Below, in pieces: positions 1-64,000 of a stretch of 64,000 bases of DNA (position 1 is its first letter; every line of letters begins with the position of its first letter). Source of the stretch: Pedobacter sp. MR2016-24. Its GTDB lineage: Bacteria > Bacteroidota > Bacteroidia > Sphingobacteriales > Sphingobacteriaceae. The notes beneath the pieces were generated by a model. It ran no database searches and was not told the DNA's origin. It was given only the letters and a program-made list of their open reading frames with translations. The DNA lies in the NCBI RefSeq assembly GCF_026239655.1, contig NZ_JAPIVO010000008.1:62001-126000 (forward strand). Direction: 5' to 3'. Both the position numbers and the translations under genes were made by a program.

Positions 1-275
1 TGTAAAGACAATTTAATAGCCGCTAATGGCGACTTCAACTCATGTGTAACAGATAAAAGGAAATTTTGTTGTTGTTCCCGCAGTTTATCCTCTTTTTTGA
101 TGGACTGGTGCAGGAAAAAAGCACCAATACAGAGCAGGAACAGGAAGACAGAGCCTTCACCCATGACCATGGCCATCCTCGAAGGTTGTAATTTTACAAC
201 CAGCGTACCCCAGGAAATCAGCTGTACCAGAGAGTACAGCAACATGAAATAAAATATGATGATCGATTTCTTCAA
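1..275 (-). CDS. sensor histidine kinase, N-terminal part (cut by window edge)
   Basis: Reading the minus strand from about 275 to 1 gives an open frame with a hydrophobic stretch starting IIIFYFMLLYSL, a second membrane segment (VFLFLLCIGAFFL), a charged linker, and then FLLSVTHELKSPLAAIKLSL. The last part is a HisKA dimerisation/phosphoacceptor helix with the H-box His in THELKSPL. This is a two-membrane-segment sensor kinase with a very short sensing loop; the ATPase domain lies outside the window. The start is uncertain: TTG at 275 or ATG at 245 are possible, and an in-frame stop lies just upstream near 297. It follows hemL by about 33 bases on the same strand, so it is probably the distal gene of the heme operon. 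The ligand is unknown. Confidence 0.75.
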   Translation of the reverse strand, partial: MKKSIIIFYFMLLYSLVQLISWGTLVVKLQPSRMAMVMGEGSVFLFLLCIGAFFLHQSIKKEDKLREQQQNFLLSVTHELKSPLAAIKLSL

Positions 276-308
276 AATAGCTGAATGATGGTTAAATGTA
301 GTGTTATT

Positions 309-1682
309 TTATTTATTCCTAAAAACAATATCCAGTGTCTCTAAAATTGCTCGTTTCGCTTTCTCTAATTCAATCTTCGTATGCGCTGCAGATACAAAAC
401 CTACCTCGTATCCTGAAGGCCCTAAATAGATACCCCTGTTTAACAACTCCCTGTGCATGATCTTGAATTTCTCCATGCTTGCCGGATCGATATCTTCCGC
501 ACACTGGATTTTGTCCTTATCCGTAAAAGCAAACCAAAAGATGGAGCCTACATTAAAGACTTTAAACTTATAACTTCTGGCCGTAGCAAAACGCTGGATG
601 CTTTCAGCAAATTCAGCCGCCTTATTATTCAAATCTTTATAAAATCCTGACCGCAGCAACTCCGTTAACTGTGCGATACCTGCTGCCATAGCAACCGGGT
701 TTCCGGATAATGTTCCTGCCTGGTAAACACCGCCATCAGGCGATATATGTCCCATGATCTCTGCAGAAGCCCCATACATTCCTACGGGTAATCCTCCTCC
801 AAGGATCTTTCCATAAGTAACTATATCTGGTTTCGCACTATAATGCCCCGCTGCACCTTCAAATCCCAAACGGAAACCGGTAATTACTTCATCGAATATT
901 AACAGTGCACCATTGTCTTTACAGATCTGCTGCAGGAATTCTATATATGCTGCATCCTGGATCAGTAATCCATTATTAGCAGGAATACCCTCAATGATGA
1001 CTGCTGCTACCTCGTCTTTAAATTGAGCAAAAGCCTGTGTCAACGCTTCAGTATCATTTAACGGAACCACAATTGTTTCTGCAGCGAAAGATTTTGGTAC
1101 GCCAAGCGAAGAAGTTTCACCAAAAGTAACCAGGCCTGAACCTGCTTTTACCAGTAATGAATCACTGTGACCATGGTAACAGCCTTCAAATTTGATGATC
1201 TTATCTCTTCCTGTATATCCACGTGCCAGTCTGATGGCCGACATTACGGCTTCTGTTCCGGAGCTCGTAAAGCGGATCTTCTCCACGTGTTTGTTATTTT
1301 TAATAATCAGTTCTGCCAGTTCATTTTCCAGCGCAGTAGGTGCACCGAAACTCATTCCATTCTGCATTACTTCAGTCACCTTTTCCCTGACTTTTGCAGG
1401 ATTGTGACCTAAAATAAGTGGTCCCCAGCTACCGCAGAAATCAATAAACTGATTCCCGTCTGCATCCCAGACAAAACAGCCATCACCTTTCTGAATGAAA
1501 AGTGGCGTTCCATAAACGGATTTAAAAGCTCTTACCGGTGAGTTTACCCCGCCCGGAAAATATGTTTTAGCTTTCTCGTAAAGCTCGGCCGATTTCTGTC
1601 TTGAAATATCTGGTTTAGTTCCGGTATTTACTGGCATATCCCCTTCGTTACCCGAAAACATCTTCTTTAATGATTCTAACAT
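309..1682 (-). CDS. hemL: glutamate-1-semialdehyde 2,1-aminomutase
   Basis: PLP-dependent enzyme that converts glutamate-1-semialdehyde to 5-aminolevulinate, the last C5-pathway step before the tetrapyrrole trunk. At 457 aa it is slightly longer than the usual 425-430; the extra residues are an N-terminal leader, and a second Met (MPVNTG) at residue 16 could be the true start. Visible motifs are FPGGVNSPVRAF near the N-terminus, SSGTEAVMSAIRLAR, CYHGHSD, the cofactor-binding Asp in IFDEVITGFRLG, and the Schiff-base Lys in TYGKILGGGLPVG near residue 295. It starts one base after the hemB stop, so the two are almost certainly cotranscribed. Confidence 0.97.
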   Translation of the reverse strand: MLESLKKMFSGNEGDMPVNTGTKPDISRQKSAELYEKAKTYFPGGVNSPVRAFKSVYGTPLFIQKGDGCFVWDADGNQFIDFCGSWGPLILGHNPAKVREKVTEVMQNGMSFGAPTALENELAELIIKNNKHVEKIRFTSSGTEAVMSAIRLARGYTGRDKIIKFEGCYHGHSDSLLVKAGSGLVTFGETSSLGVPKSFAAETIVVPLNDTEALTQAFAQFKDEVAAVIIEGIPANNGLLIQDAAYIEFLQQICKDNGALLIFDEVITGFRLGFEGAAGHYSAKPDIVTYGKILGGGLPVGMYGASAEIMGHISPDGGVYQAGTLSGNPVAMAAGIAQLTELLRSGFYKDLNNKAAEFAESIQRFATARSYKFKVFNVGSIFWFAFTDKDKIQCAEDIDPASMEKFKIMHRELLNRGIYLGPSGYEVGFVSAAHTKIELEKAKRAILETLDIVFRNK

Positions 1683-1683
1683 A

Positions 1684-2652
1684 TTACATCCAATTCTTTT
1701 CTACAATATCCCTTATATGATAGGTAGTGATGATACTTGCCCCTGCACGTGCAAAAGCATGCATAGTTTCCATCACTACTTTCTGCTCGTCTATCCAACC
1801 TCTTTCTGCTGCTGCTTTCACCATCGCATATTCCCCTGAAACATTGTAACAGGCAATAGGCAGGCTGGTATGCTGTTTCAGGTTGTGCATCACATCAAGG
1901 TAAGCCAGTGCAGGCTTAACCATTAATACGTCAGCACCTTCACTCTCATCCAGCAATGCTTCTCTTAACGCCTCTTCAGGATTTCTGAAATCCATCTGGT
2001 AAGCTTTTCTGTCACCCTTGCTCGGTGCACAATCTGCCGCCTCACGGAAAGGACCGTAATAAGCTGAGGCAAATTTGGTGGCGTGAGACATTACTGCGGT
2101 ATTTACCTGCCCGTTCTGGTCAAGCAAATCCCGGATCGCCCTGATCCTTCCATCCATCATATCTGAGGGTGCAAGCATATCTGCTCCGGCCTGCGCATGT
2201 GTTAACGCCATTTTAGCGATCACCTCAACAGTTGCATCATTCTGCACATAGTCGTCTTTTAAAATTCCACAGTGCCCATGTGTAGTATAAGAACAAACGC
2301 AAACATCAGTCACAACGTACAAATCTTCACCAAACTGTTTTTTCAGTTCGCGTACGGCAACAGGAACCAATGAATGATCATGATAAGCACTGTGTGCATC
2401 ATCACTTTTCTCATCACCCACACCAAAAAGCATAATTTTGTTTACGCCCAACTCCAATCCCTTTTCTACATCTCTGATTAAAGTATCCGTAGAAAAATGG
2501 TTCACCCCCGGCATGGAATCAATCGCATGTTTTACACCATTTCCCGGTACTACAAAGTACGGATAAATGAACATGTCTTTAGACAGCCTTGTTTCAGCTA
2601 CCATTTCTCTTACAAGCGGGTTTTTTCTTAATCTCCGTGGACGGTGTAACAT
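1684..2652 (-). CDS. hemB: porphobilinogen synthase (5-aminolevulinate dehydratase)
   Basis: Condenses two 5-aminolevulinate molecules to porphobilinogen in the cytoplasm. The 322 aa length is normal. The two active-site lysines are at about residues 193 (SHATKFASAYYG) and 246 (LMVKPALAY). The metal loop DVCVCSYTTHGHCG carries three Cys (118, 120, 128), the pattern of a zinc-dependent enzyme rather than the Asp-rich magnesium type. It sits between hemCD (12 bases upstream) and hemL (1 base downstream). Confidence 0.98.
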   Translation of the reverse strand: MLHRPRRLRKNPLVREMVAETRLSKDMFIYPYFVVPGNGVKHAIDSMPGVNHFSTDTLIRDVEKGLELGVNKIMLFGVGDEKSDDAHSAYHDHSLVPVAVRELKKQFGEDLYVVTDVCVCSYTTHGHCGILKDDYVQNDATVEVIAKMALTHAQAGADMLAPSDMMDGRIRAIRDLLDQNGQVNTAVMSHATKFASAYYGPFREAADCAPSKGDRKAYQMDFRNPEEALREALLDESEGADVLMVKPALAYLDVMHNLKQHTSLPIACYNVSGEYAMVKAAAERGWIDEQKVVMETMHAFARAGASIITTYHIRDIVEKNWM

Positions 2653-2664
2653 AATTAACCTTTT

Positions 2665-4245
2665 TTATTTAATATCAATTCCAAAAACAGCTTCTGCGAG
2701 GCCAATTTCATCAGGAGAATAAGGCAAGGTATAGGCAACGCCCATCTCATCAAATTTCTTTCCTGTAGAATTACCTATTGCAATGACTTTTTGTCCCGGA
2801 TCCAATAAGTTATCAGCAAAATATGCTTCAACATTGGAAGGACTGGTAAAAATCAGTACATCAGCATAAGTCTGATCTATATCTTCTTCAATTACCGTTT
2901 CGTAAATCGGGAGGTCTACAACTTTTGTATCAGCGGCGAGCGACTTTTGTATACTGAGTAACGAATCCTGTGCACGCGGGAACAAAACAGTCTGTCCTTT
3001 CACCAGCACAGCAAAATCTTCTGCTACTTCACTGATATCGCCACTCTCACCTACATAATCTGCCAGGTAACCATATTTCCTCAACGCATCTTCAGAACCT
3101 CTGCCCACTACGCCAAACTTTACGTTTTTAGGCAATACAGGTTTCAGTTTGAAGAAGTATTCTACACCATTACGACTACTGAAGAAAATCCAGTCTATAT
3201 GTTTCAGATAAAAAGCATCAAGCACATTCACTATTGGAAATGTGCGTATCAGTGACCTGCCCTCTATCTCAATATTATTTTTTTCCAAAGCCCTGCGGAA
3301 ATAGCTATGCTCTCCGATCTCTCTCGAGATAAACACTTTGGCAGGATGTTTCCTGGCCGGATCAAATTGTGCTACAATCTTTTCTGCCAGTCCTTCCAGG
3401 CTATCCACTCTATAGAATAAACGGTCAGGAAAATCATCAGCAGACAATGCTTTTGAAGTCCACACTTCATATTTACCATCTTCCTTTTTGCAGTAACAGC
3501 CTAAAGGCATGTGGCAACCACCTTCAAAAAGATTCAGGACCTTGCGCTCTACCGCAATTTCTTCAGCAGTGCCGGCATGGTTTAATGCCTGCAGCAGTTC
3601 ATATAGTTCAGTATCATTCTCCCTGATCTGGAATGCAAGAACTCCCTGTGCAGGAGGAGGAACCAGTTCGGTCGGGTCGATAACCTCTACATGAAATTCA
3701 GACAGATCAACATTCAATCGGTTTACACCAGCTTTAGCCAGTACGATTGCATCGTAGTTTTCATCTCTCAATTTCTGAATACGCGTAAGCACATTACCAC
3801 GCAGATCTTCAATGTTCAGATCCGTACGTAAAGCCAGCAACTGGGCCTTACGCCTGTTAGACGAAGTACCTACCTGCGCACCGGTTTTCAGCGAAAGTTT
3901 CTGCGTTACATCCACACAGTCCCTCAGGATCAGCAGCAGTTCAGACGGATCTTCACGCTCAGATACTGCAGCTATAGTTAAGCCTGCCGGATGTGTTGTT
4001 GGTAAATCTTTATGGGAATGCACAGCAAGATCAATGCTGCCATTTAATAATTCTTCTTCAAGCTCTTTAGTGAAAAAACCTTTTCCTTCAAGCTTATCCA
4101 GTCTTAGGTTCAGTATTTTATCGCCCTGGGTCTTGATGATTTTAAGTTCAGCTTCAACGCCAATTTCAGCAAGTCTGTCTTTAGTAAAGTTGGCCTGCCA
4201 TAAAGCAAGTTCGCTACCTCTTGTGCCGATAATCAGTTTCTTCAT
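2665..4245 (-). CDS. hemCD: HemC-HemD fusion: hydroxymethylbilane synthase and uroporphyrinogen-III synthase
   Basis: A 526 aa bifunctional protein. Residues 1 to about 300 are porphobilinogen deaminase: GTRGSELALWQ at the N-terminus, HSHKDLPT with the catalytic Asp80, TSSNRRKAQLL, and GGCHMPLGCY with Cys244, which attaches the dipyrromethane cofactor. From about residue 300 (KVFISREIG) to the end it matches uroporphyrinogen-III synthase, including FFSSRNGVEYF and LIFTSPSNVEAYF. Fusing the two steps would pass the unstable linear hydroxymethylbilane directly to the cyclising enzyme. The frame is unbroken, so this is a genuine fusion and not two adjacent genes. A TAnnTTTG box lies just upstream, so this gene probably heads the hemCD-hemB-hemL unit. 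Confidence 0.95.
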   Translation of the reverse strand: MKKLIIGTRGSELALWQANFTKDRLAEIGVEAELKIIKTQGDKILNLRLDKLEGKGFFTKELEEELLNGSIDLAVHSHKDLPTTHPAGLTIAAVSEREDPSELLLILRDCVDVTQKLSLKTGAQVGTSSNRRKAQLLALRTDLNIEDLRGNVLTRIQKLRDENYDAIVLAKAGVNRLNVDLSEFHVEVIDPTELVPPPAQGVLAFQIRENDTELYELLQALNHAGTAEEIAVERKVLNLFEGGCHMPLGCYCKKEDGKYEVWTSKALSADDFPDRLFYRVDSLEGLAEKIVAQFDPARKHPAKVFISREIGEHSYFRRALEKNNIEIEGRSLIRTFPIVNVLDAFYLKHIDWIFFSSRNGVEYFFKLKPVLPKNVKFGVVGRGSEDALRKYGYLADYVGESGDISEVAEDFAVLVKGQTVLFPRAQDSLLSIQKSLAADTKVVDLPIYETVIEEDIDQTYADVLIFTSPSNVEAYFADNLLDPGQKVIAIGNSTGKKFDEMGVAYTLPYSPDEIGLAEAVFGIDIK

Positions 4246-4271
4246 TAGGTTTTACGTATTTAGAGTTTGCG

Positions 4272-4279
4272 CAAATTTA
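4272..4279 (-). promoter_or_regulatory. -7 box of the hemCD-hemB-hemL promoter
   Basis: The minus strand reads TAAATTTG, a full match to the Bacteroidota sigma-ABfr -7 consensus TAnnTTTG, and lies 26 bases before the hemCD ATG. The predicted transcript start near 4265 gives a leader of about 20 nt. I see no clear -33 TTTG at the right spacing. Confidence 0.45.
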
Positions 4280-4345
4280 ACCTAAAAGAGTCATAGAGTT
4301 AAATTATAAACAAATAATGTATTTTAACTGACGATTGAGCGAATA

Positions 4346-5572
4346 CTAGCTGTTATTAACCAGTATTTCTTTTGCCATGATCATAGGAACGCTGATATAT
4401 TTCTTCTCCATATAATCCATCACACGTTCTAAAACCAGGCGTGAATTCTCATCAAGACCATTAATCTCTTCCGCAAATACGATATCTATCGCTTTACTTT
4501 TGATTGCCTTGATTTTCTGAGGAACACAGCTCATTGCGATCTCAATCTTACGCTGACGAAGGTCTGCGTCGAATTCTTTAATATTCTGATCAATGATCAG
4601 CTCAGCACTTACCAGCTCATCATAACGTTCCTGTATATTTTTACGGGCAACCTCTTTCAGGGATTCTACCTCAATATAATGTATAGGAAAGTTTTTTATG
4701 ACTTCGGGCGCGGTATCATTCGGAACTGCTAAATCCACGATCACCTTTTTACCAGTTTCGCCATTCAGCAGTTGTTTGTATATCTTTTCAGTAATGATGG
4801 GCTCAGTAGCACCTGTACAAGTAATGATCACATCAAAACCCTTATCAAAACCCGCAAGTGCTGCTAACGGATAAGCTACACCATTCAATTCTTTTGCAAG
4901 GCTCTCTGCACTTTCCAACGTCCTGTTAAATACTGAGAAGTCGGAATATTTATGCTTTTTAAGATATTGTGCCAGATTTCTGTTGGTTTCACCGGAACCG
5001 ATGATCAGTAATCTTGGATTGGTACCCAATTTCAAATCACGTAATTTACGGTATGCGAGGGAGACAACTGAAACAGGATTTTTAGATATGTTAGTATGTG
5101 TATATACTTCTTTAGCAGTTTTCACTACCCTGTTCATGATCATCCGCATATAATCTGCAGTAAATCCTGCAACGCGACAAGCTTCATACGCACGGCGTAC
5201 CTGTGCAAGAATCTGCTTTTCGCCCACCACAAGGCTTTCTAATGAACATGAAGTGCGTAATAGGTGATTAAATGCTTCTACCTGCTCATATACGGATACA
5301 TTATCTACAAACTGCTCCATATACTCTTCAGGCAGTCCCATATTCAATACGTGCAGAAAACGGAAAATGAAATCACGGTCTACATCATGCGCCGAAGTAA
5401 AAACAAACTCAACACGGTTACAAGTACCGATGTAGAAAATTTCCTTTACATCAAGTTCAGTTTGAATATTTTTTAGTCTATCATCCAGAGTTTGCTCACA
5501 TATAACTAATTTCCCTAAAGATTTCAGGTCAATTTGTTTATGTGTGAAAGCAAGTATTTTTAAATATTCCAA
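4346..5572 (-). CDS. hemA: glutamyl-tRNA reductase
   Basis: NADPH-dependent reduction of glutamyl-tRNA(Glu) to glutamate-1-semialdehyde, the first and usually controlled step of the C5 heme pathway; HemL uses the product. The 408 aa protein has the catalytic Cys51 in YIGTCNRVEF, the conserved SLVVGEKQILAQVR block, and the nucleotide-binding IIGSGETNRNLAQYL at mid-protein, followed by the C-terminal dimerisation helices. It is separated from hemCD by 100 bases that contain a promoter-like box, so hemA may be transcribed partly independently. Confidence 0.96.
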   Translation of the reverse strand: MEYLKILAFTHKQIDLKSLGKLVICEQTLDDRLKNIQTELDVKEIFYIGTCNRVEFVFTSAHDVDRDFIFRFLHVLNMGLPEEYMEQFVDNVSVYEQVEAFNHLLRTSCSLESLVVGEKQILAQVRRAYEACRVAGFTADYMRMIMNRVVKTAKEVYTHTNISKNPVSVVSLAYRKLRDLKLGTNPRLLIIGSGETNRNLAQYLKKHKYSDFSVFNRTLESAESLAKELNGVAYPLAALAGFDKGFDVIITCTGATEPIITEKIYKQLLNGETGKKVIVDLAVPNDTAPEVIKNFPIHYIEVESLKEVARKNIQERYDELVSAELIIDQNIKEFDADLRQRKIEIAMSCVPQKIKAIKSKAIDIVFAEEINGLDENSRLVLERVMDYMEKKYISVPMIMAKEILVNNS

Positions 5573-5601
5573 AGCAGGTTTTCCTATTTTTTATTGCAAA
5601 A

Positions 5602-5609
5602 CAAAAGTA
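5602..5609 (-). promoter_or_regulatory. -7 box of the hemA promoter
   Basis: The minus strand reads TACTTTTG, matching TAnnTTTG, about 30 bases before the hemA ATG at 5572. The implied leader is about 23 nt. It lies in the divergent region shared with the hydrolase gene. Confidence 0.45.
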
Positions 5610-5700
5610 ACAACACCCTTCTGCTCCACTGTCATTAGGCTGTAATTAAGAGCAATTTAGAAAGATTTTAAATTAGGCAAGGTTCACACTAAGGTTTTGA

Positions 5701-5708
5701 TATATTTG
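5701..5708 (+). promoter_or_regulatory. -7 box of the alpha/beta hydrolase promoter
   Basis: TATATTTG matches TAnnTTTG exactly, 35 bases before the ATG at 5743. No good -33 element is seen. Confidence 0.45.
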
Positions 5709-5742
5709 TTATAAATGCACGAAAACCTAGAAAAACGTAGCA

Positions 5743-6564
5743 ATGATAGAGAAAAAGCAATTTATATTGTCCGGATCAGGAGATAAAACAATTACAGGTG
5801 ATCTGATATATGATGAAAGTAAGACAAATATACCTTCTGTAATCTTTGTACATGGCTTTAAAGGCTTCAAGGATTGGGGAGCACATCACCTCACTGCAGC
5901 CTATTTCGCAGCACATGGTTACAGATATATAAAGTTCAACTTAAGTCATAGCGGCGTTAATGCAAACAAACCAGATGATGTAACTGATATGGACGCCTTT
6001 GCTGCAAATACATTTAGTTATGAACTGAAGGACATAGATACCGTAATCAACTATGTAGCACATACCTTTCCTCAGGATCCGATCTATATGATCGGGCACA
6101 GCCGGGGTGGCGGACTTGCTATCATAAAAGCTGCAGATGATGAACGGATTCAGAAAATAGTCACCTGGTCGTCCATTGCTGATTTCAGCTCGCTATGGAA
6201 AAAAGAACAGGAAGAGCAATGGCTCAGCGAAGGACAGATATTTGTAGAAAATGCGAGGACTAAAGAGAAGATGCCTTTAAACAGCACATTATTGTCGGAC
6301 TTCAATGCGCACAAACATGAATATAACATCATCAATGCGGCATCAAGAATCAGTATACCCTGGTTAATCCTGCATGGTGATGACGATGTGAATGTAAATT
6401 TCAGTACGGCCCAACACCTTGCACAGGCGCAGCCGAAGGCTAAACTGCAAAAAATTGCTGGTGCAAACCATGTATTTGGCGCATCGCATCCTTATACCTC
6501 AGCAGAAATGCCGGCACAGTTACAGGAAGTATGTGAGAAAACGCTCGACTTTTTAAAGAGTTAG
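5743..6564 (+). CDS. alpha/beta hydrolase
   Basis: A 273 aa serine hydrolase of the alpha/beta fold with no signal peptide, so probably cytoplasmic. It has an oxyanion segment FVHGFKGFKDWG, the nucleophile elbow GHSRGGG with Ser120, an acid in LHGDDDVNV and a catalytic His in GANHVFG. It resembles dienelactone-hydrolase or acyl-esterase-like enzymes, but the substrate cannot be read from the sequence. Transcribed divergently from hemA. Its TAG stop ends exactly one base before the convergent ispG stop, leaving no room for a separate terminator. Confidence 0.88.
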   Translation: MIEKKQFILSGSGDKTITGDLIYDESKTNIPSVIFVHGFKGFKDWGAHHLTAAYFAAHGYRYIKFNLSHSGVNANKPDDVTDMDAFAANTFSYELKDIDTVINYVAHTFPQDPIYMIGHSRGGGLAIIKAADDERIQKIVTWSSIADFSSLWKKEQEEQWLSEGQIFVENARTKEKMPLNSTLLSDFNAHKHEYNIINAASRISIPWLILHGDDDVNVNFSTAQHLAQAQPKAKLQKIAGANHVFGASHPYTSAEMPAQLQEVCEKTLDFLKS

Positions 6565-8535
6565 CTATTTCACTTCCGTCCAGTTCCCGTCTTCTTTGAT
6601 CAGTTCAATCAGCTCATCTAAAGCAGAAAGGGAATTGACATTTTTTTTCACCACTTCCTTACCCCGGTATAAAGTAATTTTGCCGGGGCCAGTACCTACA
6701 TAACCATAATCAGCATCAGCCATTTCACCTGGTCCATTTACAATACAGCCCATAATCCCAATTTTAATCCCTTTCAGGTGATCTGTTCTGGAACGGATCG
6801 ACTGCGTGGTTTCCTGCAGATCGAAAAGTGTTCTGCCACAGCTGGGACAGGATATATATTCTGTCTTGGAAATCCTTGTCCTGGTCGCCTGTAAAATACC
6901 AAAGCTGGTAGCGTTAATTAATGGTAATTCGATCGACTGAGGCGCATCAATCCAGATACCATCCCCAAAGCCATCGGTAAATAATGCACCCAGATCTGTT
7001 GCAGAATACAACATCAGATCGTCTGCGCTGATATCCGTATAAGTCCTTTTGATGATAACCGGCAGTTGAAGATTGTTTTTCTGCAGCGCGATAAAAAATG
7101 CACGCTGCTCGGCCATACCATGTTCGGCAGAAGTTTCAAGTACCAATACAGCCGTAGCATCCAATGCAGACAGGGCGGCCAGATCAAAATTGCCGGCGTT
7201 TACACTCACCAGGTTCAATACAGGATCTTTCAGCTCTGCCCGGCCTATTTCAGTTAAATTGAATAGCGGACTACAATTGCTTTTATCTTTCAAACCTAAC
7301 CAGGTGCCATAGTTATATACCTGGCGCAGATTCCCCGGAAAAGAGAACGAAGGCAGTGCATCACCCAAATATACCAGGTCACATGCCTGATCCGCCATAT
7401 TGTATTTGTCCAGCAGTGCATCATATTTATATCCCGCTTCTGTCAGGAAGTAAGGGTCTTTCAGATTTTTTGAAGAAACATCAAGCATGACCACAGGATG
7501 ATGGTGGCCACCAATATGTTGCACAGGTAAAGTTAAGCGGCGACTATAAGCATAAGGCTGATAAGGCAAATCCTGAATATTGATGTGCTCATTTGAAGGC
7601 AAGCTTAACAGCGATCGTTTCGTATACCTGTCTGCCAGTGCCTTAGCTACCGGAGCTTCAAATTCAGGGTCTTCTGTTAAGGATACCCTGATCGTATCAC
7701 CCAAACCATCTTCCAGCAGAGTACCTATTCCGACAGCAGATTTAATCCTTCCATCTTCTCCGTCTCCTGCTTCCGTCACCCCCAGGTGCAAAGGATAGTT
7801 CATCCCTTCCTTTACCATCGTTTCCACCAGTAGGCGATACGCCTGCACCATTACCTGCGTATTGCTCGCTTTCATGGAAATCACCAGGTTATAGTAATTC
7901 AGAGACTCGCACATACGGATAAATTCCATGGCAGATTCTACCATTCCCCGCGGTGTGTCTCCATACTGACTCATGATCCTGTCAGACAATGAACCGTGGT
8001 TAGTTCCGATCCGCATAGCAGTACCGTACTCTTTACAGATTTTAACCAGCGGGGTAAACTTCTTGTAAATCCTCTCCAGTTCAGCCAGATAAGCGATATC
8101 TGTATATTCTATATTTTCAAATCGTTTTTTATCAGCGTAATTACCAGGATTGATCCTTACTTTCTCTACTATCCTTGCTGCTGCTTCTGCCGCATTCGGT
8201 GTAAAGTGTATATCAGCCACCAGCGGCACATTATATCCGCGTAAACGCAGTTCTTTTTTAATCTGAGCCAGGTTTTCTGCCTCTTTCATACTCGGGGCAG
8301 TAATGCGTACATATTCACAGCCAGACTCCACCATTCTGATCGTCTGTTCAACAGTTCCGATTGTATTCATTGTATCGGTGGTCGTCATAGACTGGATCCT
8401 GATAGGGTTCAATCCACCCATAGGGATATCTCCAATATGAACTTCCCGTGTTAAAAATCTTGAATACTGATTTAAAGAATTGCAATATCCTCCGGCTAAT
8501 TCCTGTTGTGCTGATACGTTTTCCATGCGCTGCAA
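6565..8535 (-). CDS. ispG: 4-hydroxy-3-methylbut-2-en-1-yl diphosphate synthase, large (three-domain) form
   Basis: MEP-pathway iron-sulfur enzyme that converts methylerythritol cyclodiphosphate to HMBPP. At 656 aa it is the long form, known from Bacteroidota, Chlamydiae and plants, with an extra domain between the TIM barrel (residues about 30-300) and the C-terminal Fe-S domain. The [4Fe-4S] ligands are in CPSCGRTLFDLQ and in IMGCIVNGPGEMADADYG. Barrel signatures include MTTTDTMNT, ADIHFTPNAA and RINPGN. The start may be at the first Met or at MENVS three codons on. It is the last gene of a tight run beginning with the SDR gene at 11554. Confidence 0.97.
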   Translation of the reverse strand: MQRMENVSAQQELAGGYCNSLNQYSRFLTREVHIGDIPMGGLNPIRIQSMTTTDTMNTIGTVEQTIRMVESGCEYVRITAPSMKEAENLAQIKKELRLRGYNVPLVADIHFTPNAAEAAARIVEKVRINPGNYADKKRFENIEYTDIAYLAELERIYKKFTPLVKICKEYGTAMRIGTNHGSLSDRIMSQYGDTPRGMVESAMEFIRMCESLNYYNLVISMKASNTQVMVQAYRLLVETMVKEGMNYPLHLGVTEAGDGEDGRIKSAVGIGTLLEDGLGDTIRVSLTEDPEFEAPVAKALADRYTKRSLLSLPSNEHINIQDLPYQPYAYSRRLTLPVQHIGGHHHPVVMLDVSSKNLKDPYFLTEAGYKYDALLDKYNMADQACDLVYLGDALPSFSFPGNLRQVYNYGTWLGLKDKSNCSPLFNLTEIGRAELKDPVLNLVSVNAGNFDLAALSALDATAVLVLETSAEHGMAEQRAFFIALQKNNLQLPVIIKRTYTDISADDLMLYSATDLGALFTDGFGDGIWIDAPQSIELPLINATSFGILQATRTRISKTEYISCPSCGRTLFDLQETTQSIRSRTDHLKGIKIGIMGCIVNGPGEMADADYGYVGTGPGKITLYRGKEVVKKNVNSLSALDELIELIKEDGNWTEVK

Positions 8536-8544
8536 AGATAAAGA

Positions 8545-9162
8545 TTAAATCAATCGGTCTTTAATAACTAATGTATTTGACGCGATATCATGCCATGATT
8601 GTTGCTTTTTATTGAGAAAAGTATAGAGGTAGCCGAAAAAAACCGGAAGTACCGAAAGAATTTTACCAGCATTCCTGCCAAAAGAATTGGGCAAAGTGAT
8701 CCTGTTACCCATCAGATCTGTCACTTTAATATTCAATAAACGTTTTCCGATTGAACCCTGTTTAGCCGAAGCTTCGGCTATGCTGCCATAGATGAATTTA
8801 GCCAGAGGTAAAAAAGAAAGGATAAAAAGACTGCTCATGATGCGTTCATCTTTTTCTTCGATAAAAACAAAGCTGATCAGCATCAGGACAATAAAGAATA
8901 ACAGCAGAACGAAATAATCAATCACCATGGCCAGCAGCCGCTGGTCAAAAGACGCAAAATACTGAGGTGCCGTTTGTTCGTAGCTAAAGCCAAAAAGCGC
9001 ACGTAATTCGGGGAATTCGTGCGCCTCTTTGTAGTCGTCCATACCTGGTTTCCTGATAAAGGTACCTGGTAAAATGTTCAGCTCTTTTAAAGCTGAAAAG
9101 CCATATGGGCCCGTTGGTTTACCATTAATGACAACGGTATAAATTATATCCTGATTTTCCAA
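8545..9162 (-). CDS. RDD family membrane protein with N-terminal GYF_2-like domain
   Basis: 205 aa. Residues about 5-55 (VINGKPTGPYGFSALKEL and onward) resemble the GYF_2 domain found ahead of membrane domains in Bacteroidota. The rest is an RDD domain: FDQRLLAMVIDYFVLLLFF begins the first membrane helix with the characteristic Arg and Asp, and GKRLLNIKV follows the second helix pair. Function is not established, although some RDD proteins have been linked to Na+/H+ exchange. Five bases after the LiaF-like gene and nine before ispG. Confidence 0.85.
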   Translation of the reverse strand: MENQDIIYTVVINGKPTGPYGFSALKELNILPGTFIRKPGMDDYKEAHEFPELRALFGFSYEQTAPQYFASFDQRLLAMVIDYFVLLLFFIVLMLISFVFIEEKDERIMSSLFILSFLPLAKFIYGSIAEASAKQGSIGKRLLNIKVTDLMGNRITLPNSFGRNAGKILSVLPVFFGYLYTFLNKKQQSWHDIASNTLVIKDRLI

Positions 9163-9167
9163 TGTTC

Positions 9168-10121
9168 TTAGTATCTGCCCACTTCAAAATTACTCAATCC
9201 TCCGTCCAGGTTTATAAAAACTTTTTTCGTTGAGGTTTTATAGTTAGGCGTTTCGTAGTTACTGTTATCAATTTTCACAAATCCCGGAAAGTCTTTTGCA
9301 GATAAACCTGTTTTAGTTTTGATCCTGCAGCCAGAGTTCTCCGGAACTTTGATTTTAACATCCGCTACACCAGTTTTTACGATCACATCAGTGATCGGCA
9401 ACAGGTCGCCGATGGTAATATCCAGCGCCGCTGCGCCTCCATCAAATTTAAAGCTTCTTACTTTGTATTCAGTAAAGTCGAAATCAACCTCTCCCGCACC
9501 CATATTCATATTTAAAATCCATTCCGGTTTTTTGTTCAGTTTGATATCCACATCATTTCCACCCTCATTGAAGGACCATCGGCCTTTTTTATCTTTCATC
9601 TTGAAATTGATCGTGGTCACCGAATCTGAACTTTCCTTCTGCAGGATGAAATTTCCATTCCTTCTTTCCACATCGGCCACTACCAGACTATCTGTTTCCC
9701 CATCTAATTTAAAAGATGTACCACCGCCCGAGATATTAAACACGGTTTTTTTCAGGCTGTCTGCCGCTATAAAAGGCTCAGAAAAACTTACCCGCTGCAC
9801 ATCTCCCTCATCATTGTCATTCAGCTCAACATCCAGATCTTTAGAAAGGGTATCACCAATCCAGTGTTTGCTGGCAGGAGGCTGCTGACCTTTATAGAAA
9901 ACAAATCCCAGCATAATTACCAGTACGCCCAGGCAGATTATGTTTCCTACCTGCGACTTATTCTTGTTAAATAAGATATTCACCCCAGATATGATCAGGA
10001 CTACGGGCCAGAAACTCCATACGTTTCTCCAGTAAAATTCAATAATATTAAAATTCTCTAATAAGAGGACTATCCCTATAAACACAAGTACGATACCCCA
10101 TATTACTCTATTCAGTTTCAT
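9168..10121 (-). CDS. LiaF/toast-rack-like membrane protein
   Basis: 317 aa. The N-terminus has two or three short membrane segments (VIWGIVLVFIGIVLLL; WSFWPVVLIISGVNILF; a third near residue 65) of the LiaI/LiaF (DUF5668) type. The remainder is a beta-rich domain with repeated short strands (FNISGGGTSFKL, NMNMGAGEVDFDF, FKFDGGAAALDI, NLDGGLSNFEVG) typical of the LiaF C-terminal / toast-rack fold. In Firmicutes LiaF restrains the LiaSR envelope-stress system; here no LiaSR pair is adjacent. It follows the PspC gene, a common pairing for envelope-stress sensing. Confidence 0.82.
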   Translation of the reverse strand: MKLNRVIWGIVLVFIGIVLLLENFNIIEFYWRNVWSFWPVVLIISGVNILFNKNKSQVGNIICLGVLVIMLGFVFYKGQQPPASKHWIGDTLSKDLDVELNDNDEGDVQRVSFSEPFIAADSLKKTVFNISGGGTSFKLDGETDSLVVADVERRNGNFILQKESSDSVTTINFKMKDKKGRWSFNEGGNDVDIKLNKKPEWILNMNMGAGEVDFDFTEYKVRSFKFDGGAAALDITIGDLLPITDVIVKTGVADVKIKVPENSGCRIKTKTGLSAKDFPGFVKIDNSNYETPNYKTSTKKVFINLDGGLSNFEVGRY

Positions 10122-10165
10122 AACAATTCTTTTTAGTTTATCATTTGATTACAAATTCCCTGGCG

Positions 10166-10840
10166 CTATAACTGGTCTTCAGGCTCATCCTTTTTAAATT
10201 CAGGCGCTACGTCAGGAGCTTTTTGTTCAGCAGACGCCTTTTGTTCTGTTGCTGCTGCCGCCTTATCCTGCTGATTTTTCCAATCTTCCCAGCCAGTTTT
10301 TCTTTTAGATTTTAAAATAAAACTTAAGCCTATTGCTACAAATACCAGCGGCCATAATTTGCCCAGTCTGAACCAGTAAGGAATAATATCAAACTCATTC
10401 ATTAAAAAGTATAATCCTATCACGAGCAGGAAGAGTCCCCCTACTGTTTTACCTGTATCGTTATTTTTTGGCAAACCTTTAAGGTCTAATGGATTCTCCC
10501 AATCAAATGCAGTCCCCGGTTTTTCCTTCGCTGTGAACCCTTTTGGATCTTCAAAAGGTGGCGGAGAATTAAACCCTGCCGGATTATTAAAAGGTGGTGG
10601 ATTATGCTGCTTTTTAAAATAATCATTGAATTGTGAAAACCTTGCAGAAGGGTCTGTATTCACTGGTACCACAATCCACATCACCAGGTAAACCAATATT
10701 CCGGTACCTACCAGGAAAAAAGTGGAGAGTACAAATAATAATCTTATAATAGTTACGTCAACTTGCATATAAGATGCTAATCCCGATGAAACGCCGGCAA
10801 TTACTTTGTCGTGTTCGTTTCTTAATAATCTATTTTCCAT
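10166..10840 (-). CDS. PspC domain protein
   Basis: 224 aa. Residues 1-60 form a PspC domain (LRNEHDKVIAGVSSGLASYM, then a long membrane helix ending VMWIVVPV). A Pro/Asn/Phe-rich linker follows, then two membrane helices (VGGLFLLVIGLYFLM and LWPLVFVAIGLSFIL) of LiaI type and a charged Ala/Glu/Lys tail. PspC proteins sense membrane damage in the phage-shock response. No PspA is seen in this window. Confidence 0.87.
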   Translation of the reverse strand: MENRLLRNEHDKVIAGVSSGLASYMQVDVTIIRLLFVLSTFFLVGTGILVYLVMWIVVPVNTDPSARFSQFNDYFKKQHNPPPFNNPAGFNSPPPFEDPKGFTAKEKPGTAFDWENPLDLKGLPKNNDTGKTVGGLFLLVIGLYFLMNEFDIIPYWFRLGKLWPLVFVAIGLSFILKSKRKTGWEDWKNQQDKAAAATEQKASAEQKAPDVAPEFKKDEPEDQL

Positions 10841-10864
10841 AAAGCGTTCTCCTATAATTTGCTT

Positions 10865-11554
10865 TTAAAATGCAAGCGGTTTCAAAATTATCTCTTCAAC
10901 ATTCACGCCACTGCTTAAGTTCAGTACCGTATTTAAAACTTCAGCTATGTCTTCGGGCTGTACAAATCGTTCCGGCGGAATCTGTGTTCCTTTCCAGGAT
11001 TCTGTTAATGTGGCACCCGGTAAAATCGCCGTAACTTTAACACTGTATTTTGATAACTCTTGCCGCAATACATAATTAAGACTGAGCAATGCCGATTTAG
11101 TTACACCATAACTGCCGGCATTTTCATTAATCTCTCTGCTGGATACAGAACAGATGTTAAACAGGTGTCCGGAGCGCTGTTTGCGCATCAGTTTACCGAA
11201 ATATTTAGACAGATAATAAACTGCATCCAGGTTCAGCCTTTGCTGTAATTCAAACCGCTCATCCTCCTCGTCCAGTAATGCACCTGGTAAAAATATCCCC
11301 GCATTGTTCACCACCACATCAACCTTATCCATCACAGCATGCACGCCCTCACAAAACCTGTATACTTCTTCTTTAATACTGCAATCTGTTACAGAATAGA
11401 ATATCTGGCGACCAGTTGTGGCCAGTTCATCCTTTAATGCGATTAAATCCGATGCTGTTCTGGCACAAATGGCCAGATTATAACCCTCTTTGGCTAATTT
11501 TATCGCTATAGCTCTTCCTATCCCCTTTGTGGCGCCTGTAATAACTGCGTTCAT
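10865..11554 (-). CDS. short-chain dehydrogenase/reductase
   Basis: 229 aa classical SDR: nucleotide-binding TGATKGIG at residues 7-14, NNAG at 83-86, active-site Ser around 136-139, Tyr149 and Lys153 in YGVTK. Cofactor preference is probably NADP(H), judging from CARTASD at the end of beta-2. It reads like a ketoacyl-reductase-type enzyme of unknown substrate. First gene of the minus-strand run to ispG (gap of 24 bases to pspC). Confidence 0.88.
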   Translation of the reverse strand: MNAVITGATKGIGRAIAIKLAKEGYNLAICARTASDLIALKDELATTGRQIFYSVTDCSIKEEVYRFCEGVHAVMDKVDVVVNNAGIFLPGALLDEEDERFELQQRLNLDAVYYLSKYFGKLMRKQRSGHLFNICSVSSREINENAGSYGVTKSALLSLNYVLRQELSKYSVKVTAILPGATLTESWKGTQIPPERFVQPEDIAEVLNTVLNLSSGVNVEEIILKPLAF

Positions 11555-11697
11555 ATCTCTTTATATTACCAACTGCAAAAAACCGCATTATTCATTAAAT
11601 AGCAGAATAATTTTAAGAAATAAAGAAAGCGACAACAATTTTTGTTGTTTCTTTGTATTATATACAATAATTAATATATCAGCTAATTCCATACTGA

Positions 11698-12432
11698 ATG
11701 AATTTCACCAATTTTGGCAAGTATCTCCTGCTTTTAAAAGCAGTTTTCAGAAGGCCGGAAAAATTTAAAATATACATGAAGGCCATTTTTCAACAAATGG
11801 ATTTCATTGGCGTAGGCTCACTCGGTTTGATTGCCATCATTTCTACTTTCATCGGTGCAGTAATGACCTTGCAAATTGCTTTCCAGCTGGTAAGTGATTT
11901 CATTCCTAAAACTATTATTGGTTCTGTTACGCGCGACTCCAGTATTCTGGAGTTAAGTCCAACTATCACAGCCATCGTGCTTGCGGGTAAGATAGGCTCG
12001 GCAATCTCTTCTGAAATAGGTACCATGCGTGTAAGCGAGCAGATCGATGCACTGGAAATCATGGGTATCAATTCTCCGGGATACCTGATTTTGCCTAAGC
12101 TGATTGCAGGAATTACCATGGTACCAGTCCTGGTTATTTTCGCGATGGTATTGAGTATTACTGGTGGTTATTTAGGCGGAACACTTTCCGGTGCAGTAAC
12201 ACCTGCTGAATATATCCAGGGTATCACGACAGATTTCAATCCATATACAATTGTAGTGGCATTGGTTAAAGCATTTGTGTTTGGCTTTATTATCACTACC
12301 GTTCCTGCTTATGAAGGGTTTTATGTTAAAGGCGGTGCTTTGGAAGTTGCCCAGGCAAGTACAAGAGCTGTAGTTGTGGCCTGTATCAGTATCCTAGCAT
12401 GTGATTACATTGTAACCCAGTTATTATTATGA
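11698..12432 (+). CDS. MlaE-type ABC transporter permease
   Basis: 244 aa inner-membrane permease of the MlaE/YrbE family, which moves phospholipids between membranes in the Mla system. Characteristic features are several hydrophobic segments, the central SSEIGTMRVSEQIDALEIMG block (coupling helix region) and a C-terminal ending in hydrophobic residues. It overlaps the ATPase gene by 4 bases (ATGA), indicating translational coupling. No MCE-domain substrate-binding gene (MlaD) follows, so that partner must be elsewhere. Confidence 0.93.
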   Translation: MNFTNFGKYLLLLKAVFRRPEKFKIYMKAIFQQMDFIGVGSLGLIAIISTFIGAVMTLQIAFQLVSDFIPKTIIGSVTRDSSILELSPTITAIVLAGKIGSAISSEIGTMRVSEQIDALEIMGINSPGYLILPKLIAGITMVPVLVIFAMVLSITGGYLGGTLSGAVTPAEYIQGITTDFNPYTIVVALVKAFVFGFIITTVPAYEGFYVKGGALEVAQASTRAVVVACISILACDYIVTQLLL

Positions 12433-13181
12433 TCGAAATTAAAGACATTGAAAAATCATTTGGGTCTAACACAGTCCTTAAAGGTATCTCCGGTAAATTT
12501 GAAGCTGGCGTAACCAACCTGATCATCGGCGGTTCCGGTTCAGGTAAAACTACCTTACTGAAATGTATGATCGGTCTGCATACACCTGAAAAAGGCAGTG
12601 TGGAATACGACGGCAGGGAATTTACTCAGATGAGTTTTGAGGAGAAGATTGAGATCAGGAAAGAAATCGGTATGCTTTTTCAGGGCTCGGCCTTATTTGA
12701 CTCCATGACCGTAGAAGAGAATATCATGTTCCCCTTAAATATGTTTACTGAACAGTCTTTCAAAGAAAAACTGGAACGTGTAAACTTTTGCCTGGAACGT
12801 GTAAACCTGCCAGGTAAAAACAAATTATTCCCGGCAGAACTCTCCGGAGGAATGAAAAAAAGGGTAGGTATTGCCCGTGCAATTGCCATGAATCCAAAAT
12901 ATCTTTTTGTCGATGAACCTAACTCAGGTCTGGATCCTAAGACATCCATTGTAATTGATGAGCTGATCAAGGAATTGACGGAAGAATATAATACCACTAC
13001 TATTGTAGTGACGCATGATATGAACTCTGTAATGGGTATCGGCGACTACATCTTGTTTTTACATGAAGGTAAAAAATTCTGGGAAGGCTCAAATAAAGAA
13101 ATTGCCCATACAGATATAGAAGAACTTAATGATTTTGTTTTTGCCAGCCGCTTTATGAAGGCTGCCAAGAAAAACTTTTAA
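12429..13181 (+). CDS. MlaF-type ABC transporter ATP-binding protein
   Basis: 250 aa ATPase partner of the upstream permease. Walker A GGSGSGKT at residues 34-41, Q-loop in MLFQGSALFDSMTV, signature LSGGMKKRVGIARA, Walker B LFVDEPNSGLDP and the H-loop in VVTHDMNS. The variant signature (GGMKKR) and SALFDSMTV are typical of MlaF rather than of importers for amino acids. Confidence 0.94.
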   Translation: MIEIKDIEKSFGSNTVLKGISGKFEAGVTNLIIGGSGSGKTTLLKCMIGLHTPEKGSVEYDGREFTQMSFEEKIEIRKEIGMLFQGSALFDSMTVEENIMFPLNMFTEQSFKEKLERVNFCLERVNLPGKNKLFPAELSGGMKKRVGIARAIAMNPKYLFVDEPNSGLDPKTSIVIDELIKELTEEYNTTTIVVTHDMNSVMGIGDYILFLHEGKKFWEGSNKEIAHTDIEELNDFVFASRFMKAAKKNF

Positions 13182-13200
13182 TAACGCATACCCCTAATAT

Positions 13201-14088
13201 ATGATAAGCCTTTTAACGCCCACTCACTGGAAAGATTATGAGTTGATTGACTGTGGTGATTTTGAAAAACTGGAACGCTTTGGTAACCTGATCCTAACAA
13301 GACCTGAGCCACAAGCGGTATGGAAAAAAACATTATCTGAGCAGGAATGGAAAAAACAGACACACATCAGGTTCAAGGGCCGCTCTGCTACTTCAGGAGA
13401 ATGGATTAAATCTGCCCCGCAGATTCCTGACCGCTGGAATGTAGAATATAAAAATGATGAGGTGAAGATCAATCTGCGTCTCGGATTAACTTCTTTCAAA
13501 CACCTTGGGGTTTTCCCTGAGCAGGCAGTAAACTGGGATTACATCTCTTCATCTGTCAGAAAATTTAAAACCAAAACACCAAAAGTACTGAACCTTTTCG
13601 CTTATACCGGTGCAGCATCACTCATTGCTAAAGCTGCTGGTGCAGATACTACACACGTAGATTCCATCAAACAGGTCGTGAACTGGGCGAACGAAAACCA
13701 GGAACTTTCACAGTTAAAAGATGTGAGATGGGTAGTGGAAGATGCGCTGAAATTTGTTAAACGTGAGCTGAAACGCGGTAAAAAATACAATGGTATTATT
13801 TTAGATCCACCTGCATTCGGACATGGTCCGAATGGAGAAAAATGGAAACTGGAAGACCATATTCAGGAAATGATGATGGAAGTAGTGCAGTTGTTAGATG
13901 AAGAAGAACATTTCCTGATCCTGAACACTTACTCACTGGGTTTTTCTTCTGTGATTGTGGAGAACCTGATCAAAACCTCATTCCCGCAAGTAATGAACCT
14001 TGAAACAGGTGAATTGTACCTGCAGGCCACTTCAGGTGTAAAACTACCGCTGGGTGTCTTCGGAAAATTCAATAAATTTATCAAATAA
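13201..14088 (+). CDS. class I SAM-dependent methyltransferase (RlmI/RlmK-like)
   Basis: 295 aa. The SAM-binding motif I is NLFAYTGAASLIAKAAGA, followed by the acidic VDS motif and NENQ; the catalytic-type motif is IILDPPAFGHG. This layout matches the RlmI/RlmKL 23S rRNA cytosine/guanine methyltransferase group (PF10672), but without an N-terminal PUA domain, so the RNA target is uncertain. Starts 19 bases after the mlaF-like gene and probably shares its transcript. Confidence 0.85.
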   Translation: MISLLTPTHWKDYELIDCGDFEKLERFGNLILTRPEPQAVWKKTLSEQEWKKQTHIRFKGRSATSGEWIKSAPQIPDRWNVEYKNDEVKINLRLGLTSFKHLGVFPEQAVNWDYISSSVRKFKTKTPKVLNLFAYTGAASLIAKAAGADTTHVDSIKQVVNWANENQELSQLKDVRWVVEDALKFVKRELKRGKKYNGIILDPPAFGHGPNGEKWKLEDHIQEMMMEVVQLLDEEEHFLILNTYSLGFSSVIVENLIKTSFPQVMNLETGELYLQATSGVKLPLGVFGKFNKFIK

Positions 14089-14111
14089 ACATAGCTCAAA
14101 AGAATTCAGGA

Positions 14112-15254
14112 TTAGTCTTCTGCACCTTCCTGAATTCTTTTATAGGCAATGACCGGCAGTCCGCGTGTACCACCATCCGCTGAAGTGAAACTGTTAAATC
14201 TCAAAACATAAATATTATTTTTCGCGTCTTTTATCACATATAACCGATCCCGGTTTACTGTAGACGTTGTTCCTGTAGTGCTAATAGTCCTCCAGTTTGT
14301 ACCTATTACGTCCCGCTCCGCTGAATAAACAAGTCCTTCCAAATTACTTGCTGAAAATCCTGCATACGCCCTTTCCGCTTCAGCTGCGCTAGTATATTTT
14401 ATCTCTGAGGCTGTAACGCCACCAGCAAAGTTGATCAACACAAAATCCGGCACAGCTACAGCTACCGGAGTAGTCGCACTCGTTTTATAAGTAGAATAGG
14501 TCCACTGAATATCCCATAAAGCTTTTGCGGGTTCAACGGCTACCCTACCTCCGATAAATGAAATATACTGAAAATTGAATGCAGGATCTTTAAAAACTTC
14601 CAAAGTAGTCACAGCCAGTCCGATCCTGCCATATTTTACAATATAACCGTTTCCGGTGGTGTTTCTGGTGACCTGAACCTTTTCCCATATTGGCTGTATA
14701 GGTGTTCCATCAGCTTTAAGCAAGCCGGAAAGTCCACGGTTAACAATAAACACCTTATTATCCGCTGTCGTAGCTGATATCTGTTTAAAGACGGTACCTG
14801 CAAGATAATTTGTAAAAATCCCGTCAACCGGATCAATATTTGTAAAACTGTTGCCCAGTTCTAATGTTTTCCCCGCTAACAATGCAGAGGTGTCTGCTTC
14901 ACCAACTGTTGTGATATCAATTTTATCAAGTTGTGCAGCTGTTGCCCCTCTTGAATGGTTAAGTATTACAGTAAAATTTTCATTATTACAAGCAAAACCC
15001 AAATCCCAGCTACTGCGCAATACCTGAGTTTGTACATCCTTACTTAAGTCAACAAAAACACTCCTCATCGCGTTATCTCCAGGTTGTGATCCTGAAATCG
15101 TACTGTTGCGCACTTCTGTACCAGATAATCCCTGAAGTGCTACTGTATCGCCTAATGATGAGGAGATACGAACAAATTCAGTATTCTCTTTTTTGCAGGC
15201 ACTGAGAAATAACAGCATGCTTAAAAATATAACGACAAGGTTGGATTTGCTCAT
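14112..15254 (-). CDS. HmuY-family lipoprotein
   Basis: 380 aa. Signal peptide and lipobox LFLSAC with Cys20 predict an outer-membrane lipoprotein. The body resembles the HmuY family (PF14064), known from the Porphyromonas gingivalis heme-capturing lipoprotein: SSWDLGF early in the chain, a repeated beta-strand pattern and a C-terminal VLRFNSF strand. In contrast to hmuYR loci, no TonB-dependent heme receptor lies next to it, and the usual heme-ligating His pair cannot be assigned here. Heme binding is therefore an inference from the family. Divergent from the unknown lipoprotein at 15395. Confidence 0.8.
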   Translation of the reverse strand: MSKSNLVVIFLSMLLFLSACKKENTEFVRISSSLGDTVALQGLSGTEVRNSTISGSQPGDNAMRSVFVDLSKDVQTQVLRSSWDLGFACNNENFTVILNHSRGATAAQLDKIDITTVGEADTSALLAGKTLELGNSFTNIDPVDGIFTNYLAGTVFKQISATTADNKVFIVNRGLSGLLKADGTPIQPIWEKVQVTRNTTGNGYIVKYGRIGLAVTTLEVFKDPAFNFQYISFIGGRVAVEPAKALWDIQWTYSTYKTSATTPVAVAVPDFVLINFAGGVTASEIKYTSAAEAERAYAGFSASNLEGLVYSAERDVIGTNWRTISTTGTTSTVNRDRLYVIKDAKNNIYVLRFNSFTSADGGTRGLPVIAYKRIQEGAED

Positions 15255-15281
15255 AATTGTTTCTTTCTACAAAGAACGGTA

Positions 15282-15289
15282 AAAATATA
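15282..15289 (-). promoter_or_regulatory. possible -7 box of the HmuY-family gene
   Basis: The minus strand reads TATATTTT, seven of eight positions of TAnnTTTG, about 28 bases before the start codon. Confidence 0.25.
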
Positions 15290-15344
15290 TTTTAATTCAA
15301 TTCAAGAATCTTATACTTGTAGGAAGATTTGTCAGCCGAATGTG

Positions 15345-15352
15345 TAGTTTTG
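15345..15352 (+). promoter_or_regulatory. -7 box of the unknown lipoprotein gene
   Basis: TAGTTTTG matches TAnnTTTG, 42 bases before the ATG at 15395. A TTTG lies upstream at 15328 but its spacing of 13 is shorter than the usual 19-20. Confidence 0.4.
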
Positions 15353-15394
15353 CACAATTGAAAAAAATTTATATTTAATACCTTATAAACCCCT

Positions 15395-16444
15395 ATGAAA
15401 TTCACACAACTAGCAGGAACCTTCTTAATTGCGTTTACCTCCGTTGCCTTGTTCGCGAATTGCAGCTCAGATGCAAAGAAAAATGATGGAAAAACTAAAA
15501 CTACTGTAAATGCCTCTGGCGACTCTACCGGGGTTGCGCCTTTAGACACTACACGTGAACCTATCGATACCGCGAAATACAATGCTGCCCTGAAAAGACA
15601 AGCTAATGGTGATACTACCGGCAGATGGCCAGTAAAAAACCAGCCATTCCCGCTACCAGGCTCAATTCTTCCGTTTAAACGTATTGTAGTTTATTATGGA
15701 AACCTTCACTCTAAAAAAATGGGTGCATTGGGTGAATATCCGCCGAAAGAAATGTGGAGCAGATTAAATGCTGAGGTAAAAAGATGGGAAAAAGCAGATC
15801 CAGCTACTCCTGTACAGGTTGGTGTACACTATATTGCAGCTGTTGCAAGTGGCACACCTGGAAAAGATGGAAAGTATATCAATAGAATGGGCGACAAACA
15901 AATCGACTCTGTGATCTCTATTGCTAAAATGCACAACGGTATCGTATTTTTAGACTTGCAGGTTGCCTTAAGCAATATCAAAGACGAGTTGCCAAGAATT
16001 GAGAAATACCTGAAAATGCCAAACGTTCACTTAGGTATAGATCCTGAATTCTCTATGAAAAGCGGAGCAAGACCGGGTACGAAAATCGGAACTTATGATG
16101 CAGCAGATATCAATTACTGTTCTCAGTACCTGATTAACCTGATCAAAAAATACAACTTGCCTCCAAAAGTTTTCACTGTTCACCGTTTCACTAAAAAGAT
16201 GGTAACCAACTACCAGAACATCAAATTACATCCTGAAGTTCAGATTGTAATGCACATGGATGGATGGGGTGAGCCAGATCTTAAATTAGGCACTTACCGT
16301 TACTTTATCCAAAACGAGCCAGTACAGTTTACAGGTTTCAAATTGTTCTATAAGAATGACCTTAAAAAAGCACCGCACCGTTTAATGACTCCAGAAGAGT
16401 TGTTAAAACTGAAACCGGTACCTAGTTATATTCAATACCAATAA
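15395..16444 (+). CDS. lipoprotein of unknown function
   Basis: 349 aa. The N-terminus is a lipoprotein signal (LIAFTSVALFANC, Cys23), then a Thr/Asp/Lys-rich linker of about 60 residues. A compact domain follows from about residue 90 (IVVYYGNLHSKKMG) to the end. Alternating short strands and helices with acidic strand ends (IVFLDLQV; HLGIDPEFSM; VFTVHRF; IVMHMDGWG) suggest a TIM-barrel hydrolase-like fold. I do not recognise the family; a glycosidase-like enzyme is only a guess. A strong terminator follows. Confidence 0.85.
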   Translation: MKFTQLAGTFLIAFTSVALFANCSSDAKKNDGKTKTTVNASGDSTGVAPLDTTREPIDTAKYNAALKRQANGDTTGRWPVKNQPFPLPGSILPFKRIVVYYGNLHSKKMGALGEYPPKEMWSRLNAEVKRWEKADPATPVQVGVHYIAAVASGTPGKDGKYINRMGDKQIDSVISIAKMHNGIVFLDLQVALSNIKDELPRIEKYLKMPNVHLGIDPEFSMKSGARPGTKIGTYDAADINYCSQYLINLIKKYNLPPKVFTVHRFTKKMVTNYQNIKLHPEVQIVMHMDGWGEPDLKLGTYRYFIQNEPVQFTGFKLFYKNDLKKAPHRLMTPEELLKLKPVPSYIQYQ

Positions 16445-16463
16445 GATTTAAATTTAAAGATTC

Positions 16464-16500
16464 AAAAGGCTGTATTATTCGTAATACGGCCTTTTGTCTT
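16464..16500. terminator. bidirectional rho-independent terminator
   Basis: Stem AAAAGGCTGTATTA / TAATACGGCCTTTT with one G-U pair and a TTCG loop, T-rich on both flanks. It separates the convergent lipoprotein gene and L,D-transpeptidase gene. Confidence 0.85.
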
Positions 16501-16507
16501 ATTAAGA

Positions 16508-17263
16508 CTATTTGATGTAGTAAGCCCCCTTAAGTTCTGTAATGATTGCCGGTATTTTATACGCTTCGAAGCTTTTGTATGCTTGCTGCAGGTTTGTCCA
16601 CAGCACTTTATGTTGGGGATAAAAAGCAGTATAATGTTTCATATTTTGAGCAGACATTCGAAAAGGATAGATATTTACCGGGATCTTATTTTGTCCGCTA
16701 TTACGAGCCTCTACCGCAAGAATGTAAACTTCCTTAATCTTATCATCACTCAATGGAATACAGCCAACCGTTACGCAGTTCCCATGAATATAGATATCGC
16801 TACCGGGCCTGTTATGCTTACCCGTCCTGAATAAGTCGACACTATTTGGATAGTTGATACCAAGTGAAAGGTGAAAGCTGCTCATGGGATTAAATGCATG
16901 CAAATAATAGAATCCCTCAGGAGTTTGCCTGTCATTCTCTTTCACCTTTGGTCCCAGTGTACCCGAATGCAAACAGAAGTCGTAGGTTCTGAATAGCGTA
17001 TAAGTTTTAGATGATTTGTCTTTTAACCATAATTCTAATTTGCCTTCAGTCTTGTAAGCATTCAGAAGAAGATCTATATTCCCTTTATACCCTTTACTTT
17101 TCAGGTCATGATTTAAAGTTGTCCACTTTTCCTGATATGCCTTCTTTACCCTTTCAAATTTAAGCTGTTCCGCTTTAAAAGTTTGCTGGGCATTTGCGGT
17201 AAGGATCGGGGATAATAAGATTAACATCAAGCAGCTGAATTTCATGGATATAGATTTAAACAA
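16508..17263 (-). CDS. L,D-transpeptidase family protein (YkuD domain)
   Basis: 251 aa exported protein. After a signal peptide ending TANAQQ, the YkuD catalytic motif HGNCVTVGCIPLS contains His160 and the nucleophile Cys168. This group resembles YafK-type enzymes that form or cleave peptidoglycan cross-links or protein-peptidoglycan attachments in the periplasm. The first ATG overlaps a -7-like box, so the real start may be the Met at 17245 (MKFSCLMLILL), which gives a more normal signal peptide. Confidence 0.87.
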   Translation of the reverse strand: MFKSISMKFSCLMLILLSPILTANAQQTFKAEQLKFERVKKAYQEKWTTLNHDLKSKGYKGNIDLLLNAYKTEGKLELWLKDKSSKTYTLFRTYDFCLHSGTLGPKVKENDRQTPEGFYYLHAFNPMSSFHLSLGINYPNSVDLFRTGKHNRPGSDIYIHGNCVTVGCIPLSDDKIKEVYILAVEARNSGQNKIPVNIYPFRMSAQNMKHYTAFYPQHKVLWTNLQQAYKSFEAYKIPAIITELKGAYYIK

Positions 17264-17268
17264 AACTA
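17261..17268 (-). promoter_or_regulatory. possible -7 box of the L,D-transpeptidase gene
   Basis: The minus strand reads TAGTTTTG, a full TAnnTTTG match. It overlaps the first possible start codon at 17263, which favours the downstream start at 17245. Confidence 0.3.
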
Positions 17269-17389
17269 ATAAATTCCTGCACTCTACAGGGTAGTTATTA
17301 AAATAGGCAGAGCGCGTATTTGCTACTATCCCCAGGTTGTAACAACATTTTTATTCCTGGTATAACACTTAAATTGATATTTTAGCCGG

Positions 17390-17977
17390 ATGCAGGATTT
17401 TCCCTTATACTTTGAATTAGGCTGGCAGCATATATTAGACTGGAAAGGATATGACCATATTCTTTTTGTAATGGTCTTATGTGGCGTTTATACTATTGCC
17501 GAATGGCGAAAGGTCTTAATTCTTGTTACTGCTTTTACTATTGGCCACAGCATTACGCTTGCACTAAGCGTGTTAAAAGTGATCAATGTAAATACCGACC
17601 TGATCGAATTTCTTATCCCGATTACTATTTTCATTACAGCGTTATCCAATATTTTGTCTAAGAATGCAAAGAACAAAAGCATCACTTTCAAATATGCACT
17701 AGCATTGTTCTTCGGATTGATCCATGGGATGGGCTTTTCCAACTACCTGAACAGTTTACTCGGCAAGAGCGTAAATATCGTTGCGGAATTATTTGCGTTT
17801 AATGTAGGGCTTGAATTTGGCCAGATTATTATTGTGCTTATCACGCTCCTGATTTCTTTCATTCTGATTAACCTGATCAAAGTAAAAAAATGGGACTGGA
17901 ATTTCTTTCTCTCCTCTGCGATATTCGGTATTTCCTTTATCATGGCAGTGGAACGATTACCAGGGTTACTCCATTGA
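17390..17977 (+). CDS. HupE/UreJ-like membrane protein
   Basis: 195 aa integral membrane protein with about six hydrophobic segments. The N-terminal GWQHILDWKGYDHILFV with its His and Asp residues, the FTIGHSITLAL segment and FFGLIHGMGF are hallmarks of the HupE/UreJ_2 group, related to nickel/cobalt permeases. No hydrogenase or urease genes are nearby, and the stand-alone Bacteroidota versions have no proven substrate. Confidence 0.85.
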   Translation: MQDFPLYFELGWQHILDWKGYDHILFVMVLCGVYTIAEWRKVLILVTAFTIGHSITLALSVLKVINVNTDLIEFLIPITIFITALSNILSKNAKNKSITFKYALALFFGLIHGMGFSNYLNSLLGKSVNIVAELFAFNVGLEFGQIIIVLITLLISFILINLIKVKKWDWNFFLSSAIFGISFIMAVERLPGLLH

Positions 17978-18113
17978 TCTTTAAAACTTCTTGTCTTGGC
18001 CATATCTAATTTTTTATCTTAAACAAATGTAAATCATGTCTTTAAGAAAATAAAATATCAGGATGATCATGTGCATAATTGTCCCTTGGTATCCAAAATT
18101 GTCCGGATTAACG

Positions 18114-18266
18114 TTAGGGAATTCTTGGGGCAGCGTTAAGGTTAGTCTAGGGTACGAATAGGTTTAAACTAGGGTTAGTCCGGTTCAAATTCACTAGTTA
18201 AAAAGTACCGGACTCACCCTAGACTTACCCTAGAAGATCCCTAGTCTAGCCTTAAGCAGTCTATAG
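18114..18266. repeat. 11-bp-phased CTAGGGT repeats arranged as one dyad-symmetric array
   Basis: Forward units begin every 11 bases at 18114, 18125, 18136, 18147, 18158, 18169 and 18180 (TTAGGG, TTGGGG, TTAAGG, CTAGGG, ATAGGT, CTAGGG, CCGGTT). Inverted units lie at 18206, 18217, 18228, 18239, 18250 and 18261 (TACCGG, CCCTAG three times, CCTTAA, CTATAG), also every 11 bases. The best 11-mers converge on CTAGGGTNAGT. The two sets are mirror images about 18195.5. Inner arms 18169-18184 / 18207-18222 pair at 15 of 16 positions, and outer arms 18136-18152 / 18239-18255 pair at 15 of 17. A single strand could fold into a 120-nt imperfect hairpin with a 22-nt loop. Confidence 0.75.
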
Positions 18267-18430
18267 GCCTTCATACAGCAGAGAGGCACTTTAATAAGAT
18301 TTCCGGCTTCGAAAAAGAGTCCGGGAGCTGCTGAAAAATAATTAGAAAATCTGAGACGTTAAATTATCAATTCGAGTTATCCTTCCTTGTTAGGAAGTAC
18401 ATATAGGTCTAAATCAAATTCAATATTTAA

Positions 18431-18544
18431 TTACCGCAAAATTTTATTGTACTTAGATCCCAAGTGGACCCACGGAACACTTTCTCCATTATCAAAATAT
18501 ATAAATATTGCACAGGAAAGTTCACAAGCGCAGTCAATGGAAAA
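18431..18544 (-). pseudogene. possible 3' remnant of an unidentified gene
   Basis: A 37-codon minus-strand frame with no start codon ends in coding-like peptide FDNGESVPWVHLGSKYNKIL followed by Arg and a stop. The second half does not look random, but the first part is Cys-rich and preceded by a stop. I cannot name a family. Confidence 0.2.
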
Positions 18545-18658
18545 CTAAATGTGGTAAAGTATTTTTATTACGACAAATTTTGAGGGCTGTTTTATAATGG
18601 GTTATTTGTTGGGCCGGTTCTTCTCCGGCAGTAAAGCCTATAGGTGATGGGGCGAGGA

Positions 18659-19200
18659 TTATTTACCTTTGCGCATAAAGCCAATCTCTCTTCTTGGCTG
18701 CTCTTCCTTTTCAATGAATTTACTCAGATAAGTAAACAATACCTCTATTTTCTGATCCTGGTTAAGAAGCTTCTTTTCAACCTGCTCCACCAGCAATGAT
18801 ACGTCTTTATGAAGCAGTACCATTTCACGTATACGGGTATAGATACGAATGATCTGGATATTGACATGGATAGCTCTTTCACTGTTCAGTACACAAGACA
18901 ACATCGTCACTCCCTGTTCGGTGAAACAAAAAGGCATATATCACAATCCCTGACGATCTTCTTTGGAGGTCACATTTTGTGACCTCCAATTCTCCAGTTC
19001 TTCTTTAGTCATTTCAAACATAAAGTCTTCCGAAAACGGGCTATGTTACGCCGTACCGCCTGTTTTAAGACTTTAGTCTCTACGCCATATAGCTTAGCGA
19101 GATCCCTATCCAGCATTACCTTTTGATCCCGGATCATATAGATCTTACTCATGACAACCTCATCAGGTACAACGACATTCTCTAATGGACTCATAAGCAA
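18659..19200 (-). pseudogene. ORF6N domain gene broken by a frameshift and a nonsense codon
   Basis: The N-terminal part (from 19200 or a nearby ATG) has the ORF6N DNA-binding-like domain: [36 protein letters not shown]. At about 19030-19036 the expected phase is lost: TTTCGG stands where TTTCCGG would keep the frame ARFPEDFMFEM. Reading then continues in the shifted frame through TKEELENWRSQNVTS to a TGA at 18941-18943, placed where the family usually has Arg or Trp before YMPFCFTEQGV. The remaining 93 codons (18937-18659) contain the conserved TEQGVTMLSCVL segment and a coiled-coil C-terminus. Both lesions are simple one-base events, consistent with recent decay. ORF6N proteins are typical of phage-related or mobile DNA in Bacteroidota. 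Confidence 0.85.
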
Positions 19201-19242
19201 ATGTATCCAGATAGACTCTTATTGTGGTTAATTTTTTTTCAA

Positions 19243-22200
19243 TTAAAACAAACCCAGCTGTCCTTTATCGTCAATATCAACATCATCCGGATTAGTAATC
19301 TCCAGTTTGATGTCTTTATTGGGCTTATTTTCTTTGGTTACTTTGCTCTTGGCATCGTCCCATTTTTTCTTTTTTACTACGGGAGCTTTAGCTTCCTCAG
19401 CCTTTACCTCCTGCTCATTAGTTGTCGCTTCGGGTTTTTGTGATTTAGCTTCGGGAGCTTCAGCCTTATCTTCTGCTAAGGTCTTACTTGTTTCCTTCTC
19501 CGTCACTTTCAACTCTGCTTCCGTCTCCTTATCTTCTTTAGGTAGAACGGGAGTTGCAGCCTTCACCTTAGGTGCTTTAATTTTAGGACCATCAATTTCT
19601 TCCTGAGGCTTAATGATTTCAGGCTTTTCTTCAACCGCTTCTTCTTTCACTTCAGGTAATACTTCTTCCGCAGATCCTACTTCATCATCGGCTGCAGTAT
19701 CTTCTTCTATAGACCCAGTATCATCATTACGCTCATCAGACTCCGCATCTAACTCAGTTTCTACCATCACACCAGATGATGTGTCGTTACCACTTTCTGT
19801 ATTGTCATTTTCATCTGCCTGATCAGCACTTTCCTCAGTAGTTTCTTCATCCAGCGCAGCTTCCTGCTCTTCATGGTTTGAAATACTGATGTTCTTCACG
19901 TCATGCTGACTTAACCTGTTTCCATTGGCTTTAATCCCTTTGACGTCTATGAAATCAGTTAGCAGAATCTCGATGGTTTCCGGAATCTGCGTTTTACCCT
20001 TCAGCAGATCAACAGTTAAAGTTGCTTCAGGATTACCCGTCAGGTACAGGAATTTAGATCCTGTCTCTTCACTAATCAGCGTTTGTTTTCTTCCTATAGC
20101 AATTGGTTCAAACACAAACCTTTTGATATAGTAGTTTTTGGCTTTTCCTTCGTAATGTACCACGCCAAATGGTTTTTCCGGATCAAACTTCTGGATCAGC
20201 AGCAGGTCGGCATCAAAATGGTTACTCAGCTCAAATGAACTCAGTTCGTACCATCCCTCCTTATGCACCTGCAGGATTTTGTCATCTCCATCAAATTCGC
20301 CCAGGTATTTGCCTCTGCCATCAACATTCAATCGTCTCAGCAGGCTATCATACCAGATTTTAAGACCCGATAAGGTAGAAACACCTTTGCTTTTCAGCAA
20401 AATCTTTTTAATCGGATATTTAGAAACTATATTTCCCTGCGAAGCACGACCTTTAATAGCGATATCAGCGAAATCAATATCAAACTGCAGTTTTTTCAGT
20501 TTGGTATGTGGTTTCAGCATTACCGTAATAATTTCTGCCTCCCCGTTAGGATTAGGTGTAAAATACAGTATTTTGGAACCTTTACTGCCTTTTGTGAGGT
20601 CGTATTCCTTATCACGCGTTACGCCCAATACAGCAAAACGCTTGATATAAGAAACACCACTGGCCGCATCTTTATAGATCAGGTTATAGATCGTACGTTC
20701 ATCATTTTTCTTGAAAACCTGCGCATGGATAATTCCCTTACCCACAAACTGTTTGTCAGCTACTTTGGAAACGATACACTTGCCATCTTCCCGGAAAACA
20801 ATGATATCATCCAGATCAGAACAGTCTGCAATAAACTCATCCTTTTTTAATCCTGTTCCAACAAATCCGTCTTCACGGTTCATATATACTTTAACATTTG
20901 CCAGAGCCACTTTAGAAGCTTCTACCCTGTCAAATAAGCGAATCTCAGTTTTACGTTCCCGGCCTTTACCATATTTATCCTTTAGCCGCTGAAACCATGC
21001 TACGGCATATTCCGTTAAGTGACGAAGATGGTTTTTAACGACCTTGATCTCATCGGCCAATGATTTCATCTGATCGTCCGCCTTTTTCACATCAAAACGT
21101 GTGATGCTGCTCATCGGTTTGTCAATCAGTTTCTTCAAATCTTCTGGCTGAATTTCCCGGTATAACTGTTCGGCAAATGGAGCAAATAAACCATTTAAAA
21201 CTTCCGTTACCCGTTCAAAGTTATTCGAGTTTTCATAGTCAGGATGTTTGTACATCCCTTCCTGGATAAATATCTTCAGCAATGAACTGAAAAAGATCTT
21301 CTCCTGCAGCTCATGCAGTTTAATCTCCAGCTCCTGTTTCAGCAGGTTTTTAGTATTCTGCGTATTTTGGGTCAGGATATCATTTACGCTCAGGAACTGA
21401 GGTTTATCATCTTTAATAATACAGGTATTAGGAGAGATGGAAACTTCGCATGAGGTAAAAGCATATAAAGCGTCAATAGTCACATCCGGAGAGATACCCG
21501 GAGCCAGCTGAATCACAATTTCTACGTGCGCCGCAGTATTATCCTCGATCTTTTTAATCTTGATTTTACCCTTATCATTAGCAGACAGGATACTATCTAT
21601 TACAGAGCCGGTTGTTGTACTGTAAGGAATTTCAGTAATAACCAGTGTCTTTTTATCTTTTTCAGTGATCTTGGCACGCACCCGCACTTTACCACCACGC
21701 ATTCCTTCATTATAGGCAGAAAAATCTGCCATACCACCGGTAAAGAAATCGGGAAGGATATTAGGTCTGTTGCCTTGTAAAATCTCTATCGAAGCATCCA
21801 GCAGCTCGATAAAGTTGTGCGGCATTACTTTCGTTGCAAGCCCTACTGCAATACCTTCCGCTCCCTGTGCCAACAACAAAGGGAACTTAACCGGTAAAGT
21901 AAGCGGCTCATTGTTACGTCCGTCATAACTCAGCTGCCAGATCGTAGTATCCGAATTAAATACCACCTCATTTGCAAACTTAGATAAACGTGCTTCAATA
22001 TAACGCGGTGCCGCGGCACTGTCGCCCGTAATCGGATCTCCCCAGTTACCCTGACAGTCAATCAGCAGATCTTTCTGCCCTATCTGCACCATCGCATCGC
22101 CAATAGAAGCATCCCCATGCGGGTGATACTTCATCGTATTTCCGATAACGTTAGCCGCCTTATTGAAACGTCCGTCGTCCATCTCTTTCAGGGAGTGCAT

Positions 22201-22365
22201 AATCCTCCGCTGAACAGGTTTTAAACCGTCATTAATATGGGGTACGGCACGGTCCAAAATTACATAAGAGGCATAATCGAGGAACCAGTTTTCGTACAAA
22301 CCATTAATAGGAATTACGTTATGTTTTGTCTCTTCGTTTACGTTATTATCTAATTCGTCGCTCAT
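19243..22365 (-). CDS. parC: DNA topoisomerase IV subunit A with acidic C-terminal extension
   Basis: 1040 aa. The type IIA breakage-reunion domain has DYASYVILDRAVPHINDGLKP early, HPHGDASIGDAM, and the catalytic Arg121-Tyr122 in AAAPRYIEARL. Beta-pinwheel-type repeats follow to about residue 850. The GyrA-box QRRGGKG is not evident, which favours ParC over GyrA. The last 180 residues are low-complexity, strongly acidic then Lys/Glu/Ala-rich, and end in KGQLGLF. The partner ParE is at 31549-33453, not adjacent. Together they decatenate and relax DNA. Confidence 0.93.
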   Translation of the reverse strand: MSDELDNNVNEETKHNVIPINGLYENWFLDYASYVILDRAVPHINDGLKPVQRRIMHSLKEMDDGRFNKAANVIGNTMKYHPHGDASIGDAMVQIGQKDLLIDCQGNWGDPITGDSAAAPRYIEARLSKFANEVVFNSDTTIWQLSYDGRNNEPLTLPVKFPLLLAQGAEGIAVGLATKVMPHNFIELLDASIEILQGNRPNILPDFFTGGMADFSAYNEGMRGGKVRVRAKITEKDKKTLVITEIPYSTTTGSVIDSILSANDKGKIKIKKIEDNTAAHVEIVIQLAPGISPDVTIDALYAFTSCEVSISPNTCIIKDDKPQFLSVNDILTQNTQNTKNLLKQELEIKLHELQEKIFFSSLLKIFIQEGMYKHPDYENSNNFERVTEVLNGLFAPFAEQLYREIQPEDLKKLIDKPMSSITRFDVKKADDQMKSLADEIKVVKNHLRHLTEYAVAWFQRLKDKYGKGRERKTEIRLFDRVEASKVALANVKVYMNREDGFVGTGLKKDEFIADCSDLDDIIVFREDGKCIVSKVADKQFVGKGIIHAQVFKKNDERTIYNLIYKDAASGVSYIKRFAVLGVTRDKEYDLTKGSKGSKILYFTPNPNGEAEIITVMLKPHTKLKKLQFDIDFADIAIKGRASQGNIVSKYPIKKILLKSKGVSTLSGLKIWYDSLLRRLNVDGRGKYLGEFDGDDKILQVHKEGWYELSSFELSNHFDADLLLIQKFDPEKPFGVVHYEGKAKNYYIKRFVFEPIAIGRKQTLISEETGSKFLYLTGNPEATLTVDLLKGKTQIPETIEILLTDFIDVKGIKANGNRLSQHDVKNISISNHEEQEAALDEETTEESADQADENDNTESGNDTSSGVMVETELDAESDERNDDTGSIEEDTAADDEVGSAEEVLPEVKEEAVEEKPEIIKPQEEIDGPKIKAPKVKAATPVLPKEDKETEAELKVTEKETSKTLAEDKAEAPEAKSQKPEATTNEQEVKAEEAKAPVVKKKKWDDAKSKVTKENKPNKDIKLEITNPDDVDIDDKGQLGLF

Positions 22366-22386
22366 TAAGAAAATTGTTGGATGCTG

Positions 22387-22394
22387 TAAATATA
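22387..22394 (-). promoter_or_regulatory. possible -7 box of parC
   Basis: The minus strand reads TATATTTA, seven of eight positions of TAnnTTTG, about 22 bases before the parC ATG. Confidence 0.3.
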
Positions 22395-22470
22395 AGGCAT
22401 CCTGTGAAATTTTGGGAACACAATTTTCCCACAGTTTGTGACTAAATGGATTATCTGGCTAAAATTCAGT

Positions 22471-22962
22471 CTATTTCGCCAGGCGGTCCTCTACAAATGC
22501 AAAAGGAAGCAAACTTTTAACGCCTTTCACTTTGAGTATCTGTCCGCCGATACAGTAGAATATAATTGCTATTTCTTTTTTCTGCTTTTGTTCAAATTCA
22601 GACATCACCTGTAAACAGGCGCCACAGCAGGTAACCGGCTGTACAATTTTGAAATTATCGGTATGCGCAGTAATTACCATACTTTCAATAAGGGCATCCG
22701 GATAAGCCGCACCAATGGTAAACAAGGCAACGCGCTCTGCACACAGACCTGAGGGGTAAGCCAGGTTTTCCTGGTTACTGCCTAATATAATTTGTCCGTC
22801 GGCCAGCCTTACAGCTGTCCCAACTTTAAAGTTTGAATAGGGCGAGTAAGAGCTTTGCAATGCCTTTTCAGCCGCCGCACACAGCAGCTGGTCTTTCATT
22901 TCCAGCTCATCGAGTTGGTCATATGCCTCGTATGAAATGGAAAAGTTTAATTTATTTATCAT
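22471..22962 (-). CDS. cdd: cytidine deaminase
   Basis: 163 aa zinc enzyme deaminating cytidine and deoxycytidine to uridine forms in pyrimidine salvage. The zinc/catalytic motif CAE is at residues 74-76 (SGLCAERVAL), and the second ligand pair is Cys113 and Cys116 in TCCGACLQV. The length is above the usual 130-140, due mainly to an N-terminal addition. It lies upstream of parC with 105 bases between. Confidence 0.94.
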   Translation of the reverse strand: MINKLNFSISYEAYDQLDELEMKDQLLCAAAEKALQSSYSPYSNFKVGTAVRLADGQIILGSNQENLAYPSGLCAERVALFTIGAAYPDALIESMVITAHTDNFKIVQPVTCCGACLQVMSEFEQKQKKEIAIIFYCIGGQILKVKGVKSLLPFAFVEDRLAK

Positions 22963-23202
22963 AGGTATCAGAATCAGGCAGCAATCGTGAAAATATCAGA
23001 TTTATGCTGGCATTTTTATATTGGGCATCTAATATAAGATTTAAAATTCACACCCCTGCCCCGAAGCAAGCAAAATATATTGAACAAAGTTTTAAATTAA
23101 TTAAACAAAATCCCAGCCCTCTTGTAGTATTGAAAGAATAAACCAGCATGGCATGGTTTTAGTTAGCGTTTTCCATATTAAAAACTTAAAATTCACATCA
23201 CA

Positions 23203-26200
23203 TTGAATAAATACGTACGCAAAAGTTTAAAGGTTGTTTTGTGGGTCTTTGCCATCGTCATTATGCTGGTAGTAGCCATCGCCGTATCTTTAAACGTTCC
23301 GGCTGTTCAAAACTTCGTCAAAGGTAAAGCAATCAATTACCTGAAAAATAAAACCCATACTGAAGTCAGCCTCGAAAGTATTAAAATTGCGCTTCCAAAA
23401 GATGTAGTGCTGAACAAGTTTTATATGGCTGACAAAAAGGGTGATACCTTACTCTACGCACAAAAACTTTCAGTGGATATCAGCTTATTTAAGCTGCTTA
23501 AAAATACAGTAGAGATCAATAGTATTGAGCTGGAGAAATTAAGGGCAAATGTGACCAGGATTGATCCGGACACGACTTTTAACTATCAATTCCTGATTGA
23601 CGCATTCATGTCTGAGCAGAAAAAACCAGAGGATCAGGTAAAGAAAGATACAACTTCAACGATGAAGTTCTCGGTAAATAAAATCAGTCTTACGGATATT
23701 GGAATTGTATTCAGAGATGATGTAATTGGTAATGATGTAAATGTAAAATTGGGCGAATTTAAAACCAATATCAAGGACTTTGATATGGCCAATCAGCATT
23801 ATGTGATTAAGGATCTGATATTAAAGAATACTTCACTAAAGTATTTGCAGCAGAAGCCCCTCACAAAACTTGCTGCAGTAGTAGAAGAAAGTCTGGATAC
23901 CGCTAAGTCCGAAACAGGAAAATTACCATTAGTTGAAGTGCAGGATATCGCACTGAATAATGTGAAGATCAAGTATGATGATATGCTTTCTGATACAAGA
24001 GCAGATCTGGATGTGAATGAGTTAACGCTGACCAAACTTCTTGCTGATCTTACAAAAACTGATATTAAACTGGATGATGCGACACTGAAAAAATCCAACA
24101 TCCTGTTCGCATTCAAACCTGCCGCACCGGTAAAAGGAGCCGATACTGTAGCCACTACCAAACCATCGGCAATGGCTATACTGGTTGGTAAACTTAATCT
24201 TGCAGAAAACAATATACAGTTTGATAATCTGGGTGCCAAACCCACTCCAAAAGGAATGGACTTTAACCACCTTAAAATAAATAACCTGGGACTTGAAGCT
24301 GAAGCACTTTCATACAGTACGGCTGGCATTAAAGTAAACGTGAAAAGTGGAACACTAAAAGAAAAAAGTGGTTTCGAACTTTCAAAACTGCAGGGAGATG
24401 TGGTTTATAATGATAAAATGGTCAAAATTAATGACCTAATTTTTAAAACGCCCAATACAAATATTGAAAATAATACAGAGCTGAATTATACTTCGCTGGA
24501 AGATTTAACAAAACATCCTGAACGTGTGAAATTATCATTGCAGGTCAAAAACTCTGTTCTGGGCTTAAAAGATGCTACCTATTTCAGTGATGCCGTACCT
24601 GCGAATTATAAGAATGAAAAGATTAAGATCAACGCGAAAGTTAACGGCTACATGAATAACCTCGTGATCCCTCAATTGCAGATCAGCGGACTAAAGAGTA
24701 CAAATATAGATGTTACCGGTACAGTTAAGGGTTTGCCTGATGTAAATAAGACTTTCCTTGACCTGAACATCAAACGTTTCTCTTTATCTAAAGGAGATCT
24801 GTTGGTAGTCATCCCTAAAAAATCGCTGCCTGCAAATATAGAGCTACCTAACAGGATTGTAGCTAATGGTAAATTCAAAGGCTCAATGACCAATTTCAAT
24901 ACTGGTTTTAATATCAATACGGACATGGGATCGGCAAAATTGCTGGCTTCAATGAAAGGGCCTAAAGGAAAAGAAAGTTATACGGCAGATATCAACCTGA
25001 ATAATTTCAACGTGGGCAGGTTAATAAAAATGCAGCCCACTTTAGGAAGGATAACCGTTAAAGCGAAAGTTAACGGAACCGGACTGGATGCAAAAACGGC
25101 CAATGTCAAATTAAACGGACAGGTGGTAAGTGCCTATTATAATAAATATACTTACAGGAATTTAGTACTAAATGGAACTTATGCTGCTCAGAAATTAAAC
25201 CTGAAAAGTAATATGGCCGATAGCAATGCCAATTTCAACCTTACTGCTTTAGTAAACATGGCTGGCAAATATCCGGCAATAAAGGCTGACCTGAATTTGA
25301 AGCAGGTAAACCTGCAGCAACTGAATTTTAGTCCGACCCAACTTTCATTGGCTGGTCTGGTGAAAGCGGATATTAAAACTGCTGATCCTGATTACCTGAA
25401 CGGCGATGTGAGCATCAGGGGACTACAGGTAGTGAAAGATGGTCAGCGGATCAATGTGGATACAATAGATGTACATTCGGAAGCTGATGCAAATCATAAC
25501 CTGATTAGCCTGAAATCTGAGATACTGAGTGCAAGGGTGGATGGTAAATATCAACTGACTAACCTGGCTGCAGCAATGATCAACCAGATCAATAAGTATT
25601 ATGCCTTTGGCGTGGTTACTAAAATCCCCGAGCAGCGATTCAGGTTCAGCATGAATATTTACAATAGTAAACTACTCAAGCAGTTTGTGCCGACATTAAC
25701 TACCTTCTCTCCTTCACGGATCAGCGGTTTGCTGGACACGCAAAAGGACAGCCTGATCATGAATGCATGGTTCCCTCAGGTAGTTTATGGCGATTATAAG
25801 GTAGACAGCACGAAGTTAACCGTTGATAATGCTAACCAGCAGCTGAATTATAAGTTACTGGTAGGACATGTACAGAGTCCTTCACTGGCCTTGTACAATA
25901 CAGAGTTAAGCGGCCAGGCAGATAATAATGTGCTTGGCGTGAACATCTTTTTGAGGGACAGCAAGCTGAAAGACAAATATATGCTTGGAGGTACTTTCAA
26001 ATCAATGGATAAAAATTTCCGCTTCAGTTTTGACCCGAATAAGTTATTGCTGGACTACGAGAAATGGGCGGTATCACCAGAAAATTATATACAGTTTGGT
26101 GCTTCAGGCATCCTGGCCAATCAGTTTAACCTGAGTAAGGACAACCAGTTACTGAGCATCAATAGTTTGAATGCTACACCTAACTCCCCGCTCAAAGTAG

Positions 26201-28191
26201 AGTTTAAAGATTTCAGAATAGAAACACTGACTAAGTTTGCAGCGCAGGACAGTGCTTTAGTAGGCGGAGTAATTAACGGTACAGTGGATGTAAAAGAATT
26301 AATGACCAGTCCTAAATTTGAAGCGAACATGACTGTCGACCGGTTGCGTTACCAGAAAGATCAGCTGGGCACTTTACGTATAGCGGTGAATAATAATACT
26401 GCAGACGCCTTTGAAACTAATATTGCTTTAACCGGCGTTCATGAATTAAGGGTAAATGGCTTTTATTATACGAAGAGAGAAAGTGCTTTGGACTTAAAGG
26501 TGAATATAGATAAAATCGACATGAAATCACTGGAAAGTGTTTCTATGGGACAGATCAAACAGGGTTCTGGAACCGTAACTGGTCAGCTGACAGTTACCGG
26601 GGCAGTAGCGAAGCCTAAAGTATTGGGAGATGTGAAATTTAACCAGGTAGCTTTTAATGCAACCTATGTAAACTCTTATTTAAGAATGCCAAATGAAACA
26701 ATCAGCTTTACGGATCAGGGCGTAAATTTCAACAACTTTACGATAATTGATTCACTCAATAAAAGGGCGACAATCAACGGCGGCATCTTAACTACTGACT
26801 ATACGAACTTTAAGTTCAATATGGACATTAAGACAAATAATTTCAGGGCGTTAAACTCTACCTCCGCGGATAATGAGTTGATTTATGGTACCGTATTCCT
26901 GACTAGTAATATTAAGGTCAGGGGTGATATGAATCAGCCTGATGTAAACATGACGGTTAAGGTAGAAAAAGGAACCAAGTTCTTTTTTGCAATGCCAACT
27001 GCCGATCCTTCTGTAATAGATCAGGAAGGTATTGTACAATATATTGATGCTGATGTGGCTCCTTATAACGGACAAAAAGCGCTGAAGGCAGACAGTATAA
27101 ATAAAGCACCTATCAAGGGAATTAACCTTACCGCAGATATTGAAGTCGATCCTGAAGCAGAGCTGAATGTGGTAATCGATCCGGCTAACGGAGATGCATT
27201 GAAGGTTAGAGGAGATGCAGACTTAACAGCAACAATGGATCCTAGTGGTAAAATAAGCATGACAGGCCGATATGAAATCAATGACGGTTCTTTCGGCATT
27301 TCGGTCAGTGCTTTGGGTAAAAAAGAATTTAAATTAGTTAAAGGAAGTACTATCGTTTGGACCGGTGATCCAATGTCTGCTAATGTGAACCTTTCAGCAG
27401 TATACGAAGTAAATGCAGCACCAATAGATTTGCTTAATAGAGAGGATCTGCCTTCATTAAAAACCAAAGTACCCGTTCAGGTTTATCTGATCATGAAAGG
27501 TGAATTGATGAAACCAATTATTTCATTCAGACTGGACTTACCAGAAAATGAACGTGGAGCTGGTGATGGCTTGGTATATCCTAAAATGTTACAGGTAAAC
27601 AGAGATGAGAATGAGTTGAATAAACAAGTATTCTCCTTGCTGGCACTGAACAGGTTTATGGCAAGTAATCCATTCCAGAGTCTTGCCGGAGGTGGTGGCG
27701 GAGTATCTACCCTGGCACGTTCAAGTGTAAGTAAATTATTAACAGAACAGTTAAATAACCTGGCGTCAGATCTGATTCAGGGTGTAGATATTAATTTTGG
27801 AGTGAATACTTCTGAAGATTATTCTACCGGCTCTCTGCAACAAAAAACTGATCTTGAGGTAGGTTTATCAAAAAAACTGCTTAACGACAGACTAACGGTA
27901 ACGGTGGGTAGTTCATTCGGACTTGAAGGACCACAACCACAAGGTCAGAGTTCCAGTAATATTGCAGGAAATGTAAATGTAGAATATGCAATGTCTGCTG
28001 ATGGCAGATACCGATTACGGGCTTATCGCCGTAACCAGAATGAAGGAGTGGTAGAAGGCCAGATTATTGAAACCGGATTAGGTTTTGCACTGGTAGTGGA
28101 TTACAACAAGTTCAGAGAAATATTCCAGAAAAAAAGAAATAGAAACAAATCAAAAACAGAACAGAAGCCCAAAAATGAAAAATCTAATTAA
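23203..28191 (+). CDS. tamB: TamB-like translocation and assembly module protein
   Basis: 1662 aa, starting at TTG. One N-terminal membrane anchor (VVLWVFAIVIMLVVAIAVSL) is followed by a very long beta-helical periplasmic body in which short AsmA/TamB-like repeats recur. The C-terminal DUF490/TamB domain begins around residue 1300 (KGINLTADIEVDPEAELNVV) and includes RGDADLTATMDPSGKISMTG. TamB proteins span the periplasm and are implicated in phospholipid transport and outer-membrane assembly. The reading frame overlaps tamL by 17 bases, consistent with a working pair. Confidence 0.92.
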   Translation: MNKYVRKSLKVVLWVFAIVIMLVVAIAVSLNVPAVQNFVKGKAINYLKNKTHTEVSLESIKIALPKDVVLNKFYMADKKGDTLLYAQKLSVDISLFKLLKNTVEINSIELEKLRANVTRIDPDTTFNYQFLIDAFMSEQKKPEDQVKKDTTSTMKFSVNKISLTDIGIVFRDDVIGNDVNVKLGEFKTNIKDFDMANQHYVIKDLILKNTSLKYLQQKPLTKLAAVVEESLDTAKSETGKLPLVEVQDIALNNVKIKYDDMLSDTRADLDVNELTLTKLLADLTKTDIKLDDATLKKSNILFAFKPAAPVKGADTVATTKPSAMAILVGKLNLAENNIQFDNLGAKPTPKGMDFNHLKINNLGLEAEALSYSTAGIKVNVKSGTLKEKSGFELSKLQGDVVYNDKMVKINDLIFKTPNTNIENNTELNYTSLEDLTKHPERVKLSLQVKNSVLGLKDATYFSDAVPANYKNEKIKINAKVNGYMNNLVIPQLQISGLKSTNIDVTGTVKGLPDVNKTFLDLNIKRFSLSKGDLLVVIPKKSLPANIELPNRIVANGKFKGSMTNFNTGFNINTDMGSAKLLASMKGPKGKESYTADINLNNFNVGRLIKMQPTLGRITVKAKVNGTGLDAKTANVKLNGQVVSAYYNKYTYRNLVLNGTYAAQKLNLKSNMADSNANFNLTALVNMAGKYPAIKADLNLKQVNLQQLNFSPTQLSLAGLVKADIKTADPDYLNGDVSIRGLQVVKDGQRINVDTIDVHSEADANHNLISLKSEILSARVDGKYQLTNLAAAMINQINKYYAFGVVTKIPEQRFRFSMNIYNSKLLKQFVPTLTTFSPSRISGLLDTQKDSLIMNAWFPQVVYGDYKVDSTKLTVDNANQQLNYKLLVGHVQSPSLALYNTELSGQADNNVLGVNIFLRDSKLKDKYMLGGTFKSMDKNFRFSFDPNKLLLDYEKWAVSPENYIQFGASGILANQFNLSKDNQLLSINSLNATPNSPLKVEFKDFRIETLTKFAAQDSALVGGVINGTVDVKELMTSPKFEANMTVDRLRYQKDQLGTLRIAVNNNTADAFETNIALTGVHELRVNGFYYTKRESALDLKVNIDKIDMKSLESVSMGQIKQGSGTVTGQLTVTGAVAKPKVLGDVKFNQVAFNATYVNSYLRMPNETISFTDQGVNFNNFTIIDSLNKRATINGGILTTDYTNFKFNMDIKTNNFRALNSTSADNELIYGTVFLTSNIKVRGDMNQPDVNMTVKVEKGTKFFFAMPTADPSVIDQEGIVQYIDADVAPYNGQKALKADSINKAPIKGINLTADIEVDPEAELNVVIDPANGDALKVRGDADLTATMDPSGKISMTGRYEINDGSFGISVSALGKKEFKLVKGSTIVWTGDPMSANVNLSAVYEVNAAPIDLLNREDLPSLKTKVPVQVYLIMKGELMKPIISFRLDLPENERGAGDGLVYPKMLQVNRDENELNKQVFSLLALNRFMASNPFQSLAGGGGGVSTLARSSVSKLLTEQLNNLASDLIQGVDINFGVNTSEDYSTGSLQQKTDLEVGLSKKLLNDRLTVTVGSSFGLEGPQPQGQSSSNIAGNVNVEYAMSADGRYRLRAYRRNQNEGVVEGQIIETGLGFALVVDYNKFREIFQKKRNRNKSKTEQKPKNEKSN

Positions 28192-30511
28192 ACTCAGCTT
28201 ATTTATCCTAATATGTTTAGTTTGGGCTGCCTGCAGCAACACTAAATATTTAAAACCTGGACAGAACTTATATACAGGAGCTGAGGTTAAAATCAATCCT
28301 GACTCATCCGGCAGGATTGATAATGAAAAAGATGTAAAAGCAACTTTAGAGAGCAAAACAAGACCAAGACCTAATAAATCTATTTTAGGACTTAAGCCTA
28401 AGCTTTATATATATAACCTGGCTGGTGAACCGAAAAAACCGAAAGGTTTCAAACACTGGTTACGTACCAAGGTTGGCGAGCCTCCTGTATTGCTGGATCA
28501 GGTGAAACTTCAGTATAACAATGATGTATTAACCAGTTACCTGATTTCTCAGGGATACCTGCAGTCGGTCGTTACTGGCGATACAGTAATTAAAGACCGT
28601 AAAGCCAAAGCCATATATACAGCTAATACGGGCGATCGCTACAAGATCAAAAGCGTAACTTTTCCAAAAGACACGGGTAATTTATCTGCTATCATCAACG
28701 AGAAAAAGGGAAACAGCCTGATTAAAGTGGGTGATTTTTATGATCTTGATGTCTTCAAAAATGAACGTATCCGTATAGATAATGACTTGAAAGAGCTGGG
28801 ATATTTCTATTTTGCTCCAGACTATCTGATCTTGCAGGTGGATAGCACTATAGGCAAAAACCTGGTAGACATTACGGTAAAGGTAAAAGACATTGCACCG
28901 GATGCGGGTGTAAAACCATATACCATTAAAAACATCAATATCTATCCTAATTATTCACTCAGAAGAGATAGTGCACTCAGAAAACTGACACCACTGGAGT
29001 ACAACGATTTTAATATCTACGATAACAGGAATACTTTCAAACCGAGAATTTTCGACAGGCTGGTATTCTTCAAAAAGGGAGAAACATACAATAGAACAGA
29101 TCATAGCCGCTCGCTCAACAGGATGGTAAACATCAATGCTTTTCAGGATGTCAGAGCAGAGTTCTTACCACTAGACAGCTTCAAAAATGATGAACTTGAC
29201 CTGAATATTTACCTTACTCCTTTAAAGAAAAACTCATTATCATTTGGTGTTACAGGAACCAGTAAATCCAATAACTTTGTGGGTTCGGAAGTAAAAGTAA
29301 CGCAAACTACCAGAAACCTTTTTAGGGGTGCAGAACAGCTGGATGTGAGTGTAAGCGGCGGATTTGAGACTCAGGTTAGCGGAGCTTCAAAAGGATTAAA
29401 CTCCAATTCCATCACTGCTGAAGCTAAGCTTACTTTCCCAAGGTTTATCGTACCATTTTATAAACCGAAAAGTACTACTGCCTTTATTCCAAAAACAATT
29501 ACTTCCCTATCTTATCAACGTATCAACAGAGGTTCTCTATATGGTTTGAATTCATTTAAGGGAGAATTTGGCTACAACTGGAAAGAGAATATCCATAAAG
29601 AGCATACATTTAATCCAATCTCTATTAACTATGTAAAATCAAGTGTTGATAGTGCAAAACGCGATAGTTTATTCCTGATTGGTTTACGTAACATTTTAGA
29701 GCCGCAGTTCATTATTGGTAGTAACTATAACTTCACGTATAGTAATCAGATGGATGATTCCCGCAGAAATACAACGTATTTCAGTGGAAGCCTCGAGACA
29801 GGTGGAAATGTTTGGGGCGCATTTGTGGGTAAAAACGACCAGGGTAGAAAACAACTTTTCAATACTGATCTGTCACAATTTGTAAGAGCAGAACTGGATT
29901 TGAGGGATTATTTCAAAATCACACGTAATGTTACCTGGGCAAACAGACTGAATATCGGTTATGGATACGCTTACGGAAATACTACTTCCCTGCCTTTTGT
30001 GAGACAGTTTTTTGCCGGAGGTAGTAATGACATCCGTGCGTTCGCAGCAAGATCATTAGGTCCGGGAACTTATTATTATAAAAATGACGCTACTTTGAAT
30101 CCAAATGTTATTCCTGATCAGAGTGGAGATATCAAACTGATGCTAAATAGCGAGCTACGCTTTAAGCTGGTGAGTGTTTTGTATGGTGCTTTATTTGCAG
30201 ACGCCGGAAATATCTGGTTAAGAAAAGAAGATGTTGGTACTCCGGCTACAGCAGACCGGCCGGCAACCACAGGCAGACCAGGTTCAGGTTTCAAGGCCAG
30301 CAGAGCATTAAGCGAACTGGCTGTAGGTACCGGTGCAGGTTTACGGGTTGATGCCACTATCTTTGTAATTCGCCTGGATGTTGCCTTCCCTGTAAGAAAA
30401 CCATATCTTGCGTCTGGAGAGCGTTGGGTATTTGACAAAATCGCATTTGGCGACAAGGAATGGAGAAGTGAGAATTTAATTTATAACATCGGGATTGGAT
30501 ATCCTTTTTAA
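28175..30511 (+). CDS. tamL: TamL: BamA/TamA-like outer membrane lipoprotein
   Basis: 778 aa. The signal peptide ends in a lipobox (LVWAAC, Cys20), so unlike TamA of Proteobacteria this protein is lipidated, the feature that defines TamL in Bacteroidota. POTRA-like segments occupy about residues 50-390, and the C-terminal half is an Omp85-type beta-barrel (PFVRQFFAGGSNDIRAFAAR is the conserved region; IGIGYPF ends the last strand). It is the outer-membrane partner of TamB immediately upstream and overlaps its stop. Confidence 0.92.
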   Translation: MKNLIKLSLFILICLVWAACSNTKYLKPGQNLYTGAEVKINPDSSGRIDNEKDVKATLESKTRPRPNKSILGLKPKLYIYNLAGEPKKPKGFKHWLRTKVGEPPVLLDQVKLQYNNDVLTSYLISQGYLQSVVTGDTVIKDRKAKAIYTANTGDRYKIKSVTFPKDTGNLSAIINEKKGNSLIKVGDFYDLDVFKNERIRIDNDLKELGYFYFAPDYLILQVDSTIGKNLVDITVKVKDIAPDAGVKPYTIKNINIYPNYSLRRDSALRKLTPLEYNDFNIYDNRNTFKPRIFDRLVFFKKGETYNRTDHSRSLNRMVNINAFQDVRAEFLPLDSFKNDELDLNIYLTPLKKNSLSFGVTGTSKSNNFVGSEVKVTQTTRNLFRGAEQLDVSVSGGFETQVSGASKGLNSNSITAEAKLTFPRFIVPFYKPKSTTAFIPKTITSLSYQRINRGSLYGLNSFKGEFGYNWKENIHKEHTFNPISINYVKSSVDSAKRDSLFLIGLRNILEPQFIIGSNYNFTYSNQMDDSRRNTTYFSGSLETGGNVWGAFVGKNDQGRKQLFNTDLSQFVRAELDLRDYFKITRNVTWANRLNIGYGYAYGNTTSLPFVRQFFAGGSNDIRAFAARSLGPGTYYYKNDATLNPNVIPDQSGDIKLMLNSELRFKLVSVLYGALFADAGNIWLRKEDVGTPATADRPATTGRPGSGFKASRALSELAVGTGAGLRVDATIFVIRLDVAFPVRKPYLASGERWVFDKIAFGDKEWRSENLIYNIGIGYPF

Positions 30512-30519
30512 GCGAAAGA

Positions 30520-31533
30520 ATGAAATTAGTACATAAAATCAAACATTTCTTTATCGCTCTTTATCATTTATTCATAGCAGCTGGTAAAGGTTTTATAGAA
30601 GATCGCGTCACCAAACTCAGTGCAGCACTGGCTTATTATACGATATTTTCACTTACGCCGATGATTATCATTATCATGGCTGCAGCAAGTATCTTTTTTA
30701 GCAATAAGCTAAATCCGGGAACAGAACTCTTTGATCAGATCACTGATATGGTTGGCCGGGATGCAGCTAAACAATTGCAGGGATTTGTTGACAATGCGAA
30801 TCTTACAGGAAAAAGCACAATAGGATTGATCATTGGAGTCGTTACACTGATAGTGGGTGCCACGGCAATTTTTATAGAAATACAGGACAGCATTAACCTG
30901 ATCTGGAAAGTGAAAGCGGTACCCAAAAAGGGTTGGAAAAAGATGCTGACCAACAGACTACTCTCCTTCTCATTAATTGTCTCTATGGGCTTCCTATTAC
31001 TCGTTTCACTGGTAATAAATAGTATTGTCGTCAGCCTGGGTGACAAACTTGGCTACCTGGTAAAGAACAGTAATGTCGGGGATGTAATACCAGTTGCCGG
31101 TGATACAGCTACATTATTGATTTATATCGTAAACAATGCCATCACGATCGCGGCTGTTACTGCTGTATTCACCATTATATTTAAGGTATTACCAGATGTA
31201 GACCTGAAGTGGAAATCAGCTATCATAGGTGCCTTATTTACAGCTCTGCTATTCAGCCTTGGTAAATATGTAATAGGAATATATATTGAGAAAGGCAATC
31301 CGGGATCTGCTTTTGGTGCCGCCAGTTCAATTATTGTAATCCTGTTATGGATTTATTATACCTCTATCATTTTATACTTTGGTGCCGAATTTACCCAGGC
31401 TTATGCAGAAAAGTTTGATGGAGGAATACGTCCCAGTAAATACGCAGTACACACCAAGATTACGATTGTAGAGGAGAAAGTTGATGTACTGCCTCCGCAA
31501 CATCCAGAAGATACTATAGAAGCAAAGGATTAA
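30520..31533 (+). CDS. YihY/BrkB family membrane protein
   Basis: 337 aa inner-membrane protein of the YihY/virulence factor BrkB family (once called ribonuclease BN). About six membrane helices are visible. The conserved KLSAALAYYTIFSLTPMIII and LLWIYYTSIILYFGAEFTQAYA signatures are present. A short hydrophilic tail ends the protein. It begins 8 bases after tamL and likely shares its operon. Recent work links YhdP/TamB/YdbH-type and YihY-like proteins to envelope lipid biology, but a role here is only suggested by context. Confidence 0.9.
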   Translation: MKLVHKIKHFFIALYHLFIAAGKGFIEDRVTKLSAALAYYTIFSLTPMIIIIMAAASIFFSNKLNPGTELFDQITDMVGRDAAKQLQGFVDNANLTGKSTIGLIIGVVTLIVGATAIFIEIQDSINLIWKVKAVPKKGWKKMLTNRLLSFSLIVSMGFLLLVSLVINSIVVSLGDKLGYLVKNSNVGDVIPVAGDTATLLIYIVNNAITIAAVTAVFTIIFKVLPDVDLKWKSAIIGALFTALLFSLGKYVIGIYIEKGNPGSAFGAASSIIVILLWIYYTSIILYFGAEFTQAYAEKFDGGIRPSKYAVHTKITIVEEKVDVLPPQHPEDTIEAKD

Positions 31534-31548
31534 TCTAAAATAAGAAGA

Positions 31549-33453
31549 TTAAGCTACTTCAACAATATCCTCTGAAACCGCAGCAGTGGCTGCATCAGCA
31601 TCTGATGAGATCAGTTCTTCAATAGTATCTTTCTCAATCCTCAGGTTCCTGATAATATGTTGCTGCCTGTCTGGTGTATTTTTACCCATATAATATTCCA
31701 GCAGACCTTTAATGGTCTGGTCTTTCAGGATCACAGGATCCAGCCTGATATCTTTTCCGATGAACAAACCAAACTCGTCAGGAGAGATCTCTCCCAGTCC
31801 TTTAAACCTGGTAATTTCCGGCTTATTACCTAATTTCACAATAGCCTTTTTTCGCTCCTCATCACTGTAGCAGTAAATGGTTTCCTTTTTGTTACGGACA
31901 CGGAACAATGGTGTTTGTAAGATATAAACATGTCCCGCTCTTACCAGATCAGGAAAGAACTGCAAAAAGAAAGTCATCATCAGTAACCTGATGTGCATAC
32001 CATCCACATCGGCATCAGTCGCGATCACAATATTGTTGTAATGCAAGCCGTCCAGTCCATCTTCGATGTTCAGCGCATGTTGCAATAGGTTGAACTCTTC
32101 GTTCTCATACACTACTTTTTTAGTCAGCTCATAACAGTTCAAAGGTTTTCCCTTTAAGCTGAATACCGCCTGACAATCTACATCCCTTGATTTCGTGATA
32201 GAACCCGAAGCAGAATCACCCTCAGTAATAAAGAGTGTAGTTTCGTATCTTTTATCATGCGGTGTATTGAAATGCACTTTACAGTCGCGTAGCTTCTTAT
32301 TATGCAGGGAAGCCTTTTTTGCACGGTCGTTCGCCAGTTTTTTAATACCCGCAATGTCCTTACGCTCACGCTCTGATTGCAGGATTCGTTTCAGTAATGC
32401 ATCTGCAACGTCAGTATGTTTATGCAGGTAATCATCAAGCTCCTTTTTTACAAAGTCGCCGATAAACGTCCGCACAGACGGCCCTTCTGGCCCCATATTC
32501 TGAGAGCCTAATTTAGTTTTGGTTTGCGACTCAAACACGGGTTCCTGCACACGTACAGAAATTGCCGCTATAATTGATGCACGGATATCCGATGCTTCAT
32601 ATTCTTTTTTATAAAATTCACGGATCGTTTTCACCACCGCTTCCCTGAAAGCTGCCTGGTGTGTCCCCCCCTGGGTAGTATGTTGTCCGTTCACAAATGA
32701 ATGGTAATCTTCACCGTATTGCTGACCATGGGTCATTGCAATTTCGATATCATTCCCCAACAGGTGAATAATAGGATAACGCAGGTTTTCCACATCAGCT
32801 ACTTTATTCAGCAAATCATATAATCCACGCTCTGAAAAATACTTCTGACCATTAAAATTCACTGTAAGTCCCGTGTTCAGGAATACATAATTCCAGATCA
32901 TGCTTTCTACAAATGCAGGGATATAATGGTAATTACGGAAAATAGTATCATCAGGATAAAAGGTAATCGCTGTACCATTGCGCTGCGTAGTATCTATGAT
33001 CGGGTGATCAGTGATGATCTCCCCTTTGGAGAATTCTACCTTTTTAGTTTTACCATCGCGGTAAGACTGTACCACGAAGTTGGTAGACAATGCATTTACA
33101 GCTTTCGTACCCACCCCATTCAATCCTACAGATTTCTGGAAAGCATTACTGTCATACTTACCACCGGTATTGATTTTCGACACACAGTCGATCACCTTAC
33201 CCAAAGGTATTCCACGGCCATAATCACGGATATTTACTTTAGAGTCGGAAACTGTAATATCTATAATCCTTCCCGAGCCCATCACAAACTCATCAATAGA
33301 GTTGTCCATGATCTCTTTCAGCAATACATAAATTCCGTCGTCATGTGCAGATCCATCACCTAATTTTCCGATATACATACCAGGACGCAGCCTGATGTGT
33401 TCTTTCCAATCCAGTGAGCGTATACTATCGTCGTTATAAATCGGTTCAGCCAT
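31549..33453 (-). CDS. parE: DNA topoisomerase IV subunit B
   Basis: 634 aa ATPase subunit of a type IIA topoisomerase. The GHKL ATP site includes [22 protein letters not shown] and [13 protein letters not shown]. The Toprim domain carries [10 protein letters not shown] and [12 protein letters not shown]. Partner of ParC at 19243-22365. The genes are 9 kb apart, unlike the parEC operon of many bacteria. The last 15 residues are Ala/Asp-rich and specific to this lineage. Confidence 0.94.
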
Positions 33454-33471
33454 AGTTTTTGAGTAGAATTA

Positions 33472-33479
33472 CAAATTTA
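33472..33479 (-). promoter_or_regulatory. -7 box of parE
   Basis: The minus strand reads TAAATTTG, a full TAnnTTTG match, about 19 bases before the ATG at 33453, giving a leader of roughly 12 nt. Confidence 0.4.
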
Positions 33480-33560
33480 GTCAAATAACCGTCTTAGTTA
33501 TCCTACAATTTTCAACAAATGCACATTTTGCCGTACCTTCATCCATTATTTAATTGATAC

Positions 33561-34913
33561 ATGCAGCCTAAGAAACAGCTCTCCCTTTTCGATCTATCCA
33601 TGATCGTTGTTAGTTTAGTGATCGGAATGGGTATCTTCCGCACTCCGGTATCTGTCGCCGCAAAAGCACAGATTCCTGAATTGTTTTTTCTGGCATGGAT
33701 TATCGGAGGGATAGTCGCTTACTGCGGGGCACTGATTTATGCGGAAATCGGTTCCAGATTTCCCGTGACAGGCGGTTATTATAAAATCTTCTCTGCCTGC
33801 TACCACCCCTCTATTGCTTTTGCGGTGAATGGAGTTGTGGTACTGACCAGTGCAGCATCCATGGCAGGCGTTACCCTGATCGGATCGGAATACCTGAGCA
33901 GCGTGATTCTTCCTCCTGCTCATCAGACCGACTCCTCCAAGCTGCTCATCGCCGGTACTACAGTGCTCATTTTTTATGGAATTAATCTGCTGGGTTTACG
34001 TGCCAGCTCGAAAGCGCAGAATATATTAACAGTCATTAAGATCACTTTGGTGCTGATGCTGATCTGCGCCATCTTCACTGGCGGTAATACAGCCACCGTA
34101 TCTCCTATTTTTAAAACTGCTTCCGGTGCTTTACCGGTATGGTCAGATTACGGCAGGGCTTTAGGCGTCTGCCTCATTGCGGTTACATTTTCTTTTGCTG
34201 GTTATACGCAAACGATAAACCTTGGCGGGGAGGTGGAAAATGCAAAAACTATTGTTCCGAAGGGAATTAAAATAGGACTTTTCATCATTATCTCCCTGTA
34301 CCTCCTGATCAATTATGCCTATGTAAAAGTGATTGGATTTGAGGAGCTGAAAACGGCCAATAGTATCGCAGCAATCCTGGCAGGGAAAATATTTGGCCCG
34401 GCAGGATATACCATCTTATCGGGCGTCATCTTCCTCTCTGTTTTAGGCTATGTCAATGTAAATCTGCTAAGCAATCCGCGGGCCATGTATGCCATGGGCG
34501 AAGAAAAAGCACTGCCAGCCGTATTTGCACAAAAAAGTAAAAAAACGGATGTGATGGTGGTAAGCCTCACCACTTTTACGGCATTGATCATCATCACTTT
34601 ATTTTTTGCACAAACCTTCGATAAAATCCTGAACTATTCCATCATTCTTGAATGTATTGGTACGGCAAGCTCAGCAGCCACCTTATTTATCCTGCGAAAG
34701 AAGACTGCTCATTTAAACAACGGTACTATTTATACGTTAAAATGGTATCCGGTTGTACCGATCCTCTTTATTTCCTTTTTCTTTTTCGTGGGCATCAGCA
34801 TTTACCAGGATGATCCTTCGGCAGCACTCAACGGACTGTTAATTTTTGCCGGCTTTATAGTGATCTATTTTATTTCGAAGTTTTTAAGTACAAAAGTTGC
34901 CGATGCAGATTAA
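33561..34913 (+). CDS. APC family amino acid permease
   Basis: 450 aa inner-membrane transporter with about 12 hydrophobic segments. The N-terminal VVSLVIGMGIFRTPVSVA is the conserved helix-1 substrate-binding motif of the amino acid-polyamine-organocation superfamily. FAGYTQTINLGGEVENAKTIVPKG matches the conserved helix 6 to loop region. Substrate cannot be predicted. Divergent from parE. Confidence 0.88.
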   Translation: MQPKKQLSLFDLSMIVVSLVIGMGIFRTPVSVAAKAQIPELFFLAWIIGGIVAYCGALIYAEIGSRFPVTGGYYKIFSACYHPSIAFAVNGVVVLTSAASMAGVTLIGSEYLSSVILPPAHQTDSSKLLIAGTTVLIFYGINLLGLRASSKAQNILTVIKITLVLMLICAIFTGGNTATVSPIFKTASGALPVWSDYGRALGVCLIAVTFSFAGYTQTINLGGEVENAKTIVPKGIKIGLFIIISLYLLINYAYVKVIGFEELKTANSIAAILAGKIFGPAGYTILSGVIFLSVLGYVNVNLLSNPRAMYAMGEEKALPAVFAQKSKKTDVMVVSLTTFTALIIITLFFAQTFDKILNYSIILECIGTASSAATLFILRKKTAHLNNGTIYTLKWYPVVPILFISFFFFVGISIYQDDPSAALNGLLIFAGFIVIYFISKFLSTKVADAD

Positions 34914-35082
34914 GGTTCAATATCCTTTCCTCATTGCCGCTTCAGGAAGACTATCTATGGTAAGGATACTGGGGACGACTGGGGTTTAAGGTTAAACGGT
35001 GTAGCTGGCTTCATTTTATGCCTTTTCGCACTATTGTTTTTCAGCCGGTTTAAAGAAGACAAATAGTTACAGAACTTATATG

Positions 35083-35090
35083 TATATTTG
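35083..35090 (+). promoter_or_regulatory. -7 box of the DEAD-box helicase promoter
   Basis: TATATTTG, a full TAnnTTTG match. The expected transcript start near 35097 gives an 88-nt leader before the TTG start at 35185, longer than the short leaders predicted elsewhere in this window. Confidence 0.45.
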
Positions 35091-35135
35091 CGTCCGAAAC
35101 GTAAATGTTTAAACAACAGTCTATTTATTAGTAAA

Positions 35136-35213
35136 ATGGCGAATAAACGTTTCTTCAACATTATACACATTAAATTCAAACACATTGTTATTCGAAGAAT
35201 TAAACCTGATTGA
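35136..35213 (+). CDS. possible 25-codon leader ORF overlapping the helicase start
   Basis: ATG at 35136 opens a frame [14 protein letters not shown], rich in Lys and Arg, that ends with TGA at 35211-35213, 29 bases inside the helicase gene in another frame. It lies inside the predicted helicase leader. It may be a translated leader that couples or regulates helicase translation, or a chance frame; there is no homology that I recognise. Confidence 0.25.
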
Positions 35214-36519
35214 GCCTATTCTAAAAGCGCTGCAAGCAGAGGGTTATACTAACCCAACACCCATACAAGAACAATCGATCCCCACTATACTAACCGGCAG
35301 AGATTTATTAGGCTGCGCACAAACTGGTACTGGTAAAACAGCGGCTTTTGCAATCCCAATGCTTCAATTGCTGAATAAAGAACATGATAATGCCAAAAAC
35401 CCTAAAAGACCAATCAGGGCACTGGTATTAACACCAACACGTGAGCTTGCTATTCAAATTGAAGAAAGTTTCAAGGCCTATGGTAAAAATCTGTCTTTAC
35501 GCCACCTGGTTATTTTTGGTGGAGTGGGTCAGAAATCACAAACGGATGCTTTACACCGCGGTGTAGATATCCTGATCGCTACTCCAGGCAGAATGCTCGA
35601 TTTAATGAACCAGGGATTTATCAACCTGAAAGATATTGAAATCTTTGTATTGGATGAGGCAGACAGAATGCTGGACATGGGCTTTATCCATGATGTAAAA
35701 AAAACCATCGCAAAACTTCCTGCTAAAAGACAAACATTGTTTTTCTCGGCTACCATGCCAACTGAAATTCAGAAGTTAGCTGATACAATCCTGACTACCC
35801 CTTTGAAAGTTGAAGTAACACCTGTTTCTTCTACCGCAGAAAAAATTGAGCAGTCAATTTATTATGTAGATAAAAATGACAAGAAAAATCTTTTAATCTA
35901 TATTCTGAAAGATAAAACGATCGCTACAGCTTTAGTATTTACACGTACTAAACATGGTGCAGACCGTATTGTTAAAGACCTGATTAAAGTAGGTGTTAAG
36001 GCTGAAGCCATTCACGGTAATAAATCTCAGAATGCGAGACAAAGAGCTTTGACTAACTTTAAGGCCAAAACCACACGTATTCTTGTAGCTACTGATATTG
36101 CAGCACGTGGTATTGATGTGGATGAGTTAACTCACGTTATTAACTATGAATTGCCTAACGTACCTGAAACTTATGTACACAGGATCGGCCGTACAGGACG
36201 TGCAGGTAACAGTGGTATCTCTTTCTCTTTCTGTGATGGAGAAGAAAAAGAATACCTGGATGATATCGAGAAGTTAATCGCTATTAAAATTCCGGTTCAG
36301 GAAGATCATCCTTATGCGATGAGCTGGCAAAGCCTGATGTCTGGCGCAGCAGCTGCAAAAGTAAAAGGTAAAAGCAAACCATCGAGAGGTGCACGCCCGG
36401 AAAGAACGGAGCATAAACCAAACCTGAGTGGTGCAAAAAGACAACCAGGTGGCGGAAGCAGCAATGGTGGTGGAAACCGCAGGTTCAACAATTCAAGACC
36501 AAAAGCAAAAACAGATTAA
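35185..36519 (+). CDS. DEAD-box RNA helicase (RhlE-like)
   Basis: 444 aa. The Q motif ([10 protein letters not shown]), motif I AQTGTGKT (residues 45-52), PTRELA, the DEAD box ([13 protein letters not shown]), SAT (FFSATMPT) and motif [12 protein letters not shown] are all in place. The tail is short, basic and Gly/Arg/Asn-rich (about residues 390-444), typical of RhlE proteins that bind structured RNA. The start codon is [19 protein letters not shown] directly precedes the Q motif, which supports this start. Its leader contains a possible small ORF. Confidence 0.93.
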
Positions 36520-36538
36520 AATTTATTGATATACATAA

Positions 36539-36567
36539 GGGGTCACCTTTCGGTAACCCCTTTTTTT
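36539..36567 (+). terminator. rho-independent terminator after the helicase gene
   Basis: GGGGTCACC / GGTAACCCC stem with one mismatch and a TTTC loop, followed by seven T. Confidence 0.85.
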
Positions 36568-36579
36568 ATGGTTTATTAA

Positions 36580-39291
36580 TTACCCTCCAAAACTATCCAG
36601 TCTCACATTCAGGCTAAACAAAAAATACCTTGTAATCTGGTTGGATCTGGTCTCTGTAGTCACATTACCTGATATCGTATTGTTCAAACTGTTACCTTCA
36701 TTTAACAAATCATTCCCCTCTATCTTCAAACTGGCCATTCTGTTCTTAAAGAAGGTTTTCTCAATATATCCATTAACAATTAAGGGGTTGGATGCTGAGA
36801 GTGAATAGCCCTGATTAATGGTTTTTGCCGCAGCAACACCAGCAGTAAGACTCCTCAGAATAAATGTTCTGGCATCAAGATTAAACATCCAGGTCTGTAT
36901 CGTATTTTGTGGTAGTGTAGAAATGGAATAGACATTACTTCTGTAGGTATAATTTACATTTGAACTCATCCTCAACCACTTTTGATTCATTCTGAAAGCT
37001 AAACCCTGATTAAGGTTCAGGCCTTTGCCGAAGTTTTTCTCCCCTTCTGTAAAAGAGACCTGACGGTTATAACTCAGACCTCCCTTAAAATCAAGATTAT
37101 ATTTTTTACTGCCCAGGGGGAAAGAAAAATTATAATTAGCTCCCAGGTTATAATTTCCATCTGTATTCAGATAACGTGTTTCCTGTTTAAAAGTATTCAA
37201 AGTATCTACTATACGTATAGAATTGCTCACTACCCTATCCTGAACCACTCCACCGATTAGTGCAACCTGCAAAGTCTGCCCGTTGGTTGTATTCACATTA
37301 CGGAAGCTGATGCTTGCAGTATGATTAAATGCAGCGTTCAGTTCGGGATTTCCAATGATCACGTTCTGCAGATTCCGGGTATCCCGAACGGGCTGTAACT
37401 GGTTAAAGTCAGGCGCAACGCTGTTCCCGTTATAATTGAAGGTAATCATCTGATTGGGCGACAATTTATAAAATACCCGTGCTAATGGAGAAAAGTTAAA
37501 ACCGGAACGGTGAATTTTATCTTCACGTCCTTCATATGATCCGGTTAAGAGATTAGGTTGTCCGGTTACCCCGAGACTATAATTGAGTTTATCTGTTACA
37601 TACCGGTAATTCAGGCCTATAGTGTGTGTGCTGAATGTAGAAGTATACTTATTGCTCAGTGAATCTATACGGCTGATTGCGCCTATATCATTGTTCAGAT
37701 TAGTCTCCAGATCATTTCCTGTATGTGTGAGTGAAAACACATAACTGAAATCTATATTTTTCTTAGCGACTGTATCTTTTGGATTCCCCAGTGGCTCGGT
37801 ATAGGTAAAATTAGCCGTTCCGCCCCTGGTTCTGTTTCGGGTTAACACGATGGTATTCAACAGGGAGTCTTTAACTTTTAAATCGCTGACTGGATCATAG
37901 TAGCCAATGCTATTGAATAAGTCATCGTTATTATTATTGATGGAATTACTAAAAGTACCGCCTGCAGTCAGACTCCTGCCTTCTTTTTTAAAATGGCGAC
38001 CTAACATCAGGTTAGCATTCAGGTTAGGGCTACGTTGATTAGCGTTACTGCGGGTTAAAAGATCCTGTCTGTTTGTCCTGGTCTGGGTACCTGTCAGGGC
38101 CTCGCTTTGCGTGGAGGAATTGAGTGCATTGCTGATTGAATTGGCAAGTGTCCCTCTGATATCAGCCTGTAAAAAATTATCTTTGCCTGTGGACTGCAGA
38201 TTGGCACCAAAATTATGATTGTTATTTTTGCTTAATGATTCATTGGTTGAATTGTTAAAAATGGTGCTCGTTTTATTTGCCGTCTCGGTATAATTCTGCT
38301 GCGAAAGCTCACTCTTGTTATAAGTATAATTATAATTTCCACTCAGCACCAGCGCCTTGTTCAAGGTTTTTCTATAGTCTGCGCCAAGATTGATATTGTT
38401 ATTTATACCAGTACCATTATTGGTATTGCTGGCATCCGCATTGATACCTAACTGACTACTTTCTTTCCAGAAATTGTTACCAAGATTTACCGCATAACGG
38501 TCGTTTGTTCCGGCACTCAGCGCCCCTTTCGCAAATCTCCCCCTGTTCATATCTGGCTTTAATACCACGTTGAGTATCTTTTGTGGTTCCCCACTTTTGA
38601 TACCGGTAAAATTGGCTTTTTCCCCATAATCATCTATCACCTGCAGCTTGCTTACTATATTTGCCGGCAGTTTGGCTATAAACTCTTTTACATTACCTGT
38701 AAAGAAATCTTTTCCGTTAACCCTTATTTTAGTCAGTGCCTTACCTTCTGAAGTTGCATTGCCCTCTTTATCTAACTCCATACCGGGCAATTGTTTGAGT
38801 AAGTCCTCTACGCGGTCGCCTTCACGCACATCGAATGCCTGTGCGTTAAATTCTACGGTATCCTTCATTAAACGCATAGGTACAATTTTCCCCTTAATGA
38901 CAACTTCATTCAGCTGATTGGATTCTGCTTTGAGGATCACTGAGGGCAGCACCTGGGAAATAGTGGTAAGTGCATACGCTTTATTGTAGGGCAGATAACC
39001 AATACTGCGGACAAGGAGAGAAACGGTACTGGACTTCAGGTTAATGAAAACAAATCTACCGGCCGTATCTGTACTGCTGTTTAATGTATCTTTTCCGGCA
39101 ATAAGCCTCACTATTGCATTTGGAATGCTCGTATTTGTCGTGTCCAGCACTGTACCACTAACTTTATGTAAATTCTGCGCCTGCGCATTTATTCCACAGC
39201 ACAGGCCCAGTAATAGAAAGAAAACGGCAGTTATGTTAATTTTCAAAATTCTAAATTTATACGCTGCGAATCTGGCATTATTTCTATACAT
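36580..39291 (-). CDS. outer-membrane beta-barrel protein, TonB-dependent-receptor-like
   Basis: 903 aa. A signal peptide (ending GINAQAQ) is followed by a carboxypeptidase-regulatory-like/CNA-B domain at about residues 40-125 (VSGTVLDTTNTSIPNAIVRL). A plug-like segment has VEDLLKQLPGMELDKEGN and IRVNGKDFFTG, and the remaining two thirds form an outer-membrane barrel (OMP_b-brl_3 type). No SusD partner or TonB-box is evident, so this is one of the orphan receptor-like barrels common in Bacteroidota. The ligand is unknown. Confidence 0.85.
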   Translation of the reverse strand: MYRNNARFAAYKFRILKINITAVFFLLLGLCCGINAQAQNLHKVSGTVLDTTNTSIPNAIVRLIAGKDTLNSSTDTAGRFVFINLKSSTVSLLVRSIGYLPYNKAYALTTISQVLPSVILKAESNQLNEVVIKGKIVPMRLMKDTVEFNAQAFDVREGDRVEDLLKQLPGMELDKEGNATSEGKALTKIRVNGKDFFTGNVKEFIAKLPANIVSKLQVIDDYGEKANFTGIKSGEPQKILNVVLKPDMNRGRFAKGALSAGTNDRYAVNLGNNFWKESSQLGINADASNTNNGTGINNNINLGADYRKTLNKALVLSGNYNYTYNKSELSQQNYTETANKTSTIFNNSTNESLSKNNNHNFGANLQSTGKDNFLQADIRGTLANSISNALNSSTQSEALTGTQTRTNRQDLLTRSNANQRSPNLNANLMLGRHFKKEGRSLTAGGTFSNSINNNNDDLFNSIGYYDPVSDLKVKDSLLNTIVLTRNRTRGGTANFTYTEPLGNPKDTVAKKNIDFSYVFSLTHTGNDLETNLNNDIGAISRIDSLSNKYTSTFSTHTIGLNYRYVTDKLNYSLGVTGQPNLLTGSYEGREDKIHRSGFNFSPLARVFYKLSPNQMITFNYNGNSVAPDFNQLQPVRDTRNLQNVIIGNPELNAAFNHTASISFRNVNTTNGQTLQVALIGGVVQDRVVSNSIRIVDTLNTFKQETRYLNTDGNYNLGANYNFSFPLGSKKYNLDFKGGLSYNRQVSFTEGEKNFGKGLNLNQGLAFRMNQKWLRMSSNVNYTYRSNVYSISTLPQNTIQTWMFNLDARTFILRSLTAGVAAAKTINQGYSLSASNPLIVNGYIEKTFFKNRMASLKIEGNDLLNEGNSLNNTISGNVTTETRSNQITRYFLFSLNVRLDSFGG

Positions 39292-39404
39292 ATTGTTATC
39301 CTGAATGAGAATTTCTCCCTATTCAAACAAAAATGTTTTTATAATGAGAAGATAGTGTCATAACGTACATTATGGCGAATATGTATAAGATTATAATTTT
39401 GCAG

Positions 39405-39432
39405 AAAAATAAAAAAGCCCCGTTACCGGAGC
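39405..39432 (-). terminator. terminator after the desaturase gene
   Basis: On the minus strand, GCTCCG / CGGGGC arms with a GTAA loop (one G-U pair), followed by a T-rich run. Confidence 0.65.
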
Positions 39433-39460
39433 GTTTTATTTCTATAGATATGGTGTGTAC

Positions 39461-40189
39461 TTATGTCTTTCTGATTCTGATGATATGCAGCCAGTGCATG
39501 ACTTTCATCAAAGGATAAGTAGGATCAAACTCGAACCATTTGGAAGCGAAGTTCGGGCTGTTAGGTTTTTTATGGTGGTTATTCTGAAACAGTTCGCCCA
39601 TCATCAGGAAGTCCAGCGGTAAAGAATTTTTACTATGGTCGTTATTATCGTGATTTGAATAGCCATATTTATGTCCGCACCAGTTCACAATAGCCCCATG
39701 CAAAGGCCCCATTAGGAAATGGATTGGCAGGAATAAAAACATCCACCATGCCGTAGCAAAAGTTACGTAGAACCAGATATAAAAACTGATAAATATCAAT
39801 CTCGTTATCCATGAATCACCGATTTTATCAATCAGTGGCCATGATGGATATTTATCGCGAAACTGCTCTTCAGGCTCCTCATTATACTTTGCGTAGTTCA
39901 GGTAAATATTCTTTGTCTGAATCATCATTCCCCAAACGTCTTTCACAAAATGTGGAGAGTGCGGATCTTTCTCCGTATCACTGAAGGCATGGTGCATGCG
40001 GTGTAAAATAGCATAAGCACGGGGGTTAAGGAAAGAAGATCCCTGGGATAAAAATGTGATTGTATAGAAAAATTTCTCCCAGAAAGCATTCATTTTAAAC
40101 ATTTTATGCGACGCATACCGGTGTAAAAAGAATGTTTGAGAAAAAAGTGATAAAAACCAATGAAGTAAAAAAAATAGTAGAATGATCAT
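39461..40189 (-). CDS. acyl-CoA/fatty acid desaturase
   Basis: 242 aa membrane-bound di-iron desaturase of the delta-9 type, which inserts a double bond into acyl chains to keep membranes fluid. The three His clusters are HRYASH (residues 23-28), HRMHH (about 64-68) and NNHHKKP (about 206), with hydrophobic pairs between them. The N-terminal membrane helix begins at the first residue. Compact for the family (about 300), lacking a cytochrome b5 domain, as in other bacterial short forms. Follows the cupin gene but is separated from it by a terminator. Confidence 0.9.
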   Translation of the reverse strand: MIILLFFLLHWFLSLFSQTFFLHRYASHKMFKMNAFWEKFFYTITFLSQGSSFLNPRAYAILHRMHHAFSDTEKDPHSPHFVKDVWGMMIQTKNIYLNYAKYNEEPEEQFRDKYPSWPLIDKIGDSWITRLIFISFYIWFYVTFATAWWMFLFLPIHFLMGPLHGAIVNWCGHKYGYSNHDNNDHSKNSLPLDFLMMGELFQNNHHKKPNSPNFASKWFEFDPTYPLMKVMHWLHIIRIRKT

Positions 40190-40329
40190 AAAATTGTAGG
40201 TATATCAACGAAAAAAAGATTCCGCCAGATGTTCAATCGACAAAAATAGCAAAAGAAAACAGAATGAACCGGAATGTTGTGAATATAAGCCCCTTGAACA
40301 AGGCCCGTCGAGGAAGGATATTTGTTTAA

Positions 40330-40373
40330 CAAAAAAAGGATAAGCACGTTTCACCTGAGGCAAAACGTGCTTA
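40330..40373 (-). terminator. terminator after the cupin gene
   Basis: Perfect 11-bp arms TAAGCACGTTT / AAACGTGCTTA at 40341-40351 and 40363-40373; on the minus strand a T-run follows (A7 at 40332-40338 on plus). It isolates the cupin gene from the desaturase gene. Confidence 0.8.
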
Positions 40374-40414
40374 GTATATTCATGCATATGATATATATGC
40401 AATCTGCTGATGTA

Positions 40415-40912
40415 TTATCTGCCGAAATCGTCAGATACACGTACGATATCAGATTCGTCTGATGGATTAGACGGATCTGTATGCTGCCAGATTTCCGATA
40501 CGATACCCCAGTCGTCCAGTCCGACTAAACGATGTCTTTCGCCTTGTTTCAACTTAATGGTTGTAGCCGGCACTAACTGCTGCACATCACCCTGCTCGTC
40601 TGTTTCACTGGTAATCACACCCACAGTACCGCTTACCACTCTCCATATTTCTGCACGGCGGTGGTGATACTGCCACGACAGACGTGTATTTGGTGCTACG
40701 ATTAGAATTTTAGGACTTAATTTGCCTGAAATTTTCAGGTCTTCTACATTTAAGCCGTCAAAATAAACATTGGCAAATTGTTGCGCCTGTTCTTCATCAA
40801 TAACAAAAAAACCACCCCATGGACGGGTCTCATCACGGTTAACTACATTAAAACCCTCAATTTTAAGTCGTTGGGCTACACTGTCGAATATTTCTTTTTT
40901 CTGATCTGACAT
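40415..40912 (-). CDS. cupin-domain sugar-phosphate isomerase-like protein
   Basis: 165 aa. From about residue 60 it is a single cupin barrel with metal-binding HHRRAEIWRVVSGTVGV and, further on, KLKQGERHRLVGL. This is the pattern of the type II mannose-6-phosphate isomerase C-terminal domain. Relatives are often labelled phosphoheptose isomerase, but no activity can be assigned from sequence. N-terminal PWGGFFVIDE is family-specific. Confidence 0.75.
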   Translation of the reverse strand: MSDQKKEIFDSVAQRLKIEGFNVVNRDETRPWGGFFVIDEEQAQQFANVYFDGLNVEDLKISGKLSPKILIVAPNTRLSWQYHHRRAEIWRVVSGTVGVITSETDEQGDVQQLVPATTIKLKQGERHRLVGLDDWGIVSEIWQHTDPSNPSDESDIVRVSDDFGR

Positions 40913-41060
40913 TATATTTCTAATATTTGATTTTCAAATATAACGATATCGTGCTAAATCTGTTCAACCTTAAGCTATAACATTGTTATTTCCCGCAAAA
41001 TATCAGTTACGTTGTCAAACGACACTCCTCATATGGCTGATTATTTGTATTTTCGCACCG

Positions 41061-41080
41061 TATTAAATATTTGTTTAATA
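41061..41080. repeat. AT-rich palindrome upstream of fabF
   Basis: TATTAAA and TTTAATA arms around a TATTTG centre, immediately before the TACC-N4-GGTA site. It could be part of the same regulatory region. Confidence 0.4.
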
Positions 41081-41090
41081 CCAAATGGTA
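41079..41090. promoter_or_regulatory. TACC-N4-GGTA operator-like palindrome upstream of fabF
   Basis: TACCAAATGGTA, which extends to a 14-base palindrome ATACCA-AA-TGGTAT at 41078-41091. It lies 75 bases before the fabF ATG. The same TACC-N4-GGTA pattern, also followed by T, recurs in front of the tetR gene at 43084. Confidence 0.5.
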
Positions 41091-41164
41091 TAAAAATTTC
41101 TTAATTTAGATCTTTAATCAGCAGTGTATCAGACCGCTGGTCAATTATTAATTTATAAATACAT

Positions 41165-42409
41165 ATGTTAAAAAGAGTTGTTATCACAGGTATCGGGGCA
41201 TTAACCCCTCTTGGAAATGATGTAAATACGTTCTGGAGCAATACAGTAGCAGGTAAAAGCGGTGCAGCAAAAATCACCCGTTTTGATGCTTCATTGTTTC
41301 GCACCCAGTTTGCTTGTGAACTTAAAGACTTTGACATCGCTCAGCATTTAGACAGGTCAGATATCAAAAGAACAGACCGTTTTACGCAATATGCATTAGT
41401 AGCGTGTGATGAGGCAATTAAAGATTCTGGTTTTGAATTCGACAAAATGGATCCCTTTGATGTAGGTGTAATCTGGGGTTCTGGTCAGGGTGGTATGGAT
41501 ACTTTCGAGCAACAAGCATCAGAATTTGCACTGGGAAATGGTACTCCGCGTTACAGTCCTTTCTTTGTACCAAAACTGATTGCTAACATGGCTTCAGGAA
41601 TGATCTCGATCCGTAACGGATATATGGGCATTAACTACACTACTGTTTCTGCCTGTGCTACTTCAAACACAGCCATTATGGATGCCTTTACTTATATCCG
41701 CATGGGTAAAGCAAAAGTCATCGTAACTGGTGGTTCTGAAGCGCCTATTTCTGCATCTTCTGTAGGTGGTTTCTGTGCAATGAAAGCAATGTCTGCACAG
41801 AATGATACGCCGGAAACGGCTTCTAAACCTTTCGACGTGAACCGTGATGGTTTCGTAATGGGTGAAGGTGCCGGTGCTTTGGTACTGGAAGAATATGAGC
41901 ATGCCGTAAAACGTGGTGCTAAAATATATGGTGAAGTAGGTGGGGCATCTATGACAGCTGATGCTTATCATATGACTGCCACCCATCCTCAGGGACTGGG
42001 TGCATCTCATGCAATGAAACTAGCGCTGGAAGAAGCTGGTTTAACTATTTTTGATATCGACTACCTGAACACGCATGCTACTTCTACACCGGTTGGTGAT
42101 TTATCTGAGGTAAATGCTGTAGTTAACTTATTGGGTACAGAGAAAAATAACCTGCTGATCAGCGCTACAAAATCCATGACTGGTCACTTATTAGGTGCGG
42201 CCGGAGCGATTGAGGCGATCATTTGCCTGCTTTCTATGAGGGACGGAATTGTTCCGCCAACAATCAATACAACAGAACTCGACCCGGCTATTCCTGGTCA
42301 CCTGAATATTGTCATTCAAGAAGCAGTTTCAGCGAAGATCAAAAATACAATGAGCAATACTTTCGGCTTCGGCGGACACAATGGTATTGTAGTATTCAAA
42401 TCGGTATAA
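41165..42409 (+). CDS. fabF: beta-ketoacyl-ACP synthase II
   Basis: 414 aa condensing enzyme of fatty acid elongation. The catalytic Cys164 is in SACATSNTA, the two active-site His are in NTHATSTPVGD and SMTGHLLGAAGA, and the C-terminal Gly-rich NTFGFGGHNG is present. It is not part of the usual acpP-fabF-rnc cluster, so it may be a second copy with its own control. The TetR-like site upstream supports separate regulation. Confidence 0.93.
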   Translation: MLKRVVITGIGALTPLGNDVNTFWSNTVAGKSGAAKITRFDASLFRTQFACELKDFDIAQHLDRSDIKRTDRFTQYALVACDEAIKDSGFEFDKMDPFDVGVIWGSGQGGMDTFEQQASEFALGNGTPRYSPFFVPKLIANMASGMISIRNGYMGINYTTVSACATSNTAIMDAFTYIRMGKAKVIVTGGSEAPISASSVGGFCAMKAMSAQNDTPETASKPFDVNRDGFVMGEGAGALVLEEYEHAVKRGAKIYGEVGGASMTADAYHMTATHPQGLGASHAMKLALEEAGLTIFDIDYLNTHATSTPVGDLSEVNAVVNLLGTEKNNLLISATKSMTGHLLGAAGAIEAIICLLSMRDGIVPPTINTTELDPAIPGHLNIVIQEAVSAKIKNTMSNTFGFGGHNGIVVFKSV

Positions 42410-42440
42410 AGATAGCATAAGACCCGAAAAGGTCAGATTA

Positions 42441-42475
42441 AAGCCTCCGTAAATATAAATTGCGGAGGCTTTTTT
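42441..42475. terminator. bidirectional terminator between fabF and tetR
   Basis: Perfect 9-bp stem AAGCCTCCG / CGGAGGCTT with a 13-nt AT loop and a T6 run, overlapping the tetR stop codon. Confidence 0.85.
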
Positions 42476-43073
42476 ATGCTTTGAGCTGTACAACCAGGAG
42501 TTCAACAGTCTTTAGAATTTTATCAAGACTGGCCGGACTACTGGTTACTTTTGCAATCATAATTCCGCCTTCAATCAGTGCAATTATGGATAAGGCAACC
42601 TGCAGGCTGTCGGTATCTGCTTTGAATTCTCCCGAAGCTATTCCAGCACCAATCAATTCCATAATGGTCTTTTTCCATTCTGCCACAGCATGCCCCGCCT
42701 TATCTTTTAAGCCTTGATGTGTATCATCGGCATCTATGGCAGTATTTAAAATGGGGCATCCGCCAACCGGAAAAGGTTCTCCTCTGAAGCTATGATAGAC
42801 CTGCGCATAGACCATGAGTTTATCATGAAAGGTGGGCGACCGCTGCATTCTTTTCTGTATCGCCAGCTTGATTTTTGAAAGGTTATAATCAAATGCACAA
42901 AGGGCAACTTCCTCCTTATTCTCAAAATTCCCGTAGATACTGCCCTTTGTTAAACGGGTAGCTTCGGTTAAATCGGACAAAGAAGTACCGGCAAATCCCT
43001 TTTTATTAAATATTCCGGCGGTAGATTCGATAATAAACTGCCGGGTACGTTCTGCTTTTGATTGTCCCTCCAT
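42474..43073 (-). CDS. TetR family transcriptional regulator
   Basis: 199 aa. The N-terminal helix-turn-helix is at about residues 10-55 (SLSDLTEATRLTKGSIYGNF), and the ligand domain contains GGCPILNTAIDADD, a motif of the YxaF/LmrA-like TetR group. It follows the LacI gene on the same strand with a 23-base gap that contains its own likely operator, and it faces fabF. Likely target: the TACC-N4-GGTA palindrome seen before both genes. Confidence 0.9.
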   Translation of the reverse strand: MEGQSKAERTRQFIIESTAGIFNKKGFAGTSLSDLTEATRLTKGSIYGNFENKEEVALCAFDYNLSKIKLAIQKRMQRSPTFHDKLMVYAQVYHSFRGEPFPVGGCPILNTAIDADDTHQGLKDKAGHAVAEWKKTIMELIGAGIASGEFKADTDSLQVALSIIALIEGGIMIAKVTSSPASLDKILKTVELLVVQLKA

Positions 43074-43083
43074 CTGTCAAAAG

Positions 43084-43095
43084 TACCGCTTGGTA
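43084..43095. promoter_or_regulatory. TACC-N4-GGTA operator-like palindrome upstream of tetR
   Basis: TACCGCTTGGTA lies in the 23 bases between the lacI stop and the tetR start. It is a twin of the site before fabF (TACCAAATGGTA) and is well placed for autorepression. Confidence 0.5.
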
Positions 43096-43096
43096 T

Positions 43097-44149
43097 TTAA
43101 TCTGACAAGTATTTAGGAATAAGCTTTTTCTGACTGGATTTTCTGATAATCAGTTCGGGCATAATGCTCACGATCTTAGGTTCAGCAGGGGTTTCCTGAA
43201 CTTCCATCTCCTGGAAATACAGGTTTGCAATCGTCTTCCCCATACTCATCGTATGCTGATCTATAGTGGTGATAGACGGACTGGTGATTTCCGTAAAAGG
43301 TTCATTGGAATAACCGCAGATACCAAGCGAATCCGGAACGGAAATACCTTTAGCTGTCGCAACCTCCAGCACACCCAGTGCCGAGAAATCCGATGTAGAG
43401 GCAAATATCGCATCGGGAGGCTCAGGTAAACTCAGTAATTTCGCAGTTGCCTCTGCCCCAAGCGCTTTTGTCCAGGCATTTTCACACATCAATTCCGCCA
43501 AGACAGGAATACCATGTTTGGCCAGTGCGCCCAGGTATCCATCTTTCCGCTGCCTGAAAATATCCAGGTGTAGCGGCCCTTCCAAAAGTGCTATCCTTTT
43601 ATAACCTTGTGTAATCAAATGAGCAACGGCTTCAAAAGAGGCCTGTTCATTATCGTTGATCACTTTAAACGTATCCAGCGCTTCCACCACCCTGTCAAAC
43701 TGGATCAGCTGAATCTGCCGGTCCAGCACCTGCTGCAGGTGATCATAACTCCCCGTTTCAGCAGCAATAGAAATGATAATACAACTCACATGCTGGTTAA
43801 TCAAAGTATTTACACAATCAACTTCACGTGCATGCAGCTCGTTGGACTGGCAAATAATCAGATTATAGCCTTTATCATAGGTGATTTCCTCAATCCCTGC
43901 GATAATATTGGAGAAAAAGTTCTGGTTGATCCGTGGTACTACCACCCCTATCGTCTGGTTATTCCCTTTACGAAGATTAGAAGCCATTACGTTATGCTGA
44001 TAATTCATCTCAGCGGCTGTTTTAAGCACCAGGGCTTTGGTATCAGCATTTATTTTGCTGCTGTTACTCAGCGCTCTGGATACAGAAGAAGCGGCTATAT
44101 TGAGCTTCAGCGCTATATCATAGATGGTCGTTCTTTTCTGGCGTTTCAT
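43097..44149 (-). CDS. LacI family regulator of the xylose genes
   Basis: 350 aa. The N-terminal helix-turn-helix/hinge reads TIYDIALKLNIAASSVSRALSNSSK, followed by a periplasmic-binding-protein-like effector domain (IGVVVPRINQNFFSNIIAG). It is transcribed divergently from xylB-xylA-symporter, with one palindromic operator in the 106-base gap, so it probably represses both directions until a xylose-derived ligand binds. The effector is an inference. Confidence 0.9.
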   Translation of the reverse strand: MKRQKRTTIYDIALKLNIAASSVSRALSNSSKINADTKALVLKTAAEMNYQHNVMASNLRKGNNQTIGVVVPRINQNFFSNIIAGIEEITYDKGYNLIICQSNELHAREVDCVNTLINQHVSCIIISIAAETGSYDHLQQVLDRQIQLIQFDRVVEALDTFKVINDNEQASFEAVAHLITQGYKRIALLEGPLHLDIFRQRKDGYLGALAKHGIPVLAELMCENAWTKALGAEATAKLLSLPEPPDAIFASTSDFSALGVLEVATAKGISVPDSLGICGYSNEPFTEITSPSITTIDQHTMSMGKTIANLYFQEMEVQETPAEPKIVSIMPELIIRKSSQKKLIPKYLSD

Positions 44150-44179
44150 ATGAAATACAAAACTGCAAAAAATAATTGG

Positions 44180-44191
44180 GCAATCGATTGC
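44180..44191. promoter_or_regulatory. LacI-type operator in the xyl divergent promoter
   Basis: GCAATCGATTGC, a perfect 12-bp palindrome with the central CG expected for LacI-family sites, in the lacI-xylB gap. It is nearer to lacI (31 bases) than to xylB (65 bases). Confidence 0.7.
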
Positions 44192-44255
44192 AATATTAAA
44201 AGATTAACCTAAATTCGTTCCTGATAACCATTATAAACTTTGCAATGAAATCCAT

Positions 44256-45734
44256 ATGTTGTTACTAGGAATAGATATAGGTACCTCCTCCATTAAAGTT
44301 GCTGTTGTAGATGCGGAAACGCAGCAAGTTGTAATTTCAGCACAATATCCGGAAGAAGAAAGTGCAATCACAGCGAAACAAGCAGGCTGGGCAGAACAAA
44401 GTCCGGAAATGTGGTGGGAACATGTACAGCAGGCTTTTCAAAAATGTAAGGCAATGGGCGAGTTCAGTACACAGGATATTTCTTCGATCGGCATTGCTTA
44501 CCAGATGCACGGTCTGGTCTTGGTCGACAAGGAGCAGAAACTATTGCGCGACAGTATTATCTGGTGCGACAGCAGAGCGGTAGAACTTGGAAACGCCGCT
44601 TTTGAAGCACTGGGAGAAACGCATTGCCTCTCCCATCTGCTTAACTCTCCGGGAAATTTCACAGCTTCAAAACTGGCCTGGGTAAAACAGAACGAACCAG
44701 CAATTTATGCGCAAATAGATAAAATCATGCTGCCTGGCGATTTCATTGCGATGAAACTGACCTCAGCGATCACAACCAGTATTTCCGCTTTATCGGAAGG
44801 TATTTTCTGGGATTTCAAAACAAATAGCCTCTCTGCAGAGCTGATGGACTATTACGGTTTTGCATACGACCTGATTCCTGAAATTAAACCTGTATTTGCA
44901 GAGCACGGACGGGTAACGGCAGAAATTTCTCAGCTGTTAGGTATTCCGGCAGGTACGCCGGTAACCTATAAGGCGGGTGACCAGCCAAATAATGCTTTAT
45001 CTTTAAACGTGCTTCAACCGGGTGAAGTGGCCGCTACAGCAGGCACTTCCGGCGTAATTTATGGCCTGAGCGACCAGCTGGCTTACGATCCGCAATCACG
45101 GGTAAACACCTTCGCGCATGTGAACTATACAGCAGAAGAAAAGCGTCTGGGTGTATTGCTGTGTATTAACGGTACAGGCAGCCTAAACAGGTGGGCAAAA
45201 AACTTATTTGGTCCGCAGACCAGCTACGCGCAGATGAATGCGGAAGGCAGCAAAATAAAAGTAGGATCGGATAGTCTGCGCATCCTTCCTTTTGGAAATG
45301 GTGCAGAGCGCATGCTGGAAAACAAACTGGTAGGTGTGCATTTTCAAAATATAGACCTGAACCTGCATACCCAGGCACATATTTTCCGTGCCGTACAGGA
45401 AGGCATTGCTTTCTCTTTCAGATACGGACTGGATATTATGCGTTCCAACGGACTCAACCCAACGGTGATCCGCGCCGGCAGAGCAAATCTTTTCCTCAGT
45501 GACCTTTTCCTTGAAGCATTCGTCAACAGTACGGGCGTTCCGGTAGAGCTGTATGAAAATGATGGCAGTGTTGGTGCTGCCTTAGGTTCAGGAATCGGCG
45601 CAGGCATATTTTCTACACCGGCAGAGGCCTTCAGCAAAATCAAATCTTTACAACTCATTGAACCCACCATAACTGATGCTTATGAACCTGCCTACCAGGA
45701 TTGGCTCAGACTTTTAAACAAACAATTAATCTAA
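44256..45734 (+). CDS. xylB: xylulokinase
   Basis: 492 aa FGGY kinase that phosphorylates D-xylulose with ATP, feeding the pentose phosphate pathway. The N-terminal GIDIGTSSIKVAVVD is the phosphate-1 motif, WAEQSPEMWW and GIAYQMHGLVLVD follow, and AGDQPNNAL and GTSGVIYGL lie in the second domain. Normal length. It precedes xylA by 24 bases, and the pair is likely cotranscribed with the symporter. Confidence 0.95.
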   Translation: MLLLGIDIGTSSIKVAVVDAETQQVVISAQYPEEESAITAKQAGWAEQSPEMWWEHVQQAFQKCKAMGEFSTQDISSIGIAYQMHGLVLVDKEQKLLRDSIIWCDSRAVELGNAAFEALGETHCLSHLLNSPGNFTASKLAWVKQNEPAIYAQIDKIMLPGDFIAMKLTSAITTSISALSEGIFWDFKTNSLSAELMDYYGFAYDLIPEIKPVFAEHGRVTAEISQLLGIPAGTPVTYKAGDQPNNALSLNVLQPGEVAATAGTSGVIYGLSDQLAYDPQSRVNTFAHVNYTAEEKRLGVLLCINGTGSLNRWAKNLFGPQTSYAQMNAEGSKIKVGSDSLRILPFGNGAERMLENKLVGVHFQNIDLNLHTQAHIFRAVQEGIAFSFRYGLDIMRSNGLNPTVIRAGRANLFLSDLFLEAFVNSTGVPVELYENDGSVGAALGSGIGAGIFSTPAEAFSKIKSLQLIEPTITDAYEPAYQDWLRLLNKQLI

Positions 45735-45758
45735 CACAAAACCATTAATAAGATCCGT

Positions 45759-47090
45759 ATGACAAACGTAATTACCGGAGAGAAAGAATTCTTCAAAGGA
45801 ATAGGACAAGTAAAATTCGAGGGCGTAGATTCAGATAACCCACTGGCTTTCCGTTATTATGATGAAAACAGAGTGATTGCCGGCAAGACGATGAAAGATC
45901 ACCTGCGTTTTGCTGGTGCTTACTGGCATTCTTTTGTAGCTACCGGTGGTGATCCATTTGGAGAGCCTACTATCATTCATCCATGGAATGAAAAAGCAGA
46001 TGCAGTAGAACGTGCAAAGGATAAAATGGATGCTGCTTTTGAATTTCTGACCAAGATGAACCTGCCTTTTTACTGCTTCCATGATGTGGATGTGGTTGAT
46101 TATACCAATGATGTAAAAGATAACGAAAGACGTTTACAGGCACTTGTGGAGTATGCAAAACAAAAACAGGCAGATAGCGGTGTAAAACTTTTATGGGGAA
46201 CAGCGAATCTGTTCTCTCACCGCAGGTATATGAATGGTGCATCTACCAATCCAAATTTCCACGTATTGGCACATGGTGCGGCGCAGGTTAAATTTGCGCT
46301 GGATGCTACGATAGCCCTTGGCGGAGAAAACTATGTATTCTGGGGTGGTCGTGAAGGTTATATGAGCCTGCTGAATACTGACATGAAACGTGAGCAGGAA
46401 CACCTGGCTAAATTCTTACATGCATCTAAAGACTATGCAAGAGGACAGGGTTTCAAAGGAACTTTCCTGATTGAGCCAAAACCTTGTGAGCCAAGTAAAC
46501 ACCAGTATGATTATGATGCAGCAACAGTAATTGGCTTCCTGCGTCAGTATGACCTGATGGATGATTTCAAACTGAACCTGGAGGTTAACCACGCTACATT
46601 AGCAGGCCATACTTTCCAGCATGAACTACAGGTAGCAGCTGATGCCGGACTATTAGGTTCTATGGATGCAAACAGGGGCGATTACCAGAATGGATGGGAT
46701 ACTGACCAGTTCCCGAATAACATCAATGAACTGACGGAATCAATGCTGATCTTCCTGGAAGCAGACGGATTAAAAGGCGGCGGAATAAACTTTGATGCAA
46801 AAATCAGAAGAAACTCTACTGATGCAGCCGATTTATTCTATGCACATATTGGTGGTATGGATACTTTTGCCCGTGCTTTGATCAGCGCCGACAATATCCT
46901 GCAGCACTCAGACTATAAAAAAATCCGCACAGACAGATATGCTTCTTTTGATTCGGGTGCAGGTAAAGATTTTGAGAATGGAAAACTAAACCTGGAAGAC
47001 CTGACCAATTATGCAATTGAACAAGGAGAGCCTGAAACCTTAAGTGGCAAACAGGAACTACTTGAAAATATAGTCAACAGATTTATTTAA
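45759..47090 (+). CDS. xylA: xylose isomerase
   Basis: 443 aa metal-dependent isomerase interconverting D-xylose and D-xylulose. The active-site His is in YCFHDVDVV, and metal ligands are visible in [49 protein letters not shown]. Length and the N-terminal [12 protein letters not shown] fit the class II enzymes. Middle gene of xylB-xylA-symporter. Confidence 0.97.
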
Positions 47091-47112
47091 ACCTGCTCAA
47101 CAAAATTCTCAC

Positions 47113-48801
47113 ATGAATTCATTAGCAACGTACGACTACGTCGTATTCCTGGTCTACTTCCTCATTGTAGCTTTATATGGGTGGACAGTTTACCGTAAAA
47201 AACAATCACAGAAAGAGAATTCGAAAGACTTCTTCCTGGCTAAAGATTCCTTAACCTGGTGGGCTATCGGTGCCTCCCTCATTGCCTCTAATATCTCTGC
47301 GGAGCAATTTATCGGGATGAGCGGTTCCGGGTTTACGATGGGACTGGCCATCGCTACCTACGAATGGATGGCAGCAGCTACCCTGATCATTGTGGCTATC
47401 TTTTTTATACCGGTGTATATCAAAAATAAGATCTATACCATGCCGCAATTCCTTGGTCAGCGTTACAACAGTACTGTAGCCATGATCATGGCTATTTTCT
47501 GGCTGTTGTTATATGTGGTGGTAAACCTGACGTCTATCTTGTATCTGGGCGCCCTGGCCATCAACAGCATCTCCGGCATTAATACCACAGCGTGCATGTA
47601 CATCTTATCTGTATTTGCTGTAATTATTACACTGGGTGGAATGAAGGTGATTGGTTATACGGATGTAATTCAGGTATTCTTTTTAATCCTGGGGGGACTG
47701 GCGACGACTTATCTTGCATTAGAACTTGTGTCTACACATTTCGGTACCACTGGTGTATTAAACGGATTGAGTATTATCAAGGAGAAAGCTACGGATCACT
47801 TCCAAATGATTTTCCATAAGGAGAATGCACATTATATGGATCTTCCGGGTTTATCTGTGCTGATTGGCGGTATGTGGATTGTAAACCTAAACTATTGGGG
47901 TTGTAACCAGTACATTACTCAAAGAGCCTTGGGTGCAGATTTAAAAACTGCCAGAGGCGGATTATTATTTGCAGCAGGATTGAAGCTACTGATGCCTATC
48001 ATTGTAGTTTTACCTGGTATCGCAGCTTATGTATTGTACAAAGAAGGATACGGAAACTTCCAGACGGCGATGCTGAAAGATGGTTCCCTGAATGCCGACT
48101 CTGCCTACCCGGTATTATTAAACTTACTGCCGGCAGGACTAAAGGGGCTTTCTTTTGCAGCTTTAACAGCAGCAATTGTTGCTTCCCTTGCAGGTAAAGC
48201 CAATAGTATCGCTACGATCTTTACTTTGGATGTATACAAAAAGGTAATCAATAAAGATGCTGATGAAAACAAACAGGTAATCATTGGCCGTATCACTGTG
48301 ATTGTAGCCATGATCCTTGCTATTATTATCGCTCCTCAGTTGGGGATAGATAAAAAAGGCGGGTTCCAGTTCATTCAGGAATATACAGGTTTCGTATCTC
48401 CGGGTATCTTCGCCATGTTTATCCTGGGTTTCTTCTGGAAAAGAACTACTTCCAACGCAGCACTCTTTGCTACTATCGGTGGCTTCCTGATGTCTGTAGG
48501 ATTTAAAGTTCTCCCTTCATTTGCTAACCTGGAATGGTTAAGCCCATTCGGATTCTCCAAACTGGTAGAACAAAAAGATGGCAGCATGTTATATGAAATT
48601 CCATTCCTGGACAGAATGGGTTTTGTGTTCGTGATCTGTATCATCGCCATGTTCATCATCAGTAAAATGGAAAATAGAAATGGTGTGAACCCTAAAGGAC
48701 TGGAGATTGACAGAAGCATGTTTAAAACAAGTACAGGTTTCGCAGCAGGTGCATTAATTATCTGCGGTGTCATTGTTGCACTTTACACAATATTCTGGTA
48801 A
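47113..48801 (+). CDS. sodium:solute symporter, probably xylose
   Basis: 562 aa SSS-family permease with about 14 membrane segments. FLAKDSLTWWAIGASLIASNISAEQFIGM is the family's conserved N-terminal block, and NYWGCNQYITQRALGA is also typical (vSGLT group). The gene is the third in the xyl operon, and its position indicates xylose uptake. A strong terminator follows. Confidence 0.9.
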   Translation: MNSLATYDYVVFLVYFLIVALYGWTVYRKKQSQKENSKDFFLAKDSLTWWAIGASLIASNISAEQFIGMSGSGFTMGLAIATYEWMAAATLIIVAIFFIPVYIKNKIYTMPQFLGQRYNSTVAMIMAIFWLLLYVVVNLTSILYLGALAINSISGINTTACMYILSVFAVIITLGGMKVIGYTDVIQVFFLILGGLATTYLALELVSTHFGTTGVLNGLSIIKEKATDHFQMIFHKENAHYMDLPGLSVLIGGMWIVNLNYWGCNQYITQRALGADLKTARGGLLFAAGLKLLMPIIVVLPGIAAYVLYKEGYGNFQTAMLKDGSLNADSAYPVLLNLLPAGLKGLSFAALTAAIVASLAGKANSIATIFTLDVYKKVINKDADENKQVIIGRITVIVAMILAIIIAPQLGIDKKGGFQFIQEYTGFVSPGIFAMFILGFFWKRTTSNAALFATIGGFLMSVGFKVLPSFANLEWLSPFGFSKLVEQKDGSMLYEIPFLDRMGFVFVICIIAMFIISKMENRNGVNPKGLEIDRSMFKTSTGFAAGALIICGVIVALYTIFW

Positions 48802-48826
48802 GCGCTCCGGAAAAATCATAAATAAC

Positions 48827-48860
48827 AAAGCCCTCTGATCCTAACATCAGAGGGCTTTTG
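48827..48860 (+). terminator. terminator of the xylose operon
   Basis: Perfect 13-bp stem AAAGCCCTCTGAT / ATCAGAGGGCTTT with a short loop, followed by T. Confidence 0.9.
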
Positions 48861-48983
48861 CATTCATTTGTGTGGTAAGATCTTAAAGCATCTGGCAGAA
48901 TTCGATACCACAAACACACCACTGAATGAAGATTATATCTTGCCAGCGCAAGAAATATCTCCCGCACAAATCACAAAACCCAA
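48861..48983 (+). other. possible coding remnant after the xyl terminator
   Basis: A plus-strand frame without ATG reads through HLAEFDTTNTPLNEDYILPA and QEISPAQITKPKVLLYTKRR to a stop. Codon use looks like coding sequence, but I see no start, no promoter and no family. It could be a residual 3' end or chance. Confidence 0.15.
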
Positions 48984-49047
48984 GGTTCTGCTATATACTA
49001 AACGTAGATAACAAGCTAAATGCTACACTATTAAAAAATATATTTTA

Positions 49048-49791
49048 TTAATGTAGCAAAGAGGCCTTATTGAACTCCCAGTTCATCCTGGCGATGTTTA
49101 AGACCGATATGCCTTGCGGGCACTTTACTTCACAGGCCTCCGTATTACTGCAATGACCAAATCCCTCTTCATCCATCTTACTCACCATTTTCAATACTCT
49201 TTTAGCCGCTTCCTGTTCTCCTTGCGGCAGTTTTGCCAGGTGGGAAATCTTGGCTGAGGTAAAAAGAGCAGCACTTGAATTTTTACAGGTAGCTACACAG
49301 GCACCGCAGCCGATACAGGCGGCAGAATCAAAGGCAGACTCAGCAGTTTCATGGACAATCAACAAGTTATTGGCTTCTGCAGGCATGCCGGTATTAGCGG
49401 TGATAAAGCCGCCCGACTGTATAATCCTGTCAAAAGCGGACCTGTCTATTTTTAAATCTCTTTTCAGGGGAAAAGCCATTGCCCTGAACGGTTCTACGTA
49501 AATGGTATCGCCTTCTTTAAATTCCCTCATATGCAGCTGGCAAACGGTCAGGCCGGGCACAGGACCATGGGCCTGACCATTAATCATCATCCCGCAGGTG
49601 CCGCAAATCCCCTCCCGGCAATCATGGTCAAACTCAACCGGCATCTCCCCTTTTAGGGTAAGCTGCTCGTTCAGGGTATCCATCATCTCCAGAAATGACA
49701 TGTGCTGATCTACATTGTCCAAATCATAATTAACCATACTGCCTTTACTCTTTGCGTCTTTCTGACGCCAAACTTTAAGATGTACTTTCAT
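49048..49791 (-). CDS. sdhB: succinate dehydrogenase/fumarate reductase iron-sulfur subunit
   Basis: 247 aa. The [2Fe-2S] cluster ligands are in CREGICGTCGMM and VCQLH, and the ferredoxin-like half has CIGCGACVATCKN and CSNTEACEVKCPQG for the [4Fe-4S] and [3Fe-4S] clusters. It passes electrons between the flavoprotein and the cytochrome b subunit. The last gene of the operon, 5 bases after sdhA. An AT-rich hairpin (49021-49058) spans the stop. Confidence 0.94.
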   Translation of the reverse strand: MKVHLKVWRQKDAKSKGSMVNYDLDNVDQHMSFLEMMDTLNEQLTLKGEMPVEFDHDCREGICGTCGMMINGQAHGPVPGLTVCQLHMREFKEGDTIYVEPFRAMAFPLKRDLKIDRSAFDRIIQSGGFITANTGMPAEANNLLIVHETAESAFDSAACIGCGACVATCKNSSAALFTSAKISHLAKLPQGEQEAAKRVLKMVSKMDEEGFGHCSNTEACEVKCPQGISVLNIARMNWEFNKASLLH

Positions 49792-49796
49792 AATGC

Positions 49797-51713
49797 TTAG
49801 CTATAACTTCTAACAGATAATTTAATAAATTCAAATACCAGTTGCTCCGGATGAAGTACAGGCGCCATATCTTTTCCCGCCCATTCCCACGCGGAAACGT
49901 AACAGTAATCCTCATCGTTACGCAGTGCTTCCCCATCAGCCGTCTGATATTCTTCCCGGAAATGTGCACCGCAGGATTCCTCGCGACTCAAAGCGTCATG
50001 GCACATCAGTTCTGCGATCTCGAGATAGTCGGCCACCCTACCTGCTTTCTCCAGTTCGGAATTAATTTCGGCAGCATTACCAGGGATCATCAGGTCACGG
50101 TAAAATGCTTCCCTTAATGCTTTAATTTCAGTGATAGCTTCTTCCAGCCCAGCAGCGGAACGGGACAAGCCACATTTATCATATAATAACTTTCCCAGTT
50201 CCTTATGAAAGGAATCCGCCGTTCGGCTTCCTTTGATCTGCACAAATTGATTCAACTGACTTATCACTGCCCCTTCTGCTTTCACAAATTCGGGATGGTC
50301 AGTATTTATCTTTTCTGTTTTCAATTCCTCTGCCAGGTAATTTGCGAGAGTATAAGGCAATATAAAATAACCGTCAACACAAGCCTGCAACAAAGAGTTG
50401 GCGCCTAACCTGTTTGCGCCATGATCGGCAAAATTGGCTTCACCAATAGCAAACAGACCGGGGATAGTGGTCATCAGCTCATAATCTACCCAGAGACCAC
50501 CCATTGAAAAATGGGCTGCGGGAGAGATCTTCATGGGCGACTGATAAGCGTCATCAGCAGTAATCTTTTTATACATAGAAAAGAGATTGCCATATTTCTC
50601 TTTTATCTTATCCATGCCCTGCTCCTTAATGGCTTTAGAGAAATCCAGGTAAACAGCATTTTTTTGGGTGCCCACGCCAAAACCGGCGTCAATTCTCTCT
50701 TTTGCAGCCCGGGATGAGATATCTCTTGGGGCAAGATTTCCAAAAGAAGGGTATCTGCGCTCCAGATAATAATCGCGCTCCTCTTCCGGAATATCATTCG
50801 GCACCCTTGTTTCATTTTCAAGTTTGGGCACCCAGATCCTGCCATCATTCCGTAGCGATTCAGACATTAGTGTTAACTTGGACTGATAATCCCCGGATTG
50901 AGGCAGACAGGTTGGATGTACCTGTGTCCAGCTCGGACAAGCCATGAGTGCTCCCCTTTTATGTGCACGCCAGATGGCAGAACCGTTACAGCCCATGGCC
51001 AGTGTAGACAGGTAATATATTTTACCAAAACCACCCGTAGCAATCACCACCGAAGCCGCAGCAAACCGCTCAATGACTCCTGTGTCCAGGTTACGGGCAA
51101 TGATTCCTTTCGCCTTACCATCAACCACAACCAGATCCAGCATTTCATGACGTGTATGAAGAGTCACTTTCCCTAGCGCTGCCTGTCGCATCAGCGCTTG
51201 ATAAGCTCCCAGCAGTAATTGCTGACCTGTCTGTCCGCGTGCATAAAATGTACGGCTTACCTGTACCCCGCCAAAAGAGCGGTTACTTAAATACCCACCA
51301 TATTCTCTTGCAAATGGTACGCCCTGTGCCACTGCCTGATCGATCAGGCTCAATGAACATTCTGCAAGCCGGTAAACATTAGCTTCGCGGGACCTGAAAT
51401 CTCCTCCCTTCAGCGTATCGTAAAACATCCTGTATACCGAATCACCATCATTCTGGTAGTTCTTTGCAGCATTCACACCACCCTGCGCGGCAACAGAATG
51501 TGCTCTCCTGGCAGAATCCTGAAAGCAAAAGGAATGTACCTGATAACCCAGTTCTGCCAGTGAAGCTGCTGCCGAAGCACCTGCAAGCCCTGTTCCGACC
51601 ACAATGACCGTCAGTTTTTTACGGTTTGCCGGATTAACGAGCTTAGCATGTTCTTTATAATGTGACCACTTGTGTTCCAGTGGTCCTGCTGGTATTTTAG
51701 CATCTAAAATCAT
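49797..51713 (-). CDS. sdhA: succinate dehydrogenase/fumarate reductase flavoprotein subunit
   Basis: 638 aa. FAD-binding [19 protein letters not shown] at the N-terminus, His72 in [14 protein letters not shown] for covalent FAD, the active-site region [10 protein letters not shown], and a [11 protein letters not shown] block. Long form of the type-B (Wolinella/Bacillus-like) complexes. Overlaps sdhC by 4 bases. The reaction may run as succinate oxidation or as fumarate reduction, which sequence alone does not decide. Confidence 0.94.
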
Positions 51714-52396
51714 AATCCAAATTGACTAAGGTGAACATAAACCGGTATTATGCAAAAACCGAAGGTGATCACATAACTGTAAATAGTGCCGATTAGCTGC
51801 ACATATTTTACATATCGCGGATGATAGAGACCAAGCGTGCGTACAGCACTTTTAACGCCGTGCAGCAAATGGTAGCCCACAGCCAGCATAGAAATTACAT
51901 ATAAAACCACATACCACCAGGATTCAAATGCACTGACCACAATCACGTATAAATCCTTATTGCCGTTTCTGTCATAAGGCAGGGAGCCGAATTTGTACAC
52001 ATACCAAAAATCTTTGAAATGAATAACCAGAAAAACCAGGATGATCGTGCCCAAAACACCCATATTTCTGGAATACCATTTGCTCACCTGCTTCCTGTCG
52101 TCATATACATATTTAACAGCTGTTTTTCTATTCCTCAATGTAATAATCAACGCATCGCCGGCATGCGCAATCAGCGAAAAATACAGCACATAAGAAATGA
52201 GCCTGATAAATATATTACCGGACAACAAGGCGGAATAGCTATTGAAACTGGCGTTTGCCTCATTTGCAGGCAACAGTAACTGCAGATTCCCAAGTAAATG
52301 TATTACAAGGAAAAAGCAAAGAAATAAACCTGTTACTGCCATCAGATTTTTCCTTGACAGGGTACTTTGAAAGATATAATTATTCATTGTTTTCAT
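51710..52396 (-). CDS. sdhC: succinate dehydrogenase cytochrome b subunit
   Basis: 228 aa with five membrane helices of the b558 family. Potential heme-ligating His appear in [21 protein letters not shown] and YHLLHGV, the pattern of a di-heme type-B quinone-reactive subunit. It is one base after the permease gene. The single membrane subunit (no sdhD) matches Bacteroidota and Wolinella complexes. Confidence 0.9.
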
Positions 52397-52397
52397 A

Positions 52398-53873
52398 TTA
52401 ATAAATACCTGTTACCTTCCACCATAAACCACCTAAGCCCATCCAGATCAGCAATAATGCAATCCCGATAATCAGCCCCGTAGTCCACCAATGTTTAACA
52501 TCTACATATCCGCTCCCAAAAAACACAGGGGCAGGACCATGTGCATAGTGTGTCAGGGTACCATAAAGAGATCCTGTGAATCCAAGCATTAATGCCAGCA
52601 ATAATGGAGGAACACCCATAGCGATACCTACAGCCAACAGTGCCGCATACATCGCTGCCACATGTGCAGTGGCACTGGCAAAGAGGTAATGACTCAGGAA
52701 ATAAGTCAGTACAATAATTGGAAAAGCCATATTCCAGGATAACCCCAGCATCTGCTGTTTGATCAGGTCACCAAACCAGGGTATAAATCCCAGCTCATTT
52801 AATGACCCGGCCATCATCACCAGTGTGGCGAACCATACAATCGTATCCCATGCCCCTTTTTCCGCTTTCACATCTTCCCAGGTTAATACCTGAGTCAACA
52901 GCAGAATGGTTAGCCCGATAAATGCAGTTGTTGTTGCATCTATCTTAAAGATATCACCCGTAACCCATAAGACCAGCAAAATCACAAAAGCGAGCAGCAT
53001 CAACCACTCATTCCTGGTGATGGCACCCATCTCCTTTAGTTTTTCCGCAGCCATCCCCGGAGCTTCGGTTGTTTTCTTCAGCTCTGGCGGAAAAACTTTA
53101 TACAGCAGATAAGGAATAATCATCATTGAGGCCAGGCCCGGTACAATCGCTGCCCAGAACCAGGACATCCAGCTGATGTGGATTCCCATATCTGCGGCAA
53201 ACTTCTGACACATCGGGTTACTCGCCGTACCTGTAAGGAACATGGCAGAAGCAATCAGGTTCATGTAATAGCTGTTTAACGTCAGATAGGCACCTACTTT
53301 ACGGTGCGTCTCCGGCTGATCTGGCATGGAACCGAGACTCATCGCCATGGATTTCATGATAGGATAAATAATCCCGCCTCCGCGTGCGGTATTGCTCGGA
53401 ATAGCTGGTGCAAGGATCAAATCTGCAGCGCCCAGACTATAAGCAAGCCCTAGTGAACTTTTACCGAATAGTTTGATAAAGATATAAGCTATCCTGCTGC
53501 CCAACCCTGTTTTGATAAAGCCACGGGCAATAAAAAAACTAATCCCTATCAGCCAGATCACTTTATCACCAAAACTCCGCAATGCAAGCGTGATAGACTT
53601 TCCAGGATTCCCGGGGGCCAGCACTCCGGTGAGGGCAACCAGCGAAATAGCCATCATACAGAGTGTACCCATACTGGCTGCCTTAAGAATAATTCCCAGA
53701 ATAGTAGCCAGGAAAATAGCCAGCAGATGCCAGGCTTCAGGTTTTACACCCACCGGCGCAGGAATAAACCAGATGATAATTCCCACAGCTACAGTGATGA
53801 GCAGTGGAATGAGCTGGATTTCTTTTGGTAATGCCAGGTTTGGCACCTTAGGTGCCGTTGATGAGGTTTTCAT
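52398..53873 (-). CDS. DASS family dicarboxylate/anion permease
   Basis: 491 aa with about 12 membrane segments. SNTARGGGIIYPIMKSMAMS and LTGTASNPMCQKFA are the two Ser-Asn-Thr motifs of the CitT/DiT1-like divalent anion transporters (citrate, tartrate, succinate or 2-oxoglutarate exchange). Its place between an outer-membrane porin and sdhCAB suggests import of a C4 dicarboxylate, possibly in exchange for succinate. Exact substrate not predictable. Confidence 0.88.
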   Translation of the reverse strand: MKTSSTAPKVPNLALPKEIQLIPLLITVAVGIIIWFIPAPVGVKPEAWHLLAIFLATILGIILKAASMGTLCMMAISLVALTGVLAPGNPGKSITLALRSFGDKVIWLIGISFFIARGFIKTGLGSRIAYIFIKLFGKSSLGLAYSLGAADLILAPAIPSNTARGGGIIYPIMKSMAMSLGSMPDQPETHRKVGAYLTLNSYYMNLIASAMFLTGTASNPMCQKFAADMGIHISWMSWFWAAIVPGLASMMIIPYLLYKVFPPELKKTTEAPGMAAEKLKEMGAITRNEWLMLLAFVILLVLWVTGDIFKIDATTTAFIGLTILLLTQVLTWEDVKAEKGAWDTIVWFATLVMMAGSLNELGFIPWFGDLIKQQMLGLSWNMAFPIIVLTYFLSHYLFASATAHVAAMYAALLAVGIAMGVPPLLLALMLGFTGSLYGTLTHYAHGPAPVFFGSGYVDVKHWWTTGLIIGIALLLIWMGLGGLWWKVTGIY

Positions 53874-53888
53874 AGATTCGTTAATTAC

Positions 53889-55031
53889 TTACAACCTTGA
53901 TTGTACTTGTATAATAAATAATTCATTGTTGTACTGAGTGGTAGCAGGCACATTCCTTTTATAGCGGTCCACATTAACACCAATCTGGATCCTGGCATTG
54001 TAAGCCTTTAAAAACTCCGCGCTGATCATCGGTGTCCATGTTTGTCTGGCATTACTTGCATGTTTAAAGTCGTTGTCAAAATATTCATACCTGCAGGAGA
54101 ACTCCAGAGAACTCAGCCGATGGTAATTAATAGCGTAACGCAGATTGGGCAAAATGTACATTCCCCGCATCTGATATTGAGCAACGCTGCCCGTACGTTT
54201 GGCAGAATCGAGCCCGTAAAATAAAGTATGGTTGTTACCCTGCTTTACTTCGGTTTCTAATTCGAGCGACCATTTTTTAGCGAGCGGGAATATTCCCGAA
54301 ACATCAATACCTGAAGCATAAACACGGCTTCCTGATACCAGAGCCAAACCACCATTCAGCCCCATTTTAATCTGAAGACGCTTTTGCAGGCCAAGCTCCA
54401 CTCTGGAAGAGAAATGTTTGCCATTATCATTGTCCATCACCTGGTTGCGGTTGTTACCGTTAACTACAGAGATCTCATACTTTACCGGCAATTCGCTTTT
54501 TATTGCTCCATACAAACTTGCACCGATTTGAAAACTTTGCCATCCGTTATTGCCAAATGCAGTGTACTGATTAGAATAGTCCATTGATTTGATAACATCT
54601 ACGGGATACATATCTTCCAATCCAAAAGCAGGCCTGAACTGACCCATTTTTAAATTGATGTACTGATTAAGACGATAAGTGATGTAAGCATTTTCAAGTA
54701 CCTTATTTTTGGGATCTGATTTAAAATCTGCCAGGTTAAGCAATAGCACTACATCCGTTCTGTCCGAGATCTTCGATGCAAACTGCAGCCTGGCCCTCTT
54801 GATATCAAAATCATTATAGATGGCTTTACCATCTGTATGGTGCAGGCCGTTTAAGTCGATATCTTTATGCGTACTAAAGGAATACCTGGATTGGAACAGC
54901 CCTTTCATCGTTATTTTAACCTTCACCGAATCTGTTTTCACAGCTTCCTGGGCATAACTGTTAAAGAAACCTAAACACGTGATAAACGTGATCATAAATA
55001 ATTGATTCAAAGGATTTCTATACATATCCAA
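53889..55031 (-). CDS. porin, phosphate-selective porin O/P-like
   Basis: 380 aa outer-membrane beta-barrel with signal peptide (ending NSYAQEA). DFDIKRARLQFASKISDRTDV and LKMGQFRPAFGLED are the recurring strand motifs of the porin O/P (PF07396) family, and the chain ends in a beta strand. It leads the porin-permease-sdhCAB run and would admit the anion through the outer membrane. The start could also be the Met two codons on (MYRNPL). Confidence 0.85.
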   Translation of the reverse strand: MDMYRNPLNQLFMITFITCLGFFNSYAQEAVKTDSVKVKITMKGLFQSRYSFSTHKDIDLNGLHHTDGKAIYNDFDIKRARLQFASKISDRTDVVLLLNLADFKSDPKNKVLENAYITYRLNQYINLKMGQFRPAFGLEDMYPVDVIKSMDYSNQYTAFGNNGWQSFQIGASLYGAIKSELPVKYEISVVNGNNRNQVMDNDNGKHFSSRVELGLQKRLQIKMGLNGGLALVSGSRVYASGIDVSGIFPLAKKWSLELETEVKQGNNHTLFYGLDSAKRTGSVAQYQMRGMYILPNLRYAINYHRLSSLEFSCRYEYFDNDFKHASNARQTWTPMISAEFLKAYNARIQIGVNVDRYKRNVPATTQYNNELFIIQVQSRL

Positions 55032-55057
55032 AGATCATCTAATGCAAATCGGAAAAT

Positions 55058-55073
55058 AGTGACGGTCATCACA
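55058..55073. promoter_or_regulatory. CRP-type binding site
   Basis: Minus strand TGTGA-TGACCG-TCACT, nine of ten positions of the CRP-like TGTGA-N6-TCACA. Its centre is 22 bases from the centre of the FNR-type box, two helical turns. Confidence 0.5.
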
Positions 55074-55080
55074 TTTGTTA

Positions 55081-55094
55081 TTGATCATCATCAA
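55081..55094. promoter_or_regulatory. FNR-type binding site
   Basis: TTGAT-CATC-ATCAA, a perfect match to the FNR consensus TTGAT-N4-ATCAA. It lies 50 bases upstream of the porin start, a position from which Crp/Fnr-family proteins act. Confidence 0.6.
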
Positions 55095-55333
55095 CGAAAA
55101 TGCAATAAAAAAGAAATTACCATACTGATATCCAAATAATTACATGTATCACGGTAAGTTTTTTTAGGGTCAATAATCCATAGTGGCTATATGGAAATTT
55201 AACCTCCTTTAACAAGAAAATCCGGTTGCAACAGCAAACGGATTTATAAAAATAAATAGCTCTCTTTTAAAATCAGGATTTTGCGGAAGGTTTGCATTGA
55301 GCTTCCCTGTGCGTTTGAGAAACTAAAAAAACA

Positions 55334-55720
55334 CTACAACTCCAGATAGTCACGCTGAGGCTCTTTGAGACAAGCTTCAATCTGATCTACCAGGGCCAGC
55401 AGGTCAAAGGGTTTGGAGATAAAAGCATTACACCTGTAATCATCCAAAGCCAGTAATACACGTGGAAAAGCAGTAAAGATAATCACAGGAATATGGCGCA
55501 ACAGTTCATTCTTTTTGATCTGCATACACAGCTCTCCGCCATTGGTACCTGGCAATAAAAAGTCCAGTAAAACAAGATCAGGCATCAGCTCTTTAACTAT
55601 TGGAACGATGTCATAAGCCTGCGGACGAAAATGCAGCGTATATCCTTGCGCTGTTAAAAACTCATCCAGTATTTCAACTAACTTCTCATCATTTTCAATC
55701 ACTAAAATATGCTTTGCCAT
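55334..55720 (-). CDS. single-domain response regulator
   Basis: 128 aa receiver domain with the acidic pair NDE (residues 10-12), the phosphoacceptor Asp53 in LLDFLLPG and the conserved Lys103 in SKPFD. No output domain, so it acts by protein contact or in a phosphorelay. No kinase is adjacent. Confidence 0.9.
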   Translation of the reverse strand: MAKHILVIENDEKLVEILDEFLTAQGYTLHFRPQAYDIVPIVKELMPDLVLLDFLLPGTNGGELCMQIKKNELLRHIPVIIFTAFPRVLLALDDYRCNAFISKPFDLLALVDQIEACLKEPQRDYLEL

Positions 55721-55846
55721 TCTTTATTCTCCAGCCGTTGTAGATACCTTGTTCAACATTTAATTGACTGTAAAATTACCGCTCCGTATTATCCCCTGCT
55801 ATGGTATAAATACGCTAAATGAAAGATTAAGTACGTGTTTAAACGT

Positions 55847-57073
55847 TTAAGCATTCGAATGCGCTGCGCGCTCCTGTAACCTCACAAATCTAAGGAGCAG
55901 CACTCCTATCAGCACGGTAATCAGTCCCTGAATCATTACTGTATCCGGCGTGCCAACCCATTCAGATACAGCACCTACCAGCAATCCGCCTATAGGCTGC
56001 ATCCCAAAAAATGCCATGGCATAAAAGCTGATCACCCTGCCCCGCATATCAGGATCTACAGTAGTTTGAATCAGTGTATTACTAATCGTAATCTGAGACA
56101 TCATACCAAAGCCGGATACCGCTGCAAATACCAGTGCTATGGGATAGTAAGTACTATGAGAAAAGAAAATTAAACCGCCGCCAAACACCAGCGTATTTAC
56201 CGCTAAAATCTTTCGCAGGTTACGGCCTGGTTTTAAGGAAGCCAGAAAGATTGCACCGCAAAAGGCACCCAGACCAATCACACTGTCTATCACACCAAAA
56301 GTAGATGCCGTACCTTTAAATATATCCTTGGCATATACCGGAATTAATGTGCTGAAGGGTAAAACCAGGAGACTGATCAGTCCCAGCATAATCAGGGTTA
56401 ACGAAATTGAAGGCGTTCGCCGGATATACATGAACCCTTCCTTCAGCTCACCAAATACATTTTTAGTATGCAGTTTCGCCGTATACTTCGGTAGCCTCAT
56501 CATTAACAGGGAGCCAATCACCGCTATAAAACTAACCGCATTTAAGCCGAAGCAAATATCTTCCCCAAACTTTTCCAATGCGAGCCCCGCTATCCCGGGC
56601 CCTATCAGGCGGGAAAGATTAACCATCGAAGAGTTGAGCGCCAGCGCATTCGGCAGGTCGGTTTTATCATCTACCATTTCATAAACCAATGATTGCCTCG
56701 CCGGCACGTCAAAAGCATTGATTAAGCCTAGTAAAGCGCTCAGGGCAATAATTTCCCATACCGCATAATCATAAAAAAAGATCAGTACAGTAAGCAACAC
56801 AGCCTGAATCATAGAGGCAACCTGTGTAAGCAGCAATAGTTTATACCGGTTGTAGCGGTCAGATGCCACACCACCTAAAAATGAAAAGATAAAAGAAGGG
56901 AACAGGCTCGCAAAAAGTGTAAGCCCCAGCATGAATTGTGAGTGTGTTTGTGCGTAAATCACCCAGCTTACAGCTGTTTTCTGCATCCATGTGCCGATCA
57001 GCGAAATAGATTGTCCGGCGAAATATAGTTTGTAGTTACGGCTCTTAAATGCGTTGAAAGTACTGATATTCAT
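55847..57073 (-). CDS. MFS exporter (MFS_3/EntS-like)
   Basis: 408 aa, 12 predicted membrane helices. The N-terminal FNAFKSRNYKLYFAGQSISLIGTW and SVLVYE-type loop (ARQSLVYEMV) place it in the MFS_3 group that includes the siderophore exporter EntS and multidrug pumps. Substrate not predictable. A 12-bp palindrome (TTAAACGTTTAA at 55839-55850) spans its stop. Confidence 0.85.
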   Translation of the reverse strand: MNISTFNAFKSRNYKLYFAGQSISLIGTWMQKTAVSWVIYAQTHSQFMLGLTLFASLFPSFIFSFLGGVASDRYNRYKLLLLTQVASMIQAVLLTVLIFFYDYAVWEIIALSALLGLINAFDVPARQSLVYEMVDDKTDLPNALALNSSMVNLSRLIGPGIAGLALEKFGEDICFGLNAVSFIAVIGSLLMMRLPKYTAKLHTKNVFGELKEGFMYIRRTPSISLTLIMLGLISLLVLPFSTLIPVYAKDIFKGTASTFGVIDSVIGLGAFCGAIFLASLKPGRNLRKILAVNTLVFGGGLIFFSHSTYYPIALVFAAVSGFGMMSQITISNTLIQTTVDPDMRGRVISFYAMAFFGMQPIGGLLVGAVSEWVGTPDTVMIQGLITVLIGVLLLRFVRLQERAAHSNA

Positions 57074-57140
57074 TAGCTGAATAAAGATACCAGTTTAGGA
57101 ATAAGCTGAAATCTTAATTGTATTTTTCTACAATGAAACG

Positions 57141-57183
57141 ATCATGATCTTATATATCATATACAATGATAAAAGATCATGAT
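57141..57183. repeat. 11-bp perfect inverted repeat between small gene and MFS gene
   Basis: Arms ATCATGATCTT (57141-57151) and AAGATCATGAT (57173-57183) with a 21-base AT-rich centre. On the minus strand it follows the stop of the acidic small protein and precedes the MFS start. No T-run follows, so it may be an operator or a 3' hairpin. Confidence 0.5.
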
Positions 57184-57195
57184 GGTTCCATCAAT

Positions 57196-57423
57196 TTATT
57201 TTCTGTCAGGCTGGCCAGGTGCAATACCTTTATCGGGATCCAGCGTGAAAGCAGCTTCAGATGCCTTGTCAGCCTGTTCCAAATGGTCAATCTCAGTTGC
57301 AGTTTCATCTTCTTCAGAAGGCGGGACTGCATCTATACCATCAGATTGTACATCTTGCTGACTTCTCTGATCATCAGCTGCATCTTCATTTTCTGCTATT
57401 ATATCGTTTTCTGGAATATTCAT
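57196..57423 (-). CDS. small acidic hypothetical protein
   Basis: 75 aa, very acidic (many Asp/Glu), predicted disordered, ending DPDKGIAPGQPDRK. The composition contrasts with alternative frames on the plus strand, which are cysteine-rich and phenylalanine-rich and look like shadows. Start ATG at 57423. Function unknown. Confidence 0.6.
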   Translation of the reverse strand: MNIPENDIIAENEDAADDQRSQQDVQSDGIDAVPPSEEDETATEIDHLEQADKASEAAFTLDPDKGIAPGQPDRK

Positions 57424-57495
57424 AATATGTATTTTTATATATCTTTAAACAGAAATAATAATGCCTTGTTTTAAAATTATTCTAAATCAATTAAC

Positions 57496-57765
57496 ATGGA
57501 AGATCAGATCTGTAGCCATATCAGCGCAATTAAAGCGTTAAAAACAGCTAAAGCCCAGGTATGCGAAGAATGTGTAAAGGTAAACAGTACCTGGGTGCAT
57601 TTACTTACGTGCCAGACTTGCGGTGTCACTCTCTGTTGCGATCAATCGCCTTTAAAACACATGACTGCACATTTTCACCACTCAGCCCATCCGGTAATTA
57701 TATCTTCCGAAGAAGGGGAAAGATGGCTGTGGTGTTATGTGGATGAAGCTTTTGCCGAATATTAG
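57496..57765 (+). CDS. UBP-type zinc-finger protein
   Basis: 89 aa. Cys and His in CEECV, LLTCQTCGVTLCC and HMTAHFHHSAHP fit the ZnF-UBP fold (three zinc-type clusters), which in eukaryotes binds ubiquitin C-termini. Stand-alone bacterial copies are common in Bacteroidota, and their partner is unknown. Flanked by small stress-type genes. Confidence 0.85.
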   Translation: MEDQICSHISAIKALKTAKAQVCEECVKVNSTWVHLLTCQTCGVTLCCDQSPLKHMTAHFHHSAHPVIISSEEGERWLWCYVDEAFAEY

Positions 57766-57769
57766 TCGC

Positions 57770-58093
57770 CTATTCCTCTACAGGCAACTGTCTAGATTTT
57801 GGTCCTGTCTGCTTTAACGTTGTTTTCGTTGTATCCACTGCATCAGGGCCAGTCAGGTGATCTGCTTTTTCTTTTATATTTGCCCGCAGATCAGGAATAG
57901 CATGATCTTTACTATCCGCTGCAACTGTGTCCGCCAAACCAACCAGCCCTTTCAGGTCATTAGTTAATCTTTTCCTTACTGCTTTAATATTTTTTGGTGC
58001 AAATAATACACCAAGGGCAGCACCGACGGCAATTCCTGCGATCAGGGCAATACTGTTCATCGTTGAATCTGTTCTTCTTAATTTCATAGCCAT
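57770..58093 (-). CDS. YtxH domain protein
   Basis: 107 aa. One Gly/Ala-rich membrane helix (IALIAGIAVGAALGVLFAP) followed by a Lys/Arg-rich helix: the YtxH family, a stress-related single-span protein of unknown mechanism. Four bases from the convergent zinc-finger gene. Confidence 0.85.
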   Translation of the reverse strand: MAMKLRRTDSTMNSIALIAGIAVGAALGVLFAPKNIKAVRKRLTNDLKGLVGLADTVAADSKDHAIPDLRANIKEKADHLTGPDAVDTTKTTLKQTGPKSRQLPVEE

Positions 58094-58113
58094 TTAATTT
58101 TAATGTTTAACAA

Positions 58114-58338
58114 TTACATACCTTCCTGCGCTTCTATGGCCTGACCAATCGAGTTCAATAATAACTCATCGATATCATCACTCGTGTTCCAGGTAACGCC
58201 ATTCTCCAAGACATCAGGATAAATTTTACCCAGCACTTCTTCCTCCTGCATAATTTTAAACTGCCCATCCTCTTCCTGCTGCACAGTATAGGTGATACTC
58301 AAACCACCCGTCGCTACTTCAATTTCATAAGGTTCCAT
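58114..58338 (-). CDS. small hypothetical protein
   Basis: 74 aa, acidic, soluble, with alternating short strands (EIEVATGGLSITYTV, QFKIMQEEEVLGKIY) and a C-terminal helix. I do not recognise the family. It is 20 bases upstream of the YtxH gene on the same strand. Confidence 0.65.
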   Translation of the reverse strand: MEPYEIEVATGGLSITYTVQQEEDGQFKIMQEEEVLGKIYPDVLENGVTWNTSDDIDELLLNSIGQAIEAQEGM

Positions 58339-58485
58339 ATCGTTGATTTAATTCTGTTTTTTTAATCTGAAAATACTAACAACCTTATCTGCATTTGGTT
58401 TAATCTTTTCCAATCAAAGCTGCAGCTTGCGCAGCAATTCGTAGTTTAGCGGCTTAATTTCAGGTTCTCCAGAATTAATTAGCAC

Positions 58486-58932
58486 ATGTTTATAAACTAT
58501 ACCATCAATAAATTAACAACAATTGATTATCCGGCAATCCTAACGCTTTGGGAGTCATCCGTCAGGGCCACACATCACTTTTTAGCAGAACCAGACATCC
58601 GGGTATATAAGTCCCTGCTCAGCGATGCTCATTTCGATCAGCTCCAGCTCTTTGGGGTCATAGGAGAAAAAGGTGAATTGAAGGGTTTTATCGCTATTGA
58701 GGATAAAAAGATACAAATGCTGTTTATATCCCCGGCGGCCAGAGGAACAGGGATTGGTAAAGCGCTGATTAATTATGTTTTTCAGCATCTCCATGTAAAG
58801 ACCGTAGATGTGAACGAACAAAACCTTCAGGCATATGATTTCTACAAGTATTTGGGCTTTGCAGTAACAGAACGTTCCGAATGTGATGGAATTGGTAAAC
58901 CTTTTCCCATTATTTCCATGAAACTTCCTTAA
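58486..58932 (+). CDS. GNAT family N-acetyltransferase
   Basis: 148 aa. The acetyl-CoA motif A RGTGIGKALINYVF is at about residues 86-99, and KYLGF near the end is motif B. Substrate unknown. Transcribed toward the M1 peptidase gene with a 78-base gap. Confidence 0.85.
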   Translation: MFINYTINKLTTIDYPAILTLWESSVRATHHFLAEPDIRVYKSLLSDAHFDQLQLFGVIGEKGELKGFIAIEDKKIQMLFISPAARGTGIGKALINYVFQHLHVKTVDVNEQNLQAYDFYKYLGFAVTERSECDGIGKPFPIISMKLP

Positions 58933-59010
58933 TTCAATCTCATTTATGCGTTAAAAACGTGAGTTTTAAATTATACTCCTTAGATTTAAGCCAAATACAA
59001 TTTATTTTCT

Positions 59011-61506
59011 ATGCAAATCAATTCTAAAGACTGCCAGCGTGCAGTAGTTAATGCTTTATTGATCCTCGGTATTGGCCTAACGGTACCAGTAGCAGCACAG
59101 GACAAAAAAGATGATCCCCTGCTTAAAATTTACCGGGCTACGCCTGATAAAATTAATGACCTTGTCCACACTAAACTGGATGTACGTTTTGACTATAAAA
59201 AGCGCTACCTGTACGGAAAAGAATGGGTGACTTTAAAGCCGCATATCAACCCGACCGATTCCTTGCGTCTGGATGCAAAAGGCATGGATATTAAAACGGT
59301 TGCTGTAGTTAAGGAGGGCAAAACCATACCGTTGAAATATAAATATGACAGCCTTTTCTTAGTCATCAAACTAGATAAAGTATATAGAGACACCGAAAAA
59401 TATACCCTTTACATCGATTATACAGCAAAACCTGATGAGTTGAAAATTGAAGCCGGACAAGCCATTACTGACGCTAAAGGATTATATTTTATCAATCCGG
59501 ACAGCACTGAAAAAGGCAAACCCGTACAGATCTGGACACAGGGAGAGCTGGAAAGTTCTTCTGTATGGTTCCCGACAATCGACCATACCAACCAAAAGAC
59601 AACACAGGAAATCAGCATGACTGTACCTGCAAAATATGTAACCCTTTCCAATGGTCGTTTAGCAGCCCAGAAAAAAAATACGGATGGCACGCGTACAGAT
59701 ACCTGGAAAATGGAGCTCCCGCATTCGCCTTACCTGTTTATGATGGCTGTGGGAGATTTCAAAATCTACCGCGATAAATGGAGAGACAAAGAAGTAAGTT
59801 ATTACCTGGAACCTAAATATGCACCTTATGCAAAAGATATTTTTGGTTTTACCGCAGAGGCGATGGAATTCTATTCTAAATTACTGGGTGTAGATTATCC
59901 ATGGAATAAATATTCGCAAATTGTAGTACGCGATTTTGTGAGTGGTGCAATGGAAAACACTACCGCTACCTTACATGGTTCTTATGTACAGGGAACGGCA
60001 AAAGAACTGGCAGACCGTTATTTCGATCATGGCAGAAGTACAATTGTACATGAGCTTTTTCACCAGTGGTTTGGTGATTATGTAACCGCAGAAAGCTGGA
60101 GCAATATTACCGTGAATGAGTCCTTTGCCAATTTTAGTGAAACCCTGTGGGCCGAACATAAATATGGTCAGGATGCCGGTGATGATCATAACCATGAAGC
60201 CATGATGGAATACCTGGCTAATCCGGCAAATGCGAAAAAAGACCTGGTACGTTTCCATTACCATGCTGCGCTTGACGTATTTGATGCTGTTTCTTATCAG
60301 AAAGGTGGCCGTATTTTAAATATGCTCCGCACTTATTTAGGTGCACCTGCATTTTTCAAAGGGCTTAATATTTATTTAAAGAGCAATGCATTCAAAAATG
60401 GCGAGGCGCAACAATTACGCCTTGCATTGGAAGAAGCAAGTGGAAAAGATCTGAACTGGTTTTTTAACCAATGGTATTATTCATCTGGCCACCCATTGTT
60501 AGACATCAGCTACAAATGGGATGCGGCTACAAAAACACAAACTGTTTATCTGAAACAAACTCAGGAAGGTAATGCCTTTGTACTTCCTATGGCTGTTGAT
60601 GTGTATGTTGGTGGTAAAAAAGAGCGTCATGAGATCTGGATGCGCAGCAAGTCAGATACGCTGACATTTGTTACCGCAGCTCAGCCAGACCTGGTAAATG
60701 TAGATGCCGATAAAATTATATTAAGTCAGAAAACTGATCACCAGTCGCTCGAAAACTTCCTGTTTCAATATCAGCATGCACCATTATACATGGACAGACT
60801 GGAAGCTGTTGAAGCCGCAGCAAAACAGCAGGCAGACCCTATTGCTCAGAAAATTTTAACTGCAGCGCTGACTGATAAATATTATGTATTGCGCTTAAAA
60901 ACACTGCAATCTATTGGTAAAGACAATGCAGCATTATTAACTTCAGTAACTCCATTGGTGCTTAAAATGGCTAAAACTGATGAAAACAGCCTGGTAAAAG
61001 CTGCGGCCATTACCATGATCAGCAGCAATAAAGGTGCAGATCAATACCTTTCTCTTTATCAGGATGCGATTAAAAATCCATCTTATGCCGTTCAGGGTGC
61101 TGGTCTGAGTGCTTTCGCACAATTACAGCCTGCGGCAGCATTAGCTATGGCAAAATCACTGGAAAAAGACAGTGGAGGAGACCTGGTTCCTGCTATTATG
61201 GGAATCTATGCAGAACAGGGTGCTGATGCAGAATGGCCTTACGTGAACAGCAACTTCAAACAAGCCGGCGCGCAGGAAAAGTTCGATATGATGAAAAGTT
61301 ATATTGCTCTGGTTGCCCGCTTAAAAAATCCGGAATATGCACAGCAAGGTGTAGCTTCCATTAAAGATTTCGGTGTAGCCTTCAAATCTTATGGTGTTGG
61401 CCCGCAAATATCCGGCGCACTAAAATTTATAAAAGGAGAAAGACAAAAAGCAGGTGATACGACTACTGGTAAATTTATCGATGATGCGATAGAGCAGTTG
61501 AAATAA
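59011..61506 (+). CDS. M1 family metallopeptidase
   Basis: 831 aa exported aminopeptidase-like enzyme. After a signal peptide (ending VAAQDK) the protein has GAMEN (about 312-316) for the free N-terminus, and the zinc motif HELFH (347-351) with the third ligand Glu370 in TVNESFA, exactly the HExxH-x18-E spacing. The C-terminal third is a HEAT-like helical repeat domain, which shapes the substrate cavity. Confidence 0.93.
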   Translation: MQINSKDCQRAVVNALLILGIGLTVPVAAQDKKDDPLLKIYRATPDKINDLVHTKLDVRFDYKKRYLYGKEWVTLKPHINPTDSLRLDAKGMDIKTVAVVKEGKTIPLKYKYDSLFLVIKLDKVYRDTEKYTLYIDYTAKPDELKIEAGQAITDAKGLYFINPDSTEKGKPVQIWTQGELESSSVWFPTIDHTNQKTTQEISMTVPAKYVTLSNGRLAAQKKNTDGTRTDTWKMELPHSPYLFMMAVGDFKIYRDKWRDKEVSYYLEPKYAPYAKDIFGFTAEAMEFYSKLLGVDYPWNKYSQIVVRDFVSGAMENTTATLHGSYVQGTAKELADRYFDHGRSTIVHELFHQWFGDYVTAESWSNITVNESFANFSETLWAEHKYGQDAGDDHNHEAMMEYLANPANAKKDLVRFHYHAALDVFDAVSYQKGGRILNMLRTYLGAPAFFKGLNIYLKSNAFKNGEAQQLRLALEEASGKDLNWFFNQWYYSSGHPLLDISYKWDAATKTQTVYLKQTQEGNAFVLPMAVDVYVGGKKERHEIWMRSKSDTLTFVTAAQPDLVNVDADKIILSQKTDHQSLENFLFQYQHAPLYMDRLEAVEAAAKQQADPIAQKILTAALTDKYYVLRLKTLQSIGKDNAALLTSVTPLVLKMAKTDENSLVKAAAITMISSNKGADQYLSLYQDAIKNPSYAVQGAGLSAFAQLQPAAALAMAKSLEKDSGGDLVPAIMGIYAEQGADAEWPYVNSNFKQAGAQEKFDMMKSYIALVARLKNPEYAQQGVASIKDFGVAFKSYGVGPQISGALKFIKGERQKAGDTTTGKFIDDAIEQLK

Positions 61507-61522
61507 CCGTTTTAATAAACTG

Positions 61523-61567
61523 AAAGCCCTGTTTAGCAGCTCAATGATGCTGTTAAACGGGGCTTTT
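61523..61567. terminator. terminator between the M1 peptidase and GH43 genes
   Basis: AAAGCCCTGTTTAGCAGC pairs with GCTGTTAAACGGGGCTTT with one mismatch region, with an 8-base loop and a T-run. Confidence 0.85.
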
Positions 61568-61608
61568 CACGTTAAAGCCTGCCAGTTCATACTGGTCGCA
61601 GGCTATAC

Positions 61609-62616
61609 CTATTGTGATGAAACAACGGGCCAGCCTTTTATCCAGTCCAGTTTTTCTATTCTGAGTTTAGCATGTCCCTTGTCACGCGCATCATAACCGT
61701 GAAAAATAAGATAATCAGTGTCATTAAAATGACAGACGGCGTTGTGTCCTGTGCCATACCAGTTTTTATCACCCTTAAGTAATAATGTACCACCACCCTT
61801 AGCCATAGGCACCTGATCATAGTCAACATAAGGCCCTCTTATCGATTTTGAGCGTCCTACTATCATTTTATAAGTACTCTTTTCCCCTTTGCAGCAATAG
61901 TCGATTGATGCAAAAAGATAATAATACCCCCCTTTTTTAAATAGAAACGGTGCTTCGATCGCGTTACCTCCTGCATCAGCCGGATTACCGTCTACAGATG
62001 GCGGATTTGGCGCGGCGGGATCTTTCTTACGGCTGGCAATTGTCGGAATTCCGGCAATATCCTTTGCCGAGTGTACCAGGTCTTTATCCAGTTTCAGCAG
62101 CTTAATCCCATCCCAGAAAGAACCGAAAACCATCCAGGCCCTGCCTGTCTGATCTTTAATCACATTAGGATCAATTGCGTTCCAGTTTGTTTTTCCGGGT
62201 ACAGACTGGATCACCTTACCCTGATCTACCCATTTAAAGTCTGGCGATGACGGGTCTAAAGTTTTGTTCGTTGCCACCCCGATGGCAGAGGTATTCTTAC
62301 CAAATGCAGAAACAGAATAATACAGGTAATACCTGTTGTTGCTGAAAAAGATATCCGGTGCCCAGATATGCCCTTTAAAATAGGGGATATCTTTTACTGC
62401 CCATTGTGGTGGCGTGCTGAATACAGCAGCTTCCTTTTTCCAGGATTTCATATCTCTGGAACTCCAGACATCGATTCCCCATCCTGTGCAAAAAAGATAG
62501 AAGGTATCGCCTTGCCTGGCCATCACCGGATCATGTGCAGAGATGCCGGTTTGATATTCCTGGGCATTCAGATGAAGTCCCAGGAATAAAAATAGTGATC
62601 CTAAAAAAAGTCTCAT
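61609..62616 (-). CDS. GH43 arabinan endo-1,5-alpha-L-arabinosidase-like enzyme
   Basis: 335 aa secreted glycosidase with signal peptide (ending LHLNAQ). The five-bladed propeller's catalytic residues appear as Asp29 in HDPVMARQ, Asp of NAIDPNVIKD (about residue 150) and Glu of NAIEAPFLF (about 218). GTGHNAVCHF is the conserved calcium/chloride-site His segment. Likely an arabinan- or arabinoxylan-side enzyme. Twelve bases after the GH51 gene. Confidence 0.9.
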   Translation of the reverse strand: MRLFLGSLFLFLGLHLNAQEYQTGISAHDPVMARQGDTFYLFCTGWGIDVWSSRDMKSWKKEAAVFSTPPQWAVKDIPYFKGHIWAPDIFFSNNRYYLYYSVSAFGKNTSAIGVATNKTLDPSSPDFKWVDQGKVIQSVPGKTNWNAIDPNVIKDQTGRAWMVFGSFWDGIKLLKLDKDLVHSAKDIAGIPTIASRKKDPAAPNPPSVDGNPADAGGNAIEAPFLFKKGGYYYLFASIDYCCKGEKSTYKMIVGRSKSIRGPYVDYDQVPMAKGGGTLLLKGDKNWYGTGHNAVCHFNDTDYLIFHGYDARDKGHAKLRIEKLDWIKGWPVVSSQ

Positions 62617-62627
62617 TTAGCTGTTGT

Positions 62628-64000
62628 TTAGTTCATCGGGATACGTATCAAACTGAATGAATAAGGTGCAGCATTCAGTACTACGGTGTTGTTTTTTATG
62701 GTCAGCCCCTCATCTTTCGGACTCACATGAATAGCATCCTTGAAAGTATTCACCGCTTTAAGGTCATTCTGCATTTGCGTCAGGGTACCTTCAGCAGCTA
62801 GTTTATATTTGCCTTTGATCGTAATATTTCTATTGATTGCAGTAGCAGAGGCATTGATCACTTTAATAATTACTTCCTTTTTTTTCCTGTCAATCACCGC
62901 AGATGCATACAGGCTATCCTGACCAGCGATGACCTTATTGTTGCTGAGGATACTCACTACGTCTGTACCTTTATTCAGGGAATACAATTTCTGAACATAA
63001 TAATTAGGCGTTCCGTAAACATGCAGGTTATCTACCCAGATCATATCCGGAGTCCATTGCCAACCTTCCGCATTGGCAAATAAAGGTGCGTAAGAAGCCA
63101 TATGTACCACTCCTGCATTTCTTTCCAGTCCTGTCATAAATGCTGCCTCTGCAATGGCACATTGCCAGTTGTTCTGATTTTTAGGATTGGTGGTACTGAT
63201 ACTCTGTGCCGCATATTCACCGGCAAAAACTTTAGAACCGTTCCTGTCATAGCCGTCGTATCTTTTTGCATTATCCAGAAACCATTGTGGTGAACGGTAA
63301 TAATGTTCATCAATAATATCTGCTTTCATCTTTCTGAGCGGCGTATTCAGAAGGTCAAAGCGTTCCCCAACCGGGTCTGTACCAGAACTGTTGATCAGGC
63401 GGATATCCGGGTATTTACTCTTTAGTGCTTTCGTAAATAAAGCGAGACGTTCCAGGTATTGTGGTCCCCAGTTCTCATTGCCAATACCCATCATTTTCAA
63501 GTTAAATGGTGCAGGATGCCCCATTTCTGCTCTCACCTTTCCCCACGGACTATTGATATCACCATTCGCAAACTCGATCAGATCGAGCGCATCCTGGATA
63601 TAAGGATCAAGCTCATCTAAAGGAACAAGTTCTGCCGTATTAAACTGACAAGCCATACCGCAATTCAGGATAGGCAGCGCTTCCGCACCAATATCTTCAG
63701 ATAACTGGAAGTATTCGTAGAATCCCAGACCAAAAGTCTGGTAATAATCTGGCGAAGGGCGATGTGCAAATTCTGTGTTCCAGCGGTTCACGATCAGCTC
63801 ACGACTTTCTACGGGACCTATCGTCTTTTTCCATTGGTATCGGGTAGAAAGCTCATGACCTTCTACAATACATCCACCCGGAAAACGAATAAACCCGGGC
63901 TTCATGTCAGCCAGCATCTGCACCATATCAGCACGTAAACCGCCTTTGCGATTTTTCCAGGTATCTCCAGGGAATAAAGAAATCATATCCAGGTCAATCT
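62628..64000 (-). CDS. GH51 alpha-L-arabinofuranosidase (5' end outside the window)
   Basis: At least 457 residues, open to the window edge, so the N-terminus is missing. RFPGGCIVEG, the acid/base Glu in GIGNENWG, and the nucleophile Glu in VFAGEYAAQ mark the GH51 barrel; a C-terminal beta domain follows. It removes arabinofuranosyl groups from arabinan or arabinoxylan, matching the GH43 gene downstream as part of an arabinose-polymer locus. Confidence 0.92.
   Translation of the reverse strand, partial: IDLDMISLFPGDTWKNRKGGLRADMVQMLADMKPGFIRFPGGCIVEGHELSTRYQWKKTIGPVESRELIVNRWNTEFAHRPSPDYYQTFGLGFYEYFQLSEDIGAEALPILNCGMACQFNTAELVPLDELDPYIQDALDLIEFANGDINSPWGKVRAEMGHPAPFNLKMMGIGNENWGPQYLERLALFTKALKSKYPDIRLINSSGTDPVGERFDLLNTPLRKMKADIIDEHYYRSPQWFLDNAKRYDGYDRNGSKVFAGEYAAQSISTTNPKNQNNWQCAIAEAAFMTGLERNAGVVHMASYAPLFANAEGWQWTPDMIWVDNLHVYGTPNYYVQKLYSLNKGTDVVSILSNNKVIAGQDSLYASAVIDRKKKEVIIKVINASATAINRNITIKGKYKLAAEGTLTQMQNDLKAVNTFKDAIHVSPKDEGLTIKNNTVVLNAAPYSFSLIRIPMN

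Follow-up and report, generated by a model that had tools for sequence, protein, structure and literature searches.

The array of 11-bp units at positions 18114 to 18266 of the window, the whole 64,000-nucleotide stretch of Pedobacter sp. MR2016-24 DNA that was analysed, has about an even chance of being a recognition element that once stood upstream of the gene in a small cassette, the gene itself having been deleted at this site. The proposed cassette type would combine a DNA dyad of about 150 bp, built of 11-bp units, with a promoter and a single F1/DUF6266-superfamily gene. A protein would most likely bind one unit per helical turn and multimerise head-to-tail within the arms, with a head-to-head contact at the centre, and the bound array would control the downstream promoter. 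In related bacteria, elements with this geometry and different letters were found before most members of a little-studied protein family, which points to an undescribed form of gene marking or control.

Structure of the window array

The core of the array spans 18136..18255 and is composed of two 60-bp arms of 11-bp units, as supported by mirror pairs, a table of units, and folding z scores. It was assigned to the minus strand, which is that of the presumed lost gene, and weaker outlying units reach 18114 and 18266. The steps of exactly 11 bases and the dyad centre at 18195.5 described in the original prediction are both present, with a CTAG (18194..18197, no strand assigned) at the centre of symmetry. 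Watson-Crick mirror pairs were formed at 43 of the first 60 positions from the centre and at 7 of the next 25. Seven forward and six inverted copies had been claimed; the array stands, but when a unit was counted only if at least 4 of its 7 core letters matched, the number fell to six forward units (starts 18114-18169) and five inverted units (cores 18216-18266). Folding of the plus strand of 18080-18300 gave -77.1 kcal/mol (z -5.6), which none of 200 dinucleotide shuffles equalled, and the minus strand also folded better than its shuffles (z -3.7).

The 11-base periodicity of the array (0.489 over 88 bases) exceeded the maximum of 0.466 obtained in Markov simulations (20 x 64 kb), yet by itself it was only moderately exceptional within the window. 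The case for the array is instead made by period and dyad combined, together with the recurrence of such arrays elsewhere, and on these joint grounds the claim that it exceeds chance was upheld. Near the end of a large ORF (23203-28191), a second 11-base periodicity (0.50 over 88 bases) was observed at 28076-28163.

An apparent gene stub at the window locus and an empty site in relatives

Read along the minus strand, the array is followed by GGACA-type 15-mers, a TACATTTG box, an ATG at 18003, a few codons, and the end of the HupE gene, which was assigned by its Pfam match. The two GGACAATTATGGACA-like 15-mers (18070..18104, minus strand; 1 and 2 mismatches) lie 20 bp apart between the array and the promoter-like box, and by eye a motif similar to the GGACAATTATGGACA 15-mers was seen at L047, L056, L058, and L060. 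The consensus of the Bacteroidetes -7-type box is TAnnTTTG; the box of this type at 18024..18031 on the minus strand begins 28 bases 5' of the ATG. The ATG and first codons (17978..18003, minus strand), which enter the end of the HupE gene, are presumed to be the start of the lost gene, with a likeness to family gene starts that is short and was judged by eye.

The array, promoter-like box, stub, and remnant of an ORF6N gene are all contained in a 1265-base segment (17978..19242, no strand assigned) that is missing in six relatives. In 6 of the 11 relatives examined (L254-L257, L260, and L261) the HupE gene lies directly next to the topoisomerase IV A gene, and the 1265 bases are therefore extra in the window; in the remaining five, HupE has a different neighbour. 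The ORF6N-domain gene (18659..19200, minus strand) is broken into open pieces at 18659-18937 and 19009-19200, only the second of which matches Pfam, and is thus dead as had been proposed. It appears to be a mere neighbour: beyond copies of this site, an ORF6N match was found only at L107 among the loci fetched for this comparison, and the association was rejected as seemingly coincidental.

The original prediction also held that no gene explains the array, which might be a decaying or boundary array. The first of these views no longer fits, as the array appears to be tied to a gene family whose local member was deleted, and a stand-alone boundary array without a gene found no support. The window array looked unexplained because its presumed own gene is gone, and it resembles a left-over control element of that gene.

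Copies of the array letters

One further copy of the array was found in the genome (C12:574012-574136; 118 bp at 92%). By eye, it likewise precedes GGACA repeats and then an apparent gene stub, so that promoter-like DNA and an apparent stub follow both copies. A blastn search of 144 other congeners returned just two 29-bp matches, in G141 and G149 (E 0.007), which by eye sit at a gene start. A literal-sequence search of plasmids for the array letters gave no match. Eight viral contigs matched a 15-base pattern of the array, which was taken as chance. The search for the motif in other genomes that had been suggested as a check is misleading in its literal form, because the letters are nearly absent elsewhere whereas arrays of this architecture are common in different letters. 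A search with the GGACA motif led to intact genes of similar layout, one of which (L047) lies behind a different 11-bp array.

Gene families behind the arrays

The protein of L047 belongs to a family designated F1, whose members are about 256 aa long and are without a Pfam family. The MR2016-24 genome encodes five more full-length F1 paralogs that are 29-36% identical to L047, and a seventh match is a fragment at a contig end. The top upstream period was 11 at all six full-length genes. Among the matches listed, F1 loci comprised 6 from this genome, 29 collected automatically, and 80 fetched, with 3 more that duplicate others; the 101 that are non-duplicate include a few broken or partial genes. 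Within 700 bases upstream of these Pedobacter genes, 11 was the strongest period at 85/101 loci, compared to 5/101 downstream and 3/101 after shuffling. A joint period-and-dyad score of at least 41 was reached at 80/101 F1 loci and at 1/100 downstream controls; 14 of the 80 arrays above this cut have a CTAG no more than 8 bases from their centre. Period 11 was on top in 13/14 distant relatives (L153-L166) upstream and in 0/14 downstream, and in 3 of 38 unrelated large ORFs of the window.

Two related families gave lower proportions. At curated DUF6266 loci (28 of the 29 listed; L176, under the cut-off, was omitted), period 11 was on top upstream of 14/28, downstream of 2/28, and in 1 shuffled sequence. 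The MR2016-24 genome has 19 DUF6266 matches, of which 11 had period 11 on top; among the other eight, L170, L179, L190, and L193 stand second behind a family gene, and L195 looks like the latter part of a reading frame split in two, with L180 as its beginning. DUF6266 genes of this genome were often seen in second place behind another family gene, the second being without an array of its own. For the F3 loci, which are mostly extra-generic, the counts were 18/49 upstream, 5/49 downstream, and 2 shuffled, and the upstream count was 17/49 and 20/49 with windows of 44 and 66 bases. This set comprised all listed loci that were long enough, distant ones included, after three short loci were dropped. 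Period 11 was thus not on top at 16/101 F1, 14/28 DUF6266, and 31/49 F3 loci.

F1 and F3 are homologous over nearly their full length (hhalign 99.6%, E 2e-23), and profile comparison related an N-terminal part of F1 to DUF6266 (95%, E 4e-8); in Pfam, F1 proteins did not match DUF6266 (PF19781). The occurrence of these families is patchy. F1 was found in 74/144 genomes drawn from the genus, and, in genomes of the class, DUF6266 was present in 10/149 and the F3 query matched in 27/198.

Anatomy of the arrays across loci

Across loci, the geometry is constant (11-bp steps within a dyad of about 150 bp) and the unit letters vary. In 74 centre-aligned arrays, whose centres were chosen partly on pairing within the inner 22 bp, mirror pairing was 0.72-0.75 over those 22 bp, about 0.5 out to 65 bp in a fixed register, 0.41 at 66-76 bp, and at the background of about 0.3 further out. 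Clear 11-bp repetition stopped between 44 and 54 bp. For this profile and for the register, mismatch, and strand-folding analyses, arrays above score cuts were used, some of them from DUF6266 loci, and 13 duplicate or close-relative loci were removed by hand. A test of the mirror register on 47 arrays was ambiguous (mirror 0.534 vs 0.524 for a shift of -22), and a second on 59 arrays, which was unbalanced by the array ends, gave 40 wins and 18 losses. In a balanced test, the mirror register won over other 11-bp registers in 66/74 arrays, an excess that comes mainly from the outermost unit, the centres having been pre-selected partly on inner pairing. The mirror register thus wins mostly through the outermost unit, and the symmetry therefore exceeds what shared units alone would give. 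Left arms appeared more regular than right arms under a centre-choosing score that weighted the left arm more. By eye, an AGTCC(A/G) core is common to many F1 arrays, so the private character of the units is a matter of degree.

The arrays fall into two layouts. In class 1 (25 loci), to which the window array conforms, more than 150 bp separate the centre from the ATG, and CTAG and GGACA repeats are present at some of the loci. A -7-type box lies between array and gene in 12/25 of these (shuffle mean 2.3, maximum 7), and 11/14 TAnnTTYG matches fall at -28 to -36. In several class-1 loci, GGACAnnnnnGGACA repeats in 10-bp steps, as at 18070-18104 of the window, recur between array and promoter and look like a common, non-private site. 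Class 2 comprises 67 loci with a centre nearer the ATG, mostly at about 95-125 bp, and a canonical -7 box was found in 9/67 against a shuffle mean of 6.3; these arrays may be transcribed, because no canonical box stands behind them. At L172, a DUF6266 locus of another genus with a gene from 2118 on the minus strand, about five near-perfect repeats of a AACTATATGCT-type 11-bp unit lie upstream with little inverted half.

In 46/48 close pairs, which are not independent and include an L080 array that contains an N run, the array was conserved above the gene-distal flank. Over the stretch that separates it from the gene, the array had no consistent advantage in conservation.

Unit letters follow the protein lineage

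By eye, substitutions are common to the units within an array and to both of its arms (e.g. L101, L079, L094, and L123). Across 78 loci, unit similarity tracked protein identity (Mantel rho 0.23, 0/500 permutations), with a similarity of 0.29 below 30% protein identity that rose to 0.5-0.7 above 40%. This correlation is modest, and common descent alone could give part or all of it. Protein stretches 41-90 and 101-150 tracked the units slightly better than the remainder of the protein, at a strength too weak to use (partial rho 0.11-0.15). Since the letters change together across the units of an array and track the protein lineage, the most likely binder would be the product of the downstream gene or a partner that is inherited alongside it.

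A wider reading is possible but doubtful: that these are self-recognising one-gene cassettes, patchy in Bacteroidia, in which each F1/DUF6266-superfamily protein reads its own 11-bp code, so that paralogs are independent and cassettes disperse through chromosomes. If so, the six F1 genes and 19 DUF6266 matches of the MR2016-24 genome would stay mutually independent. If each protein reads its own array, a single fold would be available in many independent specificities, and there would be a first way into the function of DUF6266 and related families. In any case, loci that combine a fixed geometry with varying letters passed on with the gene are natural candidates for matched protein-site pairs. 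Should the operator reading alone prove right, the arrays would represent a novel version of a familiar operator type.

Alternative explanations

The original prediction had offered either a cooperative protein-binding array or a folded element such as a hairpin RNA; cooperative binding is now the best supported of these, and the RNA form drew no support from the mismatch and strand analyses. That the array acts as a transcribed hairpin, bound by an RNA-binding protein that is perhaps the gene product, is unlikely. One turn of an A-form helix is 11 bp, which matches the step exactly, and each unit would therefore face such a protein alike. The arrays fold well (over 74 arrays, the mean z was about -5 for each strand, with 51 and 52 arrays under -3), T-runs and A-runs around many centres are complementary, the mirror register is the best in most arrays, and in class 2 no canonical promoter box separates the array from its gene. 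If such a stem worked as RNA, however, one strand should accept G.U more readily than A.C, and the mirror-position mismatches were not biased towards G.T (297 vs 307 A.C among 3256). A wobble-paired stem had been suspected from right arms with GGATTTA for GGACTTA, to which this full count gave no support. Raw folding energy slightly favoured the gene-antisense strand (p = 0.04; 46 arrays vs 27), an asymmetry that was gone after shuffle correction (p = 0.52). The promoter-like box of class 1 sits between array and gene, and a search of Rfam with the window array stretch gave only sub-threshold microRNA matches that fell far short of the cut-off (best score 25.7 bits, cut-off 80 bits). On the mismatch and strand tests, a DNA dyad is favoured over an RNA hairpin. 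Among DNA readings, we consider it very unlikely that the arrays are operators of an ordinary regulator shared within each genome. Regulators of the OmpR/PhoB type bind head-to-tail. The PHO box of Streptomyces, as outlined in one report (PMC9019756), likewise consists of 11-bp direct repeats upstream of genes and is bound by a response regulator, and such repeats upstream of a gene are present here. The arrays differ from these operators in their two inverted arms, dyad of about 150 bp, locus-varying units, and attachment to one gene superfamily. A shared regulator would impose one consensus per genome, and recent duplicates do carry similar units: above 60% protein identity, units were closer within a genome (9 pairs; 0.86 vs 0.63 and 0.81 vs 0.45), the pattern expected of recent duplicates. 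Below 60%, the units of paralogs were not clearly closer than those of other pairs (48 same-genome pairs), with a similarity of 0.27 (19 same-genome pairs) vs 0.35 at 30-35% identity and 0.43 (14 same-genome pairs) vs 0.39 at 35-40%. These values count against a single regulator for each genome and in favour of a binder that is co-inherited with the gene. The six full-length F1 genes of MR2016-24 have about five different units by eye, the similar proteins L048 and L049 having similar ones; the AGTCC core that many F1 arrays share leaves some doubt.

That the dyad instead serves as the end by which a mobile one-gene cassette is recognised, with every cassette reading its own, is decidedly unlikely. 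In 7/9 same-genome pairs, the gene and the array centre fall within a single block of 0.9-1.5 kb (74-91% identity) with a left edge 46-170 bp from the array centre, and the fetched flanks are without a match except for one further downstream match in L065/L090. The empty site in 6/11 relatives also fits dispersal, as does the G(T/C)AACTG seen by eye at the right boundary of three G114 cassettes (L126, L133, and L139), whose flanks are unrelated. Against this, no transposase or integrase domain was recognised by Pfam in the family proteins, the array stands on a single side of the gene, and no clear target-site duplication was seen by eye. A shared array was missing in 2/9 pairs (L065/L090 match in the gene and not at the array centre, L087/L055 only in short pieces), and any recombination route could spread such blocks. 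That the arrays are a functionless by-product of slippage and palindrome formation at a mutational hot spot is extremely improbable. Units are homogenised within an array, and L172 and L241 have near-pure direct repeats, as slippage would produce; however, the period, position, and gene association recur across genera, and the array is conserved above the distal flank in nearly all close pairs.

Comparison with other repeat systems

To our knowledge, the array-plus-gene system as a whole matches no known one. REP/RAYT systems are chromosomal palindromes matched to a single cognate gene, and the arrays are like them in being chromosomal and paired with one gene. They differ in their 11-bp units and in having few free copies (one more in the genome and two 29-bp congener matches), and, unlike REP/RAYT, no Y1 transposase domain was found by Pfam in F1 proteins. 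Type III toxin-antitoxin loci have tandem repeats of about 35 nt directly upstream of one gene; the arrays share the placement of tandem repeats 5' of a single gene and differ in their 11-bp units arranged in a dyad. A defence-model search with 8 proteins gave one weak match only (E 0.03). At integron attC sites one folded strand is preferred and an integrase acts as partner; between the strands of the arrays, no asymmetry was seen after shuffle correction. The pMV158 double-strand origin, as described in one account (PMC9943647), comprises the RepB bind locus, in which an 11-bp direct repeat occurs three times at a spacing of one turn, and the nic hairpin at a distance of 84 bp. The arrays resemble it in having 11-bp direct repeats, but they are chromosomal, have more units, and form a continuous dyad; unlike at a rolling-circle origin, no replication initiator family was found by Pfam in F1 proteins. 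A literature search for DUF6266/PF19781 by name or accession, largely without subscription papers, yielded no description, and one on repeats of 11 bp or families of palindromes in Pedobacter, Bacteroidetes, Flavobacterium, and Sphingobacteriaceae yielded nothing relevant.

Features of the family proteins

No DNA-binding domain was recognised by Pfam in the family proteins. An AlphaFold model built from three sequences was poor (pLDDT 47.8), and a PDB profile search returned designed helical-repeat proteins over about 39 residues (best E 0.0004), which was uninformative. When a single protein each of F3, F1, and DUF6266 was used as query, phages gave no match and plasmids gave one record, for F3; four queries found no relative of the family proteins in viral contigs. 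Several G047 proteins have long C-terminal tails, some of them coiled-coil-like, and by eye L108, L116, and L136, all from one genome, have an HTH-like C-terminal tail. In the F1 proteins L104 and L110, the C-terminal part is a fused DUF1398 domain.
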